This document shows positions 1 through 64,000 of a DNA stretch of 64,000 nucleotides, one piece after another. Source of the DNA: Helicobacter sp. 11S02629-2. Its GTDB lineage: Bacteria > Campylobacterota > Campylobacteria > Campylobacterales > Helicobacteraceae. The notes under the pieces are model-generated. The model saw nothing but the letters and a program-made list of their open reading frames with translations. It was not told where the DNA came from and made no database searches. The DNA lies in contig NZ_MLAN01000002.1 of assembly GCF_002272875.1 (NCBI RefSeq), positions 124,001-188,000 of the forward strand, written 5' to 3'. Within the stretch, counting starts at the first letter, position 1. Each line of letters starts with the position of its first letter. Both the position numbers and the translations under genes were made by a program.

Positions 1-686
1 TCTATCAAAGTTTTTTGAGGGATAAGAGGGTAGAGTACTTCTTCTAAGACTTTTTCTACACTTACATTTCTAGTCTTAGCAAGATCTGCCATCTGGTTTA
101 AGACTAAAGGCGTTGCTATATAGCCCGGGCATATGGCATTAACCGTGATGCCATCTTTTGCGCACTCTAGGGCTGCTACTTTTGTCACGCCTATGATTCC
201 ATGTTTGGCTGCGTTATAGGCTACTTTACCAGCAAAGCCTACAAGGCCATTAATTGAAGCTATATTTATGATGCGTCCAAACTTTTGTTCTTTCATGGTA
301 GGAAAGCAGTGCTTTATGCTTAAAAAAGAAGCCCTTAACATGATGGCTATCATCTTATCAAAGGTCTCTGTTGGAAAAGATTCTATGGAATCTACGTGCT
401 GAATCCCTGCGTTATTTATAAAGATATCTACACGCCCAAAGTGTTTTTTGGTTTTTGCTATCAAGTCTTCTATCTCTTCTTCTTCTGTTACGTCTGCTTT
501 TATAGACATGACATTAGGACTTTTAAGCTCTTTTACTTTTTGATGTAAGCTTCCGGCATTTAGGTCACTTAAGACTACTTTTGCACCATATGCTAGATAC
601 TTTTTAGCTAGTTCAAATCCTATCCCGCTAGCTGAACCTGTGATAATTACTACTTTGTCTTTTACGTCTATGATGTTATGTTTCAT
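1..686 (-). CDS. bdhA: 3-hydroxybutyrate dehydrogenase, SDR family (3' end cut by window edge)
   Basis: This is a short-chain dehydrogenase expected to interconvert D-3-hydroxybutyrate and acetoacetate with NAD(H). The visible 228 residues show the cofactor loop TGSASGIG (residues 16-23), NNAG at 91-94, catalytic Ser144 and YNAAK with Tyr157 and Lys161. After CPGYIATPLV comes the stretch typical of BdhA enzymes. The ATG is preceded by an AAGGAT ribosome binding site. It lies 23 bases behind scoB on the same strand, so it is probably the last or a late gene of the thiolase-scoA-scoB operon. That context supports 3-hydroxybutyrate over other SDR substrates. The C-terminus lies outside the window. 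Confidence 0.85.
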   Translation of the reverse strand, partial: MKHNIIDVKDKVVIITGSASGIGFELAKKYLAYGAKVVLSDLNAGSLHQKVKELKSPNVMSIKADVTEEEEIEDLIAKTKKHFGRVDIFINNAGIQHVDSIESFPTETFDKMIAIMLRASFLSIKHCFPTMKEQKFGRIINIASINGLVGFAGKVAYNAAKHGIIGVTKVAALECAKDGITVNAICPGYIATPLVLNQMADLAKTRNVSVEKVLEEVLYPLIPQKTLI

Positions 687-709
687 GATTTATCCTTATC
701 TATTAAGCG

Positions 710-1351
710 TTATTGCTTCAAATCCACACTAAAGACTGCTTCACTTTTTTCTCTTACTTCTTCTAAAGTAACCTCAGGCTGAAGTTCTATAAGCCTTGCT
801 TTGCCATCTATAAAGTCAAAAACTCCAAGCTCTGTTATAAGTAGATGTACTACGCCTTTGCCTGTTAAAGGGAGAGAGCAGATCTTTTTAAACTTAGATT
901 CTCCATTTTTAGATACATGATCCATGATGATGACTACTTTTTTAGCACCATTTACTAAATCCATAGCCCCTCCCATACCTTTTACTAACTTACCCGGAAT
1001 CATATAGTTTGCTAGATCCCCACTTTGGCTAACTTCCATAGCCCCTAAGATTGAAAGGTCTATATGCCCTCCTCTAATCATGGCAAAACTCTCACTACTA
1101 TCAAAAAAGCTAGCTCCTTTAGCTATAGTGATAGTTTCTTTGCCCGCGTTTATTAAATCAGGGTCAACTTCATCTTTAGTTGGATAAGGCCCTATACCAA
1201 GAAGGCCATTTTCACTTTGGAAGTAGACGTTATGCACATCTTTTGGTAAGGCGTTAGCCACTAAAGTTGGCATGCCTATGCCTAGGTTTATGTTCATATT
1301 GCTTTTTATCTCACGTGCAGCGCGCGCTATAATCTTTTCTCTTGCAGTCAT
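710..1351 (-). CDS. scoB: 3-oxoacid CoA-transferase subunit B
   Basis: This is the beta subunit of the CoA-transferase that activates acetoacetate, using succinyl-CoA or acetyl-CoA as donor. The 213-residue length and the GIGMPT, SENGLLGIG and GGAMDLV blocks are typical. SENG carries the catalytic glutamate of the family. One base separates it from the scoA stop codon, and an AAGGGA ribosome binding site precedes the ATG. It works as a complex with ScoA. I cannot tell SCOT from the AtoDA type by sequence alone; the neighbouring thiolase and BdhA fit ketone-body metabolism either way. Confidence 0.92.
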   Translation of the reverse strand: MTAREKIIARAAREIKSNMNINLGIGMPTLVANALPKDVHNVYFQSENGLLGIGPYPTKDEVDPDLINAGKETITIAKGASFFDSSESFAMIRGGHIDLSILGAMEVSQSGDLANYMIPGKLVKGMGGAMDLVNGAKKVVIIMDHVSKNGESKFKKICSLPLTGKGVVHLLITELGVFDFIDGKARLIELQPEVTLEEVREKSEAVFSVDLKQ

Positions 1352-1352
1352 C

Positions 1353-2048
1353 TTAGTTCCCTTCTCTTGTTACTATTTTTTCTATATGTTTTTCAAAGCT
1401 ACCCTTATAGATATAGTTCACATAGATTCCAGATAAGTGGATGAAGTTAGGATCTAAGCTTCCAACTTCAACTATCTCTTCAACTTCAACTACTGTGATA
1501 TTTCCAGCCTTTGCACAGAGGGGATTAAAGTTCATAGCAGTTTCATGAAAGACTAGATTCCCAAAAGTGTCTGCTTTTTTAGCTTTTACTATGGCAAAGT
1601 CACCTTTTATCGCTCTTTCCATCAAGTACTCTTTACCATCAAAGATCTTAGTTTCTTTGCCCTCTGCTATCAAAGTGCCTACTCCTGTAGGAGTGTAAAA
1701 AGCAGGTATCCCAGCCCCACCAGCACGAAGCTGTTCAGCCAAAGTACCTTGAGGGGTAAGGATGACTTCAAGCTCACCAGTTAAAAATTGCCTTTCAAAC
1801 TCCTTATTCTCACCTACGTAAGAAGCTATCATCTTTTTTATCTGCTTATTTCTTAAAAGTTTGCCAAGACCGATGTCATCTATGCCACAGTTATTGCTAA
1901 CTACAGTTAGGTTTTTAACCCCAAGACTAGCTATGGCAGCTATGCTATTTTCTGGTATACCGCAAAGTCCAAAGCCTCCAGCAAGGATGCTCATGCCATC
2001 TTTTAGATTCTTAAATGCTTCATTTATATCAGTTATTACTTTGCTCAT
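1353..2048 (-). CDS. scoA: 3-oxoacid CoA-transferase subunit A
   Basis: This is the alpha subunit of the acetoacetate/3-oxoacid CoA-transferase, 231 residues from the chosen start. It contains the conserved GGFGLCGIPE CoA-binding loop near the N-terminus, and SNNCG and GGAGIPAFYTPTGVGT further on. The start is the ATG at 2048, which has a GGAGAG ribosome binding site and overlaps the thiolase stop in an ATGA. The frame is open 16 codons further upstream, but that would intrude deeply into the thiolase gene. The overlap suggests translational coupling with the thiolase. Confidence 0.93.
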   Translation of the reverse strand: MSKVITDINEAFKNLKDGMSILAGGFGLCGIPENSIAAIASLGVKNLTVVSNNCGIDDIGLGKLLRNKQIKKMIASYVGENKEFERQFLTGELEVILTPQGTLAEQLRAGGAGIPAFYTPTGVGTLIAEGKETKIFDGKEYLMERAIKGDFAIVKAKKADTFGNLVFHETAMNFNPLCAKAGNITVVEVEEIVEVGSLDPNFIHLSGIYVNYIYKGSFEKHIEKIVTREGN

Positions 2049-3229
2049 TTCTCTCTCTCCACTACACAAGCTATACCTTGACCGCCACCTATACATAAAG
2101 CCGCAAGCCCATATTTAGAATCTCTTTTTTCCATCTCATAAAGTAAGCTTACTAGTATCCTAGCCCCGCTAGCCCCTATAGGATGTCCTAAGGCTATAGC
2201 CCCTCCATTTACATTTAATATGTCGTGGTTAAAGTTTAGCTCTCTATCTACTGCTATGGTTTGGGCTGCAAAGGCTTCATTGGCTTCTATTAGGTCTATG
2301 TCTTTTAGAGTTAAGCTAGCTTTTTTAAGTGCAGTTTTTATGGCTTCTACTGGACCTAGACCATAGTCTTTTGGATGCACTCCTGCTTTGCCAAAGCTTT
2401 TTATCTTTGCCATAGGTTTAAGCCCTAGCTTTTTAGCTTTTGAAGCACTCATTAAAACTAGCATGGCCGCGCCGTCATTTATCCCACTTGAGTTGCCTGC
2501 AGTTATAAAGCCATCTTTTTTAAAAGCTGGTTTTAGCTTTGCTAATACATCTTTGTTTGTGTCTTTTACAAACTCATCTGCATCAAAAACTATCTCTTCT
2601 TTTTTGTTTTGTATCTTTATAGGCACTATCTCATCTACAAAACGATTAGCCCTTATAGCCCTCAAAGCCTTAGCGTGCGAGCTAGCACTAAAGCCATCTA
2701 ACTCATCACGACTTATATTGTAAGTAGCACAAACTTCTTCTATAAGCACTCCCATGTGAGTATCGCAGTTACCACATACAAGACCATCTTTAAGTATGCT
2801 ATCTAGTAATATAGAATCTCCTAGCCTTTTGCCCTGCCTCATATCCATAGATAAAAAAGGGGCATTACTCATAGATTCTATGCCTCCTGCTACCACTACT
2901 TCACTATCTCCTAAGGCTAGGCTTTGATAGCCAAGCTCTACTGCTTTTAGCCCACTTCCACAGACTTTATTTATAGAGTAAGCAGTGCTGCTTTTTGGGA
3001 TATCACTTCTTAGTGAGACCTGCCTTGCACTAGACTGCCCACAGCCTGCTTGTAGTACGTGCCCTAAGATCACTTCTTCAACTAGCCTAGAATCTAGCTT
3101 TATAGAATCTAGCACTCCTTTTAAGACCTTTTCACCTAAGTCTACTGCGCTTAAGCTTTTTAAGCTCCCCCCAAAACTTCCTATAGCGCTTCTTTTGGCT
3201 CCAACGATAACTACTTCGTTTAATCGCAT
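2045..3229 (-). CDS. atoB: acetyl-CoA C-acetyltransferase (thiolase)
   Basis: This is a thiolase of usual length (394 residues) that interconverts two acetyl-CoA and acetoacetyl-CoA. The nucleophilic cysteine lies in NKVCGSGLKAVE. NEAFAAQ, GGAIALGHPIGASGAR and the C-terminal CIGGGQG block supply the other catalytic residues. It is the first gene of the operon leading into scoA, scoB and bdhA. Together these would convert 3-hydroxybutyrate to acetoacetate, acetoacetyl-CoA and acetyl-CoA. An AAGGAT ribosome binding site precedes the ATG. The gene could also be labelled fadA or phaA; specificity for short chains is inferred from the operon. Confidence 0.93.
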   Translation of the reverse strand: MRLNEVVIVGAKRSAIGSFGGSLKSLSAVDLGEKVLKGVLDSIKLDSRLVEEVILGHVLQAGCGQSSARQVSLRSDIPKSSTAYSINKVCGSGLKAVELGYQSLALGDSEVVVAGGIESMSNAPFLSMDMRQGKRLGDSILLDSILKDGLVCGNCDTHMGVLIEEVCATYNISRDELDGFSASSHAKALRAIRANRFVDEIVPIKIQNKKEEIVFDADEFVKDTNKDVLAKLKPAFKKDGFITAGNSSGINDGAAMLVLMSASKAKKLGLKPMAKIKSFGKAGVHPKDYGLGPVEAIKTALKKASLTLKDIDLIEANEAFAAQTIAVDRELNFNHDILNVNGGAIALGHPIGASGARILVSLLYEMEKRDSKYGLAALCIGGGQGIACVVEREK

Positions 3230-3659
3230 TTTTTATCCTTTCTTGTTTTAGCTTGATTTTTGCTGTTTGTTTTTGAGCCTTTTTGTGCCGCCATGTTTTT
3301 CATGGTACTTGATATTGATTATCAGAGGTTAGATTTCATATAGGCGAATAGTTTTTTTCTTGCCTTATGATACTTATAGTAACTTTATGTATATTTTTAT
3401 GTATAAAATATAACTATATTACATAATGTATCTTTGAAATACATATTTTTATGCTTGTAATTTTAAAAGTATAGATAAAAGTTGATATATATGTTTAGTA
3501 AAGTAATGTTTAGCTTATAGATATAGGTTTTATTTGTGATGATTTAGAATGTGATGAAGTTAGTTAGAAAATGGTTGTTTTTGTATTTTGCTTAAGGGGG
3601 CTAGAGTAGAAGTATTAAGGGCTTGTTAAAGCCCCTAATTAGTGTGAAGATAAAAGCTA
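3230..3659. other. AT-rich intergenic region, promoter region for the thiolase operon
   Basis: No gene is visible in these 430 bases. The part next to 3229 must hold the leader and promoter of the minus-strand thiolase operon. A small inverted repeat (CCATG, five T, CATGG) lies at 3291-3305. The centre, about 3360-3500, is very AT-rich. The part next to 3659 lies downstream of the transaldolase gene. No clear U-tailed hairpin terminator was found. Confidence 0.5.
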
Positions 3660-4655
3660 TTATCCTTGCATCATCTTAAAGATATCTTTGAAGGCTAGCT
3701 TAAAAGCACTTAGACCATCTTCTAAAAGCTTAGATTCTGTAGCTTTTATATTTATGTATTCTAAGTCTAAAAGAAGTCTATTAAATCTATCACTTGAGAT
3801 TTGATTAGTCCCTTTTGAGAAGTACTCTTCTTTTGTGGTAGTAGGCTCATTTTCTAGGCGGTAAAAGTCAGTAGCCTTAATGGTATCTAGTGGCAAGGTG
3901 TTAACACAGTCGCTTAGATTTAGCGTATAGACATAGTGGGCGGGATCGATATAGGTGCTATCAAGTGCTTTTACTCCCGTGCTTGCAAAGAGGATTCTAA
4001 AGTTAGGATTGGTATTTAAGATCTTAAATATGTCATAGATATCAAGGGCGTTTAAGATTCCAAAAAGGCCTCTTTCACCTGCATTTAGCATAGGGTCTAA
4101 TACTCTATCATACCTACTTACAAAGACGCTTATAACGCCTTGGGTATTTTTGCTCTTAGATAGTTTAAAAGCTTTTAGAGTTTCTAAGGCTTGCTCTTTA
4201 CCAAAGACTAAGGTTGCATTAACATGCACGCCTTCACTCATCAAAGCTTGCATGACTTTATAGCCTGCTTTGGTTGCTGGAACTTTTATCATGACATTAG
4301 GCCTATTTATTAATTCAAAAAGCTTTAAGCCTTCATTAATGCTAGCTTCTGCGTCCTCACTTAAAGTCGGATCTATCTCTATACTTACTAAGCCCTCACT
4401 TTGCTTTGCCTCATAAAGACCTCTAAAAGCATCACAAGCAAGCTGTATGTCTTTTATAGCTAGGCTTTCATAGATGTCTTTAGGAGAAAGACCTTTAAGG
4501 CTAGCTTTTTCTTCTTTATAGCTTTCGCTTTTAAAGGCGTTTGCAAAAATGCTTGGATTAGAAGTGGCACCTTTAACTTTGCCTTCTTTTATAAGCTTTG
4601 GAAGTTGCTCTTTTATAAAGTTTCTCTCCAAGAAGTCGCACCATATGTTTATCAT
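3660..4655 (-). CDS. tal: transaldolase
   Basis: This is the pentose phosphate pathway enzyme moving dihydroxyacetone units between sugar phosphates. The protein has 331 residues and carries the family blocks GATSNPSIF (near 29-37), IEIDP, and VMIKVPAT with the Schiff-base lysine at about residue 124. NATLVF and LFASTGVK follow. It belongs to the longer bacterial transaldolase type found in Campylobacterota. It is divergent from pseC with 51 bases between the start codons, so two promoters must share that gap. Confidence 0.95.
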   Translation of the reverse strand: MINIWCDFLERNFIKEQLPKLIKEGKVKGATSNPSIFANAFKSESYKEEKASLKGLSPKDIYESLAIKDIQLACDAFRGLYEAKQSEGLVSIEIDPTLSEDAEASINEGLKLFELINRPNVMIKVPATKAGYKVMQALMSEGVHVNATLVFGKEQALETLKAFKLSKSKNTQGVISVFVSRYDRVLDPMLNAGERGLFGILNALDIYDIFKILNTNPNFRILFASTGVKALDSTYIDPAHYVYTLNLSDCVNTLPLDTIKATDFYRLENEPTTTKEEYFSKGTNQISSDRFNRLLLDLEYINIKATESKLLEDGLSAFKLAFKDIFKMMQG

Positions 4656-4706
4656 GTAAGTTCCTTTGTGTTATATTAGATCTTATTGTAATTATAAAGG
4701 TTTATC

Positions 4707-5933
4707 ATGAAAGAAATCACTCCTTTTACAAGCTTTACACCTTATAGTAGGCAAAGTATAAGTGATGAGGATAAAGCTTGTGTATTAGAAGCACTAAGCA
4801 ACCCTTTAATAACCCAAGGCGAGATTAATGAAAGCTTTGAAAAAGCCCTTGCAAACTACGCTGGCACAAAGCACGCCTTAAGCTTTAACTCCGCTACTTC
4901 TGCCCTTTATGCCCTCTATGCTTCTTTGCGTGCTTTAGACTTAGGTGACTTAGAATCTTTTTTCTACTCTCTACCTTCTACAGATTCTAACTATAAGACT
5001 AAAAGCATCATAACTACTCCTATAACTTTTAGTGCCACGGCTAATATGATGCTAGCTTGTGGCTTCAAGCCTATCTTTGCAGATGTAACCTTTGATGGCA
5101 ACTTAGATCCTCTAAAGTGCGAAGAGATTCTAGAAGAAAAAAAAGCAAGAGGAGAAGATGACGTCATAGCCATCATGTCAGTTGACTATGCGGGTAATAG
5201 CGTCGATGCAGAGGCTTTTAAAACACTAGCTAAGAAGTATGATATAAAGTGGCTAAGTGATAGCTCTCACGCACTAGGAGCTAGCTTTAAGGGAAGTAAG
5301 GTAGGAAGCCTAGCTTATGCAAGTATCTTTAGCTTTCATGCTTTAAAGTCTATAACTACAGCCGAAGGTGGGGCTTTGCTAACTAATGATTCTAAGCTTT
5401 ATGAGATAGCAAAGCTTATAAGAAGTCATGGCATGGTAAAAAAAGAGCTTTATCACTGCGACCAAGTAAATCTTGGCTTTAACTTTAGGCTAAGTGAGAT
5501 AAACGCTGCCCTTGGACTTAGCCAACTTCAAAGACTAGATTCTTTCATAGATACAAGAAATGAGCTTTCAAATATCTATGATGCTGCTTTTAAAGATAGC
5601 AGCTACTTTTATCCTCTTAAAGTTAAAAAAGAAGATGACACTAGAAGTAGTCGCCATCTTTACCCTATCCTTTTAGACCCAAAGTATCACTGTGCTAAAG
5701 AAAGTATAGTAAGACGTCTTTTAGAGCTTAATGTCGGCACACAAGTGCACTATAAGCCACTTTATAACTTTAGTTTTTTCAAAGACTATAAGCCAAAAAA
5801 TGAACATGGGTTGCTTAGAAATGCAGAAGATTTTTATAGAGCAACCCTTAGTTTGCCACTTCATTGTAATCTAGACAAGGAAGATATAGGTAAGATAGCT
5901 TCCATAGTAATAGATGTATTTGATGAGATTTAA
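4707..5933 (+). CDS. pseC: UDP-4-amino-4,6-dideoxy-N-acetyl-L-altrosamine transaminase
   Basis: This is a PLP-dependent aminotransferase of the DegT/DnrJ/EryC1 fold, the second enzyme of pseudaminic acid synthesis, which makes the sugar that decorates flagellin. The 408 residues follow the Helicobacter PseC pattern: FNSATSALYALY, ITTPITFSATANM, VDYAGNSV, LSDSSHALG and FHALKSITTAEGG, where Lys214 binds PLP. RSHGMVKKEL, NFRLSEINAALGLSQL and VHYKPLY follow. No other pse gene is in the window. An insert rich in Asp and Ser lies at about residues 78-98. An AAAGG sequence lies just upstream of the ATG. Confidence 0.95.
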   Translation: MKEITPFTSFTPYSRQSISDEDKACVLEALSNPLITQGEINESFEKALANYAGTKHALSFNSATSALYALYASLRALDLGDLESFFYSLPSTDSNYKTKSIITTPITFSATANMMLACGFKPIFADVTFDGNLDPLKCEEILEEKKARGEDDVIAIMSVDYAGNSVDAEAFKTLAKKYDIKWLSDSSHALGASFKGSKVGSLAYASIFSFHALKSITTAEGGALLTNDSKLYEIAKLIRSHGMVKKELYHCDQVNLGFNFRLSEINAALGLSQLQRLDSFIDTRNELSNIYDAAFKDSSYFYPLKVKKEDDTRSSRHLYPILLDPKYHCAKESIVRRLLELNVGTQVHYKPLYNFSFFKDYKPKNEHGLLRNAEDFYRATLSLPLHCNLDKEDIGKIASIVIDVFDEI

Positions 5934-5948
5934 GTAAGGAGTAAATAT

Positions 5949-6707
5949 ATGAATGTATTAATAACAGGTGCAAGTGTGGGTTTTGGGAAAGAGATAGCAA
6001 AAGTAGTATGTGAAAAGATAAAAGATTCTAACTTTATACTACTTGCAAGAAGAGGCGAGCTACTTAAAGAAGTAGAAAGCGAACTAAAAGCTATAAGAAG
6101 TGATGTAAAAGTAGAGCTTATAGTCTCTGATGTTTTAGACTTTGCAAATTTAGAATCTAAGCTAAAAGATAAAACTATAGATGTGTTAGTTAATAACGCA
6201 GGCCTAGCCTTAGGACAAGACTTAGCACAAGAGTGTAGCTTTAAAGACTGGGAGAGGATGATAGATGTAAATGTAAAAGGGCTTAGTTTTATGACTAACT
6301 TAGTATTACCCGGTATGGTTAAAAGAAATAATGGCCATATCATAAATCTAGGTTCTACAGCTGGAAGCTATTCTTACGCTGGGGGTAATGTCTATGGAGG
6401 AACTAAGGCTTTTGTAGAGCAGTTTAGTAAGAATCTAAGAGCGGACTTGCTAGGAACTAAGATAAGGGTTACTAATATAAAACCGGGACTTTGTGAAGGT
6501 AGTGAGTTTTCTTTAGTTAGATTTAAGGGTGATAAAAGTAGGGTTAAAGATACTTATAATAATGCTAATGCTTTAACTCCAAAAGATATAGCAGAGGCAA
6601 TCTACTTTGCCTTATCACAACCAGCAAGGGTTAATATAAACAGCATAGAACTTATGCCAGTTACCCAAGCAAGTGCAGGCCTAAAAGTAATAAAAAATGA
6701 ACTTTAA
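5949..6707 (+). CDS. SDR-family oxidoreductase (YdfG-like)
   Basis: This is a classical short-chain dehydrogenase of 252 residues. The cofactor loop GASVGFG is at residues 7-13, NNAG at 82-85, GST with the catalytic serine near 136, and Tyr149 and Lys153 in YGGTK. The overall pattern resembles the NADP-dependent 3-hydroxy acid or L-allo-threonine dehydrogenases (YdfG). It follows pseC by 15 bases with an AAGGAG ribosome binding site, so it is probably cotranscribed. A role in sugar or amino-acid metabolism is possible but cannot be read from the sequence. Confidence 0.8.
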   Translation: MNVLITGASVGFGKEIAKVVCEKIKDSNFILLARRGELLKEVESELKAIRSDVKVELIVSDVLDFANLESKLKDKTIDVLVNNAGLALGQDLAQECSFKDWERMIDVNVKGLSFMTNLVLPGMVKRNNGHIINLGSTAGSYSYAGGNVYGGTKAFVEQFSKNLRADLLGTKIRVTNIKPGLCEGSEFSLVRFKGDKSRVKDTYNNANALTPKDIAEAIYFALSQPARVNINSIELMPVTQASAGLKVIKNEL

Positions 6708-6822
6708 GGCCAAAAAGTTAAATATTTTAAACACAAACTATAGATTTAGCACCAAAAGGTCGATACTGGATTAATGCTTTAATGCTAGGATTAATGTTAT
6801 TAAATATAAAAAAGGATGGCTC

Positions 6823-7425
6823 ATGTTTAAAAAAGTTGTAGGTTCAGTTGTACTTGTAGGGTTACTAAGCAGTAGTGCTAGTGCATTAGGTTTTGTAAAC
6901 TTTGATGTAGGTGGTGTTCTAGGTGGTGCTGCTATTGGCGATTCTTATAATGGGGTAGTTAATGGTGGGGCTGCAGCAGCAAGAGAAGCGGCATTAAAAC
7001 TTGCAAGTGGGCAAGAAGGCGGCTTTAAGTTCACTTATGGAGGTTATGCAAGACTTTGGTTAGGTGGTATGTTTAGAGTAGCACCTTTTTTCAAGTATGA
7101 AAGAACTTCAACTTATAACTCAACATTTGCCCTAGGTGGAAACGCTGTAAAAGATGGCTTTAGTAACTGGCAGTATGGCGGTCTTTTTGGTGTTAAAGTA
7201 CCACTAATTGGCCTTACTCCATATATTGGTGCTAGCTACTCTCAGTTTACTGGCATAGACCTAAAGGGCACTTATGCGATAAACTACGGTGTGAAATGGG
7301 ACATACCTCTTTTACCTTTGGTAAATGTAGGGCTTGATGCATCTTGGCAAAGACCACAGTCTAGCGTTGATGGCTCATACACTAATATCAACAAGATCAT
7401 GCTTACTTTAGGCGTTGAGATCTAA
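6823..7425 (+). CDS. predicted outer membrane beta-barrel protein
   Basis: This 200-residue protein starts with a typical signal peptide (KK, a hydrophobic stretch, then SASA with cleavage expected before LGF). The mature part is rich in Gly, Tyr and alternating hydrophobic residues (GGYARLWLGGMF, YGGLFGVKVPL, YIGASYSQFTG) and ends with ILE-like aromatic/hydrophobic strand endings typical of small outer membrane barrels (LGVEI). I recognise it as barrel-like, not as a named porin. An alanine-rich stretch lies at about residues 47-60. It stands upstream of der with 14 bases between them. Confidence 0.65.
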   Translation: MFKKVVGSVVLVGLLSSSASALGFVNFDVGGVLGGAAIGDSYNGVVNGGAAAAREAALKLASGQEGGFKFTYGGYARLWLGGMFRVAPFFKYERTSTYNSTFALGGNAVKDGFSNWQYGGLFGVKVPLIGLTPYIGASYSQFTGIDLKGTYAINYGVKWDIPLLPLVNVGLDASWQRPQSSVDGSYTNINKIMLTLGVEI

Positions 7426-7439
7426 ACGAAAAGGTTTAA

Positions 7440-9002
7440 GTGAAACAGCTTAAAAAACAATATTTAAAAAATGGAGTTTTTAAACTCCAAGACTTGGAAT
7501 CTAAACCTACAGCTAAGCTGACACGGGCAGATTCTAAACTTCCTATAGTTAGCATCATGGGTATACCAAATGTCGGTAAAAGCTCCCTTTTTAACCGCAT
7601 AGCTAGGCTTAACATCGCTATAACTTCTCACATAAGCTCTACTACTAGAGATATTAATGCACGTATCATCAAGCTAAATAATACTGAGCTTATCTTACAA
7701 GATACAGGTGGGCTTGATGATAAAGTCTCAGTTATAGGCGAAGATATAACAGCCAACTCTTTGGAAGCAGGCCTTAAAAGCGATCTAATCTTATATGTGG
7801 TAGATGGTCAAAAGATAGCCCTTGATGAAGATATAAAGACTTTTAGAAAGCTTTCACAAAAAGTGCCTACCATCTTAGTTTTAAACAAAGTAGATTCTGA
7901 TAAGATAGCTATGAGTGCGTTAAATGAAGGCGGTTTTGCTTCCTTTGGCGTTGAAGCACTAAACGTCTCAGTCGCACATAATAGAGGCATAAGTAAGCTT
8001 TTAGACTTAATAGAATCTAAACTAGCTAAATTTGAGATAGCAAAAGATTTTAAAAAAGACAAAGACTTAAAGCTAAAAACCCCTTCTATCACAGAAACAC
8101 AAACTACTTTAGATGAGTTAGACTTTTTAGACTACTTAAAAGAAGATGAAGCCTTAGAAGATGATAAGCAAAATGTTAAAAGCTTCATAGAGCCTAGCGA
8201 GATAAAAATAGCCATCATTGGCAAAGTAAACGTTGGTAAAAGCTCTTTGCTTAATGCCCTAACTCTTAAAAACAGATCTCTAGTATCTCCTATGGCTGGT
8301 ACTACTATAGACCCAGTAGATGAGGTTATAAGCTATGAAGATAAAACTATACGCTTTATAGACACAGCTGGCATTAGACGTAAGGGCAAGATTGAGGGTA
8401 TAGAAAAGTATGCTTTGATGCGTACTAAAGAGATGCTAAAAGATGCACATATAGCTCTTTTAGTGCTTGATGGAAGTGAGCCTTTAAGCGAGCAAGACGA
8501 AAAGATAAGCTCTCTAGCAAGTGAGGCTATGCTAGGAGTTATAGTAGTTATAAATAAGTGGGATAAAAGGGCTTATGAGTATGAAGACTTTATGAAAGAG
8601 TATAGATATAAGTTTAAGTTTTTAGAATACGCCCCAGTTATAACACTAAGTGCTTTAACGCATAAAAGAGTAGATAACTTAAAGCCTTTAATCTTAGAAG
8701 TGTTTAAAAACTTCTGTTTTAGATTTAAAACTTCAGCTTTAAATGAGATCATAAGAAAAGCCCTTATAAAGCACCCTCTTCCAAGTGATCATGGACGTAT
8801 GGTTAAAATCTATTACGCGACGCAATATGACGTCATGCCCCCACGGATCTCACTAAGCATGAACATCCCTGAAAGTCTTCACTTTAGCTATAAACGCTAT
8901 CTTGTTAACACACTAAGGCGTGAAGCCTCTTTTGAAGGTGTACCTATCATCATAGAATCTAGATCGAGAAATAAGCCTTTAAACGAAGATGAAAAGTCTT
9001 AA
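7440..9002 (+). CDS. der: GTPase Der (EngA), ribosome biogenesis
   Basis: This is an essential double-GTPase needed for 50S subunit maturation. Two G domains are visible, with P-loops GIPNVGKS (residues 41-48) and GKVNVGKS (about 261-268), DTGG and DTAG switches, and NKVD and NKWD specificity motifs. A C-terminal KH-like domain follows. The start is GTG with an AAGG ribosome binding site eight bases before it. At 520 residues it is longer than the usual 440-460. The extra length is a roughly 33-residue N-terminal extension and an acidic linker between the G domains. Confidence 0.95.
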   Translation: MKQLKKQYLKNGVFKLQDLESKPTAKLTRADSKLPIVSIMGIPNVGKSSLFNRIARLNIAITSHISSTTRDINARIIKLNNTELILQDTGGLDDKVSVIGEDITANSLEAGLKSDLILYVVDGQKIALDEDIKTFRKLSQKVPTILVLNKVDSDKIAMSALNEGGFASFGVEALNVSVAHNRGISKLLDLIESKLAKFEIAKDFKKDKDLKLKTPSITETQTTLDELDFLDYLKEDEALEDDKQNVKSFIEPSEIKIAIIGKVNVGKSSLLNALTLKNRSLVSPMAGTTIDPVDEVISYEDKTIRFIDTAGIRRKGKIEGIEKYALMRTKEMLKDAHIALLVLDGSEPLSEQDEKISSLASEAMLGVIVVINKWDKRAYEYEDFMKEYRYKFKFLEYAPVITLSALTHKRVDNLKPLILEVFKNFCFRFKTSALNEIIRKALIKHPLPSDHGRMVKIYYATQYDVMPPRISLSMNIPESLHFSYKRYLVNTLRREASFEGVPIIIESRSRNKPLNEDEKS

Positions 9003-9206
9003 AGAGGTTTTTATAAGTTATAGATAGATGAAAACTAAAAGGTTAGTCTATAACCTTAAAGCTATCTTTAGATCCTTGCGATTATAACGCCAATCAAACA
9101 CAGCCCTTAACATCATTAGATGAAAAAGGCTAGAAAATATTAGGCTAGAATCTACACAACTACATGAATATAAGATTATAAAAAATGAGTAGCAGGAAGT
9201 CTTAAG

Positions 9207-9989
9207 ATGATAGATTTACACAATCATACAACGCGTTGCAACCACGCAACTGGATCTATGCAAGACTATGTAAAAGCAGCCATTGCACAGGGTATAAAGT
9301 ACTATGGTTTTAGCTGTCATGCACCTATGGACTTTGATAGTAAGTATAGGATGGCAAAGGCTGAACTAAAAGACTACCTAGCTGATATAGAAGCCCTAAA
9401 GATGGCAAATCCTGATATAGATATAAAATCTGGCCTTGAAGTAGACTTTATCCTTGGCAAGCCTCATCTTATGGAAAAAGAAGTACTAGAAGCTAGGGTT
9501 GATCATCTTATAGGGTCGGTTCACTTTTTAGATTCTTGGGGCTTTGATAATCCGGAGTTTTTAGATGAGTGGGCTAAGAGGGATGTTAAAGAGTGCTGGG
9601 AGCTTTACTTAGATTCCATTCAAGCTATGGCAAAAAGTGGCTACTTTCAGATAGTTGGACATCTTGACTTGCTAAAGGTCTTTGGTGCTACCCCACCTAA
9701 AGAAATGGATTCTAAGATAGAAAAAACCTTGCAGATAATAAAAGATAACAACATGGTCTTAGAGATAAACACTGCTGGCTTAAGAAAGCCCATAAAAGAG
9801 TGCTATCCAAGTCCAAGCATACTAAAGCTAGCAAAGAAGTTAGGTTTAGACATAACTTTTAGCAGCGATGCCCACGCCCTTAGCCAAGTAGGGGCTGGCT
9901 TAAAAGAATGTATAGCCCTAGCTAAAGATATAGGCTTTAAAGCTGGCGTAGTTTTTGATAAAAAGATACCCTTTCACGTAGCACTTTAA
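9207..9989 (+). CDS. PHP-domain phosphatase, histidinol-phosphatase-like
   Basis: This 260-residue protein is of the PHP metal-dependent phosphoesterase family. It starts with DLHNHTTRCNHA, and the metal ligands continue with CHAP, GLEVDF, GSVHFLD, GHLDL and SSDAH. The closest named group is histidinol-phosphatase HisJ/HisK, which dephosphorylates L-histidinol phosphate in histidine synthesis. No his genes lie nearby, so the substrate is inferred. The 204-base gap before it holds an imperfect hairpin (TTATAGA with TCTATAA, near 9018-9052) behind der. The gene may be read with moaD, which follows 19 bases later. Confidence 0.8.
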   Translation: MIDLHNHTTRCNHATGSMQDYVKAAIAQGIKYYGFSCHAPMDFDSKYRMAKAELKDYLADIEALKMANPDIDIKSGLEVDFILGKPHLMEKEVLEARVDHLIGSVHFLDSWGFDNPEFLDEWAKRDVKECWELYLDSIQAMAKSGYFQIVGHLDLLKVFGATPPKEMDSKIEKTLQIIKDNNMVLEINTAGLRKPIKECYPSPSILKLAKKLGLDITFSSDAHALSQVGAGLKECIALAKDIGFKAGVVFDKKIPFHVAL

Positions 9990-10008
9990 TACAGTATAAG
10001 GAGAAAAA

Positions 10009-10236
10009 ATGATACATGTTACTTTCTTAGGACCTATAGAAGAGCAAGTTTTAGAGCTAGATGTTAAGAACTTGCGTGAGTTAAAAGAGGCTTTAGAAAA
10101 GATACCAGCAGTTAAAAAGTGGCTTCATATCTCAGCAGTTGCACTCAATGATACTATATGTGAGAATCTAGACACTCCTTTAAAAAGTGGTGATAAGGTA
10201 GTGATACTCCCTCCAGTGTGTGGTGGAGAAAAGTAG
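10009..10236 (+). CDS. moaD: molybdopterin synthase sulfur carrier subunit MoaD, with residues after GG
   Basis: This is a ubiquitin-fold sulfur carrier of 75 residues for molybdenum cofactor synthesis. The pattern (FLGPIEEQ, ALND, NLDTPLKSGD, ILPPVCGG) is that of Campylobacterota MoaD. The expected terminal Gly-Gly is followed by Glu-Lys before the stop codon, read directly from the codons GGT GGA GAA AAG TAG. A MoaD needs a free terminal glycine for adenylation and thiocarboxylation, so this one would need trimming or the last codons are unusual. A GGAG ribosome binding site precedes the ATG. No other moa gene is adjacent. Confidence 0.85.
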   Translation: MIHVTFLGPIEEQVLELDVKNLRELKEALEKIPAVKKWLHISAVALNDTICENLDTPLKSGDKVVILPPVCGGEK

Positions 10237-10315
10237 CTAGTTGCAAATAGATTATTTTTACATTTAAGTATTTCCTTGCAAACTGCAAGGAAAGAGTAGT
10301 AAAAGTCTTGAAAGG

Positions 10316-11305
10316 CTAGTGCTTAACCCCAAAGGCTTTGAAGCGTTCACCCATGAGATTTGGCATGATAAGTTCATTAATGGCATTAGTGTGGCGTAAG
10401 ATATTAGCAGGGCTTAGATGAGGCTTAAAGCTTTCAAATATCTCTAGTATCTCACACTCTTCAACCAGCATCTTACTTTGGGTGTGATAAAAGCAAGGAG
10501 TGGCACCATGACTTTTAAACTCAGTCTCTAAGTTTTTAAAGTTGATATCATAAGTCACATCACTTTTGGCATAAAACTCACCCAAGTTATCTTTTTCTTC
10601 TAAAAAGTTATAGACTTTATGGTCTTTATAGATTCTAAGACTTATATCTCTTTCTTCCATCTGACCATAATCAAAGGTTAGGAAAAACCAAGACTTAAGC
10701 TTGCAAAGAGATTCTATAAATCTAGAAAGGCTTAGGCTTATCTCTCCACTATCAGTCTTATAAAGTGCTAGTTTTTCTTTTACATCACTAGTTATAGCAT
10801 CAAAAACAAGACTATATTTACCATCATCATGCTTTATATAGCCTTGCTTTCCTTTATAGACTAACTCACAAGGGAAGGCATCAAGCAGCTCATTAGAGAT
10901 AAAAAATATAGAATCTAGTGCTTTTAACTCCTCTATATCTCTATAGACTTTTAAGCCTTTATCAAACTTGCCTATCCTTTCATTAAAGTTAGTTTCTTGC
11001 AAGCTAGCTAGAGGGTCTAGGGGCTCTAAAGTAGCAAAGCTTATATCTTTAAAGGCAAACTTATCAAAGGCGTGCAAAAACTCGGCTATATCGCTTATCA
11101 AAGTACCATCATGAGAGCCTATCTCAACTATAGTAAGAGGAAGTTTTAAGTCCTCATCTAAAAGCCTTAAAGTGTAGTTAGCAAGTGCACCCCCAAAAAA
11201 CTTAGTCCTACTAACTGCTGTGTAAAAGTCACCCTTAAAGCCAACTTTCGCATTAGCGTAGTAGTCTTTAAGCCAAGTGGTTAAAAAAGATTCTAAGTTT
11301 TTCAT
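10316..11305 (-). CDS. SAM-dependent methyltransferase, MidA/NDUFAF7 family
   Basis: This 329-residue protein has the layout of the MidA (DUF185) family. GDFYTAVS follows a short N-terminal helix, IVEIGSHDGTL is the SAM-binding motif I, LEPL follows it, and FFISNELLDAFP is the family-specific block. In mitochondria the homologue methylates an arginine of a complex I subunit during assembly. The bacterial role is presumed similar but unproved. It follows nrdA by 11 bases on the same strand, so it may be read in that transcript. Confidence 0.8.
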   Translation of the reverse strand: MKNLESFLTTWLKDYYANAKVGFKGDFYTAVSRTKFFGGALANYTLRLLDEDLKLPLTIVEIGSHDGTLISDIAEFLHAFDKFAFKDISFATLEPLDPLASLQETNFNERIGKFDKGLKVYRDIEELKALDSIFFISNELLDAFPCELVYKGKQGYIKHDDGKYSLVFDAITSDVKEKLALYKTDSGEISLSLSRFIESLCKLKSWFFLTFDYGQMEERDISLRIYKDHKVYNFLEEKDNLGEFYAKSDVTYDINFKNLETEFKSHGATPCFYHTQSKMLVEECEILEIFESFKPHLSPANILRHTNAINELIMPNLMGERFKAFGVKH

Positions 11306-11316
11306 AGCACTAAAAT

Positions 11317-13683
11317 CTACTGGCAGTTAAAGCACTCAAAGCTTCTATCCATAACCTCTTCAGCGTTAGGACTTTCACTTCTTAGATAGTAAGTGCTTTT
11401 TAGCCCTAGCTTCCAAGCTAGCGTATAGATGTCGTTTAGCACTTTTCCACTTGCCTTTTCTAGACGCATAAAGATATTTGTACTGATACCTTGGTCTATC
11501 CACTTTTGACGCACACTTGTAGCCCTTATAATGTCTAGCTGGTTTATGTCATAGGCTGATTTGTAGTACTCAAATGTTTCGATGGTCAAGTTAGGGACTA
11601 CTACTTTTATAAGCCCGCTTAGGTTTTCTTCAAACCACTTTTTTTGATAGATTGGCTCTATGGTCTGGGTTGTGCCAACTAGGATGGATATAGAGCTAGT
11701 TGGTGCTACTGCCATTAAGTAGCCATTACGCATGCCTTGTTTTTTAACTAGCTTTCTTAAACTATCCCAATCATAGGTATTAGCAAAGAGGTCAACTTCA
11801 CGCTTTATAAGATTAAGTGCATTTTTATTAGCCACATCTATTGGGAAGATGCCTTTACTCCAGTTGCTTCCTTCATAGTCTGGATAAGTGCCTTTTTTAA
11901 GTGCTAGGTTTGAGCTAGCTTTGATGGCATTAAAGCTTATAGTCTCTAATATCTCATCAATCTTAAGTAGGTGTTCTTCACTCCCCCACACTATCTTAGA
12001 AGTCGCAAGCATCTCAGCCTCACCCATGACGCCTAGTCCTATAGCCCTATTTTTTATATTAGTCTTTTTGACTTTATAGCCCGGATAGAAGTTAAGGTCG
12101 ATTACATTATCAAGCATGTTTATGGCAATTGGCACTACTCTTTCTAAGTCTTCTTTTGTATTAACCCGGCTTAGATTTATGCTTGCAAGGTTACAAACTG
12201 CTGTTGCACCACCTTTTTGGATTCTTTCTGTACAAAAAATCTTTTTGCCTTTTATGGAATCTATGCTTGTTAGTTTATTAGCCTTTTTGCTAACACCTGA
12301 ATCAAGAGTTACTAACTCAGATTCTTCAAACTCTTCCATACTGTCATCTTCATAGATCACTTCTACTACATAGTGGCTAGGCTCGGTGTTTTGAAAGATC
12401 TCAGTACAGAGGTTAGAGCTTCTAATAATCCCTTTGTGTGCATTTGGATTAGCCTTATTGGCACTATCTTTAAAGCAAAGAAAAGGCATGCCGCTTTCAA
12501 AACAGCTTGTAAGGATTTTTTTCCATAGGTCTTTAGCTTTTATAGTCTTTCTTGATATGCTTGTATTATTTTCATAAGCTAGATAAGCAGCCCTAAACTC
12601 ATCACCATAGATATTAGGAAGGTTGCTTACTTCATATGGGTCAAATAAACTCCATTCACCATTGCTTTCAACACGCTCCATAAAGAGGTCACAGATCCAA
12701 AGTGCAGGAAAGAGGTCATGTGCCCTCCTTCGTTCTTCGCCACTATTTTTTCTTAGGTCAATAAAGTCTTCTACGTCTTTATGCCACACTTCTATATAAG
12801 TGGCTATAGCACCTTTTCTAGTGCCAAGTTGATCAACGGCTATGGCTACGTCATTTGCTATCTTTAAGAAAGGTATGATGCCGCCTGCTGCGTTTTTGTG
12901 TCCATCTATAAAGCTTCCTATACTTCTTACTTTAGAGAAGTCCCAGCCTATACCACCTCCATACTTACTTAGAAGTGCCATCTCTTTATAAGAGTCAAAG
13001 ATACCTTCTATGTTATCTGGTGTGCTTCCTATGTAGCAAGAGCTTAGTTGGTGGCGAGTAGTTCTTGCATTAGAAAGAGTTGGGGTTGCTGGCATAACTT
13101 CAAACTTAGACATAACTTCATAGAATCTAAAAGCTGCCTCGTTTGGGTTGTCTTCATTTTGTGCTAAAAACATAGCTATAGCCATAAACATATGTTGTGG
13201 TAACTCTATAGGGTTGTTTTTAGAATCTTTTAAAAGATATCTATCATAAAGTGTTTTAACACCAAGATAGTTAAAACTATAATCTCTACTTGGGTCGATT
13301 TTGGAATCCAAAAAGTCTAGGTCAAACTTTTCTTTTATGCCCTTTAAAAGCTTGCCTTCTTTTTCACCTCTTTCATAGTACTCTTTTAAGTGAAGGTAGC
13401 CACTATGTCTACTTACTCTATGATATAAGTCATATAAAAAAAGCCTTGCTGCCACAAAGGTCCAATTTGGCGTATCTACATCTATCTTATCAACTGCGGT
13501 TTTTATTAAGGTTTGTTGTATCTGTTCAGTTGTGATTCCATCTTTAAAGTGGATTTGTGCATCAACTTCTAGCTCGCTTTGACTTACACCAGCTAGTCCT
13601 TTTACAGAATCCTTTGTGTACTTTTGGATCTTAGTCACATCTAAAGGCTCAAGCATCCCATTTCTTTTAACTACATTTATCAT
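11317..13683 (-). CDS. nrdA: ribonucleoside-diphosphate reductase alpha subunit
   Basis: This is the large subunit of class I ribonucleotide reductase, 788 residues. An ATP-cone lies at the N-terminus (VVKRNGMLEPLDVTKI). The catalytic part has SSCYIG and GGGIGWDFS, then RSSNLCTEI and ATAVCNLASINLSR. The tail carries the CFNC cysteine pair for thioredoxin exchange. About 50 residues separate RSSNLCTEI from the AVCNLAS cysteine, which I believe is normal for Campylobacterota NrdA. Its ATG shares one base with the stop codon of the upstream nitroreductase. No nrdB is in the window. Confidence 0.96.
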   Translation of the reverse strand: MINVVKRNGMLEPLDVTKIQKYTKDSVKGLAGVSQSELEVDAQIHFKDGITTEQIQQTLIKTAVDKIDVDTPNWTFVAARLFLYDLYHRVSRHSGYLHLKEYYERGEKEGKLLKGIKEKFDLDFLDSKIDPSRDYSFNYLGVKTLYDRYLLKDSKNNPIELPQHMFMAIAMFLAQNEDNPNEAAFRFYEVMSKFEVMPATPTLSNARTTRHQLSSCYIGSTPDNIEGIFDSYKEMALLSKYGGGIGWDFSKVRSIGSFIDGHKNAAGGIIPFLKIANDVAIAVDQLGTRKGAIATYIEVWHKDVEDFIDLRKNSGEERRRAHDLFPALWICDLFMERVESNGEWSLFDPYEVSNLPNIYGDEFRAAYLAYENNTSISRKTIKAKDLWKKILTSCFESGMPFLCFKDSANKANPNAHKGIIRSSNLCTEIFQNTEPSHYVVEVIYEDDSMEEFEESELVTLDSGVSKKANKLTSIDSIKGKKIFCTERIQKGGATAVCNLASINLSRVNTKEDLERVVPIAINMLDNVIDLNFYPGYKVKKTNIKNRAIGLGVMGEAEMLATSKIVWGSEEHLLKIDEILETISFNAIKASSNLALKKGTYPDYEGSNWSKGIFPIDVANKNALNLIKREVDLFANTYDWDSLRKLVKKQGMRNGYLMAVAPTSSISILVGTTQTIEPIYQKKWFEENLSGLIKVVVPNLTIETFEYYKSAYDINQLDIIRATSVRQKWIDQGISTNIFMRLEKASGKVLNDIYTLAWKLGLKSTYYLRSESPNAEEVMDRSFECFNCQ

Positions 13684-14312
13684 TATAAAGTCTTTACTAA
13701 CTCATCTAAAGAGATTCTAAGCTTAGGGGTTGCTTCATTTTTCCTATAGCCAAAGGCTACCATAAGGCTTACTTGCTCTTTAAAAGTATCAATATTAAGT
13801 ATCTCTTCTACTTCTTTTTTCATAAAGCCCTCCAAGTAACAAGTATCTATTTTTAAAAATGCAGCGTAATTTACCATAGTTGAAGCCATGATATAAGCCT
13901 GCCTTGCCGTCCAGTTTTTTATATCATCATCTACATAGTTATTAGCTTCTAAAAAGCCTTTATAGACTTTTTCAAAGTAGGCAAACTTTTCTTTATCACC
14001 CTTTACTCTCCTCATGCCTTGTTTTAGTATATAGTTACTATCTGGCTGCATGTCACACTTTAAAGACTTAAATATCACTAGCTTTGAAGCATCAGTTATC
14101 TGAGGCTGATCCCAGCAAGCCTTTCTTAAAGTGACCCTCAAAGCCTTATCTTCTATAACTAAAAGTCTAGTAGGCTCTAGTCCAAGTGAGCTAGGGCTTA
14201 AGCGCCCGCCTTCAAGTATCTTATAAAAATCTTCATCTGGAATCTGCCTTGTGCTATCAAATACCTTGCAAGCATGTCTGAAGTTCAAAGCCTTCATAAA
14301 ACCATCTTTCAT
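13683..14312 (-). CDS. NAD(P)H-dependent flavin nitroreductase, FrxA-like
   Basis: This is an FMN-binding nitroreductase of 209 residues. FRHACKVFDSTRQIPDEDF, GGRLSPSSLGLEPTR and the tail VAFGYRKNEATPK match the NfsB/FrxA branch better than RdxA, which has a different central part. Such enzymes reduce nitro compounds and quinones with NAD(P)H. In H. pylori FrxA contributes to metronidazole activation. The first ATG has an AAGGAG ribosome binding site seven bases upstream and was chosen over the ATG five codons later. It overlaps nrdA by one base (TAATG), implying coupling. Confidence 0.85.
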   Translation of the reverse strand: MKDGFMKALNFRHACKVFDSTRQIPDEDFYKILEGGRLSPSSLGLEPTRLLVIEDKALRVTLRKACWDQPQITDASKLVIFKSLKCDMQPDSNYILKQGMRRVKGDKEKFAYFEKVYKGFLEANNYVDDDIKNWTARQAYIMASTMVNYAAFLKIDTCYLEGFMKKEVEEILNIDTFKEQVSLMVAFGYRKNEATPKLRISLDELVKTL

Positions 14313-14383
14313 CTTTAACTCCTTAAGCTATTACGGGTGAGATTTTATAAAATTAATTTTTATAGAATCCTTTAATGCCCTCT

Positions 14384-15214
14384 TTACAGAAAATTACTTA
14401 TATTATTAGCATTGCTTATCCACGCTTTTAAGCCCTCATAGTCGTCTTTTTCTAAAAAGCCTTTTAGTTTTGCCAACTCTTTTTCAAAGACATTTACTGA
14501 CTTGGTTAAAAAATCTTTATTTTGTTTAAAGATATCACTCCAAGTCACTGGGCTTGATTTTGAAAGTCTACTCATACTTACAAACCCTCCCCCTGCAAGC
14601 ATCAATATATCTTCTGGCTTTTCTTGAGAAAGCACGGCATTAACCAAAGCAAAGCTTAAAACATGCGGTAGATGCGAGATAAAAGCTACATGTTTATCAT
14701 GGCTTACACTATCCATGCTAACTATTTGCATGCCTATGGCTAAAAAGATCTCTTTGGCAAAGGCTTCTTGAAAGGCTGAGGCTTTATCAAGGTTAGTAAG
14801 GATTGCAATTTTATGTTTATAGAGGTCTTTTACACTAGCACTTGGCCCACTATTCTCAGTGCCACACATTGGATGGGCGCCTATGTAGTACTTTTGTAGT
14901 TTGGGAGATAGGCTTTTTGCTATCTTATCTTTTACACTTCCTAAGTCGACTATAGTAAAGTTTGGTCTTTCTACATTTTCAAAGTGTTTTAAGACTTCTA
15001 AAGTAGATTCTAAAGGAACTGCCACATAGACTATATCGCACTCTTGCAAGTCTTTTAAGCTTACTAGCTCATCTACTAGCCCTAAAGTTAAAGCCTGTCT
15101 TCCATGAAGTAAGCTTTCATCATAGCCAACTACACTTTTAAACATCTTAGTTTCTTTTAGTGCTAGTCCAAGCGAGCCACCCATTAGCCCAAGACCGATA
15201 ATACCTGCTTGCAT
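14384..15214 (-). CDS. tyrA: prephenate dehydrogenase
   Basis: This is the tyrosine-pathway enzyme converting prephenate to 4-hydroxyphenylpyruvate with NAD. The 276-residue protein begins with the Rossmann loop GIIGLGLMGGSLGLAL. VDLGSVK, GAHPMCGTENSGP and HVAFISHLPHVLSFALV follow, all typical of the arogenate/prephenate dehydrogenase family. No chorismate mutase or ACT domain is fused. It stands alone on the minus strand, with cupin gene 15311 divergent from it. Confidence 0.93.
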   Translation of the reverse strand: MQAGIIGLGLMGGSLGLALKETKMFKSVVGYDESLLHGRQALTLGLVDELVSLKDLQECDIVYVAVPLESTLEVLKHFENVERPNFTIVDLGSVKDKIAKSLSPKLQKYYIGAHPMCGTENSGPSASVKDLYKHKIAILTNLDKASAFQEAFAKEIFLAIGMQIVSMDSVSHDKHVAFISHLPHVLSFALVNAVLSQEKPEDILMLAGGGFVSMSRLSKSSPVTWSDIFKQNKDFLTKSVNVFEKELAKLKGFLEKDDYEGLKAWISNANNISNFL

Positions 15215-15310
15215 AAGTCAACCTTAAGAGGGGAGATTTGATATGTATCAATTTCAAAGTATAACATTTAGCTAGAATAATCTCTATATTAAGATTAATA
15301 AGGATAAAAA

Positions 15311-15607
15311 ATGATTAAATGGTTAGAAGCAGATTTCAGCAAAAAAGTACAGTTTAACAAGTTAGTAACTAGCCCTTCAAGCGATGAGATGCAAATAGTA
15401 ATACCAGCAAATGAAGAGATAAAAGCACACAAGTCCCCTTCTATGATAGCTATCCAAGTGCTTAAAGGTGAGATAGAGCTAAAAGTGCTTTGCAGTATAT
15501 TTACACTAAAAGAAGGCGATATGAAAGTTATCGATGAAGCTGGGGTTGAACATGCTTTAAAAGCAAAAGTAGATTCTATAGTAAGACTTAGCATATATAA
15601 AAAGTAA
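15311..15607 (+). CDS. small cupin-domain protein
   Basis: This 98-residue protein has the shape of a single cupin barrel. The first motif is degenerate (IKAHKSPSMIAIQVLKGEIEL) and the second is EGDMKVIDEAGVEHALKA with one clear histidine. An AAGGAT ribosome binding site precedes the ATG. Small cupins of this kind bind a metal or a small ligand; the ligand cannot be read here. The opposite strand is also open over the same stretch, but it lacks a ribosome binding site and family resemblance. Confidence 0.75.
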   Translation: MIKWLEADFSKKVQFNKLVTSPSSDEMQIVIPANEEIKAHKSPSMIAIQVLKGEIELKVLCSIFTLKEGDMKVIDEAGVEHALKAKVDSIVRLSIYKK

Positions 15608-15642
15608 GCTTTTAGATACACACTAGGTTTATGTACTAAGCT

Positions 15643-15658
15643 AGGCTTATGCCTTTTT
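15643..15658 (+). terminator. short hairpin with T-run behind the cupin gene
   Basis: AGGC, a TTAT loop and GCCT are followed directly by TTTT. The stem is only four base pairs, so this is a weak candidate. It lies between the convergent cupin and methyltransferase genes. Confidence 0.35.
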
Positions 15659-15710
15659 AGTTTATGACTTAGATAAAAAGTAGATTTTGCATTCTATGAG
15701 ATTAGATTAT

Positions 15711-16559
15711 CTAAGATAGTTGATCTTTATAAAGACCTTGTTTTTTTAGTAGCATCAAGTCTTTGAGTTTAGATTCTATCTTTAGTCTACTTTCATCTAA
15801 CTCTAGCTTTCTTCTTATGGAGAGATCAAAAAAGGCACTATCTTTTTCTATACCTATAAACTTACGCTCTAAGAGATTAGCAGCTATGCCAGTTGTAGAG
15901 CTTCCACTAAAAGGGTCACATATCAGGCTTTCTTCATTACTAGCCATTAAGAGTAGACGCACTAAAAGAGGTAAAGGCTTTTGGGTTGGGTGCTTGCCTT
16001 GGAGTTTCTCCCAAGGGGCTATTGATGGGAAGTTCCAAACATCTTTCATCTGCTTGTTATCATTTATGCACTTTAAAAGATCGTAGTTAAAGATGTGCTT
16101 GTGCTTTTCACTTTTTCTAGCCCAGATTATCTGTTCTGTTGAGTGGGTTAGGTAGCGGCAGCTAAAGTTTGGAGGAGGGTTGCTTTTTTGCCAAGTTATG
16201 ATGTTTAGTATCTTAAAGTTTAGCTCTTGTAAGATTCTACCTAGTGAAAAAACATTGTGATAGGTTCCACTTACAAGTATGCTTCCATTATCTTTTAAAG
16301 CAAGATGGGCGTTTTTTAGCCAAACTCTATTAAAGTTATCTATCTCATCTATAGCAGCACCTTTATCCCACTCTCCTTTATTTACACTTACTATCTTGCC
16401 ACTACTTATAGTAAAGCCATCGCTTGAGAGAAAGTAGGGCGGGTCAGCAAAGATTAGATCAAAGACTTCTTTGTAGCAGGGTAAGATCTTATTGCAGTCA
16501 GTGTTATAAAGTAAAAATTTACTATCAGCTGAAGTAAAGCCCGGCTTTCTTGCATCCAT
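15711..16559 (-). CDS. orphan DNA adenine methyltransferase, DpnA-like (beta class)
   Basis: This is an N6-adenine methyltransferase of 282 residues. The catalytic motif IV DPPY is at residues 39-42, before the SAM motif I (DPFSGSSTTG, about residue 215), which is the beta-class order. The blocks FADPPYFLSSDG, VSVNKGEWDKG, CRYLTHSTEQIIWARK, KQMKDVW and KHPTQKP closely follow DpnA (M2.DpnII), which methylates GATC and can act on single-stranded DNA. GATC is therefore the likely target, by inference. No restriction gene or second methyltransferase is adjacent. Four bases separate it from the chemoreceptor upstream, so it may be read in that operon. Confidence 0.87.
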   Translation of the reverse strand: MDARKPGFTSADSKFLLYNTDCNKILPCYKEVFDLIFADPPYFLSSDGFTISSGKIVSVNKGEWDKGAAIDEIDNFNRVWLKNAHLALKDNGSILVSGTYHNVFSLGRILQELNFKILNIITWQKSNPPPNFSCRYLTHSTEQIIWARKSEKHKHIFNYDLLKCINDNKQMKDVWNFPSIAPWEKLQGKHPTQKPLPLLVRLLLMASNEESLICDPFSGSSTTGIAANLLERKFIGIEKDSAFFDLSIRRKLELDESRLKIESKLKDLMLLKKQGLYKDQLS

Positions 16560-16562
16560 GGC

Positions 16563-17822
16563 TTAATGTTTTTTAAGATTTAAAGGAACACTATTCATCT
16601 GCGAGGCATCATTTATGATATTAAAGATAGCCTTATTCGTGGATTCTAAGGTTTCAAAGTCACCTGCTATATCATCAATTTGCCTTATATCAAACTCTTT
16701 GCCTATGTGCTTATTTACTATGCCATACATCTCTTTTAGGTATCTAAGTACTTCTTCTTTAGTATAAGAGTCTCCAAAGTACTTTAAAAACTCACTCTCT
16801 AGCATATTTTGTTGTTGGTCTAGTTTTAGTCTATCTGGAGTGTTTAGTGCGTAGTTATAAGCTAGTATTTTGTATATGACTAGATTTATCTTAGTTAGTA
16901 TCCCAGCGGTTTTAGTTTGTGCAAGGGCTGAGACACTAGCAGTATTGCTTGCATCTAGGCTAAAGCGTTCTAAAGATATCTTTAGATTCTTAGTATTTTC
17001 TTTAGCTTCTGCTATGGCGTGGCTGGTGGAGTCACTATTTGAGTTTAGTTCTTTTGCTTCTTTTAAAAGGAGGTTTATACTAGCACTAGCATTATTAAGT
17101 GCGTTTGCAGTGTGCTCTGCAAGCTTTCTTATCTCATCAGCCACTACCGCAAAACCCCGTCCATGTTGACCAGCCCTAGCTGCTTCTATAGCTGCATTTA
17201 GCGCTAAGAGGTTGGTTTGGTCAGCTATGTCTTTTATCATGTTTATAACGCGACTTATCTCATTGGCACGTAAGTCTAAGGTTTCAAGAGCTTTTGTTGA
17301 AGTATTACCCAAGTCGTTTAAGTTACCGCATAAGACATCTACTTGGTTTATGCTTTCTTTTGCTTGCTGGGCAGTTTTTTGCGAGGTTTGTTTTATGATA
17401 TCTAGTTCTTGCATATTTATCTGAAGGTCATTTTGTACGCAGCCTATGCCCTTATTACCATTATCTAGCTCTGAGAACTTTTCATTGATAGCAGCCCTTA
17501 CTCTACCTTTTTGCCCTTCTAGTATGCCTTTTACACCTTCACTCATAGCTATAGCGTTAACCTTAAAAAGCCCCTTAAAGCCTTCAGTAAAAAGATTCCT
17601 ATAAGCTATGCCATTAGTCGCTGCTTCTATACAGGTAGTGCTTTCTCTCATAAAGGCTTCTACTTGGTCTAGTAGGTTGTTTATACCTATGGCTATATCA
17701 TTAAGCTTAGGGTCACTTTCTACATCTATGATCCTAGTTTCTAAGTCACCATGCTGAACCTTTGAGATAGTAGATAGTATCTCTTCATAAACGCTGCTTT
17801 TCTTTCTTCCAAATAGTCCCAT
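16563..17822 (-). CDS. cytoplasmic methyl-accepting chemotaxis protein
   Basis: This 419-residue chemoreceptor has no membrane segment. The N-terminal ~130 residues are helical and HAMP-like ([21 protein letters not shown]). The signalling hairpin carries the CheA/CheW-contact tip [19 protein letters not shown] and [18 protein letters not shown]. The last ~110 residues ([12 protein letters not shown] to the end) have the spacing of a CZB zinc-binding domain, but the usual His and Cys ligands are not evident. It follows a PAS-domain gene by three bases. That arrangement is like Campylobacter cetA/cetB, although CetA has membrane segments, so energy or redox taxis is the likely role. Confidence 0.88.
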
Positions 17823-17825
17823 ACC

Positions 17826-18323
17826 CTACCCCCTCATCCTCTGTAAAGAGTTTACTAAGGCGTCATAGCTCACATCTTTTTGCTTTAGATACTCATCTAA
17901 AAATCTCATAGAAGCTTCTAAGCTACTTCTTTTTTCAACGTCTTTCATACCTCTGTATAAAGATTCTATGGCGTTTAGGGCTAGTGGGTTGGCTTTACGT
18001 CTAACTGAGTAGTAGCCTATAATCTTTCCACTTTCATCAACTGAAGCTGTGACATTTGCAAAAACCCAGTAGTAGTTGCCATCAAAAGTCTTATTTTTAA
18101 CATAAGCAAAGACTTCTTGCTTGGCTTTTATCCTATCCCATAGCAGTTTGAAGATACCTCGCGGCATATCTTTGTGTCTAACTATGCTTTGAGGCTTGTT
18201 TATCACTTCGCTATTTTTGGCGTTTATCATTTTTAAAAATACTTGATTGCAATAAGTTATATTTCCCTTTAAGTCTGTTTTGGAGACTATGAAACTTTCA
18301 CTATCTAGAATCTTTTCTCCCAT
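17826..18323 (-). CDS. PAS-domain redox sensor, Aer/CetB-like
   Basis: This 165-residue protein consists of one PAS domain plus a short helical tail. The blocks DLKGNITYCNQVFLKM, VRHKDMPRGIFKLLWDRI and KNKTFDGNYYWVFANV, ending in GYYSVRRKA, match the FAD-binding PAS domain of Aer and of Campylobacter CetB closely. It would sense redox or respiratory state and pass the signal to the receptor encoded next. The three-base spacing to that gene supports a two-protein receptor. It is soluble, with no signal peptide. Confidence 0.86.
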   Translation of the reverse strand: MGEKILDSESFIVSKTDLKGNITYCNQVFLKMINAKNSEVINKPQSIVRHKDMPRGIFKLLWDRIKAKQEVFAYVKNKTFDGNYYWVFANVTASVDESGKIIGYYSVRRKANPLALNAIESLYRGMKDVEKRSSLEASMRFLDEYLKQKDVSYDALVNSLQRMRG

Positions 18324-18724
18324 TAACCTTCCTTATAAAACACCAATCTAACAACACGCACAGACATGGTTAAAGGCTATGCAAGATGGTAAAAATAATG
18401 TTACTTTGCTTGGATCCTACTATCATTTTTTTGTTATAAGGTGATCCAATGGGTGCCCATATATAAAAAATAAAAATATTGCACTAATGATCGTTGTAAA
18501 CTAGTATTTGATCGTTGTTTATTTAACACTTATCCTTAAAAAGTAAAAAATATATAAACTTTAAAGCCTATCATCATTATGTGATAAAAATTTAGTTAAC
18601 TTAAATCTTTCTTAAATACTACTTCTGAAGCAGTTTAGATTCTATATTTACACACCTTAAGCTCTCGCTAAGTACCCAAATAGGCTTTATCTTAGTTTAA
18701 GCTCAATATATTATAATTCTACTT

Positions 18725-18739
18725 AACACAATATGTGTT
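18725..18739. promoter_or_regulatory. perfect inverted repeat, possible operator upstream of glnB-amtB
   Basis: Six-base arms AACACA and TGTGTT flank ATA. It lies about 145 bases before the glnB start and about 95 before the candidate -10 box. It looks like a dimeric regulator site; the regulator is unknown. Confidence 0.35.
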
Positions 18740-18833
18740 TATATTAATTAACCATTGATATATTGCATATTTAGAAGGCTTAAAAACCTCACTTAAACTC
18801 CACTAGGCTTAATAGTCTCCATAGGTGATACTC

Positions 18834-18839
18834 TATAAT
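18834..18839 (+). promoter_or_regulatory. candidate -10 box of the glnB-amtB promoter
   Basis: A perfect TATAAT lies 43 bases before the glnB ATG. No good -35 box is present 17 bases upstream, which is usual for Campylobacterota promoters. I found no GG-N10-GC sigma-54 element here. Confidence 0.5.
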
Positions 18840-18882
18840 GCTAGAGTTTATCTAACATCAAAAACCACAAGGAGTATTTCAC

Positions 18883-19233
18883 ATGAGCAATCAAATCTAT
18901 AAGATAGAAATCACAACTAAACACAACAAGATAGGCATGCTAAGAGATGCTTACTTTAAAGAGGGCATAACTGGCATGACTATTATTAACGTAAGTGGCC
19001 AGGGTAACCAAAAAGGCAAGGTTGAGATCTATAGGGGCTCTCAGATAACAGCTAACTTAATGCCGCGCATAAGAGTTGAGATAATAGCCAAAGAAGAAGA
19101 CGTAGAAAGGATAAAAGACATAGCACTTAAAACGCTAGCAAGCGGGCAAGTAGGAGATGGCAAGATAGTCATCTTACCTGTTGCAGATGTTATACGCATA
19201 CGCACAGGGCAAAGTGGCTATGAGGCTATTTAG
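18883..19233 (+). CDS. glnB: PII nitrogen regulatory protein
   Basis: This is a PII-family signal protein of 116 residues, trimeric in the family, sensing ATP/ADP and 2-oxoglutarate. Typical blocks are GITGMTIINVSG, QKGKVEIYRG, the B-loop TLASGQVGDGKIVILPV and the C-loop IRIRTGQSG. The T-loop keeps Tyr50, equivalent to E. coli Tyr46. The uridylylated Tyr51 equivalent is isoleucine (residue 55, YRGSQI). GlnD-type uridylylation is therefore unlikely. It sits 25 bases before amtB, the classic arrangement in which PII plugs the ammonium channel. The gene could equally be called glnK. Confidence 0.92.
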   Translation: MSNQIYKIEITTKHNKIGMLRDAYFKEGITGMTIINVSGQGNQKGKVEIYRGSQITANLMPRIRVEIIAKEEDVERIKDIALKTLASGQVGDGKIVILPVADVIRIRTGQSGYEAI

Positions 19234-19258
19234 GATTCTAAATACAAAAAAAGGATAG

Positions 19259-20500
19259 ATGATGATAGATGGGGCAAATACAGTTTTTATACTCTTATGT
19301 ACTATGTTAGTACTTCTTATGACACCAGCACTGGCTATGTTTTACTCTGGGATGACTAAGTCTAAGAACGCACTAAGTACGATTATGAACAGTTTTGTAG
19401 TCTTTGGAGTTGTCGCTATAGAGTGGGCTCTCATAGGCTTTACTTTAAGCTTTGGACACGACACTGGCATAGGTATCATAGGAGGTTTTAACTTCTTTGC
19501 TTTAGAGAATCTAAAAGGCGTTAATGAAAATGGCGTGCCTAATCTCTTATTTATGCTATTTCAGATGATGTTTGCCATCATCAGCACAGCCATCATCGGC
19601 GGCTCGCTAGTTGGGCGTGTGCGATTTAGCGTTATCATCATCTTTACTACGCTTTGGAGTTTGATAGTTTATAACATCCTAGCACACGCTACATGGAGTG
19701 AAAATGGCTTTTTACTTCATAGAGGTGGGCTAGACTTTGCAGGTGGAGGCGTGGTGCATATAAGTGCTGGTATCGCAGGGCTTGTGGGTGCTTTAGTCAT
19801 AGGCTGTAGAAAAAGCCATATGATAGAAGGCAATATGCCTCATAACCTCCCTTTTAGCTTTTTAGGTGCCATGCTACTTTTCTTTGGCTGGCTTGGCTTT
19901 AACGCAGGGAGTAGTGGGGCTATAGATGAAGTAGCAGTTCATGCCCTAGTAGCCACTATACTAGCAGCAGCTGCTGGACTGCTTGGCTGGCTAAGTATAG
20001 AGTGGATAAAGTATAAAAAGCCTACTTTACTAGGTGGGACTACGGGGCTTATAGCAGGTCTTGTCGCCATCACTCCAGCTGCTGGCTATGTCAGTCCCAT
20101 ACCTGCTGTGATAATAGGCTTTCTAGCCTCTCCACTTTGCTTTTTTGGTATAAGCTATGTAAAGGCTAAGCTAAAGTATGACGATACACTTGATGCCTTT
20201 GGCTTGCACGGTATAGGTGGTATCTGGGGTGGTATAGCTACGGGTCTTTTTGCAAGCTCAGGCATTAATGACGCAGTAGGCAAGATAGCATCAGAAGGGC
20301 TTTTTTACAGTGGTAGCTTTCACCTTTTAGGAGAGCAAGTCTTTGGAGTGCTTTTTAGCATCATACTTTCTGGTGTGGTTAGCTTTGTGATATTTAAGAT
20401 TCTATCTTTGTTTATGAGGCTACGTGTGGAGGATAGGGCAGAAGATGATGGCTTAGATGTAAGCTTGCATGGTGAAGAAGCCTATAATATCTTAGAGTAG
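19259..20500 (+). CDS. amtB: ammonium transporter
   Basis: This is an Amt/Rh-family channel of 413 residues with about eleven membrane helices. The conserved pore histidines are His167 (GGGVVHISAGIAGLVGA) and His317 (GLHGIGGIWGG). The FYSGMTKSKNAL block near the N-terminus and GWLGFNAGS are also typical. It takes up ammonium and is controlled by the PII protein encoded just upstream. Tandem ATG codons lie at 19259; the second is equally possible. Confidence 0.95.
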   Translation: MMIDGANTVFILLCTMLVLLMTPALAMFYSGMTKSKNALSTIMNSFVVFGVVAIEWALIGFTLSFGHDTGIGIIGGFNFFALENLKGVNENGVPNLLFMLFQMMFAIISTAIIGGSLVGRVRFSVIIIFTTLWSLIVYNILAHATWSENGFLLHRGGLDFAGGGVVHISAGIAGLVGALVIGCRKSHMIEGNMPHNLPFSFLGAMLLFFGWLGFNAGSSGAIDEVAVHALVATILAAAAGLLGWLSIEWIKYKKPTLLGGTTGLIAGLVAITPAAGYVSPIPAVIIGFLASPLCFFGISYVKAKLKYDDTLDAFGLHGIGGIWGGIATGLFASSGINDAVGKIASEGLFYSGSFHLLGEQVFGVLFSIILSGVVSFVIFKILSLFMRLRVEDRAEDDGLDVSLHGEEAYNILE

Positions 20501-20831
20501 GGCAAGGGCTTTTTAAGAAGGGACTAAAAACTTGTAAGGTTAATGTTTCTTGAGAAACACTGACTATCTAAGAGATCTTTTTCTTTCTTAATAATGATGG
20601 GAAGTAAAACTAATATAAATGCATAAAAACATTTTTTATAGAATCTAAAAATACATAATTGCCATGCTATCTTTTAGTCTCCTAGCACAATGACATGTTA
20701 TGTGATAAGCCATATAGCCTTTTTAGCGCTTCTATTTACGTTAACCTGAACTTTAATCTAAATTTGAACTTTTAAAAACATCCTCTATAAGCTAAAATCA
20801 CAAAATGATATTTTAAAAAAGGAGGCACTTA
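20501..20831. other. intergenic region with a palindrome, before the glycosyltransferase
   Basis: No gene is seen. It holds the palindrome TGTTTCT-TG-AGAAACA at 20544-20559, which recurs beyond the glycosyltransferase. A GGAGG ribosome binding site lies at its right end (20821-20825). The promoter of the glycosyltransferase must lie here but no clear box was found. Confidence 0.45.
20544..20559. repeat. palindrome, left copy flanking the glycosyltransferase
   Basis: Seven-base arms TGTTTCT and AGAAACA flank TG. An almost identical palindrome lies at 22553-22572 on the other side of the glycosyltransferase gene. No T-run follows, so a terminator role is not supported. Confidence 0.55.
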
Positions 20832-20844
20832 GTGATAGAAGGCA

Positions 20845-22263
20845 GTGATCGCTTCAAGGGGGGGGGGGGGGGGAAATCTCTCACCTAGAGAGATGAACTT
20901 AGATAATCTAGATAATAGTAGTGCAAGCAGCACATTAAAGCAGGCATCTTTATTGGATAAGGCTAGATTAGAAGAAAGCAAGATTGAAAGTGGTGTTAAA
21001 AGCAAGGCTAAAGAGATAAGATTTAAAAACTTAGATCTAGCTAGTCCTAGCTTTATAGAATCTTGTAAAGAAGCCTTGCTAGAGTATAACAAAGCCTTAG
21101 AGCATCCAAGTGCCTTAGTTTCTCTAATAGTCTCAAACTATAATAATAAAGCCTATATAGATGAGTGTATAAATAGTCTAAGAGAGCAAAGCTTTAAGGA
21201 GCTAGAAATCATCATAGTTGATGATGCTTCAAGTGATGATAGTTTGACACTATTAAAAAAGCACGCAGATGAAGATAAGCGTATAAGACTTTTTGAAAGC
21301 AAGCAAAGAAGTGGCCATCCAAGTCTTGCTAGAAACTATGGTGTAAGCATAGCTAAGGGTGAGTATATAGCCTTTGTAGATAGTGATGACTACCTTGCAC
21401 TAGACTGCGTTGAAAGCCATCTTAAAGCTATAGAATCTAGTGATGCAGATATGGCTTACTGTGTTAATAATATCTATAATGAAGCTAAAGATGAATACAC
21501 TCACAGTCCTTTTAGAGCAAGACATGCTAGCAAAACAGGTGCTTTAGTATTTAAAGCTAGTGAGGCTAACTCTAACTTTTGGCGCCACTTTAACGCGGGT
21601 GCTTGCTTTAAGATGTATAAAAAAGAGTTTTTTCTAAAAGAAGGACTTTGCTTTCAAGACTGTGACTTTGAAGATACAGATGTTTCTTTTATAGCCTTTG
21701 CTTGTGCTAAAAAGATCTGCTTTGTGCCTAGACTTCTCTACACAGCTAGGATGAATAAGCGTTATGGGGTAAATAGAGGCAATATGGATAGCACCATAGC
21801 TAAGCTTTCAAATCCACTAGATGGCATAAGGATCATAACTAGGTCTTATGAAGTCATAAAACAAAGAGGTATAAAGGGACTAGAAGAGGGTTTGCTTTAT
21901 GCTTACTTTGATGTTTGTACTTACTATCTAAACTTTTTTACAGAGGAATCTAATCTTTTTGATAGTCTAAGGGAAGCTAGGGAGCTACTAGCTAGTGTGC
22001 TTAGAGATAACCCAGATATAAGATACATCTACTTTAAGTCAGGTGAGAAGAAGCTTTTATTTATGCTTTTAGATGCAACGCCTTTAAAGTTTATAGTAGA
22101 GTGCATGGTGTCTATAAGATGTGGTGCTTATGGGAGTTTAAAGGAACGCTTGCTTAATGGCATAGATAAAAGTAAATATCAAAACTATCCTAAGCCAATG
22201 AAGCTAATTATATATTCATATAAGATTTTTATTAGACTATTAAGGCGTAAGTCTTGCTTTTAG
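20845..22263 (+). CDS. family 2 glycosyltransferase with a poly-G tract at its start, probably phase-variable (OFF as sequenced)
   Basis: The GT-A domain starts near residue 90: VSLIVSNYNNKAYIDECI, IIIVDDASSDDS, ARNYGVSIAKGEYIAFVDSDDY with the DXD-like DSDD. A long C-terminal part follows. It would add a sugar to a surface glycan; the acceptor is unknown. A run of 16 G lies at 20858-20873. The only start with a good ribosome binding site is GTG 20832, six bases after GGAGG. From it the 16-G frame ends at a TAG within about 20 codons. A run of 15 or 18 G would join it to this frame. Alternative in-frame starts are GTG 20845 and ATG 20893, both with weak ribosome binding sites. Confidence 0.85.
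   Translation: MIASRGGGGGNLSPREMNLDNLDNSSASSTLKQASLLDKARLEESKIESGVKSKAKEIRFKNLDLASPSFIESCKEALLEYNKALEHPSALVSLIVSNYNNKAYIDECINSLREQSFKELEIIIVDDASSDDSLTLLKKHADEDKRIRLFESKQRSGHPSLARNYGVSIAKGEYIAFVDSDDYLALDCVESHLKAIESSDADMAYCVNNIYNEAKDEYTHSPFRARHASKTGALVFKASEANSNFWRHFNAGACFKMYKKEFFLKEGLCFQDCDFEDTDVSFIAFACAKKICFVPRLLYTARMNKRYGVNRGNMDSTIAKLSNPLDGIRIITRSYEVIKQRGIKGLEEGLLYAYFDVCTYYLNFFTEESNLFDSLREARELLASVLRDNPDIRYIYFKSGEKKLLFMLLDATPLKFIVECMVSIRCGAYGSLKERLLNGIDKSKYQNYPKPMKLIIYSYKIFIRLLRRKSCF
20858..20873 (+). repeat. homopolymeric G tract (16 G), slippage-prone switch
   Basis: An uninterrupted run of 16 G lies within the first codons of the glycosyltransferase. Runs of this length vary by slipped-strand mispairing in Helicobacter and Campylobacter and switch surface-glycan genes on and off. 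It is the longest homopolymer in the window. Confidence 0.93.
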
Positions 22264-22666
22264 TAAGTCTATTGCTACATGCTTGCTATGGCTTGATCGC
22301 ATAAGCTAGCGTTAAGATGTCGAAGTTAAGATTACTGCACTAGGCTAGATGCCTTCTAGTTAAAATTAATACTTAATTTACATCATATTTTTATTTGACT
22401 ACTACATTAAGGCTGTATTGAACTACGGATTACCATAGGGTTAAAGTAGTCTTGTAATTACTATGTGGAGATTTCCACGTTGTGCGTACCATACTCCTAA
22501 TGTTAAGGCATAAGAATCTAAAAATTTAATATTTGAGATTGACTGACACTTTAATGTTTCTCAAGAAACATTCTAGCCTTGCAAATGCGAAGTCACTCCT
22601 TTTAGTTATCATTTAGTCACTGCATCGCATTAGTGTAAGCATCTAGATAAGACAAAAAGGAGAAGT
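22264..22666. other. intergenic region between the glycosyltransferase and flavodoxin
   Basis: No open gene is recognisable in these 403 bases. They contain a small hairpin (GTGGA-GATT-TCCAC, about 22465-22478), the right-hand palindrome at 22553-22572, and a GGAG ribosome binding site for the flavodoxin at the end. The rest shows nothing I can support. Confidence 0.4.
22553..22572. repeat. palindrome, right copy flanking the glycosyltransferase
   Basis: Nine-base perfect arms AATGTTTCT and AGAAACATT flank CA. It matches the palindrome at 20544-20559 with the two central bases in inverted orientation. It lies 95 bases upstream of the flavodoxin ATG, so it could also be an operator for that gene. 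Confidence 0.6.
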
Positions 22667-23167
22667 ATGAAAAACATAGTAGTTTATGACAGCCTAACGG
22701 GTAATACAAAAAAGCTAGCAGAGGCTATCGCTAAAAATCTTAACTGTGAGCTTAAGTGTGTAGGAGACTGTGAGGGGGAAAGCTTTGAAAACTATAAGCA
22801 AATCATCTTTGGATTCTATATAGATAAGGGGTTTATGGGAGTTGATGCAGAAAGGTTTACACAAAAGATTAGAGGTAAAAAAGTTGGCATATTTTATACG
22901 CTTGGAGGGGATCCAAAAAGTGATCGAGCTAGCGCTTTGAAAGAAAGGATAAAAGAGTTTTTTAAGGCTAATGATAATGAGATAGTTAAGGTTTTTTACT
23001 GTCAAGGAGCTATAAGTGATATACAACTTGAAGCTGCAAGAAAGAGGGCACTTGCTGAAGGAAGTCCTATAACGCCTCAAAGGGAGGTCTTTTGGAAGGA
23101 AGGTAAAAAACATCCTAATGACAAGGATGTGCAAGAAGCAGTAGCTGCTTTTAAAGACTTTAAGTAA
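22667..23167 (+). CDS. flavodoxin-family protein
   Basis: This 166-residue protein begins with the FMN phosphate-binding loop of flavodoxins (YDSLTGNTKKLAEAIA). FGFYIDKGFM and the third loop FYTLGGDP follow. A C-terminal extension (EGSPITPQREVFWKEGKKHP) is absent from classic electron-transfer flavodoxin, so this is a flavodoxin-like reductase or carrier rather than FldA. An AAGGAG ribosome binding site precedes the ATG. The physiological partner is unknown. Confidence 0.8.
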   Translation: MKNIVVYDSLTGNTKKLAEAIAKNLNCELKCVGDCEGESFENYKQIIFGFYIDKGFMGVDAERFTQKIRGKKVGIFYTLGGDPKSDRASALKERIKEFFKANDNEIVKVFYCQGAISDIQLEAARKRALAEGSPITPQREVFWKEGKKHPNDKDVQEAVAAFKDFK

Positions 23168-23207
23168 GATTAATAGAATCTTTTAGTAGCTAAGTGATGA
23201 CTTTGGC

Positions 23208-23227
23208 AGCCTTAAGCAAAGGCTTTA
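23208..23227. terminator. weak hairpin between convergent flavodoxin and aroK genes
   Basis: AGCCTT and AAGGCT pair around AAGCA, followed by only a short T stretch. It sits in the convergent gap, where a bidirectional terminator is expected. Confidence 0.35.
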
Positions 23228-23237
23228 AAAAAGGCTT

Positions 23238-23759
23238 TTAAGGGAGTTTGTAGCTGCTTAAAAGCTTTAATATGCAATCTTTAACTACTAAGGGTTCTAA
23301 GTTGCCATCTACTATAAACTTAGCTTTCCTATATATAGAATCTCTTTTTTTAAAAAGCTCTAAAGCTATGGCTTCGTTTTTAAATAAAGGTCTTGAAGCA
23401 TCACTCCTTAGTCTTTCTTTTATGACTTCAAAACTAGTGTCTAGGTAGATGTTTACACCTAAGGGTTTTGTGTCATTAAAACAGGGCATGCCACCTCCTG
23501 TAGCTATGACTAGTGAGTGGTCATTAGAGTGTGCATCTATAAACATCTTTTCTAGACCTCTAAAGTAGCTTTCACTTCTTGCGGCAAAGATCTCTTTTAC
23601 ACTCATATTAAGCTTAGATTCTATCCAAGCATCACTATCTAGAAAGGTGTAGTTTAACTCACTTGCTAGGAGCTTTCCTACCGTGCTTTTTCCACTTCCC
23701 ATAAAACCTATAAGTACTATATTTTCTTTACTGAAGTGTGATTTTGTAGGTGTTGGCAT
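23238..23759 (-). CDS. aroK: shikimate kinase
   Basis: This enzyme phosphorylates shikimate at the 3-hydroxyl in the chorismate pathway. The 173-residue protein has Walker A GFMGSGKSTVGK (residues 18-29), FLDSDAWIESK for substrate and Mg contact, and ATGGGMPC. The start at 23759 gives a 12-residue extension before the core and overlaps the upstream AMIN-domain gene by 32 bases. The next-door AMIN gene is a neighbour of aroK in H. pylori as well, so the pair is a conserved unit. Confidence 0.95.
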   Translation of the reverse strand: MPTPTKSHFSKENIVLIGFMGSGKSTVGKLLASELNYTFLDSDAWIESKLNMSVKEIFAARSESYFRGLEKMFIDAHSNDHSLVIATGGGMPCFNDTKPLGVNIYLDTSFEVIKERLRSDASRPLFKNEAIALELFKKRDSIYRKAKFIVDGNLEPLVVKDCILKLLSSYKLP

Positions 23760-24345
23760 TTCTTGCTACCTTATACTTATATTGTCCATCTAAAGTGAGG
23801 GTAACTCTATAAAAGGTAGCATGCGTTTCAACGCTTACAGCACTAAAGTACTGTAAGTTAGTTTTGACTTGGCTACTAAACTCATCTCTAGATTCCCTCT
23901 TATAATCCATAATTATACGCATAGGAGAGGCAAGAAGGAAGCTTCTTTCTAGTTTAAGTGGGCTTAGGATCTCAAGTGAGTTTTTTAGTATGTAAAAGTC
24001 AAATTTGTAGAGATTAAAGTAACGTTTATTTATATCTTTTAGTGCTTCATCTTGTGAGATCTTTATAGGGTAGTGCCAGTCTATGCTTGTATCTAGCTTG
24101 ATAGTTTTAGTGGCAGTTGAGCCATCTATGTTTTTATAGTTTATGATTATGGAATCTAACTCCCTAGCAGTACTTGGTAACTTTACATTTAAAGAATCTA
24201 AAAAAGGCTTAGGTGCTTTATCTTGCATATCTATAAAGTCTCTTTGATTAAGCTTGGACTGGAAGGGATTATCCCTAGCTTGAAGGCTTAAGGCTAGTGA
24301 GGAAGCAAGGACTAAGAATATAAGTTTTGATGCAAGAGAGTTCAT
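23728..24345 (-). CDS. secreted AMIN-domain-like protein
   Basis: This 205-residue protein has a signal peptide (MNSLASKLIFLVLASSLALSL, cleavage near QA-RDNPF). Its C-terminal half resembles the AMIN fold, seen in periplasmic proteins that bind peptidoglycan or secretin rims (SPMRIIMDYKRES, HATFYRVTLTLDGQYKYKV). The start is the ATG at 24345, which has an AAGGA ribosome binding site. The frame is open a further 12 codons upstream into the preceding gene, but the signal peptide argues for the shorter form. The function in the periplasm is unknown. Confidence 0.75.
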   Translation of the reverse strand: MNSLASKLIFLVLASSLALSLQARDNPFQSKLNQRDFIDMQDKAPKPFLDSLNVKLPSTARELDSIIINYKNIDGSTATKTIKLDTSIDWHYPIKISQDEALKDINKRYFNLYKFDFYILKNSLEILSPLKLERSFLLASPMRIIMDYKRESRDEFSSQVKTNLQYFSAVSVETHATFYRVTLTLDGQYKYKVARNANTYKITLQ

Positions 24346-24364
24346 ACTTTTCCTTTTTTGTGCT

Positions 24365-25432
24365 TTATTGTTTGCTTTCAAAGCTTTCTAGATAGCTAGC
24401 TATAACTTGGCTAACTCCTTCTTTTAGCCCAACTTGTGGCTTAAAGCCTAGCTTTTCTAGCTTGCTTACATCCATAACTTTTTGCATAACGCCATCTGGC
24501 TTTGATATATCATGCACTAAAGAGCCCTTAAAGCCAACTATGTCTTTTATCATCCCTGCGAGTTCAGCTATGCTTATATCTTTGCCATAGCCTACATTTA
24601 TGTGAGTGTTTCTTATCTCTTTTTTATCAGCTATCAAGTCTTTAAAGTTTACATTTTTAGCTACAAATACGCAGGCTTTGGCTAAGTCACTACTATGTAA
24701 AAACTCCCTTCTTGGACGCCCACTTCCCCAAATTATTACACTATCTTTAGTAATGCCAAAGTTTTTGAGATAAGCCTTGATGTCTTTTATATCACTTGGG
24801 CACTCATCTTTAAGATTGTTTTTTACTAAGTCTAGCTTGCCTTCTTCTAGCCACTTAGCAAGCACTATCTTTCTAATGAGTGCTGGCATGACGTGCGAGC
24901 TAGCTAGGTTATAGTTGTCATTAGGCCCATACATATTAGTAGGCATAAGGCTTATAAAGTTAGTTTTATACTGAAGGTTATAGCTTTCACAGAGTTTAAG
25001 ACCGGCGATTTTGGCTATAGCGTAGGGTTCGTTAGTGTACTCTAGTGGAGCAGTAAGGAGACTATCTTCTTTTATAGGGCAGGGTGCATTTTTAGGATAG
25101 ATACAACTACTTCCTAGAAAGATTAGCTTTTTAACGCCACTTAGGTAGGCAGAGTGGATGACATTATTTTGTATAGTTAGGTTTTCATACAAAAAGTCAG
25201 CCCTATAAGTGTTATTAGCCAAGATTCCACCAACTTTAGCAGCTGCTAGGAAGACTACATCAGGCTTTTGTTCTTCAAAAAACTTTTTAACTGCGACTGT
25301 GTCTAGCAAGTCAAGCTCTGATTTATTTCTTACTAAAAGATTACTAAAATCTTGATCGCTTAGCTCTTTATGTATGCTAGAGCCTACAAGACCTCTATGG
25401 CCAGCTATAAAAATCTTAGAATCTTTATGCAT
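24365..25432 (-). CDS. fcl: GDP-L-fucose synthase-like NDP-sugar epimerase/reductase
   Basis: This is an extended-SDR sugar enzyme of 355 residues. The N-terminal FIAGHRGLVGSSI binds NADP. LAAAKVGGI, SSCIYP with the catalytic serine, YAIAK with Tyr and Lys, and PTNMYGPND are typical of GDP-4-keto-6-deoxymannose epimerase/reductase (Fcl/WcaG). An insert of about 35 residues before IWGSGRPRREFLHSSDLA resembles Campylobacter homologues that act on heptoses, so the sugar may not be fucose. No gmd is in the window. The start is ATG 25432 with a GAGG ribosome binding site, not the GTG four codons upstream. Confidence 0.85.
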   Translation of the reverse strand: MHKDSKIFIAGHRGLVGSSIHKELSDQDFSNLLVRNKSELDLLDTVAVKKFFEEQKPDVVFLAAAKVGGILANNTYRADFLYENLTIQNNVIHSAYLSGVKKLIFLGSSCIYPKNAPCPIKEDSLLTAPLEYTNEPYAIAKIAGLKLCESYNLQYKTNFISLMPTNMYGPNDNYNLASSHVMPALIRKIVLAKWLEEGKLDLVKNNLKDECPSDIKDIKAYLKNFGITKDSVIIWGSGRPRREFLHSSDLAKACVFVAKNVNFKDLIADKKEIRNTHINVGYGKDISIAELAGMIKDIVGFKGSLVHDISKPDGVMQKVMDVSKLEKLGFKPQVGLKEGVSQVIASYLESFESKQ

Positions 25433-25532
25433 GAAAGTCCTCACTTACTTGAAAATAGATGCGTTTTTTAAATTATACCCTTCATATGAAAGTTTAAAAA
25501 ATTAAAGTGGATTCTATCACAAGCATTATAAA

Positions 25533-25546
25533 GGAACTATTTTTGC
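25533..25546 (+). promoter_or_regulatory. sigma-54 (-24/-12) promoter of flgE
   Basis: GG at 25533-25534 and GC at 25545-25546 are exactly ten bases apart, and the -12 element reads TTTTGCTT. This matches the RpoN consensus well at -12 and moderately at -24 (AGGAAC). Hook genes are RpoN/FlgR-dependent in Helicobacter. The transcription start would lie near 25558, about 27 bases before the flgE ATG. Confidence 0.75.
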
Positions 25547-25584
25547 TTTTATGAGTTAAATATTTCAATACCAAAAGGATTACT

Positions 25585-27738
25585 ATGCTGCGTTCATTGT
25601 GGTCAGGTGTGAGTGGTATGCAAGCTCACCAAGTAGCATTAGATGTAGAAAGCAATAATATAGCAAACGTCAATACAGTGGGCTTTAAGTACTCAAGGGC
25701 ATCTTTTGTGGACATGCTTTCCCAAGTTAAGCAAATCGCCACTAGCCCTTATCAAAATGGCCTAGGTGGGCAAAATGACTTCTCAGTAGGTCTAGGAGTT
25801 GGCGTAAACTCTACTTCTAAGGTCTTCTCACAAGGAAACATCCAAAACACAGATGTTAAAACTGACCTTGCTATAGAAGGTGATGGCTTTTTTGTTATAA
25901 GTCCTGATAGGGGTATAACTAAAGACTTTACAAGAGATGGCTCTTTTATGTTTGATGCTAATGGGAATCTTGTCACTGCTGGAGGCTATGTAGTGCAAGG
26001 TTGGAACAGAGACCCACTTGATAAAGGCAGTGGCAATATGAGTGATGCTGACTTTTTTAAAGTTGATAACACTGGTCCTTTGCAAAATATACAAATAGAC
26101 CCGGGCATGGTTATGCCAGCTAGGTCAACTACTGCTATATCTATGAGGGCTAACCTAAACGCAGGGCGTCACGTAGCACAGACCCAAAATGTAGCAGCAC
26201 TAGATTCTACAACTAGAACTTTGGCTAATGGAGTAAATCCACAGTATGACTCTAAGATGAACATAACCCAAGTCGGTGAAGACTTAGGTGCACTTTTTAA
26301 TGAAAATGGTGACTCTTTAGGGCTTAGTGAAAACCAAGGTATATGGATGAGTTATAAGACTGCTACTCTTACTAATAATATAGTAGCTAGTAAAGAGCCA
26401 AGCACAGTTTCAATAAATGGCACTAAGATTAATGTAAGTAATGACTCAGCCCTCTCAGGTCTTAGCTCTCTAAGTGCAGCCCAGCTTGCTATAAACTCTG
26501 TTAAAAATAAAACTGGTGTTGAAGCTTATGTGGATAATGGCCAGCTAAGACTAGAAAATAAAAATGAACTAGATGGTGATGCTAGTACTAAAAATATCAT
26601 CATTACTGATAGTGGGACAGGTGTCTTTTCTAACTTTGTAAAAGGTGATAGAGATATAACTGCTTTTAGATATCGCTACACTAATAATGTAGATGCAGAT
26701 TCCACAACTGGGCAGTTTAGGACTACTGAAGACTTAAGAGAGCTTATGCAGTATGATGCTAATATGATAAAACATCCTGATAGAGCTTATGCAGATTCTA
26801 CAGCTAGTGTTAGTGTAACTTTAAATAAGTACGGCATGTTTGAGATACATAATAAAGACGATAACGATGGTAAGCAGCAAAACTTAAACATAGTCTCAAG
26901 TGCTTATAGCTCTAAGTCAGTTAGTACTAATGTACTTTTTAGAGACGCTATGAGAGGGCTTAATACTGCTAGCCTTGTAGAAGGTGGAGTGTCATCTACT
27001 TCTAGTAAGTTCTCCCACGCGATACATGGCACAAGTATAGATGTAGTAGATAGCCTAGGAAGCAAGCACACTGTTAGATTTGAGTTTTATAAGACTGGGA
27101 CTAAAGAGTGGGGCTTTAGGGCTATAGTACCTGAGCCAAGTGAGTTTGTAGGTGGGTCTGCAAGCCATCCTAACATCTTTGAAGGTGGAAAAGTTACTTT
27201 TAATGATGATGGAAGTTTAGCTGGGATGAACCCTCCTATGCTTCAGTTTGATCCAAAAAATGGTGCTGATAGTCCTCAAAGACTAGAGCTTAACTTTGGA
27301 AGTGGTGCTACTTTTAATGGACTAACAAGTGTGGATAAGATCTCAGAAACCTATACTATTAATCAAAATGGTTATGGTGCGGGGGACTTGATGGATGTTA
27401 GGTTTGATTCTAATGGATCTCTTTTAGGTGCTTTTAGTAACGGTAAGACTTTAGCCTTAGCTCAAGTAGCCCTAGCTAACTTTGCTAATGACGCAGGTCT
27501 TCAAGCCAAAGGCGGTAATATCTTCTCTCAAACTGGCAATAGTGGCGAACCTTCAATCGGCGCTGCTAATACTGGGCGAAGAGGTGGAGTAAGTGGGTCT
27601 AAGCTAGAGATGAGTAACGTGGATCTTAGTCGTGCTTTAACTCAACTTATAGTTGTGCAAAGAGGCTTTCAAGCAAACTCAAAAGCTGTTACTACCTCAG
27701 ATCAGATTCTAAATACACTTTTAAACCTAAAGCAGTAA
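25585..27738 (+). CDS. flgE: flagellar hook protein
   Basis: This is the major subunit of the flagellar hook, 717 residues, the large form typical of Helicobacter and Campylobacter. The N-terminal rod/hook block (LWSGVSGMQAHQVALDVESN, then NIANVNTVGFKYSR) and the C-terminal coiled-coil block (SNVDLSRALTQLIVVQRG, then NSKAVTTSDQIL) are complete. The variable exposed domains lie between. An AAAGGA ribosome binding site precedes the ATG. It stands alone, as in other Campylobacterota. Confidence 0.97.
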   Translation: MLRSLWSGVSGMQAHQVALDVESNNIANVNTVGFKYSRASFVDMLSQVKQIATSPYQNGLGGQNDFSVGLGVGVNSTSKVFSQGNIQNTDVKTDLAIEGDGFFVISPDRGITKDFTRDGSFMFDANGNLVTAGGYVVQGWNRDPLDKGSGNMSDADFFKVDNTGPLQNIQIDPGMVMPARSTTAISMRANLNAGRHVAQTQNVAALDSTTRTLANGVNPQYDSKMNITQVGEDLGALFNENGDSLGLSENQGIWMSYKTATLTNNIVASKEPSTVSINGTKINVSNDSALSGLSSLSAAQLAINSVKNKTGVEAYVDNGQLRLENKNELDGDASTKNIIITDSGTGVFSNFVKGDRDITAFRYRYTNNVDADSTTGQFRTTEDLRELMQYDANMIKHPDRAYADSTASVSVTLNKYGMFEIHNKDDNDGKQQNLNIVSSAYSSKSVSTNVLFRDAMRGLNTASLVEGGVSSTSSKFSHAIHGTSIDVVDSLGSKHTVRFEFYKTGTKEWGFRAIVPEPSEFVGGSASHPNIFEGGKVTFNDDGSLAGMNPPMLQFDPKNGADSPQRLELNFGSGATFNGLTSVDKISETYTINQNGYGAGDLMDVRFDSNGSLLGAFSNGKTLALAQVALANFANDAGLQAKGGNIFSQTGNSGEPSIGAANTGRRGGVSGSKLEMSNVDLSRALTQLIVVQRGFQANSKAVTTSDQILNTLLNLKQ

Positions 27739-27787
27739 GTTTTAGCTTCTAGCTTTCTTTTTCTAAGAAGGCTAGAAGGTTAAAACT
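27738..27787. terminator. long bidirectional hairpin between flgE and the toxin gene
   Basis: A left arm at 27738-27753 and a right arm at 27771-27787 pair over about 15 base pairs with one small internal mismatch, around a T-rich loop. It starts at the flgE stop and reaches the convergent toxin stop, so it can serve both strands. The ends are AAAACT/AGTTTT, giving T-rich tails on each strand. Confidence 0.65.
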
Positions 27788-28073
27788 CATCTTCTAAAAG
27801 GCTAGGGAGGTTGTATCTGTATATAGATAGGATTTTGATAGTTGTATCATCAATCCTAAATACCACGACATAGCCTTTAAAAACTAAATCCCTTATATTT
27901 TCTTCATTTGCACTTTTATTCTTTCTAAAACGATAGGGCATGTAAGGGATACTTTCAATCTTTGCAAATAAGTCATTGCGGAATTTTATTGATGCTTGCT
28001 CACTCCTAGCCAAATAAAAATTTAATATAGCTTTTAACTCCGCTGTAAACTGTCTGCTAGATGTAATCTTCAT
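27780..28073 (-). CDS. RelE/ParE-family toxin
   Basis: This 97-residue protein has the RelE/ParE fold. An N-terminal helix pair (FTAELKAILNFYLARS) is followed by basic strands: NIRDLVFKGYVVVFRIDD and IKILSIYRYN. The family acts either as an mRNA interferase (RelE) or a gyrase poison (ParE); the sequence does not decide. It is the second gene of a two-gene unit, and its ATG shares one base with the antitoxin stop. Confidence 0.82.
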   Translation of the reverse strand: MKITSSRQFTAELKAILNFYLARSEQASIKFRNDLFAKIESIPYMPYRFRKNKSANEENIRDLVFKGYVVVFRIDDTTIKILSIYRYNLPSLLEDEF

Positions 28074-28318
28074 TAAGCGCCTAAAGTCTTTGACTTTAAG
28101 TAAGCATCTATCTCTGCTTCACACTCTTCCAAGCTTATGTATTCTATCTCTCCTCTATCATCTGCTTCTAAAAGCTCTTTGAGATTTTTCTGGTCTTCTT
28201 TGCTTAGATAGTTTGTTTCATCATAGCTTTCAAAAGTCGCATCAGGGTCAACTTTTAAAAGCATGTCTTTTACTGCTTGAAGCGTGCTTGCATCTGCTTG
28301 AGTAATAATTCTAGTCAT
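28073..28318 (-). CDS. antitoxin of the RelE/ParE pair
   Basis: This 81-residue acidic protein is encoded directly upstream of the toxin and overlaps it by one base. The C-terminal half (EIEYISLEECEAEIDAYLKSK) is the kind of helix that wraps the toxin. The N-terminal part has no clear DNA-binding motif that I can name. The call rests on size, charge and position. A GGAGG ribosome binding site precedes the ATG. Confidence 0.78.
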   Translation of the reverse strand: MTRIITQADASTLQAVKDMLLKVDPDATFESYDETNYLSKEDQKNLKELLEADDRGEIEYISLEECEAEIDAYLKSKTLGA

Positions 28319-28662
28319 AGCTTTTAACCTCCTTAGTTAATCTACTAGCATGATAGCTAAAGGACTAAAAATTTTAGATTAATGCCATTTTTATCTCTAC
28401 CACACATTAGGTATAGCTAGCTGTGACTAGCATCATGGTCTTATAATATGAGAGTGATTAAAAAACTAGATTCTAAGAAAAGCTAAAAAAGTTTTTTAAG
28501 ATTTGATACTTTTTCATAACTAAGGCTCTTTTTAATTCATAACAAAAAATATTAGCCATGTGCGAGGAGTGATTAAAAGTTATGGCGTGGTAATTATGTA
28601 TTTATTACCCCTGTGATGATTGCTATACAAACTAATGCTTACTTGTAGTGGTGTAAGAACCC
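28319..28662. other. 344-bp intergenic region
   Basis: No gene, tRNA or strong terminator is seen. The left side must hold the promoter of the toxin-antitoxin operon. The right side lies behind the phosphoesterase gene. It is AT-rich, with one AGATTCTA motif copy near 28470. Confidence 0.4.
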
Positions 28663-29316
28663 TTAAAACCCTCTATGCTTAGCTAGCAAGTCTCCAAGTC
28701 TAGTTGGAGTGAAGTTAAGCTTTTCAGTGCTGGCATTTATGCAGCGTGCATCTTCTGGGTCTCTAGAGTGGATATGTCCGTGTACGTTGATAGTACAACC
28801 ACTTATAGTAAAAAGATAGTCTATGATGTCTCTAGCGTTAGAAAAGCGTTCATTCTTTTTTCGTTCAAAAACTGGAAAGTGGCTAAACATAATAGTCTCG
28901 CCTGCTACTTTTGTAACTAAAGCATTAGCATAGATATCTTTTAGCTTTTTGCCAAACTTAGACTTTAGCTTTTCTTTTAGGTTGGCTTTAGTATCAAGCT
29001 TAATCTTAAGCTTATTTATCACTTCCCAGTCTTTTAGTGGGGCAAGTTTGCCTATGTCGTTATTCCCCACTATAAGCGTCTTTCTCCCATTAAGCAGCTT
29101 TATGTACTTCATGCCCTCGCTATAGTAAAGATCGCCTAAGTGAAGCACTTTATCATTTGTGCTAACTGCTTCATTCCACCTAGAAACGCTTAGCTCATCA
29201 AAGTTAGCAAAGCCACTAGCTTGTAACTCCTTCATGCGTAAGGGCTCTTTTTTAAGTACTTGCTTATGGGAAAAGTGGGTATCTGATATCACAAAAGTAT
29301 CTAGGGTTATCTTCAA
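28663..29316 (-). CDS. calcineurin-like metallophosphoesterase
   Basis: This 217-residue protein carries the metal-binding series of the family: SDTHF (residues 12-16), HLGDLYY, GNND, FSHFP and GHIHS. Similar small cytosolic phosphoesterases occur in phages and bacteria, and the substrate is not predictable. The gene is divergent from rimO. An AAGGAAGCAAGC ribosome binding region precedes the ATG. Confidence 0.85.
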   Translation of the reverse strand: MKITLDTFVISDTHFSHKQVLKKEPLRMKELQASGFANFDELSVSRWNEAVSTNDKVLHLGDLYYSEGMKYIKLLNGRKTLIVGNNDIGKLAPLKDWEVINKLKIKLDTKANLKEKLKSKFGKKLKDIYANALVTKVAGETIMFSHFPVFERKKNERFSNARDIIDYLFTISGCTINVHGHIHSRDPEDARCINASTEKLNFTPTRLGDLLAKHRGF

Positions 29317-29433
29317 GCTTGCTTCCTTGAAAGGCGATATGGTGAACTAAAAAACAGGTTTGCAATTATAACTCTTTAAAAACCTAAGATGATATATAAT
29401 TAAAGCTTATTTCTATGCTTGAAGGTCACCACT

Positions 29434-30723
29434 ATGCAAAAGCTTCATATCATCTCCCTAGGATGCTCTAAAAATCTAGTAGATTCCCAAGTGATGCTTG
29501 GAAGGTTAAGAGACTATGAACTTACACAAGACCTAAGTGAGGCAGATGTGATTATCATTAATACTTGTGGGTTTTTGCAAGCTGCTAAAGAAGAAAGTCT
29601 GGGGCATATCTTTGAGGCTTTAGAATCTAGAAAGAGTGGGGCTTTGCTAGTTGCAAGTGGTTGCTTAGTCGCAAGGTATGAAAAAGAGCTTAGAGAACTT
29701 ATACCTGAGATAGACATACTAACTGGAGTAGGGGACTTTGATAAGATAGATTCCATGATAGCAACCAAGAAAAGTATAAGTAGTGATAAGGTTTATCTAA
29801 GTGAAGATTCTAGACTTATAACAGATTCTAATGTGCACACTTATATCAAGATCTCAGAAGGTTGTAATCAGACTTGTAGTTTTTGTGCCATACCTAGCTT
29901 TAAAGGCAAGCTTCAAAGTAGGAGTATAGATTCTATCCTTAAAGAGATAGAAAGCTTAGCAAGACTTGGCTATCAAGATTTTAGTTTTATAGCTCAAGAT
30001 AGCTCTAGCTATCTACTTGATAAGGGCATTAAAGATGGCCTTATCAAGCTTATAAATGCAGTCCACGCACAAGGTATAGTAAGGAGTGCTAGGATACTTT
30101 ATCTTTATCCAAGTTCAACTAGCTTTGCACTTTTAGATTCCATAGCTAAAAGCGATATCTTTGCATCTTACTTTGATATGCCCTTGCAGCATATAAGCAC
30201 TAGTGTATTAAGTCATATGCAGCGAAGCTCTAAAGACGTAAAAGCCCTCTTAAGTCACATGAAGCAAGTGCCTAATGCCTTTATAAGAAGTAGCATCATA
30301 GTTGGCTATCCAACTGAGAGTGATGCTGACTTTAGTGAGCTTTGCAAGTTTGTAGAAGACTATAGGTTTGATAGGCTTAATATCTTTGAATACTCAAGTG
30401 AAGAGGGCACTAAGGCTGGAAGCTTAGAAGTACTGCCAAAGCCAGTTATAACAAAGCGTATAAAGACTTTAAATAAGATCTTAAGCAAGCAGCAAAAGGC
30501 ACTTTATAAAAGCATGGTCAATAAGAAGTATGAAGCTATCATAGAAGGCAAAAGTGAGGTAAGTGAGTACTTTTATAGTGCTAGACTTAAAGCGTGGGCA
30601 CCAGAGATTGACGGAGAGATACTTATAAATGATGGCGATATAAAAGGGGCAGGCTACTATGAAGTAGAAGTACTAGAATCTAAAGATGGTATATTAGTGG
30701 GCAAGGCACTTAGTGCACTTTAA
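29434..30723 (+). CDS. rimO: ribosomal protein S12 methylthiotransferase
   Basis: This is a radical-SAM enzyme that methylthiolates an aspartate of ribosomal protein S12. From the ATG at 29434 it has 429 residues. The N-terminal cluster cysteines are at about 11, 45 and 77 (LGCSKNLVDSQ, NTCGFLQ, SGCLVARY). The radical-SAM CxxxCxxC (CNQTCSFC) is near 144-151. A TRAM domain ends the protein. The ATG was chosen because GAAGG lies eight bases upstream; the frame also opens at an unsupported TTG five codons earlier. Confidence 0.94.
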   Translation: MQKLHIISLGCSKNLVDSQVMLGRLRDYELTQDLSEADVIIINTCGFLQAAKEESLGHIFEALESRKSGALLVASGCLVARYEKELRELIPEIDILTGVGDFDKIDSMIATKKSISSDKVYLSEDSRLITDSNVHTYIKISEGCNQTCSFCAIPSFKGKLQSRSIDSILKEIESLARLGYQDFSFIAQDSSSYLLDKGIKDGLIKLINAVHAQGIVRSARILYLYPSSTSFALLDSIAKSDIFASYFDMPLQHISTSVLSHMQRSSKDVKALLSHMKQVPNAFIRSSIIVGYPTESDADFSELCKFVEDYRFDRLNIFEYSSEEGTKAGSLEVLPKPVITKRIKTLNKILSKQQKALYKSMVNKKYEAIIEGKSEVSEYFYSARLKAWAPEIDGEILINDGDIKGAGYYEVEVLESKDGILVGKALSAL

Positions 30724-30753
30724 AAAAGCTTAAGCAAGGAAAGATAAAGCAAG

Positions 30754-31311
30754 ATGATGTATATCTTATATATAGGGGTTAGTTTTATTATGGTTAGTCT
30801 AGCTACTAAGTACTATCATAGCTTATTAGATTCTAAACCTAGCTTATTTACCTATGTATTAAACGCCTTAGTTTGCATAGTCTTTTTTGATCTTTTTGGA
30901 CATAGCCTTGCTTTGTATGCTTTGTTTTGTCTTTTTTATGTGCTTTTTGTGTTTGACTATAAATTCTTACTTGTGCCTAGTGTTTTAACCTATACAGTTT
31001 TTATCTTGGCTTTGAGCTATAGCTATATAGAAAGTGGTCTTAGCACACTTTATCTCCCACTAGCTATACTAGCAGCTGGGCTTTTGCTAAAAGTCTTATT
31101 TGAACAAGTGCTTCAAAGAAAGCTTTTAGGTAGCGCTGATATAGTAGTTATGGCTAGTCTTATGTCCTTGCTTTCTTTGCAAAGCTTTTTTTACGCCCTT
31201 ATAATCGCTAGTTTACTTGGCTTAGCAAGCTTTTTACTACCTTGCTTTAGGGCTAAGAAAAAAGCACCTTTTATAAGTGCACTTTTTGTATCAACACTGA
31301 TGGTTTTTTAA
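30754..31311 (+). CDS. A24-family prepilin-peptidase-like membrane protein
   Basis: This is a polytopic membrane protein of 185 residues with about six hydrophobic helices. The two aspartates expected in type IV prepilin peptidases are present: FDYKFLLVPS near residue 67, and GSADIVV near residue 130. The second replaces the usual GxGD with GSAD. It lacks the N-terminal cysteine-rich methylase domain, as in short CpaA/TadV-type peptidases. Campylobacter uses such a peptidase for DNA uptake. No pilin-like gene is adjacent; rimO lies upstream and lptF ten bases downstream. Confidence 0.7.
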   Translation: MMYILYIGVSFIMVSLATKYYHSLLDSKPSLFTYVLNALVCIVFFDLFGHSLALYALFCLFYVLFVFDYKFLLVPSVLTYTVFILALSYSYIESGLSTLYLPLAILAAGLLLKVLFEQVLQRKLLGSADIVVMASLMSLLSLQSFFYALIIASLLGLASFLLPCFRAKKKAPFISALFVSTLMVF

Positions 31312-31321
31312 AAGAGGAAGC

Positions 31322-32335
31322 ATGCTTAGACACTATGTTTTAAAGTCCATATCTCAGATGTTTTTCCCCTTCTTTTTTGTGCTATTTTTTATCTCAGTCA
31401 TCATCTCGCTTATAACCATAGCAACTATTACTAATAATATTAAGATGGACTTACTTAGTCTTTTAACTCTACTTTACTACAGCCTTCCGGGTAGTCTTTT
31501 TTTTGTGGTATCTATCACTTTTGTGGCAGCTTGTATCTTAGGGCTTAGCAGGCTTAGCTATGATTCTGAGATGCTAGTTTTTTTCTCACTTGGCATAGGG
31601 GCTAAGCGGATAGTTTATATCATCCTTCCTATCTGCTTGCTTGCAACGGCTGTGCTTTTTATGTTTAGCTTTATCATGACGCCTCTTTCAAAAAACGCTT
31701 ATAGGGACTTTTTGGTGCAAAAAAGCACTAGTGTTAATATCAACATAAAGCCCGGAGACACAGGTCAAAGCCTTGGAGACTGGCTAGTTTACGTAGATAG
31801 TAAAAATGATTCTAAATATAATGGCTTAGTGCTTTACTCCAACAAAGAAGCAGGCAAGCAAAGCTTCATCATAGCTAATAGTGGAGAAGCGCTTAATAAA
31901 AACGCAGTCTTTGAGTTAGAGCTTCAAAATGGAGAAGCTTACTTTAATGAAAACAAAAAAGCCCAAAAGATAGGCTTTGAACAAATGAACATAAGAAGCC
32001 CTATAGCTACAGGCTCACTTAGCAGTTATGACCTAGTTAGCTACTGGGTTAAGGCATTTAAGGGTGATAGCTCACAAGCTAGGCGTTTTTCTCAAGGCTT
32101 TGTAACTTCCCTCTTTCCTATAGCCAGCCTTTTTTTAATCCCCTTTTTTGGTATAAGGAATCCAAGATTTCATAAAAATCGCTCTTATCTTTACGTGCTA
32201 GGAAGCACTATAGTTTACTTCTTGCTTATGTATGGGCTATCTATGGAGTTACCCTTTGTGGGGCTAGCTTTACCTTTTGTGTGGTTTTTTGCAGGGCTTT
32301 TTTTATATATAAAATATATTAGGAAGGTCTACTAA
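31322..32335 (+). CDS. LptF/LptG-family lipopolysaccharide export permease
   Basis: This is an inner membrane permease of the YjgP/YjgQ family, 337 residues, part of the ABC system that moves LPS to the cell surface. Three N-terminal helices (to about residue 120), a periplasmic beta-jellyroll domain (DWLVYVDSK to FEQMNIRSP) and three C-terminal helices are visible. The gene next to truA is an integral membrane protein of this type in H. pylori too. I cannot separate LptF from LptG by sequence alone. Confidence 0.85.
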   Translation: MLRHYVLKSISQMFFPFFFVLFFISVIISLITIATITNNIKMDLLSLLTLLYYSLPGSLFFVVSITFVAACILGLSRLSYDSEMLVFFSLGIGAKRIVYIILPICLLATAVLFMFSFIMTPLSKNAYRDFLVQKSTSVNINIKPGDTGQSLGDWLVYVDSKNDSKYNGLVLYSNKEAGKQSFIIANSGEALNKNAVFELELQNGEAYFNENKKAQKIGFEQMNIRSPIATGSLSSYDLVSYWVKAFKGDSSQARRFSQGFVTSLFPIASLFLIPFFGIRNPRFHKNRSYLYVLGSTIVYFLLMYGLSMELPFVGLALPFVWFFAGLFLYIKYIRKVY

Positions 32336-32336
32336 G

Positions 32337-33104
32337 ATGCACTATCTAAGATGTATCTTAAGTATAGATGGTTCAGAGTTTTTAGGCTCAAGCAAGCAGC
32401 CAAACCTTAAAGGTGCCCTAAACTACATAGAATCTAAGCTTAAAACACTAGGTATAAACACTCCTAATATCATAGCTTCTTCAAGGACTGATAAGGGAGT
32501 GCATGCCTTTTACCAAGTCTTGCGTTTTGAAGTAAGTAGGCTATATAAAGACTTAGACACTTTGAAATCTTTGCTAAATAAAAAGCTTTATCCTTATATG
32601 CTTATACATAGCTTAGATGAGGTAGCTAGTAGCTTTCATCCAAGGTTTGATGCAAGTGCACGCACTTATCGCTATGTCTTTAGTTCTAAGCTAATAGAGC
32701 CTTTTTATAACCGCTATATATCTATACTAGACTTTGGTGACTTAGAGTTAGCAAGAAAGGCTTGTAAGATATTTAAAGGTAGACATGACTTTCAAAGCTT
32801 TTCTAAAAGTGGCAGTGAGGTTAAAAACTATGAAAGAGAGATTTATCAAATCTTTATCTATAAAAGAAAGCTTTTTAATATGGAGCTTTTTATACTAAGC
32901 ATCACTGCTAATGCCTTTTTAAGATCCCAAGTTAGACTTATAGCTAAGGCTATATCACTAGTAAGTCTAAAAAGACTAGACTTAGAATCTTTAAAGCTAC
33001 AGCTTGATAATAAAGCAGCACTTAAAGACTGCATAAGAGTGTTAGCACCGCCAAATGGTCTATATTTGACTAGAATACACTTTAAAAACAAGCCTTTACT
33101 TTAA
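32337..33104 (+). CDS. truA: tRNA pseudouridine synthase A
   Basis: This enzyme makes pseudouridine at positions 38-40 of tRNA anticodon stems. The 255-residue protein has SSRTDKGVHAF with the catalytic Asp52. DASARTYRYVFSS and HDFQSF follow, and FLRSQVR lies in the C-terminal half. One base separates it from the lptF stop, and AGGAAGG lies upstream within lptF. Confidence 0.95.
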   Translation: MHYLRCILSIDGSEFLGSSKQPNLKGALNYIESKLKTLGINTPNIIASSRTDKGVHAFYQVLRFEVSRLYKDLDTLKSLLNKKLYPYMLIHSLDEVASSFHPRFDASARTYRYVFSSKLIEPFYNRYISILDFGDLELARKACKIFKGRHDFQSFSKSGSEVKNYEREIYQIFIYKRKLFNMELFILSITANAFLRSQVRLIAKAISLVSLKRLDLESLKLQLDNKAALKDCIRVLAPPNGLYLTRIHFKNKPLL

Positions 33105-33134
33105 ACATGCCTCTTATACAGCAAGGATAAAACT

Positions 33135-33863
33135 GTGACTTATAAAAATGACTTAGACTTTTTAAACGAAGAAGATCTTAAAGTGCACCTAATATGCAAG
33201 GATCCTTTTTTGTCTATAAGCTTTAGTTTTTATCTAAAAAGCATCTTAGCAACACTTGAAGACGCAGACTTAATCATCTCTGATATGCAAAAAGAAGAGC
33301 TAGAAAAAGAGCTAAGTAAAGATATAGAAAAAACTTTAGAGCAGTCTTTAAGCAGGCAAGATACTTCTTACTTACAAGAAGATAGTGACTTAAAAAAGCC
33401 ACTGCCAGTTTGCTTTATTGGCAAAGATATATTAATCCCTTGTAGCGTTTATGGAATCTATATGCAGCTTCATGAGTTTTATATCAAGCATCAAGAAAGC
33501 TTTGCCAAAAAAGAAGGCCTTTTACAAGATAAAAGATCTTATGGTTATGCACTTGAAGGAAGGGCCAGTGCTAAAAGGTCTAATGATAGGGAACTTAAGC
33601 AGTGGCATAGACTTGATTCTAAGCTAGAAGATAGAGTGGATTCTAAAGTTAGGCAGACTAAAAAGTCAGGCTTTGAGCTAGGTGAAGTTGGCAGTTTTAA
33701 TAAGGAACAAAAAAAGCTTGATATAGAAAAGTTAAAAGATATTGAAAGCTTGCTTGAAAATGCAAAAGGTGAAAAAAGCGATCATGTAAACAGACTTGTA
33801 GAAGAGTTTATAGAAAAGCTAGCTAGTATCGCCAAAGAAGATACAAAGCCTAAAAAGAACTAA
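33135..33863 (+). CDS. hypothetical charged protein
   Basis: I do not recognise this 242-residue protein. It has no signal peptide or membrane segment. The N-terminal third is mixed (LKVHLICKDPFLSISFSFYL), and a short conserved-looking core reads VCFIGKDILIPCSVYGIY. The C-terminal 100 residues are highly charged and probably helical. The start is GTG with an AAGGA ribosome binding site six bases upstream. It lies between truA and a fliL-like gene and is probably in the same transcript. A function cannot be given. Confidence 0.7.
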   Translation: MTYKNDLDFLNEEDLKVHLICKDPFLSISFSFYLKSILATLEDADLIISDMQKEELEKELSKDIEKTLEQSLSRQDTSYLQEDSDLKKPLPVCFIGKDILIPCSVYGIYMQLHEFYIKHQESFAKKEGLLQDKRSYGYALEGRASAKRSNDRELKQWHRLDSKLEDRVDSKVRQTKKSGFELGEVGSFNKEQKKLDIEKLKDIESLLENAKGEKSDHVNRLVEEFIEKLASIAKEDTKPKKN

Positions 33864-33881
33864 GCGTAAGAAAGATTTGTA

Positions 33882-34376
33882 ATGAATAAAAGACCTATCA
33901 TAGTTTTGGTGATATTCATCATCGTTTTAATCATCATCCTAGTCTTGCTGTTTCTTTTTTATAAGCCTGCAAAAAATATAAGTGGGAATCTAAAAGCACA
34001 AACCTCTCAAACTAGCATGGAAACTAAGTCTCCTAGCAAGATAGATATACTAAAAACTGCTAAGTACTTATATGTTTTTAAAACGCCTTTTGTAGTTGAC
34101 TTAAGAGCTAGCTTGCCAAATACAGCGCCTTTAAAGCTTAGATTAAAGCTATCTTTTGTATTAGAAAATAAGCAGTTAGCAAATGAGCTAGATACAAAAG
34201 AAGCCATCATAAGAGAGATAGTAAGTGATACTGCAAGCACTTTTACTCCAAGTGAAGTAGAAGGCGTTATAAATAGAGACAATCTTAGAAATGCCCTTAA
34301 AGCTAAGATTAACCAAGTATTAGAAGATGGCAAAGTGGAGTATGTAGTCTTTGAAGGTTTTAATATAGATGCATAG
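33882..34376 (+). CDS. FliL-like single-pass membrane protein
   Basis: This 164-residue protein has one strong N-terminal membrane helix (IIVLVIFIIVLIIILVLLFL) followed by a periplasmic domain. The domain matches the FliL layout: a stretch of strands, KLRLKLSFVLENKQLANELD, REIVSDTASTFTPSEVEG, then a C-terminal VEYVVFEGFNI. FliL proteins associate with flagellar stators. A second FliL-like gene lies at 34954 beyond rsmD, so this is a paralogue. It overlaps rsmD by eight bases. Confidence 0.7.
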   Translation: MNKRPIIVLVIFIIVLIIILVLLFLFYKPAKNISGNLKAQTSQTSMETKSPSKIDILKTAKYLYVFKTPFVVDLRASLPNTAPLKLRLKLSFVLENKQLANELDTKEAIIREIVSDTASTFTPSEVEGVINRDNLRNALKAKINQVLEDGKVEYVVFEGFNIDA

Positions 34377-34944
34377 TTTTGTGATAAGACAAGGAAGCCT
34401 TAAGGGACTAAAACTTTTTTTTGAAGCAAATCTTACCACAAGGCCTACTAAGTCGCGCGTTAAAACCTCTCTTATGGACAAGCTTAGGAATCTTGAAGCT
34501 AGAGATAAGATGTGTTTTATAGAGTGCTTTAGTGGGAGTGGGCAGATAGGTTTTGAAGCCTTATCAGTTGGCTTTGGAGAATGTGTCTTTTTTGAAGTAG
34601 ATAAGCTTGCTTATGCAAACTTAACTAATAATATAAAGCTTTGCAAGACACGCTTCCCAAAAGTTGCCATAACTAGCTTTCAGACTTCTTTTTTAGAATC
34701 TAGAAATATTTTAAAGACTATAAAAAAGCCTTGTTTACTCTATCTTGATCCACCTTTTAGTATAAGGGAGGGCTTTAGTGATATCTATGAAAGCACGGCT
34801 AAGTTTTTAGATACATTAAAGCAAGATATAAACGTAACTTTATGTATCTTAGAGTTTAATACCGATATTGACATAGAGCAGTTTTTTAATATAGAGAGTA
34901 AAGCTAGCTTTGGAAAAACAAGCCTTGCTTTTATAAAACCTTAA
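34369..34944 (+). CDS. rsmD: 16S rRNA m2G966 methyltransferase RsmD
   Basis: This is an rRNA guanine-N2 methyltransferase of 191 residues. It has the RsmD N-terminus (IRQGSLKGLKL, TRPTKSRVKTSL), SAM motif I (ECFSGSGQIGFEAL) and the catalytic LYLDPPF. It overlaps the preceding fliL-like gene by eight bases and is followed by fliL nine bases later. A methylase next to fliL is also found in H. pylori. Confidence 0.92.
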   Translation: MHSFVIRQGSLKGLKLFFEANLTTRPTKSRVKTSLMDKLRNLEARDKMCFIECFSGSGQIGFEALSVGFGECVFFEVDKLAYANLTNNIKLCKTRFPKVAITSFQTSFLESRNILKTIKKPCLLYLDPPFSIREGFSDIYESTAKFLDTLKQDINVTLCILEFNTDIDIEQFFNIESKASFGKTSLAFIKP

Positions 34945-34953
34945 GGAGAAGAT

Positions 34954-35508
34954 ATGGCAGATGAAGTGAAAAAGAACTCAAAGAAGGGAACTACTGTACT
35001 GTTTGCAGTACTTGGCGTGCTTATAGTTATATTAATAATAATAGGCATAGTGGCATTTTTCTTCATGGGCAGTAGTGATAAGGATGAAAGCACAGCACCT
35101 CAAAACGTAGTAGTTTTACCTTCTCCCAACGTAGCAACACAGATTAATGCAAGCACTGAGTACTATAAAAACCCAGCAGCCATCTACAGCATGAAGGCAA
35201 AAGATGGAATCATCGTTAACTTAAAGCCTTCAAGAAGTGATGAGCAAGTAGGGGGCTATCTAAAAGTGCAAGTCCAATTAGTTCTAGATAACACTAAGGG
35301 GATGAATGAAGTTAGCAGTAAAGATGGAATCATAAGTGACTATATAAACAGCATCCTTTCTCAATACACCGCAGCAGAGATACAAGAAAGTAAGAATAAG
35401 CTAAAAGCAAGGGCACAAATCATAGCTAATGTAAACACCATACTAACTACCACTAGGGTACAAGCAGTTATCTTTGAAAGCTTCACTGTTCAGCCAGCAG
35501 GCTATTAA
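34954..35508 (+). CDS. fliL: flagellar basal body-associated protein FliL
   Basis: This 184-residue protein has a short cytosolic basic tail, a membrane helix (VLFAVLGVLIVILIIIGIVA, near residues 16-35) and a periplasmic FliL domain (MKAKDGIIVNLKPS, LKVQVQLVLDN, IISDYINSILSQYTAAEIQ, VQAVIFESFTVQ). FliL surrounds the stator and supports torque. A GGAG ribosome binding site precedes the ATG. It is the closer match to known FliL of the two paralogues. Confidence 0.9.
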   Translation: MADEVKKNSKKGTTVLFAVLGVLIVILIIIGIVAFFFMGSSDKDESTAPQNVVVLPSPNVATQINASTEYYKNPAAIYSMKAKDGIIVNLKPSRSDEQVGGYLKVQVQLVLDNTKGMNEVSSKDGIISDYINSILSQYTAAEIQESKNKLKARAQIIANVNTILTTTRVQAVIFESFTVQPAGY

Positions 35509-35529
35509 AAAAACTAAGAGGCTAGCAAT

Positions 35530-36009
35530 ATGAAAAATGCCATCTATCCGGGGACTTTTGACCCTTTAACTAACGGGCACGTAGATATCATCAAACGAAG
35601 TATAAGCATGTTTGATAAAGTAGTTTTAGCTATAGCAAAAAGTGAAAGCAAAAGTCCGCTTTTTAGTCTAGAGCAAAGACTAGAGATGGCACAGGCTGTA
35701 ACTAAAGACATGCCAAAAGTTGAGTGCATAGTCTTTGATGAACTGCTAGCAAGCCTAGCTAAACATAGAGGCATAAACATCATTATAAGAGGCTTAAGGG
35801 TAGTAAGTGACTTTGAGTATGAACTCCAGATGGGCTATGCTAATAACTCTCTTAATCCAAGTCTTGATACTATCTATTTTATGCCTACTTTACAAAACGC
35901 CTTTATAAGCTCTTCTATCGTAAGAAGCATCATAACGCATGGGGGCAATGCTAATCATTTACTACCAAGTGAAGTTGCCACTTATATACAACAACATCTA
36001 AAGAAGTAG
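35530..36009 (+). CDS. coaD: phosphopantetheine adenylyltransferase
   Basis: This is the fourth step of coenzyme A synthesis, adenylylating 4-phosphopantetheine. The 159-residue protein has the nucleotidyl-transferase HxGH-like motif in [28 protein letters not shown] for substrate contact, and AFISSSIVR. It is followed by tmk three bases later and comF, the same order as in H. pylori. Confidence 0.96.
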
Positions 36010-36012
36010 ACA

Positions 36013-36585
36013 GTGACTTATTATGTCTTAGAAGGTATAGACTGTGTGGGCAAGTCTACTCAGATAGGCTTACTAAAAAAAGATGAAGCTTTTAAAGAGG
36101 CTACTTTTATAAGTGAGCCAGATAGCTCTCCACTAGGAAGCATGGTAAGAAAAGAAATAGAATCTAAGTTAGATCACAAAACTATGTTTTTACTCTTTCT
36201 AGCTAGTAGGGCGGCTTTGTTTGCAAAGCTTAGAGATAGCAACCCAAGTCTTGTCATAAGTGATAGAAGCCTAATCTCAGGTATAGCCTACTCAGAACTA
36301 CCGCTAAAAGAAGCCCTAAGCCTGAATCTTTTTGCTACAAGTGATGTGCTACCTTCAAAAGTGGTTTTTTTAAAGGCTTCAAAAGAAGTACTGGAAGCTA
36401 GGCTTAGTGGCAAGAAACAAGATTCTATAGAATCTAAAGGCTTAATGTTTTTACTAGATGTGCAAGCTAGGATAGAAGAAACACTAAGACTTATAGAATC
36501 TAAAGGCGTTGCTATAAAAATACTAGATGCTAGTCAAACACAAGCTGCCCTTAGTGCTAGTATAAAAGAGTTTTTTAAGCCCTGA
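36013..36585 (+). CDS. tmk: thymidylate kinase
   Basis: This enzyme phosphorylates dTMP to dTDP. The 190-residue protein begins with LEGIDCVGKSTQI (Walker A), then SEPDSSPLG, and DRSLISGIAY corresponds to the DR(Y/F) nucleotide motif. The start is GTG three bases after coaD. The GIDCVGKST loop has Cys-Val where many enzymes have Gly-Ala. Confidence 0.93.
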   Translation: MTYYVLEGIDCVGKSTQIGLLKKDEAFKEATFISEPDSSPLGSMVRKEIESKLDHKTMFLLFLASRAALFAKLRDSNPSLVISDRSLISGIAYSELPLKEALSLNLFATSDVLPSKVVFLKASKEVLEARLSGKKQDSIESKGLMFLLDVQARIEETLRLIESKGVAIKILDASQTQAALSASIKEFFKP

Positions 36586-36597
36586 GGCATAGGACTG

Positions 36598-37188
36598 ATG
36601 AGATGTATTGGCTGTTCTAAAGTTAGCTTAGCACTGCTTTGTAGGACATGCATCGCTAATCTTTCTATACTTCACTCCCAAAGGAATCTTGATTCAACTA
36701 GGATTATAAGTAGCTTTGCTTACTCTGAAGCAAGGGAGTTTTTGCTAAGTAAGTACTCCTTACTTGGATCTAGAATCTACAAAAAGCTAAGCGAAGTAGC
36801 ACTTAGTGCTTTTTTTAAAACTTATAGCGATTTGCTAGATATAGATAGAAGACATACTGCCATTATCGCTGTTGATTCTACGCTTAAGGGTGCTTACTCT
36901 CACTCAAGCATCATCGCTCAAGGCTTTAAGCGCTATGGCTTTAAAGTCGCAGCTAGTGCTTTAGAATCTAAGGCAAAAAATGCTAACTTTTTTCATCTTC
37001 TAAGTGCTAATGAAAGGGCAATGGCTAAGCGTGAGTTTAAGCTAAGGGAAGATTTTAAGTTTGATTCTTGCATACTAGTAGATGACATCATAACTACAGG
37101 GGCTACTTTAAAAGAAGCTATAAGTGTAGTTAAAGCAAGTGGAGTAAAGGTGCTTTTTGCTTACACACTAAGTGATGCAAGGTATTAA
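36598..37188 (+). CDS. comF: ComF-family phosphoribosyltransferase-like competence protein
   Basis: This 196-residue protein has an N-terminal four-cysteine zinc motif (CIGC and CRTC, residues 3-6 and 15-18) and a C-terminal PRPP-binding loop (CILVDDIITTGATLKEA). This pair defines the ComF family, required for natural transformation in several bacteria. In Helicobacter it lies behind tmk, as here. A catalytic role as a phosphoribosyltransferase has not been shown for the family. Confidence 0.9.
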   Translation: MRCIGCSKVSLALLCRTCIANLSILHSQRNLDSTRIISSFAYSEAREFLLSKYSLLGSRIYKKLSEVALSAFFKTYSDLLDIDRRHTAIIAVDSTLKGAYSHSSIIAQGFKRYGFKVAASALESKAKNANFFHLLSANERAMAKREFKLREDFKFDSCILVDDIITTGATLKEAISVVKASGVKVLFAYTLSDARY

Positions 37189-37279
37189 GAAGTTTGCATG
37201 GATAAAAACTAGTCTGCTATTAAACATATAAAGTAGTGGCATGTTTTTTATGCAGCTCATCTAATCTAAGAGTGCGTTG

Positions 37280-37660
37280 CTATATCACTATCCCTAAAGT
37301 CTCAGCGTACTTTGTAGGCAAAGGGATAGGCTTATCTTTAAAGTAGAGTTTTATGACTGTGTCTATCCACTCTCTTGAAGTTTGTATACTCTCATAGTAA
37401 AGTAAGGACTTTTGGCTATCTAGCTTTTCTATCCTATATCCTGTTACTCTAACTTTTAAAGGCTCACTTTCACCTTTTAACTTTACTTCTAAGTCTATGG
37501 TTTTAGCTGTGCTATCTAGATTTAGCTTTAACATCTTTTCTATCACTCCTTTAAGTTTAGATTCTATTAGCATGCGTGTGATTTTTTCTAAAGCACTGTC
37601 TTTTATACTAGTTGGTATTATGGCAACACCAGCTTTAAGACAAAAGTTTACAAATCCCAT
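37280..37660 (-). CDS. hypothetical protein
   Basis: I do not recognise this 126-residue protein. It is mixed helix then strand: a basic N-terminal half (KDSALEKITRMLIESKLKGV), then alternating strands (TIDLEVKLKGESEPLKVRVTGYRIEK) and a short C-terminal helix. There is no signal peptide or cysteine motif apart from one cysteine near the start. It may be read after the zinc-ribbon gene at 37839, 178 bases upstream on the same strand. The start codon is supported by an AAGGAT ribosome binding site. Confidence 0.6.
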   Translation of the reverse strand: MGFVNFCLKAGVAIIPTSIKDSALEKITRMLIESKLKGVIEKMLKLNLDSTAKTIDLEVKLKGESEPLKVRVTGYRIEKLDSQKSLLYYESIQTSREWIDTVIKLYFKDKPIPLPTKYAETLGIVI

Positions 37661-37838
37661 TTTTTAATCCTTCCATCTATATAATCTTTTAAGGTGAAAT
37701 TTTCACATAAAGCACCTCTTCTTCATAAGCCGTATTAGTAAAAAGTGCTAGCTTAAGAAATATTTATAAATTTTAAAAACTAGCACTAGAAGTAGGGTGC
37801 TTCTAGTTTAAAGGAGGACTACTTAAAAGGAGGCTTGC

Positions 37839-38042
37839 TTAGTGTCTAGCTTTGCTAAAAAGTGCATCTACTAAGTCAAAGACTTTAGTTTTGATACTAC
37901 TATCTTTTTCTAGTTTAGTGCCACACTTTGGGCAAGTTGCATGTTCCATCACACTAGCTTTGGTAAGATGGCGAGGGTGTACCATCTTTTTATAGCCACA
38001 CTTTGGGCATCTTCCTTTATACGCTTTTTCTTTATTTGACAT
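37839..38042 (-). CDS. small zinc-ribbon protein
   Basis: This 67-residue basic protein has two CPKCG knuckles (CPKCGYKK near residues 13-20, and CPKCGTKL near 38-45), which together bind one zinc. It also carries PRHLTKASVMEHA between them. Such small ribbons often bind nucleic acid or a protein partner; the role here is unknown. An AAGGAT ribosome binding site precedes the ATG. Confidence 0.72.
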   Translation of the reverse strand: MSNKEKAYKGRCPKCGYKKMVHPRHLTKASVMEHATCPKCGTKLEKDSSIKTKVFDLVDALFSKARH

Positions 38043-38239
38043 AAGATATCCTTGTTAAGAAAGCCTAGTTATTAGACTTAAAAATATAAAAGGCAAAAAT
38101 ATCACTTGAAATCTTAGTGGTTTTTGCATGGCAAAGTGTTATCTTTTATCTTAAAGATAAGTTTTTATATAGATTTGAGTAGTTTTGTGTGCTAAAAAGA
38201 AAGTGCAAAAAATAAGGTAGTTAAAGCTTTGCTTTATAA

Positions 38240-38621
38240 TGGTGGAGCTGTGGGGAATTGAACCCCAGTCCGAAAATCTTCCCTTATATAAACCTCTACA
38301 TACTTAGGATAGTTTTTAAAGTTACTACCTTTAAGTTTTAAAAACTGCCCGAAAAAGAAGGACTTAAAAGTAGGACAAGTAGTCTTAGCTTCTTAGCTTT
38401 TGTCTGATCTAAGAAGAGCCGCTAAGCTAAGGTTATGGTCTTTAGGTCACACTTAGCAGATGAGATAAAGACCAGCTCCGGGTGTTAGTTAAACCTAGGC
38501 TACTTTTGCGTAGGCTGGAGCGTAGTTTGCATTGTTTGCATTTATGTTTGGTGATAGTGACAGATATCAGCTGGTATGCAATTTATATTAAAAAATTCCC
38601 GTCGAAAGCCAAGACAGCCCC
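38240..38621 (-). ncRNA. ssrA: transfer-messenger RNA (tmRNA)
   Basis: This 382-nt gene rescues stalled ribosomes. The 5' end GGGGCTG pairs with CAGCTCC before the discriminator and encoded CCA (38240-38242 on the minus strand). The T arm GGTTCAATTCC and the 5' TTCGACGG are present. The tag reading frame is at 38498-38539 followed by a TAG stop, and encodes ANNANYAPAYAKVA. This is close to the Campylobacter and Helicobacter tags (YAPAYAK core), but ends in KVA rather than KAA. Confidence 0.97.
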
Positions 38622-38835
38622 ATGAAGTAGATGGCTTTTAGAATCTGCTACTTAAAGCAGTCTCTCTCTTTTTTAAAAAGCCTTTTATTCTAGCACAAGA
38701 TTCTAAGATTTAGCGGTTATCCTAAAATGAGAATATTATTAGCACTTGATGACATCATCTTATTGTCATTATTAAATGAAGTATGATTTTTATAATATTT
38801 GGAAAAAATTTCTTACTTTATAAAAAAAATAAGAA

Positions 38836-38867
38836 AATAATAATAAAAGTATTGACTTATTATTATT
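38836..38867. promoter_or_regulatory. perfect dyad over the ferritin -35 box, probable Fur-type operator
   Basis: Arms AATAATAATAA (38836-38846) and TTATTATTATT (38857-38867) are exact inverted repeats around ten bases. The dyad encloses the -35 box of the ferritin promoter. H. pylori pfr is repressed by iron-free Fur, and the AT-only repeat resembles Fur and NikR boxes in that genus. The regulator is inferred, not shown. Confidence 0.6.
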
Positions 38868-38881
38868 TTATGACCTATAAT
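38852..38881 (+). promoter_or_regulatory. sigma-70 promoter of the ferritin gene
   Basis: The -35 box is TTGACT at 38852-38857 and the -10 box is TATAAT at 38876-38881, with an 18-base spacer. Transcription would start near 38888, about 40 bases before the ferritin ATG. It is one of the two best promoter matches in the window. Confidence 0.8.
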
Positions 38882-38928
38882 GAGACAACCTTTTAAAGGG
38901 TGCTATCCAAAAATATAAAGGACACATT

Positions 38929-39423
38929 ATGTTACAAAAAGAAGTTATAAAAGCTCTAAATGACCAAATCGCTAAAGAAATGTTTGCCTCAAACCTATAT
39001 CTAAGCATGTCTTCATGGTGCTATACAAACAAACTTGAAGGTGCTGGTAAGTTCTTATTTGAACACGCTCAAGATGAAAGTGAACACGCTAAAAAACTAA
39101 TGAAGTACCTCAATGAAACTGATACAGAAGTTGAGATTCAACAAATCGAAAAACCAGAAAACAAATTTAAATCTTTACTAGATGTATTTGAAAAAACTTA
39201 TGAACATGAACTAAAAGTTACAGCTTCAATTAATGCTTTAGTTGATTTAACTCTTGCTAAAAAAGACCACTCAACTTTCAACTTCTTACAATGGTATGTT
39301 GCTGAACAACACGAAGAAGAAGCACTATTTAGAGGTATAGTTGATAAAATCAAACTAATAGGTGAAGCAGGCGATAGCATGTACTTTGCTGACCAATACC
39401 TTGGCTCACTAAACGCTCACTAA
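38929..39423 (+). CDS. ftn: non-haem ferritin (Pfr type)
   Basis: This is an iron-storage ferritin of 164 residues, normally a 24-mer shell. The ferroxidase ligands are visible in the usual places: E in QIAKEMFASNLY (near 17), EHAQDESEHAKK (near 50-53), YEHEL (near 94) and AEQHEEE (near 126-130). The pattern follows the Helicobacter Pfr closely. An AAGGA ribosome binding site precedes the ATG. Codon use is that of a highly expressed gene, and no AGAWTCT motif lies inside it. Confidence 0.96.
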   Translation: MLQKEVIKALNDQIAKEMFASNLYLSMSSWCYTNKLEGAGKFLFEHAQDESEHAKKLMKYLNETDTEVEIQQIEKPENKFKSLLDVFEKTYEHELKVTASINALVDLTLAKKDHSTFNFLQWYVAEQHEEEALFRGIVDKIKLIGEAGDSMYFADQYLGSLNAH

Positions 39424-39479
39424 GCCTTTAGAATCCTTAAGTCTAAAAGTGGCTTAACCCACTTAAGCTAAGGCATAAA

Positions 39480-39502
39480 CTAGATTCTAGTCAAGAATCT
39501 AG
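39480..39502. terminator. hairpin downstream of ferritin
   Basis: CTAGATTCT and AGAATCTAG pair perfectly around AGTCA. A second hairpin (AAGTGG/CCACTT, 39447-39464) lies just before it. Only a weak T-run follows. The arms are two copies of the window-wide AGAWTCT motif in inverted orientation, an arrangement also used as terminators for uptake sequences in Neisseria and Pasteurellaceae. Confidence 0.5.
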
Positions 39503-39645
39503 ACTTATAGCCTAGCTTTTATCTACTAAAACATTTTTACTTTTTTACTTTCTAACTTACCTTTTTTAAATCCATCCAACTTGCAGTTATAAACTTAAGT
39601 TTTAGATAAAATTTTCATCAAAACTACAAAGTAAGGACTTAAAGC

Positions 39646-40815
39646 ATGGATATAAGCAAGATAAAGCTTTTTACTAAAAGCGAGATGGAAAGCTTAGGGC
39701 TTAGCTGGCATACTGATATCGATGGAAGCGACTATATAAGTGATGAGCTAATACATGTTAGTCAAAAAGAAGCAGATTCTTACTATGACGCTTGTGAGGA
39801 ACTTTACTCCATGTATGTAGAAGGTGCAGAGCATGTTATAGCTAATAATCTTTTTCACGACCTTGATATACCAAACGCACTTATAGCCCCTATCATTCAA
39901 AGCTTTGAAGAAGATATACACTGGCATATCTATGGGCGGTTTGATCTTGCCGGTGGGCTTGATGGTAAGCCTATAAAGCTTTTAGAGTTTAACGCTGATA
40001 CTCCTACTAGTTTGTATGAGACTTCAAGTCTTCAGTGGGGGCTTTTAAAGTTTAATGGCATGGATGAAAGCTTGCAGTTTAATAATATCTACCAAGCAAT
40101 TAGCGATAACTTTAAAAGACTTATAACGCTAGATTCTGACTTAGAAGAGTTTGAAAGGCTTTATGAAGGCTGGCGTATGCTTTTTTCAAGCATAAGGGGC
40201 AGTGATGAAGAAGAGATAACTGTGAAGTTTTTGCAAGACTGTGCAAGGCACGCTGGCTTTGAGACAAACTTCTGCTATGTGGATGAGGTGCAGTTAGATT
40301 CTGCAGAGGGGACTTTTTTTAACGATGAAAACTATGAGTTTTGGTTTAAACTCATCCCTTGGGAAAATATAGCCATAGATGAGCCAGAGCTAGCAGCAAT
40401 AATGGCAAACATGATGGATAATAAAAATACGATTTTTATAAATCCAGCCTACACAGTGCTTTTTCAAAGCAAGCGTATGCTTAAAATCTTATGGGATCTT
40501 TTTCCTAATCACCCGCTTTTACTTCCTGCAAGCTATGAGCCTTTATCAACTAAGCAGGTTTTAAAACCTAGCTTTGGCAGAGAGGGTAATAATGTCCAGA
40601 TTTTAGATGCTAATAAAAGCGTGATAAAAGCAAATGATGGAATCTATGCTAATCATAAGCCTTTATATCAAGAGTTCTATGAGCTTAATGAAAGTGGTGG
40701 TAACTTTTATCAACCTCAAGTTTTTTATGCCTATGAGCCTTGTGGACTAGGCTTTAGAAAAGGATCTCTTATAATGGATAATTACGCTAAGTTTGTAAGT
40801 CATATCATAAAGTAG
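39646..40815 (+). CDS. glutathionylspermidine synthase-like ATP-grasp protein (YgiC/YjfC family)
   Basis: This 389-residue protein has the C-terminal ATP-grasp synthetase fold of glutathionylspermidine synthase without the amidase domain. The blocks YGRFDLAGGLDGKPIKLLEFNADTPTS are split around the ATP/Mg site. WLFPNH-like LWDLFPNHPLLLPA, KPSFGREGNNV and QEFYELNESGGNFYQPQVF follow. The true activity of YgiC/YjfC proteins is not settled. An AAGGAC ribosome binding region precedes the ATG. It is monocistronic. Confidence 0.85.
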   Translation: MDISKIKLFTKSEMESLGLSWHTDIDGSDYISDELIHVSQKEADSYYDACEELYSMYVEGAEHVIANNLFHDLDIPNALIAPIIQSFEEDIHWHIYGRFDLAGGLDGKPIKLLEFNADTPTSLYETSSLQWGLLKFNGMDESLQFNNIYQAISDNFKRLITLDSDLEEFERLYEGWRMLFSSIRGSDEEEITVKFLQDCARHAGFETNFCYVDEVQLDSAEGTFFNDENYEFWFKLIPWENIAIDEPELAAIMANMMDNKNTIFINPAYTVLFQSKRMLKILWDLFPNHPLLLPASYEPLSTKQVLKPSFGREGNNVQILDANKSVIKANDGIYANHKPLYQEFYELNESGGNFYQPQVFYAYEPCGLGFRKGSLIMDNYAKFVSHIIK

Positions 40816-41011
40816 TCTATGTTAGTCTAAGAGAGAAGATTAACTCTTCTAGGCAAACTTGTTATGCTATTTTAGTTTTTGTGATTGCTACTTTGTTATA
40901 CGCTAGGCCGCTAAAGCACTCTAGTGTATAACTAGCAAGTCGCCTTAAAGGCGATCTTATCTAAGCTAGGATTCTTAGATACTAGATCTAGCTTAATTTT
41001 TGGCTTGCTTT

Positions 41012-41995
41012 TTAGTTTGCCCTTTTTGCCCTCATCCTCCTTGCAAAAAACATCCATATCAAAACAAAGAGTATCAAGATACCTATGCCCATAGGTGCCA
41101 TGACATTACCCACTATATCCATAGTCCTTGCAAAAGCATCATCTCCAGTAAAGAGTGAGATTAGATTAAAGATTTGCATTATCCCAACTACAAAAGCTAA
41201 AGTCACTGACACGCTAAGCATGCTAATGTTGTATTTCATACGTTTTAAAGTACCTATAGTACCCCAGCTGTAAATCCCAACCATCAAAAGATTATCTATA
41301 GTATCTAGTAATGTCATACCAGCAACAAAAAGAAATGGGAAAATCATAATAGCCCAAACTGACATATGGCTTTGTGCCCCTGCAAAAGAGATTCCAAGCA
41401 GTCCAACTTCAGTAGCTGTATCAAAGCCTAGTCCAAACAAAAAGCCAACTATATACATCTTATAAGACTTATCTATCTTGCTAAAAAGTCTATATATAGC
41501 CCTTGATATGAAACTCCTCCCTTGATAGGGCATATGCACTTCAAGTGGCTTACCAGCTTTGCACTCTTTGTACTGATGTACTGTATTTTTAAGTGTGTAG
41601 AGGTTTACAAAGCCAAGTCCAAGTAAAACTACTGCAGAAGTAAGTGTACCTATGATGCCGCCAACATCTGAAAAAGCCATAACTTTATCTTTTAAGGCAA
41701 GACCAGAAAGGGCAAGTAAAAAGCTAGCTACTACAACTATAGTTGAGTGTCCCATGGAAAACATAAGACCTAAATACCTTGGATTCTTATTTTGTGATAT
41801 AAACTTTCTAGTCATATTATCAATTGCTGTTATATGGTCTATATCAAAAGCGTGCCTTAGACCGTAGCTATAAGCTAAAGCACAAGTTGCCAAAATCGTC
41901 CAGTTACCAGCAAATACTATAAATGCAAGCACTAGCATCACTATGTTAAAGATTATAAGTCCTGCGACTTGTGGAGTTTTAAAAAGCTTTCCCAT
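41012..41995 (-). CDS. nixA: high-affinity nickel (cobalt) permease, NiCoT family
   Basis: This is an inner membrane nickel transporter of 327 residues with eight membrane helices. The signature RHAFDIDHITAIDN lies in helix II, and FSMGHSTIVV and GLGFDTATEVGLL in later helices, which together form the metal path. It supplies nickel for urease and hydrogenase in Helicobacter. The ATG at 41995 was chosen because it has an upstream GAG-rich ribosome binding region and the usual NixA length. An in-frame TTG 14 codons upstream has no such support. Confidence 0.93.
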   Translation of the reverse strand: MGKLFKTPQVAGLIIFNIVMLVLAFIVFAGNWTILATCALAYSYGLRHAFDIDHITAIDNMTRKFISQNKNPRYLGLMFSMGHSTIVVVASFLLALSGLALKDKVMAFSDVGGIIGTLTSAVVLLGLGFVNLYTLKNTVHQYKECKAGKPLEVHMPYQGRSFISRAIYRLFSKIDKSYKMYIVGFLFGLGFDTATEVGLLGISFAGAQSHMSVWAIMIFPFLFVAGMTLLDTIDNLLMVGIYSWGTIGTLKRMKYNISMLSVSVTLAFVVGIMQIFNLISLFTGDDAFARTMDIVGNVMAPMGIGILILFVLIWMFFARRMRAKRAN

Positions 41996-42571
41996 GGTAT
42001 GTATCTCACCTCTTTCTTGTATTAAGTAAGCAATCAATGCTTAATGTATTATTGTTTATTGAACATTTGCCTTTTTTTGCATAGGTTTACGCGTTGACAT
42101 TGTAATATAAAACGACATGCATTCTTATTATTAAGATTATTTTTTTATGAGATTTTGAATAAAAATTTTACGCATAAAAGATGATATTAAGTCTAAAATC
42201 ATCACAAGGTTTATTTAGGGGCTTTTAAGTTTAAAAAAGCACCATTTTTTTGCATCATGTGCTTTGAGTGTAAAAGTGTGATGTGGCGTAGTAGATATTA
42301 AAAAACTTTTCTAGCTACATAGAATCTAGTTTTTTATGATTCTATATTCCAACATTTTCTTTTTTGTAAAATATTATTTGCAAGCTCTTTTTAAGCAAAA
42401 TAAGACTTTGGACACGCAGCTTCTTTGAAAAAGGGGGATTAATACCCCTCTTTTTTTTGCACCAAGAAACAAGCAAGAATGCACTTTAGTTTAGAAGACA
42501 TGCTTACTTATAAGTTGTTATCTTATTGATAGCTGTATGCAAAAAATAATAGCTTTTAAATTGATACAAGA
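41996..42571. other. 576-bp intergenic region between nixA and metY
   Basis: No gene is seen. Near nixA, an imperfect AT-rich inverted repeat (TAATATAA at 42103-42110 and TTATTATTA at 42125-42133) could be a metal-regulator site such as NikR or Fur; the match to consensus is poor. A clear terminator lies at 42432-42458. Two AGAWTCT-like motifs lie near 42320-42345. Confidence 0.45.
42432..42458. terminator. intrinsic terminator behind metY (works on both strands)
   Basis: AGGGG and CCCCT pair around a seven- to eight-base AT loop. On the plus strand eight T follow; on the minus strand five T follow. The gene it serves is metY on the minus strand, which ends at 42572. Confidence 0.75.
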
Positions 42572-43870
42572 CTATTTTCCTAAAGCTTCTTCTAAGTCCT
42601 CTTTTAAGTCTTTAAAGTCTTCTATGCCTATGCTTAGTCTTATGAGATTAGGCAAGATTCCAACTTCTTTAAGTTCAGATTCACTAAGTTGAGAGTGCGT
42701 AGTTGAAGCAGGATGGACTATTAAAGATTTTGTATCGCCTATGTTTACTACTATACTAAAGATAGAAGTGCTATCAACTACTTTTCTTGTCTCTTCTTCA
42801 CTTCCTTTATATACAAAGCTTACAAGACCACTTGAGTAGCTTTTATAAAAGTACTTTTTAGCTAAGGCATGGTATCTATCAGATTCTAAAGCAGGGTAGC
42901 TTACACTTTCTACTTTTGGATGGGAGGCTAAAAACTTAGCGATTTTTAGGGCATTTTTAGAGTGCTTTTTTATCCTTAAAGCTAAGGTCTCAAGTCCTTG
43001 TATCACAAGCCAAGCGTTAAAAGCACTTAGTGTTGCTCCTATGTCGCGAAGTAAGGCTATGCGGATTCTAAGTGTGTAGTTTGGCAATGGCACGCTTGTA
43101 TAAACTAGTCCGTGATAGCTAGAATCTGGCTCATTAAAATGTGCATATCTAGGGTTGTCTTTTATAAGTTCATTTAGCCCTTCCCTTTCTATCACAGCAC
43201 CTGCTAGGACGCTTCCTTGACCGCTTATATACTTACTTAGTGAATGAGTTATAACATCTACTCCATGCTTGAAAGGATTACAAAGTATAGGAGTTGCTAC
43301 GGTGTTATCAGCTATGGTTATGACTTTATGCTTTTTAGCTATGGAGGTTAAGGCTTCTATGTCAGCAACGGCTATTTGTGGGTTGCTTAGGGTTTCAAAA
43401 AAGATAGCCTTAGTCTTAGAATCTATCTTAGATTCCAAAGTGCTTAAGTCATCTATATCAAACTCTATGGCTTTTATGCCAAAGCGTTTTAGCGTGTGAA
43501 AAAGAAGCGTTGTGCTTCCTCCATAGATCTTATTAGCCACTAAGACATTATCCCCACTGCCAGCTAAGTTAGTTATTGCATAAAATAAAGCAGCCGACCC
43601 ACTAGCAGTAACTATACTTGCAGCCCCACCTTCAAGGACGCTTAGACGCTTTTCTAGCACATCACAAGTTGGGTTAGTAAGACGCGAGTAGATGTTACCT
43701 AGCTCTTGTAAAGAGAAGCGATTACTTGCTTGAAGGCTAGAATCAAAAGCATAAGCAGTTGTTTGATAGATAGGCACACTCATAGTTTGCTGGCTATCTT
43801 TGTCATAGCCAAAGTGGATGGCGTTAGTTTGTTTTCCTAGTTTTTTATTACTTGATTGGTTAGTACTCAT
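42572..43870 (-). CDS. metY: O-acetylhomoserine sulfhydrylase-type PLP enzyme
   Basis: This is a Cys/Met-metabolism PLP enzyme of 432 residues. The order GYDKDSQQTMSVPIYQTTAY, YSRLTNPTCDVLEKRL, GSAALFYAI, FFETLSNPQIAVAD, HSLSKYISGQG with the PLP lysine, and the C-terminal IGDTKSLIVHPASTTH match O-acetylhomoserine aminocarboxypropyltransferase. It would make homocysteine from O-acetylhomoserine and sulfide. The length is that of MetY rather than the shorter MetB (about 380). Confidence 0.92.
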   Translation of the reverse strand: MSTNQSSNKKLGKQTNAIHFGYDKDSQQTMSVPIYQTTAYAFDSSLQASNRFSLQELGNIYSRLTNPTCDVLEKRLSVLEGGAASIVTASGSAALFYAITNLAGSGDNVLVANKIYGGSTTLLFHTLKRFGIKAIEFDIDDLSTLESKIDSKTKAIFFETLSNPQIAVADIEALTSIAKKHKVITIADNTVATPILCNPFKHGVDVITHSLSKYISGQGSVLAGAVIEREGLNELIKDNPRYAHFNEPDSSYHGLVYTSVPLPNYTLRIRIALLRDIGATLSAFNAWLVIQGLETLALRIKKHSKNALKIAKFLASHPKVESVSYPALESDRYHALAKKYFYKSYSSGLVSFVYKGSEEETRKVVDSTSIFSIVVNIGDTKSLIVHPASTTHSQLSESELKEVGILPNLIRLSIGIEDFKDLKEDLEEALGK

Positions 43871-44048
43871 GCTTTGTCTCCTTGTGGTTGTGATATGAAA
43901 ACATTATATATAAAAAAGTATAATTACAATATGTGTTTTTATAAATATGCTTAAAATTTTTAAAATTGATACCTAAAGACTAACTAAAGTTACTAAGCTT
44001 ACGCTAAACTTTCATCATAAAAATGACTAAAAATCTAAAGGTGAATGA

Positions 44049-44966
44049 ATGGCTAAGAGTTTATATGAGACACTAGAAGTAAGTGAAAATGCAAGCAGTG
44101 ATGAGATAAAAAAAGCCTATAGAAAGCTTGCACGTAAGTATCACCCAGATGTTAACAAAGACAAAGATGCTGAAGAAAAGTTCAAAGAGGTTAATGCTGC
44201 TTATGAGATCTTAGGCGATGAGGAAAAAAAGAAACAGTATGACGCTTATGGAGATTCCATGTTTGGGAATCAAAGCTTCCAAGACTTTTCAAGAAGCCAA
44301 GGAGGAGCAGGGTCTGCAAGCTTTGATGACATATTAAACAACCTCTTTTCAGGTGGCTTTGAAAGGGGAGGAAGAGGAGGAAGAAGTAGCTTTAGCTTTG
44401 GAGGAAGTGGCTTTGACTTTGGTGGGGGCGGCTTTGGTGGGGGCGGCTTTAGTGCGCAAAATATGGAGCGTTTAAATGTAAATGCTGAGCTTTTTATAGA
44501 TATACAAAGAGCCCTTGTTGGTGGTAAAGAGACTATACAAGTAGGCGAGCATAGATTTGATATAAAAATACCTACTGGGGCGATGGAGGGCACTAAGCTT
44601 CGTGCAAAAGGCAAGGGTAGAACTAGCAATGGCATGACAGGAGATGCCATCCTTACTTTGAAGTTTAATCCAAGTGATAAGTATAGGGTTGATGGACTAG
44701 ATGTTTATATGAACTTTGATCTAAGCTTAAAAACTGCCCTCTTTGGTGGCAAGATAGAAATAGAGCTTCCAACAAAGTCAGTCAAAATGAAGATTCCAGA
44801 AAACACAAAAAATGGCCAAAAGTTTAAGATGAAAGGGCTTGGTTTTGTTAACTCAAAAATAGCCCAAACTGGTAATATATACCTAGTAGCAAACGTACTT
44901 TTGCCAGATATAAACTCTTTAAGCCTAGAACTAAAAGAACTTTTAGAAGCTGAATTAAAGGATTAA
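44049..44966 (+). CDS. cbpA: DnaJ-family co-chaperone CbpA
   Basis: This is a J-domain protein of 305 residues. The J domain covers residues 3-70 with YHPDVN carrying the HPD tripeptide that stimulates DnaK ATPase. A Gly/Phe-rich stretch of about 70 residues follows, then the two substrate-binding beta domains. The zinc-finger domain of DnaJ is absent, which identifies CbpA. It is followed by hspR and rarA, the same order as in H. pylori, where the operon is HspR-controlled. I did not find the inverted CTTGAGT-type HspR box upstream. Confidence 0.94.
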
Positions 44967-44969
44967 GCC

Positions 44970-45329
44970 ATGCAATCATATGAAGAACCAGTCTATCTAA
45001 TAAGTGTCGTTGCTAAGATTTTAAAAATACACCCTCAAACTTTAAGACAGTATGAAAAAGAAGGGCTTGTCTTACCTTCAAGAACACAAGGCAAGATGAG
45101 ACTTTATAGTCAAAAAGATATGGATAAGATAAAAACTGTCCTTAGACTAACGCGTGACATGGGCGTTAACCTAGCAGGGGTTGATATAATCCTACGCCTT
45201 AAAGATAGGCTAGATGAGCTAGATGCACTAAACTCAGAGCTTAAGGCTAAAGGCTTTAGTGAAGGCACTAAAGGCATAGAAAATAACATGAGTTCTTATG
45301 AGCTAATAGTTATTAATAAAAAATCTTAA
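44970..45329 (+). CDS. hspR: heat-shock repressor HspR (MerR family)
   Basis: This 119-residue regulator has one MerR-type winged helix-turn-helix (VYLISVVAKILKIHPQTLRQ and LRQYEKEGLVLPSRTQGKMR with RLYS). A helical dimerisation part follows. In H. pylori HspR represses the chaperone operons including its own. It starts three bases after cbpA, so the pair is coupled. The C-terminal tail is short, with no cysteine pair. Confidence 0.92.
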   Translation: MQSYEEPVYLISVVAKILKIHPQTLRQYEKEGLVLPSRTQGKMRLYSQKDMDKIKTVLRLTRDMGVNLAGVDIILRLKDRLDELDALNSELKAKGFSEGTKGIENNMSSYELIVINKKS

Positions 45330-45349
45330 CCTCCTTAGTTATAAAGCCT

Positions 45350-46552
45350 ATGAACCTAGCCCTAGACCTAAGACCTAAAAACTTAGAATCTTTTATAGGG
45401 CAAGAGCATTTACTTGGTAAAGATAAGCCCTTAAGACTGATTATAGAATCTAAAAATATCCCTCATATGATATTTTTTGGGCCGCCCGGGGTTGGTAAAA
45501 CTAGCCTAGCTAAGATTATAGCTAGGGAGTTAGATGTACCTTTTTTAAGCCACAATGCAACTAATTTTAAGCTTGATGCTTTAAAAAAAGACTTATCTTC
45601 ATTTGAACTTGGGCTTTTTAAGCCTTTAGTTTTTATAGATGAGATCCATAGGCTTAATATTACTCAGCAAGAGTTTTTACTTCCTCTTTTAGAAAATAAT
45701 GAAATCCATCTACTAGCTGCAAGCACGCAAAATCCCTACTTTGCTTTATCCGCTGCCCTTAGGTCAAGAAGCCTACTTTTTGAGTTAAAGCCGCTAAGTT
45801 CTAAAAATATAGAATCTATATTAGAAAATGCACTTTTGCAGCAAGATGCTAAGTTTGCAAACCTAGAAGGGATAAAGCACTGGATAGCAGAGCATGCAAA
45901 TGCTGATGCTAGGTTTGCTTTAAATCTTTTGGAAGTAGCTATAAATATGAAAGAACATGCAAGTGTAGAATCCTTACAAGAGATAACTAGTAATATGCTA
46001 GGAGTTAGGGAAGATAATGTCCACTATGATCTAATTAGTGCTTTGATAAAGTCTATTAGAGGGAGTGATATAGATGCTAGTATCTATTATCTTTCACGCA
46101 TAATTAATGCTGGAGAAAATCCTGAGTTTATAGCAAGACGACTAGTAATACTTGCTAGTGAAGATGTGGGTAATGCCAATCCAAATGCACTTAATCTTGC
46201 CAACTCAACCATGCAAGCAGTAAGTAAGATAGGCTATCCTGAAGCTAGGATCATCCTCTCTCAGTGCGTCATCTACCTAGCTAGCTCACCTAAGTCTAAT
46301 ACTGCTTATAAAGCCATAGACTTAGCACTAAGTGATACTAAAAAAGATTCCACTCCTGTGCCACTTCACATAAGAACTAATCCCATAAACTATAAATACC
46401 CACATAACTTTGGTGGCTATGTCAAACAAAACTATCATAATGGCAAACACTATGTTAGTCTTAGTAATATAGGCTTTGAAAAGACCTTGCAAGACTGGCT
46501 AAGCAGTATAAAAAATAATTCAATTGAGCAAAAATCTAAAAAAAATAAGTGA
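45350..46552 (+). CDS. rarA: replication-associated recombination protein A (RarA/MgsA), AAA+ ATPase
   Basis: This 400-residue AAA+ protein has Walker A GPPGVGKTSLAK, Walker B DEIH and sensor SLLFELKPL. The RarA-specific C-terminal domain carries GSDIDASIYYLSRIINAGE, RRLVILASEDVGNANP and PVPLHIRTNP. RarA acts at stalled replication forks. It follows hspR by 20 bases with a weak ribosome binding site. In H. pylori this position holds a gene once annotated as a helicase. Confidence 0.92.
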   Translation: MNLALDLRPKNLESFIGQEHLLGKDKPLRLIIESKNIPHMIFFGPPGVGKTSLAKIIARELDVPFLSHNATNFKLDALKKDLSSFELGLFKPLVFIDEIHRLNITQQEFLLPLLENNEIHLLAASTQNPYFALSAALRSRSLLFELKPLSSKNIESILENALLQQDAKFANLEGIKHWIAEHANADARFALNLLEVAINMKEHASVESLQEITSNMLGVREDNVHYDLISALIKSIRGSDIDASIYYLSRIINAGENPEFIARRLVILASEDVGNANPNALNLANSTMQAVSKIGYPEARIILSQCVIYLASSPKSNTAYKAIDLALSDTKKDSTPVPLHIRTNPINYKYPHNFGGYVKQNYHNGKHYVSLSNIGFEKTLQDWLSSIKNNSIEQKSKKNK

Positions 46553-46652
46553 TAATGGTAATTAAATAATGACGCATTAAGTGTGTTTAACTTTTAAATA
46601 TCTTTAAAAGTTAAACTCTAAAGTTTGTAATAAAATATCACGGAGTGTCCAC

Positions 46653-47387
46653 TTGCAACAAGTATTAAGCCAAATGTTTGAGCATTTACCAGTATTAGCT
46701 AGTTTTTTGGGTGGGATATTAATGTTTTTAAGCCCTTGCATCCTGCCTCTTATCCCTTCGTATATGTCTTATATATCTGGTGTTGGACTAAGTGATACTA
46801 AGCACTACTCTCATAAGAAGACCTTAACCTCTGCTATCTTATTTGTCATAGGTTTTAGCATAGTGTTTTTCTTCCTTGGCCTTGCTATGATAAACCTCTT
46901 TGAAAACATTTTTAGCTACCACATAGTGCGCTATATATCTGGTGCTATCGTTATACTTTTTGGACTTCACTTCTTAGGACTTTTTAAGTTTAAGTTCTTA
47001 TACAAAACTAAACAGCTTAATCTTTCAAAGCTTGAAAACAACAAAGCACTCCATATCATCATGCCTTTAATTTTTGGCATAGGCTTTGCGGCTGGCTGGA
47101 CTCCTTGTACTGGACCAATCATAGCTGCTATTACATTTTTAGCTGCGGCTAATCAAGCAGTGGCTATAGTTTCACTTGTAGCTTTTATCATAGGTCTTGC
47201 TATACCATTTTTAGTACTAGCACTCTTTTTGGATAAGGGCTTGCAGGTTGTAAGAAGACTAAAAACTTACATGAAGGTTATAGAGATAGTTGCAGCGATA
47301 TTTTTAATAGTTGTTGGAATCTTAATCATACTAGGCAAGATAGAAGTCCTAGTAGCATTGATAGAAGAAGGTATTGGAGGATTTTAA
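46653..47387 (+). CDS. ccdA: cytochrome c biogenesis protein CcdA
   Basis: This is a six-helix membrane protein of 244 residues that passes electrons from thioredoxin to the periplasm for cytochrome c maturation. The two redox cysteines lie in conserved helices: FLSPCILPLIPSY near residue 30, and GWTPCTGPIIAA near 152. The start is TTG with a GGAG ribosome binding site eight bases upstream. One base separates its stop from pyrC, the same pairing as in H. pylori. Confidence 0.92.
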   Translation: MQQVLSQMFEHLPVLASFLGGILMFLSPCILPLIPSYMSYISGVGLSDTKHYSHKKTLTSAILFVIGFSIVFFFLGLAMINLFENIFSYHIVRYISGAIVILFGLHFLGLFKFKFLYKTKQLNLSKLENNKALHIIMPLIFGIGFAAGWTPCTGPIIAAITFLAAANQAVAIVSLVAFIIGLAIPFLVLALFLDKGLQVVRRLKTYMKVIEIVAAIFLIVVGILIILGKIEVLVALIEEGIGGF

Positions 47388-47388
47388 A

Positions 47389-48588
47389 ATGCTTTTTAAA
47401 GGTGCAAACGTCCTAGGTAAAGAGGGCTTTAAGACACAAGATGTCTTGGTTGAAGAAGGCAAGATAGTTGAAGTTAGCACTAATATAGAATCTAAAGGAG
47501 AAGTACTTGAGTGTAAGGGCTTAGCCCTTTTGCCAGCCTTGCTTGATGTTAATATCTTGCCAAAAGATTCTACTTTGAACTCTAAAAGTCTTCTTCGCAC
47601 TTCGCAAAAAGCACTAAAAGGAGGAGTAGGGAGTATATTTTTAAGTCCAAATACAAGCCCAAGAAATGACACAGAAGCTATTAACGCTTTAGTTAGTAAC
47701 GTCAGTCAAAGCGAAGCTATAAACATCTTTTCTTTAATCCCAGCCTTTAATGAAGAAGACAATCTAAACGATATAAGTATCCTCTACTCAGGCAATCCAA
47801 AAAGTGCCATCTATGTAGAAAGCGATGTGGAATCTAACCTCTTATATCAAGCTTTTTTATATGCTAAGATGCTGGATTTACCGCTAATAGTTAATGCTTA
47901 TGATACTCACATGGAAGTAGGGCTTGCTTATGAAAGTCCTTTTATAAGAAGTCTAGGGCTTGGAGAGATAAGCTTTTTAGGGCAACTAAAAGAGATAGCA
48001 AAGATCGCTCAGATGGCTGAGTTTTTAAAAGTAAAAGTACTTTTTAGTGCGTTTAATGTGCCAGAAGGCTTTAAGATTTTAGAAAAAAGCAAGTATCTTT
48101 TTTCACAAGTCCCCTTGCCTCATCTAATCTTTGATGAGACTAATCTTAATGACTACGACACAAGATATAAGCTGAAACCACCTTTGCTTCCAAAACATGA
48201 AAAAGAAAAGCTTTTAGGGCACTTAAAAGATGCTTATATGCTAACTAGTTTGCACAGCACAGTAAGCTCTCATCTTAAAAATCAAGTCTATGATGACGCA
48301 AAGGCTAGTTTTGACTGCATAGAGCACTACTTTGGGCTAGCTTATACTTTCTTGGTAAAAAGTGGAATCTTAAGCCTGCAAGACCTACTTACTAAGACTT
48401 CTAAAAATATCTCAGACTTTATGGGGCTTAATAAGGGTGAGATAGCTGTAGGCAGGGATTGCGATTTTATGCTAGTTGATTTAGATTCAAGCTATAAGGT
48501 AGAAAATCAAGCAAGTCCGCTTGATGGCTTGGAGATTTTTGGAATTATTAAATATATGGTTGTTGGGAAACACATTTCTAAGATATAA
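47389..48588 (+). CDS. pyrC: dihydroorotase-like protein, probably catalytically inactive
   Basis: This 399-residue protein has the dihydroorotase/amidohydrolase layout ([36 protein letters not shown], and the end [15 protein letters not shown]). The metal-binding HxH after the first strand is missing: the position reads DVNILP. The late TDHAPH-type motif reads TSLHSTVS. The same degeneration is known for PyrC-like partners of aspartate carbamoyltransferase. The ATG at 47389 has GGAGG upstream inside the ccdA end. An active dihydroorotase should be encoded elsewhere. Confidence 0.8.
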
Positions 48589-48620
48589 TCTTTAGCTTAA
48601 TTTTAAACATAAGGAATGCC

Positions 48621-49034
48621 ATGCAAAGAACATTATCTATAATAAAGCCAGATGCAGTTAAAAAAAATGTAGTTGGGAAGATAATAAGTAGATTTGAAAC
48701 TAATGGACTTAAGATTGCTGCTTGCAAAAAAATCTTTTTAAGCGCACAAGAAGCAGGGAAGTTTTATGGCGTGCACAAAGAAAGACCATTTTTTAAAGAC
48801 CTAGTAGAGTTTATGACTTCAGGTCCTGTAGTAGTTATGGTTTTAGAAGGTAAAGATGCTGTTTCTAAAAACCGCGAGCTTATGGGCGCTACTAATCCAA
48901 AAGAGGCAGCCCCTGGCACTATAAGAGCAGACTTTGCAGAAAGCATAGATGCAAATGCAGTTCATGGAAGTGATAGCTTAGAAAATGCTAAAACTGAGAT
49001 AGCTTTCTTTTTTGCAGAATCTGAGATATTTTAG
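48621..49034 (+). CDS. ndk: nucleoside diphosphate kinase
   Basis: This enzyme balances nucleoside triphosphates by phosphate transfer from ATP. The 137-residue protein has [10 protein letters not shown] at the start, [17 protein letters not shown], and the active-site histidine in [12 protein letters not shown]. An AAGGA ribosome binding site precedes the ATG. It heads the ndk-yceD-rpmF-plsX-fabH run that is shared with H. pylori. Confidence 0.97.
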
Positions 49035-49059
49035 TTCTAGGTTATAAAAGGCATTAGCT

Positions 49060-49446
49060 ATGCTTGAGTTTAGAAAGATAGGCAAGACTAAAAAAGAAGT
49101 CGACTATAGACTAGATTCTAATAGTGCTTCTTTTTTAGATCCACTTGAGAGTGTGAACTTAAAAGGGGAGATATTTTTTGATGAAGGCACAAAGCTAGTA
49201 AAGTTTGAAGGCGAGTTTAGCGCAACGCTAAATTTAGTGTGTGTTAGAAGTGGCGAAGAGTTTATAAAAAATATAACAATTCCTTTAACTCTTTACATTT
49301 CAGATGGAATCTATGATTCTAAAGATAGTAATAATGAGTATATTTTGGATATTATAGAATTTTTCAATGGCTATGTAGATTTAAAAGAAATTTGTCTAAG
49401 CGAAGTTGAGTCTATAAGACTTGACTATCATATAAAAGGAGAATAA
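49060..49446 (+). CDS. YceD (DUF177) family protein
   Basis: This 128-residue protein lies directly upstream of rpmF, the standard place for YceD proteins, which are linked to rRNA processing. It shows the family layout, with [21 protein letters not shown] in the middle; only one of the two usual cysteines of the zinc motif is present. The later part is acidic ([20 protein letters not shown]). Two bases separate it from rpmF. Confidence 0.78.
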
Positions 49447-49448
49447 AA

Positions 49449-49598
49449 ATGGCAGTACCAAAGAGAAGAGTTAGTAAAACAAGAGCAGCAAAAAGACGTA
49501 CTCACTATAAAGTAACTTTAGCAAAGCCTATCAAAGATAAAAATGGTAACTGGAAGTTGCCTCACTTCATCAACCCTGTGACTAACAGCTATAAATAA
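49449..49598 (+). CDS. rpmF: 50S ribosomal protein L32
   Basis: This is a 49-residue basic ribosomal protein starting [20 protein letters not shown], the canonical L32 N-terminus. The C-terminal part contains [15 protein letters not shown] and no zinc cysteines, the zinc-free form. Its TAA stop shares one base with the plsX ATG (TAATG), so translation is coupled. A GGAG ribosome binding site lies upstream at the yceD stop. Confidence 0.96.
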
Positions 49599-50617
49599 TG
49601 CTTACTATTTCCATAGATGCTATGGGTGCTGATAATGGTGTTTTACCCATAGTCTTAGGACTAAAAGACGCTATTAATCATAAAGACTTTAAAGCAGTAC
49701 TTTGTGGAGATGAGAAGTTAATAAAGCCACTACTAGATTCTAACCTTAGTTCTAGCAAGCTAAGTAAGATAGAAGTTGTACATACAGATGACTATATACA
49801 TCTAGATGAGCCAGCAAGTATCGCTATTAAGAGAAAAGAAAGCTCTATATATAAAGCAGTTTCTCTTGTAAAAGATTCTAAAGCTGATGCTGTAGTTTCT
49901 TGCGGTCATAGTGGTGCTACTATGAGCTTGGCGACACTTTTGGTTGGTAGGATAGATGGCGTTAATAGACCTGCGATTTGTACTTGCATGCCTTCTATTA
50001 CAGATAAGCCAAGCATTATCTTAGATGCTGGGGCTAATACTGACTGCAAGCCTAACTACTTAGTAGACTTTGCTATTATGGGCTATCAGTATGCAAAGCA
50101 AGCACTAGAGTATAAAGACGTAAAAGTAGGCCTTCTTTCTAATGGCGAAGAAGACACTAAGGGTAATGAACTCACAAAAGAAACCTTCAAGCTTTTAAAA
50201 GAGTATCCATTCTTCATAGGAAATGTAGAAGGTCCAGATATCTTTAATGGCAAAGTTGATGTTGTAGTTTGTGATGGTTTTATGGGCAACCTTGTCTTAA
50301 AGGCAAGTGAAGGCGTAGCAGGAGCTATTTCTACTATACTTAAGCAAGAGATCAAAAAGTCTTTTTTTAGAACGCTTGGTGCAGGTCTTATGAAAGGTGC
50401 CTTTAAGGCTTTAAAATCAAAGGTTGATTATGCTGAGTATGGTGGGGCACCGCTTTTAGGTGTTAAAAAGCCAGTGATTATAAGTCATGGCAAGAGTAAT
50501 GCAAGGGCGGTTGAGTGTGCTTTATATCAAGCTATGAAAACTTGTGAAAGCAATACTTGCTTACACATACAAGAAGCCTTTGTTGAAACAAATTTAAAAA
50601 GAGATGCAATTAAATAG
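49598..50617 (+). CDS. plsX: phosphate acyltransferase PlsX
   Basis: This enzyme converts acyl-ACP to acyl-phosphate for phospholipid synthesis. The 339-residue protein begins [19 protein letters not shown] and has [32 protein letters not shown] and [16 protein letters not shown], all family blocks. It lies between rpmF and fabH as in most bacteria. Confidence 0.96.
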
Positions 50618-50627
50618 GATTGGAATT

Positions 50628-51632
50628 ATGAATTACGCAAGTATAAAGTCCATAGCCTCTTATGTACCAAAATATTGCGTAGATAATAATTATTTTAGTG
50701 ATTTTTTAGAGACAGATGATGAGTGGATAACTAAACGCACGGGTATAAAAACCCGCTACTTTGCTAGCAGCGAAGAAAAAAGTAGTGATCTTGGACTAAA
50801 GGCTAGCTTAAAAGCTTTAGAGAGGGCAAATCTGAGCCCTAAAGATATAGACTTAGTTATCTGTGCGACTTTAAGTCCAGACTATGTAAGTATGCCTTCA
50901 ACTGCTTGCATCATAGCTGAGAAGCTTGGTCTAAAAAGCACACCAGCTTTTGACGTAAGTGCGGCTTGTACTGGCTTTATCTATGCTTTAAGTATGGCGA
51001 GGGCTTATATACAAGGTGGTGTTTATAAAAATATCTTAGTTGTTGGAGCTGAAAAGATAAGCTCAGTACTAGACTTCACTGATAGAAGCACTTGTGTGCT
51101 TTTTGGTGATGGTGCAGGGGCAAGTGTCATCTCTAAAAGTGAAAAACCCGGAATCTTAGATGTGCATATAAACTCAGATGGAAGCTATGCTAACTCTTTA
51201 AAAACTCCAAGACTTGGATCAAAAAGTGATAATAAGCTTTTAAGCGAGATCTTGCCAAGCCATGAAGATAAAAAGCAAGCCCTTCATATGAATGGCTCTG
51301 AGATCTATAGACTAGCAGTTAGAAATATTACTAATAGTGCAAAAGAGATTCTAAGTACTAATAACTTAGAAGCAAAGGATCTAAGCTACTTTGTACCTCA
51401 CCAAGCAAACCTTAGGATAATTCAAGCCGTAGCTAATGCACTAGATTTGGATTACTCTAAACTGATATTAACAGTCCAAAAGTATGGCAATACTTCAGCA
51501 GCAAGCATACCTATGGCGATAAATGATGCTTATGAAGAAGGCAAGCTATCTCAAAAAGGTCAGCTTATATTGCTAGATGCTTTTGGAGGGGGTCTTACTT
51601 GGGGAAGTGCACTTTTTTACACTGACTTTTAG
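50628..51632 (+). CDS. fabH: 3-oxoacyl-ACP synthase III (KASIII)
   Basis: This enzyme starts fatty-acid chains by joining acetyl-CoA and malonyl-ACP. From ATG 50628 it has 334 residues. The catalytic triad is Cys in [13 protein letters not shown], His in VPHQANLRI and Asn in [12 protein letters not shown]. The start was set at 50628, which has an AGGATTGGA ribosome binding region. An in-frame ATG eight codons earlier lies inside the plsX end. Confidence 0.96.
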
Positions 51633-51760
51633 TTGTTTTAATCTAGCCTTTAACTTAGACCCCATGCCCTAAAATAAAAGTATATAAAGCCCTTCTTGGC
51701 TTTTAGGCTTAGTTTTTGATACCCTTATAGCATCTATAATAAGTAAGGATAACAAGAACT

Positions 51761-53290
51761 ATGACCAATAAGATTCTATGTGCGACGATGGAAGGCATTA
51801 GTGCTAGGATAGTTGAAGTTGAAGCAACTTTTATGCGCGCTTTGCCAGCTTTTAATATAACTGGTCTTGCAAACTCTTCCATCCAAGAATCTAAACATAG
51901 AGTTATGTCAGCCTTAGCTAATAATAATATAGCCCTCCCCATGCTAAAGTTAAACATCAACCTTTTTCCCTCTGACCTTCCAAAACATGGCAGCCACTTT
52001 GACCTCCCTTTAGCCCTGCTTATAGCCCTTTACAAAAAGCCTTTGAAGCTAGAAAACATTTTCGCCTTTGGTGAGTTAGGACTTGATGGAAGTATTAAGC
52101 ATATAGATTCTATCTATCCTTTGCTACTTGATGTCTCTTTGCTTAAGCCTAATGCAAAAGTTATCTTGCCGCGTGCTGGCAAGCATCTTTTTTCTCATAT
52201 ACCTAATCTAGACTGCATCTATGTAGATACTCTTGCAGAAGCTATCTCTAAGCTAAGCGAGAAGGACTTAGAATCTAGCCCTACTAACACTTCAAGCGAG
52301 GACTTTCCCTTCCCCTATATAGAAGTTTTAGGAAGCAAGTACTACTTTAGTGATAAGTTTGATATAGACTTTAAAGAAGTTAGAGGACAAAGCCAAGCAA
52401 AACGTGCAGCTTTAATCGCCGCAGCAGGATTTCATAACATCATCTTTGAAGGGAGTCCAGGCTGTGGTAAAAGCATGATATCAAAGCGTATGCGCTATAT
52501 CTTGCCACCACTAAGTGCTAAAGAGATGATAGAAAGCGTAAAGCTTCAAGCCCTAGATCTTCAAAAGACTGAGTACACTCCTTTAAGGAATCAAAGAAAC
52601 CCCCACTCAGACGCCTCAAAGTCTAGTATATTAGGAAGTGTCACCCAAAGCCAAGTAAGACCCGGCGAGATAGCTTTAGCACATAATGGAATCTTGTTTT
52701 TAGATGAGCTACCCTACTTTAAAAAAGAAGTTTTAGAATCGCTTCGTGAGCCCTTAGAAAACAACAAGCTTTTAGTCTCTAGGGTAAACTCAAAGGTTGT
52801 CTATGACACTTCATTTCTTTTTATAGGTGCGCTTAATCCTTGCCCTTGTGGAAACTTGCTAAGTACTACCAAAGAGTGTAGATGCAAAGACGCTGAGATA
52901 AAGACTTATAAAAACAAGTTAAGTGAGCCTTTTTTAGATCGTATGGACTTATATGTGCAGATGGATGAAAGTGAGGTAAAGGCAACATCTAAAGATAAAG
53001 ATATGGAATCTAAAAGCATGCAGCAAGCTGTGTTTACTGCCTTTAAGATGCAAAAGCAAAGGAAGCAGCCAGTGCTAAATGGCAAGCTAGATGAAAAAGG
53101 CGTGGTGGAGTTTTGCAAGCTTGATGATGAGCTTAGTTTCTTACTTCAAAAAGCAGTAAGCCGTTTTTCTTTAAGTCATAGGGGAGTGCAAAAAGTCCTT
53201 AAAGTCTCAAGGACTATAGCAGATCTTGATTCTAGTGTTGATATTAAAAAAGACCATCTTCTAGAGGCTTTTAGCTATAGAAGAAACTAA
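51761..53290 (+). CDS. comM: YifB/ComM-type Mg-chelatase-like AAA+ ATPase
   Basis: This 509-residue protein has an N-terminal LonB-like domain (NITGLANSSIQESKHRV) and a Mg-chelatase AAA+ core with Walker A FEGSPGCGKSMISKRM. HNGILFLDELPYF, LNPCPCGN and RTIADLDSS follow. ComM is a helicase that drives branch migration during natural transformation. With comF and the A24 peptidase, it adds to the competence genes in the window. An AAGGAT ribosome binding site precedes the ATG. Confidence 0.92.
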   Translation: MTNKILCATMEGISARIVEVEATFMRALPAFNITGLANSSIQESKHRVMSALANNNIALPMLKLNINLFPSDLPKHGSHFDLPLALLIALYKKPLKLENIFAFGELGLDGSIKHIDSIYPLLLDVSLLKPNAKVILPRAGKHLFSHIPNLDCIYVDTLAEAISKLSEKDLESSPTNTSSEDFPFPYIEVLGSKYYFSDKFDIDFKEVRGQSQAKRAALIAAAGFHNIIFEGSPGCGKSMISKRMRYILPPLSAKEMIESVKLQALDLQKTEYTPLRNQRNPHSDASKSSILGSVTQSQVRPGEIALAHNGILFLDELPYFKKEVLESLREPLENNKLLVSRVNSKVVYDTSFLFIGALNPCPCGNLLSTTKECRCKDAEIKTYKNKLSEPFLDRMDLYVQMDESEVKATSKDKDMESKSMQQAVFTAFKMQKQRKQPVLNGKLDEKGVVEFCKLDDELSFLLQKAVSRFSLSHRGVQKVLKVSRTIADLDSSVDIKKDHLLEAFSYRRN

Positions 53291-53328
53291 ACTATTATAA
53301 ATATCTTTATATGGAAGGGAAGAGTTGT

Positions 53329-53356
53329 ATCGATCTAGTTTTCTAGATCGATACTA
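53329..53356. terminator. strong 12-bp hairpin between convergent genes
   Basis: GTATCGATCTAG and CTAGATCGATAC pair perfectly around TTTT. It lies between comM and the convergent gene ending at 53373. No T-run follows on either strand, so termination is likely but not certain. The arms contain two GATC sites each copy, the probable target of the DpnA-like methyltransferase. Confidence 0.55.
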
Positions 53357-53372
53357 TATACAGTGGTGATAG

Positions 53373-54449
53373 TTACATATATTTTCTATATATATTGACC
53401 ATACCAACTAGTAAATCTCTTAATTTTTTTGGCTTTACATCTGAACTCATAAGATCAAAATTGCAACCTTCGAACAAGGTAAGTTGGCTTCTGCTAGTTT
53501 TTGAAATCTTTATATCTTCATCTGAATTAGCTAATTCATACCAAGACAAGAATTTCCTAGCTGAAGTTGTCATCCAATCACTTTTAAAGTAGATTCCCTT
53601 TGCTGCGATAGCCATACCATTTTTTGCTGATCCAAAAATCGTAGAATCTACTAGAGCCCACATATGGTCAGTTGGGTCTGTAAAGTAGTTTTCTATGGCA
53701 TTGAGCTTTTTGTTTGTTGGCACCTCATTACCAGCATAAAAGCCACTAGAGCTAAAATTTTTGATAAGTCCTATCATTTCCATCATCGCTATTTCTTTAC
53801 AGTCACTTTGCCCATCACTACTATCATCATACTCATTATCATACTTAATTTGCTCTGGTTCAGATTCTATACTTTTGTATGTTTTTGCATATTCGCCAGT
53901 ATGTTGTTTATTTCCGTTCATATATGCTCGTATATCAGGATCTGAATAGCTAATCATCGATTCTAAGGATTCTGCCAAGTCATACATATCTACTTCGCAT
54001 ACTTTGGCTACTACTTTATAACAGTCTCCTAATTCAGCCTTAGAGAAACGAAAGCGATTTTTTATTCTCAATAAATTCATTTTATTGATTGGTGCAATTA
54101 TGTCACTGGCTCCCATAGCTAAAAATAGCAATACACCATAAGTAAACATTATTTTTATTTTTTCTCTATCTGTCCTAAATGAAAGAATTTTGTCAAATAT
54201 ATTACCCTCTAATTGCCCGATTTTATTATAAATAGAAATCATTTCATTCTCATTAGACCAAGCATCAAAACTACTATCTACATCCACCATAATTTCTGCG
54301 ATTAATCGTGTATGTCTTTTACTCAAGACATGTTCATTGCTAGCTATGTAGACGAGCGTCCATAATGTATCTTCTCTATCATTTTTTTCTATATGGTTGT
54401 TAATTGCCTCATTTGCTACGCCTACTATCAAATCTGTAAAAAAACCCAT
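53373..54449 (-). CDS. hypothetical protein, TerB-like N-terminus and strand-rich C-terminus
   Basis: I do not recognise this 358-residue protein as a named family. The N-terminal 170 residues are helical and reminiscent of TerB-type bundles (DTLWTLVYIASNEHVLSKRH). An acidic linker follows (NEYDDSSDGQSD). The C-terminal 120 residues contain DSTIFGSAKNGMAIAAKGIY and KFLSWYELAN, which resemble a bacterial PH-like domain. The start was set at ATG 54449 with a GGAG ribosome binding site, not 54464. Its codon use differs from its neighbours, and a C14 tract lies 75 bases upstream, so it may be acquired and switchable. Confidence 0.65.
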   Translation of the reverse strand: MGFFTDLIVGVANEAINNHIEKNDREDTLWTLVYIASNEHVLSKRHTRLIAEIMVDVDSSFDAWSNENEMISIYNKIGQLEGNIFDKILSFRTDREKIKIMFTYGVLLFLAMGASDIIAPINKMNLLRIKNRFRFSKAELGDCYKVVAKVCEVDMYDLAESLESMISYSDPDIRAYMNGNKQHTGEYAKTYKSIESEPEQIKYDNEYDDSSDGQSDCKEIAMMEMIGLIKNFSSSGFYAGNEVPTNKKLNAIENYFTDPTDHMWALVDSTIFGSAKNGMAIAAKGIYFKSDWMTTSARKFLSWYELANSDEDIKISKTSRSQLTLFEGCNFDLMSSDVKPKKLRDLLVGMVNIYRKYM

Positions 54450-54524
54450 TATGTAGCTCTCCATTTTATTTGTTGTCTATAAACATCAATATGATTAAAT
54501 GATGATTACCGTGGGTTTAGGTTA

Positions 54525-54538
54525 CCCCCCCCCCCCCC
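54525..54538 (-). repeat. homopolymeric tract (14 C on plus, 14 G on minus), upstream of the hypothetical gene
   Basis: It lies about 75 bases upstream of the ATG of the minus-strand gene, in its promoter or leader. I found no start codon upstream that would place it inside a coding frame. Changes in tract length would alter promoter spacing rather than reading frame. Confidence 0.9.
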
Positions 54539-54673
54539 TTAAAATCAGCTTAAAATATTCTTAAGTAAATATTTATATTTTTAAATGCATGGATTGCACT
54601 TATGTGTGTGCTCATTTTGTAAGTATTATAGGAATCAGACAACAAATATTTTATAAATCTATTTAATTAGATT

Positions 54674-55480
54674 CTATAAAGCTAGCCACTTGCTAGCACT
54701 TTCTTGGAGTTTAGCTACATTGCTTGAAGCATGATAGTTTAGTTTTATGTTTTCTCTTTTGCAAAAAGCGATGTTATAGTGCTCATTTAGGTAAGTAGCC
54801 ATAGTCTCACCTGAGTGTATAAAAACGCAGTCTTTTCCAAAGTACTCCCTCAAACTAGTAGCAAGCATAGGAAAGTGAGTGCAGCCTAAGACTAAGGCAT
54901 CTATATCTTTTATATCTTTAAAGTAGTGATTAAAAGCGGCTTTTATTAGCTCTCCTTCATAGATACCAGCTTCTACTAGTGGCACAAAAAGGCCAGTTTC
55001 TAGGGCCTGGACATTTTTAAAGCCTAAGCTTTGTAAGCCTTCTTGATAGACTTTAGAGTTGATGGTAGTTTGGGTTCCTATAACTAAGATATTACTTGTC
55101 TTTGGAAGATGTTTAGAAACTATGGCTTTCATGCCACTTTGGATAACGCCTATGACTGGGATTTTGGTGTTTTCTTGCATGAAGGGGATAGCACAGGCTG
55201 AAACCGTGTTGCAAGCGACTATTATAAGGTCTGGCTCAAAGCCTTCTAAAAAGCTTAAAGCTTCAAGCGAAAAGCTTATGATAGTTGTTTTATCCTTACT
55301 TCCATAAGGCACGCGCGCTGTGTCGCCATAATAGATTATATGTTCAAACATATTAGCATCAAGCAAGCTTTTAACAACGCTTAAACCCCCTATACCACTA
55401 TCAAATATAGCTACTTTTTTTATAAGCTTATTAGATTCTTTGATTTTAGAAGGGGAGATGTTAGCTTTTAAGTCTTGCAT
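54674..55480 (-). CDS. murI: glutamate racemase
   Basis: This enzyme makes D-glutamate for peptidoglycan. The 268-residue protein has IFDSGIGGLSVVKSL, YYGDTARVPYGSK, and the two catalytic cysteines in VACNTVSA and LGCTHFPML. The N-terminus has about 20 residues more than the shortest homologues. AAGG lies six bases upstream of the ATG. It stands after the alcohol dehydrogenase gene on the same strand. Confidence 0.95.
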   Translation of the reverse strand: MQDLKANISPSKIKESNKLIKKVAIFDSGIGGLSVVKSLLDANMFEHIIYYGDTARVPYGSKDKTTIISFSLEALSFLEGFEPDLIIVACNTVSACAIPFMQENTKIPVIGVIQSGMKAIVSKHLPKTSNILVIGTQTTINSKVYQEGLQSLGFKNVQALETGLFVPLVEAGIYEGELIKAAFNHYFKDIKDIDALVLGCTHFPMLATSLREYFGKDCVFIHSGETMATYLNEHYNIAFCKRENIKLNYHASSNVAKLQESASKWLAL

Positions 55481-55549
55481 GTAATGCCTTTTTGTTTTGA
55501 TTGTATAAGATTCTATAACGTTTAAGAAATAGAATCTATCCTTAGCTAA

Positions 55550-56635
55550 CTAAATAGACTTTTTCATATCTATAACATATCTAAACTTAGCCTTGCCATT
55601 AGTTAGGTTTTCATAAGCCATATCTATCTTATCAGCTGTGATTAGTTCTATTTCTGGGTAGATATTATTAGCCACTGAGTAGTCTAACATCTCTTGGGTT
55701 TCTTTTATCCCGCCTATTAGAGATCCATATACTTTTTTATTAGCCTTAAATACTAAAGTAGAAAGTTCAACGCCTACGTGATCAGCACTAGGTGGAAGCC
55801 CAACTATAGCTAGCTCTCCTCCAACTTTAAGCAACTCTAAGTAAGGAGTTAAGTCGTACTTTGTAGGTATAGTAGAAAGGATAAGGTCAAATCTATCTTT
55901 TATCTTTTTAGGATCTGGACTATCATAGAGGGCTTTTACTCCAAGCTCTAAAGCCTCTTTTTCTTTGTTTTTATTTCTTGCAAAGACACTTACTTCAGCT
56001 CCTAGTTTTAAAGCATACTTTACTGCCATAAGACCTAAGCCTCCAAAGCCAGCAACTGCTACTTTATCGCCTTTTTTTATCTTAGAAAACTTTAGTGGGG
56101 AGTAAGTAGTTATCCCAGCACAAAGAAGTGGAGCTACCTTTTGTATGTCTGCTTCTTTTGGCACAGTTATAGCAAAGTCTTCACTTACTACTATGTTATC
56201 AGAGTAGCCTCCATAAGTCACTATGTCATCATGGAATCTATCTACGCTGTTATAAGTAAAAACTACACCATTTTCACAAAACTGCTCATTACTTTGCTTA
56301 CAAGGCTCACACTCACCACAAGAATTAACCATACATCCTACCCCCGCGTAGTCTCCAACTTTGAACTTTTTTACATCCTTGCCTACAGCTATAACGCGGC
56401 CTGCTATCTCATGGCCTGGCACCATAGGATAGATTCCAGGGGCCCACTCACTTCTTGCATTATGTATATCGCTATGGCAGATTCCAGCGTATAAAATCTC
56501 TATTAATATATCTTTAGCACCCAGTGGATGGCGAGTAAAGCTATAAGCTTTGAACTTGGAATCTTTGCTATCAACTGCCCAGCCTTTAGAGCTTATAGAC
56601 ACGTTTTTATTTGCTTCTTCTAAATACTTTTTCAT
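55550..56635 (-). CDS. zinc-dependent NADP alcohol dehydrogenase (cinnamyl-alcohol-dehydrogenase-like)
   Basis: This is a medium-chain zinc alcohol dehydrogenase of 361 residues. The catalytic-zinc ligands lie in AGICHSDIHNARSEW and VPGHEIAGRV. The four structural-zinc cysteines are in CGECEPCKQSNEQFC. The Rossmann motif is AVAGFGGLGLMAVKYA. The closest named group is the YahK/CAD branch, of which H. pylori has one that reduces aromatic aldehydes. The gene stands alone. A GGAG ribosome binding site precedes the ATG. Confidence 0.9.
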   Translation of the reverse strand: MKKYLEEANKNVSISSKGWAVDSKDSKFKAYSFTRHPLGAKDILIEILYAGICHSDIHNARSEWAPGIYPMVPGHEIAGRVIAVGKDVKKFKVGDYAGVGCMVNSCGECEPCKQSNEQFCENGVVFTYNSVDRFHDDIVTYGGYSDNIVVSEDFAITVPKEADIQKVAPLLCAGITTYSPLKFSKIKKGDKVAVAGFGGLGLMAVKYALKLGAEVSVFARNKNKEKEALELGVKALYDSPDPKKIKDRFDLILSTIPTKYDLTPYLELLKVGGELAIVGLPPSADHVGVELSTLVFKANKKVYGSLIGGIKETQEMLDYSVANNIYPEIELITADKIDMAYENLTNGKAKFRYVIDMKKSI

Positions 56636-56979
56636 TTTATCTCCTTAAAGATATGCGTAGTTGCATTAGCTTTGCAAGAACGCATTTATGTGAGTAGATA
56701 TTATAACTTTTAGGTGTGTGTATTAGGCTTGCTTAGGTTTGTTAATCACAGTTTTAGGCACATGTGGCTGTAAGTAGTTTTCTTTATAAAGCAGTTTTGT
56801 GGCTGCAAGGGGTGCAAGGCTTTAAGAATATTATGTTTTACTTAATGCTAATAATTTATTTTTATTAATTCTATAATTTTATTAATTTCGCACTTGACAT
56901 TATTTTTTGTTTTACGTACAATTTGCTTTCGTTTTTGAAATTACAAAAAGATTGTAATAGTCATAGTCGATTGTCTTTT
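56636..56979. other. intergenic region with the tRNA-tuf promoter
   Basis: No gene is seen in these 344 bases. The region is very AT-rich from about 56830 to 56890. It ends with a clear promoter (56894-56922) that reads into the tRNA genes. Confidence 0.5.
56894..56922 (+). promoter_or_regulatory. strong sigma-70 promoter of the tRNA-tuf operon
   Basis: The -35 box TTGACA (56894-56899) and -10 box TACAAT (56917-56922) are exactly 17 bases apart. This is the best vegetative promoter match in the window. Transcription would start near 56929, about 50 bases before the first tRNA. Confidence 0.8.
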
Positions 56980-57055
56980 GCTGGTTTAGCTCAGTTGGTA
57001 GAGCAGCTGCCTTGTAAGCAGCAGGCCGGGGGTTCGAGTCCCTTAACCAGCTCCA
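56980..57055 (+). tRNA. tRNA-Thr (anticodon UGU)
   Basis: A 76-nt cloverleaf with acceptor GCTGGTT/AACCAGC, anticodon loop CTTGTAA, T loop GGTTCGAGTCC and an encoded CCA end. It reads ACA codons. Confidence 0.96.
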
Positions 57056-57077
57056 TCTTTTAATCTTATTTACATAA

Positions 57078-57162
<85 letters not shown>

Positions 57163-57178
57163 TCTTACTTTTTTTGAT

Positions 57179-57255
57179 GCGGGAATAGCTCAGTTGGCTA
57201 GAGCATCAGCCTTCCAAGCTGAGGGTCGCGGGTTCGAGTCCCGTTTCCCGCTCCA
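57179..57255 (+). tRNA. tRNA-Gly (anticodon UCC)
   Basis: A 77-nt cloverleaf with acceptor GCGGGAA/TTCCCGC, anticodon loop CTTCCAA, T loop GGTTCGAGTCC and encoded CCA. Confidence 0.96.
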
Positions 57256-57466
57256 CACTTTTCCATCGTGATATTTTTTAGCATCCTTTTTGATTGCATT
57301 CAGTTATATTTAAGATTTTTTATGATAGAGTGCACCCTTTAACTTGTAGGCGTTCGTACCACGAAAAAGAGTTAGACTATTTTTGTTTGCTCTATAAAAG
57401 TTTGGGAGCTAGTAAATCTCACTGTTTAACTTCTACTTTTAACGTATCACGCATATAATTAAAATT

Positions 57467-57541
57467 GCCCATATAGCTCAGTGGCAGAGCACTTCCTTGG
57501 TAAGGAAGAGGTCGGCGGTTCAATCCCGCTTGTGGGCTCCA
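57467..57541 (+). tRNA. tRNA-Thr (anticodon GGU)
   Basis: A 75-nt cloverleaf with acceptor GCCCATA/TGTGGGC, anticodon loop TTGGTAA, T loop GGTTCAATCCC and encoded CCA. It lies 85 bases before tuf, a position typical of this group. The 211 bases between it and tRNA-Gly show no gene. Confidence 0.96.
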
Positions 57542-57586
57542 GCTTATTGTGTTTGTTTTTATACCTAATGCAATGGTGTAATTTGT

Positions 57587-57592
57587 TATAAT
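57587..57592 (+). promoter_or_regulatory. candidate -10 box of a tuf-proximal promoter
   Basis: A perfect TATAAT lies 35 bases before the tuf ATG and may add a promoter inside the tRNA-tuf unit. The -35 region is only T-rich. Confidence 0.45.
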
Positions 57593-57626
57593 TTGTATTT
57601 AAAATTTTGTAAATAGGAGAAAGTGC

Positions 57627-58826
57627 ATGGCTAAGGAAAAGTTTGTTAAAAATAAGCCTCATGTTAATATAGGTACTATAGGTCACGTTGACCACGGTAA
57701 AACAACTCTAAGTGCTGCTATATCAGCAGTATTATCGCTAAAAGGTCTTGCAGAACTAAAAGACTACGATAATATCGATAATGCCCCTGAAGAAAAAGAA
57801 AGAGGTATCACTATCGCTACTTCTCACATAGAGTATGAAACAGAAAATCGTCACTACGCACACGTTGACTGCCCAGGGCACGCCGACTATGTTAAAAATA
57901 TGATTACTGGTGCTGCTCAGATGGATGGTGCTATATTGGTTGTTAGTGCAGCTGATGGTCCTATGCCTCAAACTAGAGAGCACATACTTCTATCTCGCCA
58001 AGTAGGTGTTCCTTATATCGTTGTTTTCTTAAACAAACAAGATATGCTTGATGATCCAGACTTGCTAGAACTAGTGGATATGGAAGTAAGAGATTTATTA
58101 AATCAGTATGAATTCCCGGGTGATGATACTCCTATAGTTGGTGGGTCTGCCTTAAAAGCTTTAGAAGAAGCTAAAAGTGGTACAGTTGGACCATGGGGTG
58201 AAAAGATTCTAGAACTTATGGCTAAAGTGGATGAGTATGTACCAACTCCACAAAGAGATGTAGATAAGCCTTTCCTTATGCCAGTTGAAGATGTTTTCTC
58301 AATAGCAGGGCGTGGAACTGTTGTTACAGGAAGAATCGAAAGAGGTGTAGTTTGTGTAGGTGACGAAGTAGAAATCGTTGGAATCCGCGACACTCAAAAA
58401 ACTACAGTTACTGGTGTAGAAATGTTTAGAAAAGAACTAGACAAAGGTGAAGCTGGTGATAACGTTGGAGTACTTTTAAGAGGTACTAAAAAAGAAGACG
58501 TTATGAGAGGTATGGTACTTTGTAAACCGGGCTCTATAACTCCTCACAAAAAGTTTGAAGCTGAAATCTATGTTCTAACTAAAGATGAAGGTGGACGTCA
58601 CACTCCATTCCAAAACAATTATAGACCACAGTTTTATGTAAGAACTACTGACGTTACAGGAACTATCCTTTTACCAGAAGGTGTAGCACTAGTTGCTCCG
58701 GGTGACAACGTTAAGATAACAGTTGAGCTTTTAAACCCTATAGCTCTTGAAGTAGGTACTAGGTTTGCTATTCGTGAAGGTGGTAAGACAGTAGGTGCTG
58801 GAGCTGTTACTAATATAAATGAGTAG
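57627..58826 (+). CDS. tuf: elongation factor Tu
   Basis: This translation factor delivers aminoacyl-tRNA to the ribosome. The 399-residue protein begins [20 protein letters not shown] and has [11 protein letters not shown] (P-loop), DCPGH, NKQD and SALKALEE. Domains 2 and 3 are complete. It is the only tuf copy in the window. An AGGAG ribosome binding site precedes the ATG, and codon use is that of a highly expressed gene. Confidence 0.98.
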
Positions 58827-58832
58827 GTTGCT

Positions 58833-58994
58833 ATGAAAGTAAAAATAGGTCTTAAATGCAGTGAATGTGGTGATATAAACTACAGCACTACAAAAAATGC
58901 CAAGACAAACACAAACAAGTTGGAGCTAAAAAAGTTCTGCCCTAGGTTAAATAAGCACACATTGCATAAAGAAGTTAAGCTAAAAACTAATTAA
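58833..58994 (+). CDS. rpmG: 50S ribosomal protein L33
   Basis: This 53-residue protein starts [20 protein letters not shown] and continues to [15 protein letters not shown]. The first zinc knuckle (CSEC) is intact. The second reads CPRL, so one of four ligands is lost, as in H. pylori L33. It lies six bases behind tuf and is too short to be seen in a standard long-ORF list. Confidence 0.95.
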
Positions 58995-59043
58995 CTTCTT
59001 CTACTCTTTTCTCTTTCACTAGAGAAAGGAGTAGGTTTTATTT

Positions 59044-59119
59044 AGGTCAGTAGCTCTAATGGTAGAGCATCGGTCTCCAAAACCGAGTGATGGGGGTTCG
59101 AGTCCCTCCTGGCCTGCCA
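59044..59119 (+). tRNA. tRNA-Trp (anticodon CCA)
   Basis: A 76-nt cloverleaf with acceptor AGGTCAG/CTGGCCT, anticodon loop CTCCAAA, T loop GGTTCGAGTCC, discriminator G and encoded CCA. It lies between rpmG and secE, the usual place in this group. Confidence 0.96.
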
Positions 59120-59170
59120 TATAAATTATAGTTATTAGATTTTAAAAATAAATAAGGTTCTATTTTAATT

Positions 59171-59350
59171 ATGAAAGCACTTACAAAATATTATAAAAAT
59201 GTTAAAGAAGAATTAAGTAAGGTAATTTTCCCTACCAAAGAACAAATTAGAAATGCTTTTATATCTGTTGTTGTCGTTGTGGCTGTAGTTACTATATTTT
59301 TAGCGATTGTTGACTTTATATTGCATTATGCATTATCCAAAGTGTTATAA
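59171..59350 (+). CDS. secE: preprotein translocase subunit SecE
   Basis: This 59-residue single-helix subunit of the SecYEG channel has an N-terminal amphipathic stretch (YYKNVKEELSKVIFPTKEQI, containing the conserved VxWP-like FPTKEQ) and one membrane helix (VVVVVAVVTIFLAIVDFI). It is the short bacterial form. It lies between trnW and nusG. Confidence 0.95.
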   Translation: MKALTKYYKNVKEELSKVIFPTKEQIRNAFISVVVVVAVVTIFLAIVDFILHYALSKVL

Positions 59351-59364
59351 GGAGTAAGCGTATC

Positions 59365-60036
59365 ATGCAAGAAAATATTACTCAAGAGGATGGCAAAGAC
59401 ATCACAAAAAGTGATGATATAACTGAATATACTAGTGAAGAGCAAGGCGATGTGTTAAAGCTTGATGAAGAAGCAAAAGAAAGCCTAAAAGAGGATTCTG
59501 AGAGAGCAAAACTTGAATGGTACGCTATACAAACTTATTCTGGCAGTGAGCAAGCTGTTAAAAGATCAATAGAGAATCTAGCTTTAAACCCAGAGTTTAA
59601 AGACAAGATTAAAGATGTGATACTTCCTACAGAAGATGTATACGAGATAAAAGATAAAAAGAAAAAAGTCACCCAAAAGAGTTTGTATCCGGGTTATGTT
59701 TTTATTAACGTATATCTAGATGTTAAGATGTGGCATGTTATACAGTCTTTGCCTAAAGTTGGACGCTTTATTGGCGAGTCTAAAAAACCTACGCCTTTAA
59801 GGGAAGAAGAGATTAATCATATTTTAGAGAAGGCTTTAAATAGGCCTGCACCACGTCCAAAGATATTTTTTGATGTGGGTGAAAATATAAGGATAATTGA
59901 TGGTCCATTTTCTAACTTTACAGCTGTAGTTGAGACTTATGACATTAGACATAAAAAGCTGGTTGTAAACGTTAGTATATTTGGAAGGAATACTCCTGTT
60001 GAGCTTTCATATACTCAAGTTGAAAAAATTATTTAA
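59365..60036 (+). CDS. nusG: transcription factor NusG with an acidic N-terminal extension
   Basis: This elongation/termination factor has the NGN domain (EWYAIQTYSGSEQAVKRSI to LPKVGRFIGESKKPTPL) and a KOW domain (VGENIRIIDGPFSNFTA to VSIFGRNTPVELSY). It has 223 residues against about 176 in H. pylori. The extra 50 residues at the N-terminus are strongly acidic (EEQGDVLKLDEEAKESLKED). A GGAG ribosome binding site ten bases before the ATG at 59365 supports that start; no other start with a ribosome binding site lies at the domain edge. Confidence 0.95.
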   Translation: MQENITQEDGKDITKSDDITEYTSEEQGDVLKLDEEAKESLKEDSERAKLEWYAIQTYSGSEQAVKRSIENLALNPEFKDKIKDVILPTEDVYEIKDKKKKVTQKSLYPGYVFINVYLDVKMWHVIQSLPKVGRFIGESKKPTPLREEEINHILEKALNRPAPRPKIFFDVGENIRIIDGPFSNFTAVVETYDIRHKKLVVNVSIFGRNTPVELSYTQVEKII

Positions 60037-60060
60037 TAAACTATTTTAAAAGGATAAAAA

Positions 60061-60483
60061 ATGGCTAAAAAAGTTGTTGGCGAATTAAAGTTGCAAATTT
60101 CTGCTGGTAAAGCAAATCCATCTCCACCGATTGGTCCTGCTCTCGGTCAGCGTGGAGTTAATATCATGGAATTTTGTAAAGCTTTTAATGAAAAAACAAA
60201 AGATATGGGTGATTTTAAGATACCAACTGTTATTACCATTTATCAGGATAAAAGTTTTACTTTTATAACAAAAAAGCCTCCAGTTACTGATTTAATCAAA
60301 AAAGCTGCTGGTATAACAAAAGGCTCTGATAATCCTTTGAAAAATAAGATTGGTAAGATCACACAAAAGCAGTTAGAAGATATAGTTAATGTAAAACTAG
60401 AAGACTTAAACACTACTGACATGGAAGAAGCTAAAAAGATAGTAGCAGGTAGTGCCAGAAGTATGGGTATAGAAGTAGAGTAG
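60061..60483 (+). CDS. rplK: 50S ribosomal protein L11
   Basis: This 140-residue protein of the GTPase-associated region has [20 protein letters not shown] and [14 protein letters not shown] near the N-terminus and the rRNA-binding C-terminal domain with GSARSMGI. An AAAGGAT ribosome binding site precedes the ATG. Confidence 0.98.
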
Positions 60484-60492
60484 GAGTGAGAG

Positions 60493-61197
60493 ATGAGTAA
60501 AAAAGATTCTAAGAGAATAAAGAATTTGTCTGAAAAAGTAGAGAAAGATAAGCTATATCCTATGGATTCGGCTGTTAGCTTAGTTAAAAGCTTGAAGTCA
60601 GCTAAGTTTGATGAGACAGTTGAGATAGCCTTAAGACTAGGGGTTGACCCAAGACATGCAGACCAGATGATAAGAGGTGCTGTCGTGCTTCCTCATGGAA
60701 CTGGTAAAACTGTTAGAGTTGCAGTTTTTGCTAAAGGCTTAAAAGCTGATGAAGCAAAAAAAGCTGGGGCTGATGTAGTTGGTGATGAAGACTTGGCTGA
60801 AGAGATAAAAAATGGCAATATCAACTTTGATATGGTTATAGCAACTCCAGACTTAATGCCTTTAGTTGGTAAGGTAGGTAGGATATTAGGACCAAAAGGT
60901 CTTATGCCTAACCCAAAAACTGGCACAGTAACTATGGATGTAGCAAAGGCTGTAGATGCTGCTAAAAGTGGTCAAGTGAACTTCCGTGTTGATAAAAAAG
61001 GAAATATTCACAGTCCTATAGGTAAGGCTAGCTTTGATGCTGATAAGCTTTTAGAAAATATGGTGACTTTAGTAAAGACTATCAATAGACTAAAACCAGC
61101 AAGTGCTAAAGGAAAGTATATAAAATCAGGAGCCATCTCTCTTACTATGAGTCCTTCTGTTAAGATAGATTCTCAAGAACTAATGGATACAAAATAG
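60493..61197 (+). CDS. rplA: 50S ribosomal protein L1
   Basis: This 234-residue stalk-base protein has [38 protein letters not shown] and the C-terminal SPSVKID. It often represses its own rplKA operon. It follows rplK by nine bases with a GGAGTGAG ribosome binding site. Confidence 0.98.
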
Positions 61198-61306
61198 TTT
61201 TGTGTTCGCTTTATCTTAGGCTTAAGACTAATGGGGCGTTTGGTATATCTATGCTAAAACGCTTAAAACACAACCCCTTACAAGCTTAGACCTGAAAGGA
61301 GGAAAT
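61198..61306 (+). promoter_or_regulatory. L10 leader (rplJL mRNA leader)
   Basis: This 109-base stretch between rplA and rplJ is the place of the L10(L12)4-binding leader. Closing arms TTGTGTT (61200-61206) and AACACAA (61267-61273) pair. A GAAAGGAGG ribosome binding site follows. The leader role is inferred from position and structure. Confidence 0.55.
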
Positions 61307-61789
61307 ATGACAAGATCAGCAAAAAAAGAACTAGTAGAGTTTTTAACTAGTGAGTTTGCAAGTTCAAGTGCACTAATAGTTTGCGACTATAAAGGCTTAC
61401 AAGTAAAAAACCTTGAAGCTTTAAGAAGAAGTAGCAAAACTACTGGTATAAAAGTTCACGTACTTAAAAACAAACTAGCAAATATTGCTTTGAAAGCTAA
61501 TGGCTATCCAGAAGCAGAGTTGAAAGAATCAAACATCTTTATTTGGTCAAATGATCAAATATCTCTATCAAAAGTAGTTTGTAAGTTTCAAGAAGCAAAT
61601 GCTGAAAAGTTCAAAGTTAAGTTTGGATTCTTTGATAAAGCAGTAGTTGATGTAGCCCACATAACAGCCATCTCTAAACTACCAAGCAAAGAAGAACTTA
61701 TCGGTATGTTGCTTTCAGTTTGGACTGCGCCAGCTAGATATTTTGTAACAGGTTTAGATAATCTAAGAAAGAAAAAAGAAGAGGCTTAA
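61307..61789 (+). CDS. rplJ: 50S ribosomal protein L10
   Basis: This 160-residue protein anchors the L12 stalk. It has [32 protein letters not shown] and a C-terminal [20 protein letters not shown] region leading to the L12-binding helix. A strong AGGAGG ribosome binding site precedes the ATG. Confidence 0.97.
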
Positions 61790-61819
61790 TAAAAGCCTTC
61801 AATCAAGAAAGGAAACATA

Positions 61820-62194
61820 ATGGCAATCACTAAAGAAGAAGTATTAGAATATATAGCTAATCTATCTGTATTAGAACTTTCAGAACTAGTTAAAGAGTTC
61901 GAAGAAAAATTTGGCGTAAGTGCTGCTCCTACAGTAGTAGCAGGTGGCGGTGGTAGCGGTGCTGCAGCTGCTGCTGAAGAAAAAACTGAGTTTGATTTAA
62001 TCTTAGTTGACGCAGGTGCAAATAAGATAAATGTTATTAAAGCAGTAAGAGAAATCACTGGTCTTGGCTTAAAAGAAGCTAAAGAAGCTACAGAAAAAAC
62101 TCCTCACACTCTAAAAGAAGGTATTAGCAAAGAAGATTGCGAAAACTTCAAGAAAAAACTAGAAGAAGCTGGCGCAAAAGTAGAAGTTAAGTAA
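61820..62194 (+). CDS. rplL: 50S ribosomal protein L7/L12
   Basis: This 124-residue stalk protein has an N-terminal dimerisation helix ([20 protein letters not shown]), an Ala/Gly hinge and the C-terminal factor-binding domain ([20 protein letters not shown] and [20 protein letters not shown]). It follows rplJ by 30 bases with an AAAGGA ribosome binding site. Confidence 0.98.
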
Positions 62195-62254
62195 TTTTAT
62201 TTTTACTTTTTGACCCTACACCCGCTTGGTTGGGGCGTGAAATACACTTGTATA

Positions 62255-62281
62255 TCACGTCTTGACGTGAGTGGGTTTTTT
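62255..62281 (+). terminator. hairpin with T-run between rplL and rpoB (attenuator or terminator)
   Basis: TCACGTC and GACGTGA pair around TT, then GTGGG and six T follow. It has the form of an intrinsic terminator. Since rpoB lies downstream in the same direction, partial read-through (attenuation) is likely. Confidence 0.65.
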
Positions 62282-62367
62282 GCTTTATAGAACACTCAAA
62301 ATATATTAAATGATATTTAGTGTATTTAGAGTGTTTGACTCTTCAAAATATTACTTATGAAGGTTAA

Positions 62368-64000
<1,633 letters not shown>

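Follow-up and report, generated by a model that had tools for sequence, protein, structure and literature searches.

The switching of glycan genes through changes in tract length, which an earlier note on this DNA had called well known, is a standard mechanism for Helicobacter and Campylobacter (PMC2823697, PMC3068675, PMC6321876). In H. canadensis 29 such tracts have been described, all of them length-variable in reads, and the translational phase-variable genes of that species include the (G)11 glycosyltransferase HCAN_0101 as well as an out-of-frame class (PMC2823697). A 5' poly-G tract likewise sets the frame of a glycan-modifying gene in Campylobacter jejuni Cj1295 (PMC3068675) and in the Campylobacter phasome (PMC6321876), and H. 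pylori has LPS phase-variable transferases (PMC1599737).

The locus described here lies within 64,000 nucleotides of Helicobacter sp. 11S02629-2 (the window) and very probably represents a translationally phase-variable glycosyltransferase gene of family GT2, a reading derived from sequence comparison. It resembles the H. canadensis genes in having a 5' coding poly-G tract, with G on the sense strand, whose length sets the frame of a presumed surface-sugar enzyme; it differs in being another gene in another species, and in that length variation was seen there in reads whereas the lengths here are known from assembled sequence (PMC2823697). The Campylobacter tracts share the 5' position and the effect on frame but peak at 9-10 G, against 12-16 here (PMC3068675, PMC6321876). 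With the H. pylori LPS transferases (PMC1599737) the likeness lies in a slippery tract within an LPS-type sugar transferase gene and in the tract-bearing GT10 and GT11 fucosyltransferases that the source genome also carries. A difference is that 119 other genomes of the family contain no close relative of this GT2 (E below 1e-60).

Reading frames around the G tract

The tract consists of exactly 16 G at 20858-20873, as the earlier note had read it, and begins 26 nt after a GTG at 20832-20834 that is the probable start of the gene (these features, and all others of the gene given below, lie on the + strand). Direct reading also bore out the ribosome binding site previously assigned to this GTG, a Shine-Dalgarno sequence AAGGAGG at 20819-20825 separated from the codon by a 6-nt spacer. 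Its duplex with the 16S tail ACCUCCUUU has an energy of -11.5 kcal/mol, and when duplex energies were ranked against the best starts of 58 window genes this value surpassed 97% of them.

To follow the frames we recomputed them for tract lengths of n = 8 to 21. When n is a multiple of three (9, 12, 15, 18 or 21 G), GTG 20832 is in the enzyme frame and opens a protein of 474-478 aa. At 16 G it yields an 18-aa peptide closed by a TAG at 20886-20888, and at 17 G a 21-aa peptide whose TGA overlaps the ATG at 20893 (ATGA). The arithmetic put forward earlier, in which 16 G leads to the TAG and 15 or 18 G joins the enzyme, was right in every number. An alternative GTG at 20845-20847 is in the enzyme frame at 16 G and there opens the full 472 aa, so that the GT2 reading frame spans 20845-22263, with GTG 20832 as its start at tract lengths of 3k. 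The in-frame ATG at 20893-20895, read directly 4 nt past the TAG, is a possible leaky start or reinitiation site. Both alternatives had been called weak, and their duplex energies agree: -2.0 kcal/mol for GTG 20845, weaker than about 93% of the 58 window genes, and -3.8 kcal/mol at a 13-nt spacing for ATG 20893, weaker than about 84%. The frame table and the Shine-Dalgarno ranking together indicate that tract length sets the enzyme frame relative to a plausible start.

A tract of this length is far beyond chance. Under an order-3 model, G runs of at least 16 are expected about 3e-7 times per window, and the G-run distribution drops to 5, with 16 as the next value; with the G16 and one C14 set aside, no G run in the window exceeds 5 and no C run exceeds 6. 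A simple-sequence tract beyond chance in the 5' coding region is the mark of genes whose translation is phase-variable through simple sequence repeats. A promoter scan upstream of the gene found sites no more frequently than in shuffled sequences.

Homologous copies of the gene

For comparison we used the sister species Helicobacter sp. 13S00401-1, which came from a Central Asian tortoise (PMC5566214). Its homologue (L002, the same gene as L063) begins with AAGGAAAATAG-ATG followed by 30 nt and then G15; it is out of frame at this length (21 aa) and would be in frame at 13 or 16 G. Between its tract and the catalytic domain there are only TTG codons, with neither an ATG nor a GTG. A paralogue in the source genome (L003/L044) has an ATG, then A12 and G8, and is in frame with 458 aa. 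The tract thus occupies the same 5' position in homologue and paralogue, with differing lengths and frame states. Since an SD or ATG also stands upstream of the tract in these two, three copies place the start upstream of the tract, and the strength of its Shine-Dalgarno together with the sister homologue's only good start lends support to GTG 20832 as the likely initiation codon.

These comparisons bear on the view that ATG 20893 is the constant start of the enzyme, with the tract in an untranslated leader where it would be neutral or would tune expression through RNA structure or spacing. This ATG is in frame upstream of the GT2 domain, and the residues before about 90 fall outside the Pfam match. 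We nevertheless regard a constant start at this codon as very improbable: it leaves the near-perfect Shine-Dalgarno at GTG 20832 unexplained, the sister homologue has no ATG between tract and domain, and in the paralogue an SD-ATG stands upstream of an in-frame tract.

A block of 2.7 kb containing the glycosyltransferase and a flavodoxin gene (20574-23257) is missing at the matching sister site, where an ammonium transporter adjoins shikimate kinase; the blastn alignment of L073 with L071 ends at window position 20573 and restarts at 23258. The sister homologue is instead syntenic with the paralogue L003, both lying between thiol-peroxidase-like and YceI-like genes (gene identities assigned by eye). 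Contig 40 holds the relic of a third copy (L021:1486-1661; C40:40086-40261), in which 74 bp of upstream sequence (91%) are followed by a 10-bp gap and the gene's final 94 bp (86%), the middle being gone. Relic and paralogue together indicate that the gene was copied within the genome, one copy being left without its middle. A plasmid search gave no match.

The encoded enzyme

Residues 93-263 match PF00535 (Glycosyltransferase family 2) at 4e-36, which places the enzyme in GT2, and its relative in the PDB is 5hea GalT1 (6e-27). The motifs VDDAS and DSDD are conserved across the window gene, the sister homologue and the paralogue. No NCBIfam equivalog (PglI, WcaA, TuaG and others) scored above its cut-off, the best reaching 97.8 bits against a cut-off of 423, and the sugar and acceptor therefore cannot be named. 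An AlphaFold model on three sequences had a mean pLDDT of 44.6, with residues 1-87 under 50, and was too poor for a fold search. The gene stands alone, outside any glycan cluster. The likely role of the enzyme is to attach a sugar to a surface glycan; LPS or flagellin as the target would be a guess.

The relic on contig 40 demonstrates that copies of this gene do decay, and one could accordingly propose that the window gene is itself a decaying pseudogene, its frameshift a permanent loss. This can hardly be credited, as the 456-codon frame past the tract is intact, the residues of the catalytic domain are conserved in both homologues, and an uninterrupted G16 run can revert, unlike a fixed lesion.

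Expression state of the assembled clone

On the preferred reading of a phase-variable gene, ribosomes would start at GTG 20832 behind its near-perfect Shine-Dalgarno, and replication slippage in the G tract would alter tract length within the living population. At multiples of three the enzyme would be made, and at other lengths translation would end within about 20 codons. With 16 G the main start of the assembled clone is out of frame, and the gene would be off or nearly off.

The earlier claim that the gene is OFF here stands in so far as 16 G puts the main start out of frame. It is only probable, being a snapshot of a draft consensus in which GTG 20845 is in frame and ATG 20893 is close by. 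At 16 G, leaky production of some enzyme is possible, starting at GTG 20845 or through reinitiation at ATG 20893. The ATG/GTG fallback is absent in the sister homologue, and such a leaky start is therefore not a conserved feature.

The stops of the off frames abut ATG 20893, a point that goes beyond the previous account and that could suggest graded expression. Expression would then be high from GTG 20832 at lengths of 3k; at 16 G (3k+1) it would be low and depend on GTG 20845 or on reinitiation at ATG 20893, and at 17 G (3k+2) it would be low and depend on ATGA-coupled reinitiation. With 16 G, GTG 20845 does give the whole frame; the leader stop lies 4 nt before ATG 20893 at this length and overlaps it at 17 G, and in the paralogue L003, too, one off frame closes with a TGA that overlaps an in-frame ATG. 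Set against this, both alternative starts have the weak Shine-Dalgarno energies given above, an ATG followed by A often yields such an overlap by chance, and the arrangement is not conserved in the sister L002, which has no ATG between tract and catalytic domain. A literature search on multi-start phase-variable genes found nothing to cite for graded expression. We consider graded expression unlikely, and equally so a three-level switch of this kind, whose tract would tune the enzyme dose instead of turning the enzyme off.

The tract length could also be an assembly error, and the sequenced clone might in fact have an in-frame gene with 15 or 18 G. Such long runs are error-prone in short-read drafts, and the source genome (1.88 Mb) is in 61 contigs. 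In data of the MiSeq/SPAdes type, the length given for such a run may be off by one in either direction. The study of the sister strain used Illumina MiSeq and SPAdes and obtained about 59 contigs per genome (PMC5566214). An error of this kind would affect the exact length alone and leave the long tract standing, and the locus carries no specific sign of one; we judge it improbable, though less so than a fixed start or a pseudogene.

To the considerations against a phase switch we counted the two alternative starts GTG 20845 and ATG 20893, the absence of promoter signal above chance, the rarity of the start codon, GTG being the rarer initiator, and the solitary position of the gene outside any glycan cluster.

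Tracts elsewhere in the genome

Beyond the locus considered by the earlier note, tracts of this class are spread across the genome. A pattern search found 23 G/C tracts of at least 8 and 15 of at least 12, as compared with 14 of at least 12 in the sister genome, and G tracts of at least 12 are present in 116 of 121 genomes of the family. Elsewhere in the source genome most of the genes that carry them encode enzymes of surface sugars, namely GT10 and GT11 fucosyltransferases, a GT9/GT6 protein, another GT2 and a GT4 that is broken into two frames. The sugar genes are accompanied by a fusion of a DNA methylase with a type I specificity domain and by a Cache-domain receptor, likewise in two frames. 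The window GT2 fits this set of tract-bearing genes.

For ten of the 15 tracts of at least 12, the homologous sister gene has a tract at the matching place, with lengths differing by 0-3 G. Their lengths (source and sister) are 14 and 14 G in L030/L061, 16 and 16 in L031/L062, 14 and 14 in L032/L068, 14 and 13 in L038/L055, 12 and 13 in L040/L058, 13 and 13 in L041/L067, 15 and 13 in L045/L060, and 16 and 15 in the window gene and L063; L035/L056 has two tracts, of 14 and 13 G and of 16 and 13 G. Between paired tracts the offset from the gene mostly differs by anything from a few to some tens of bases, and the paired proteins are mostly 52-72% identical. Tracts that mutate fast yet hold their position agree with what would be expected under selection for switching.

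Several tract genes have the tract close to the 3' end, a C-terminal class described in H. canadensis (PMC2823697). L041, L031, L032 and L043 (the GT9/GT6 protein, GT10, GT11 and GT2) carry G13-16 near the 3' end and are candidates for C-terminal switching. The GT10, GT11 and GT6 domains suggest that this Helicobacter may make Lewis or blood-group-like glycans. The methylase fusion (L045:1429-4668, 1080 aa) contains in-frame G15 and G9 tracts, with G13 in the sister orthologue, and is a candidate phase-variable methylation system. The second long tract of the window, C14 at 54525-54538 (G14 on the minus strand), lies upstream of a 363-aa gene (53373-54464, minus), 60 bp from its ATG. Pfam gave no match for this gene, and the promoter or leader position of the tract makes it a candidate for transcriptional switching.

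Over-represented and depleted motifs

Separately from the tracts, the motif TAGAWTCTA (core AGAATCT/AGATTCT) is strongly over-represented, with 46 occurrences in the window against about 1.4 expected and 1166 in the genome against 119 for a reversed-pattern control. Its distribution in the family is patchy by genus (1239 in the sister, 843-1016 in g3, 1046 in g4, 588-994 in g11 and 13-19 in g2). The sites are proportionate in coding and intergenic DNA (83% coding) and randomly spaced, with a strong frame bias (GAA TCT, GAT TCT). The motif appears uptake-sequence-like or recombination-like, and our literature search found no paper naming it. GACTC and GAGTC are depleted in the window (6 and 11 occurrences, where about 29 of each would be expected) and GAATC/GATTC are enriched; this pattern may come from restriction avoidance or from the TAGAWTCTA motif.

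Significance

The phase variation proposed earlier is strengthened by tracts at the same place with other lengths and frames in homologue and paralogue, and by the conservation of most long tracts across two species; the switch itself we infer. Through the addition of a sugar by the enzyme, such switching would create cell-surface diversity within a population. The locus is a well-conserved, ordinary example of a known mechanism and leaves the understanding of that mechanism unchanged. It extends tract-based surface-sugar switching to a lineage of Helicobacter with a probable association with reptiles (the nearest relative with a name came from a tortoise). The occurrence of tracts at the same place in two species, in switch genes mostly only 52-72% alike, argues for long-term selection on switching and not for accident.
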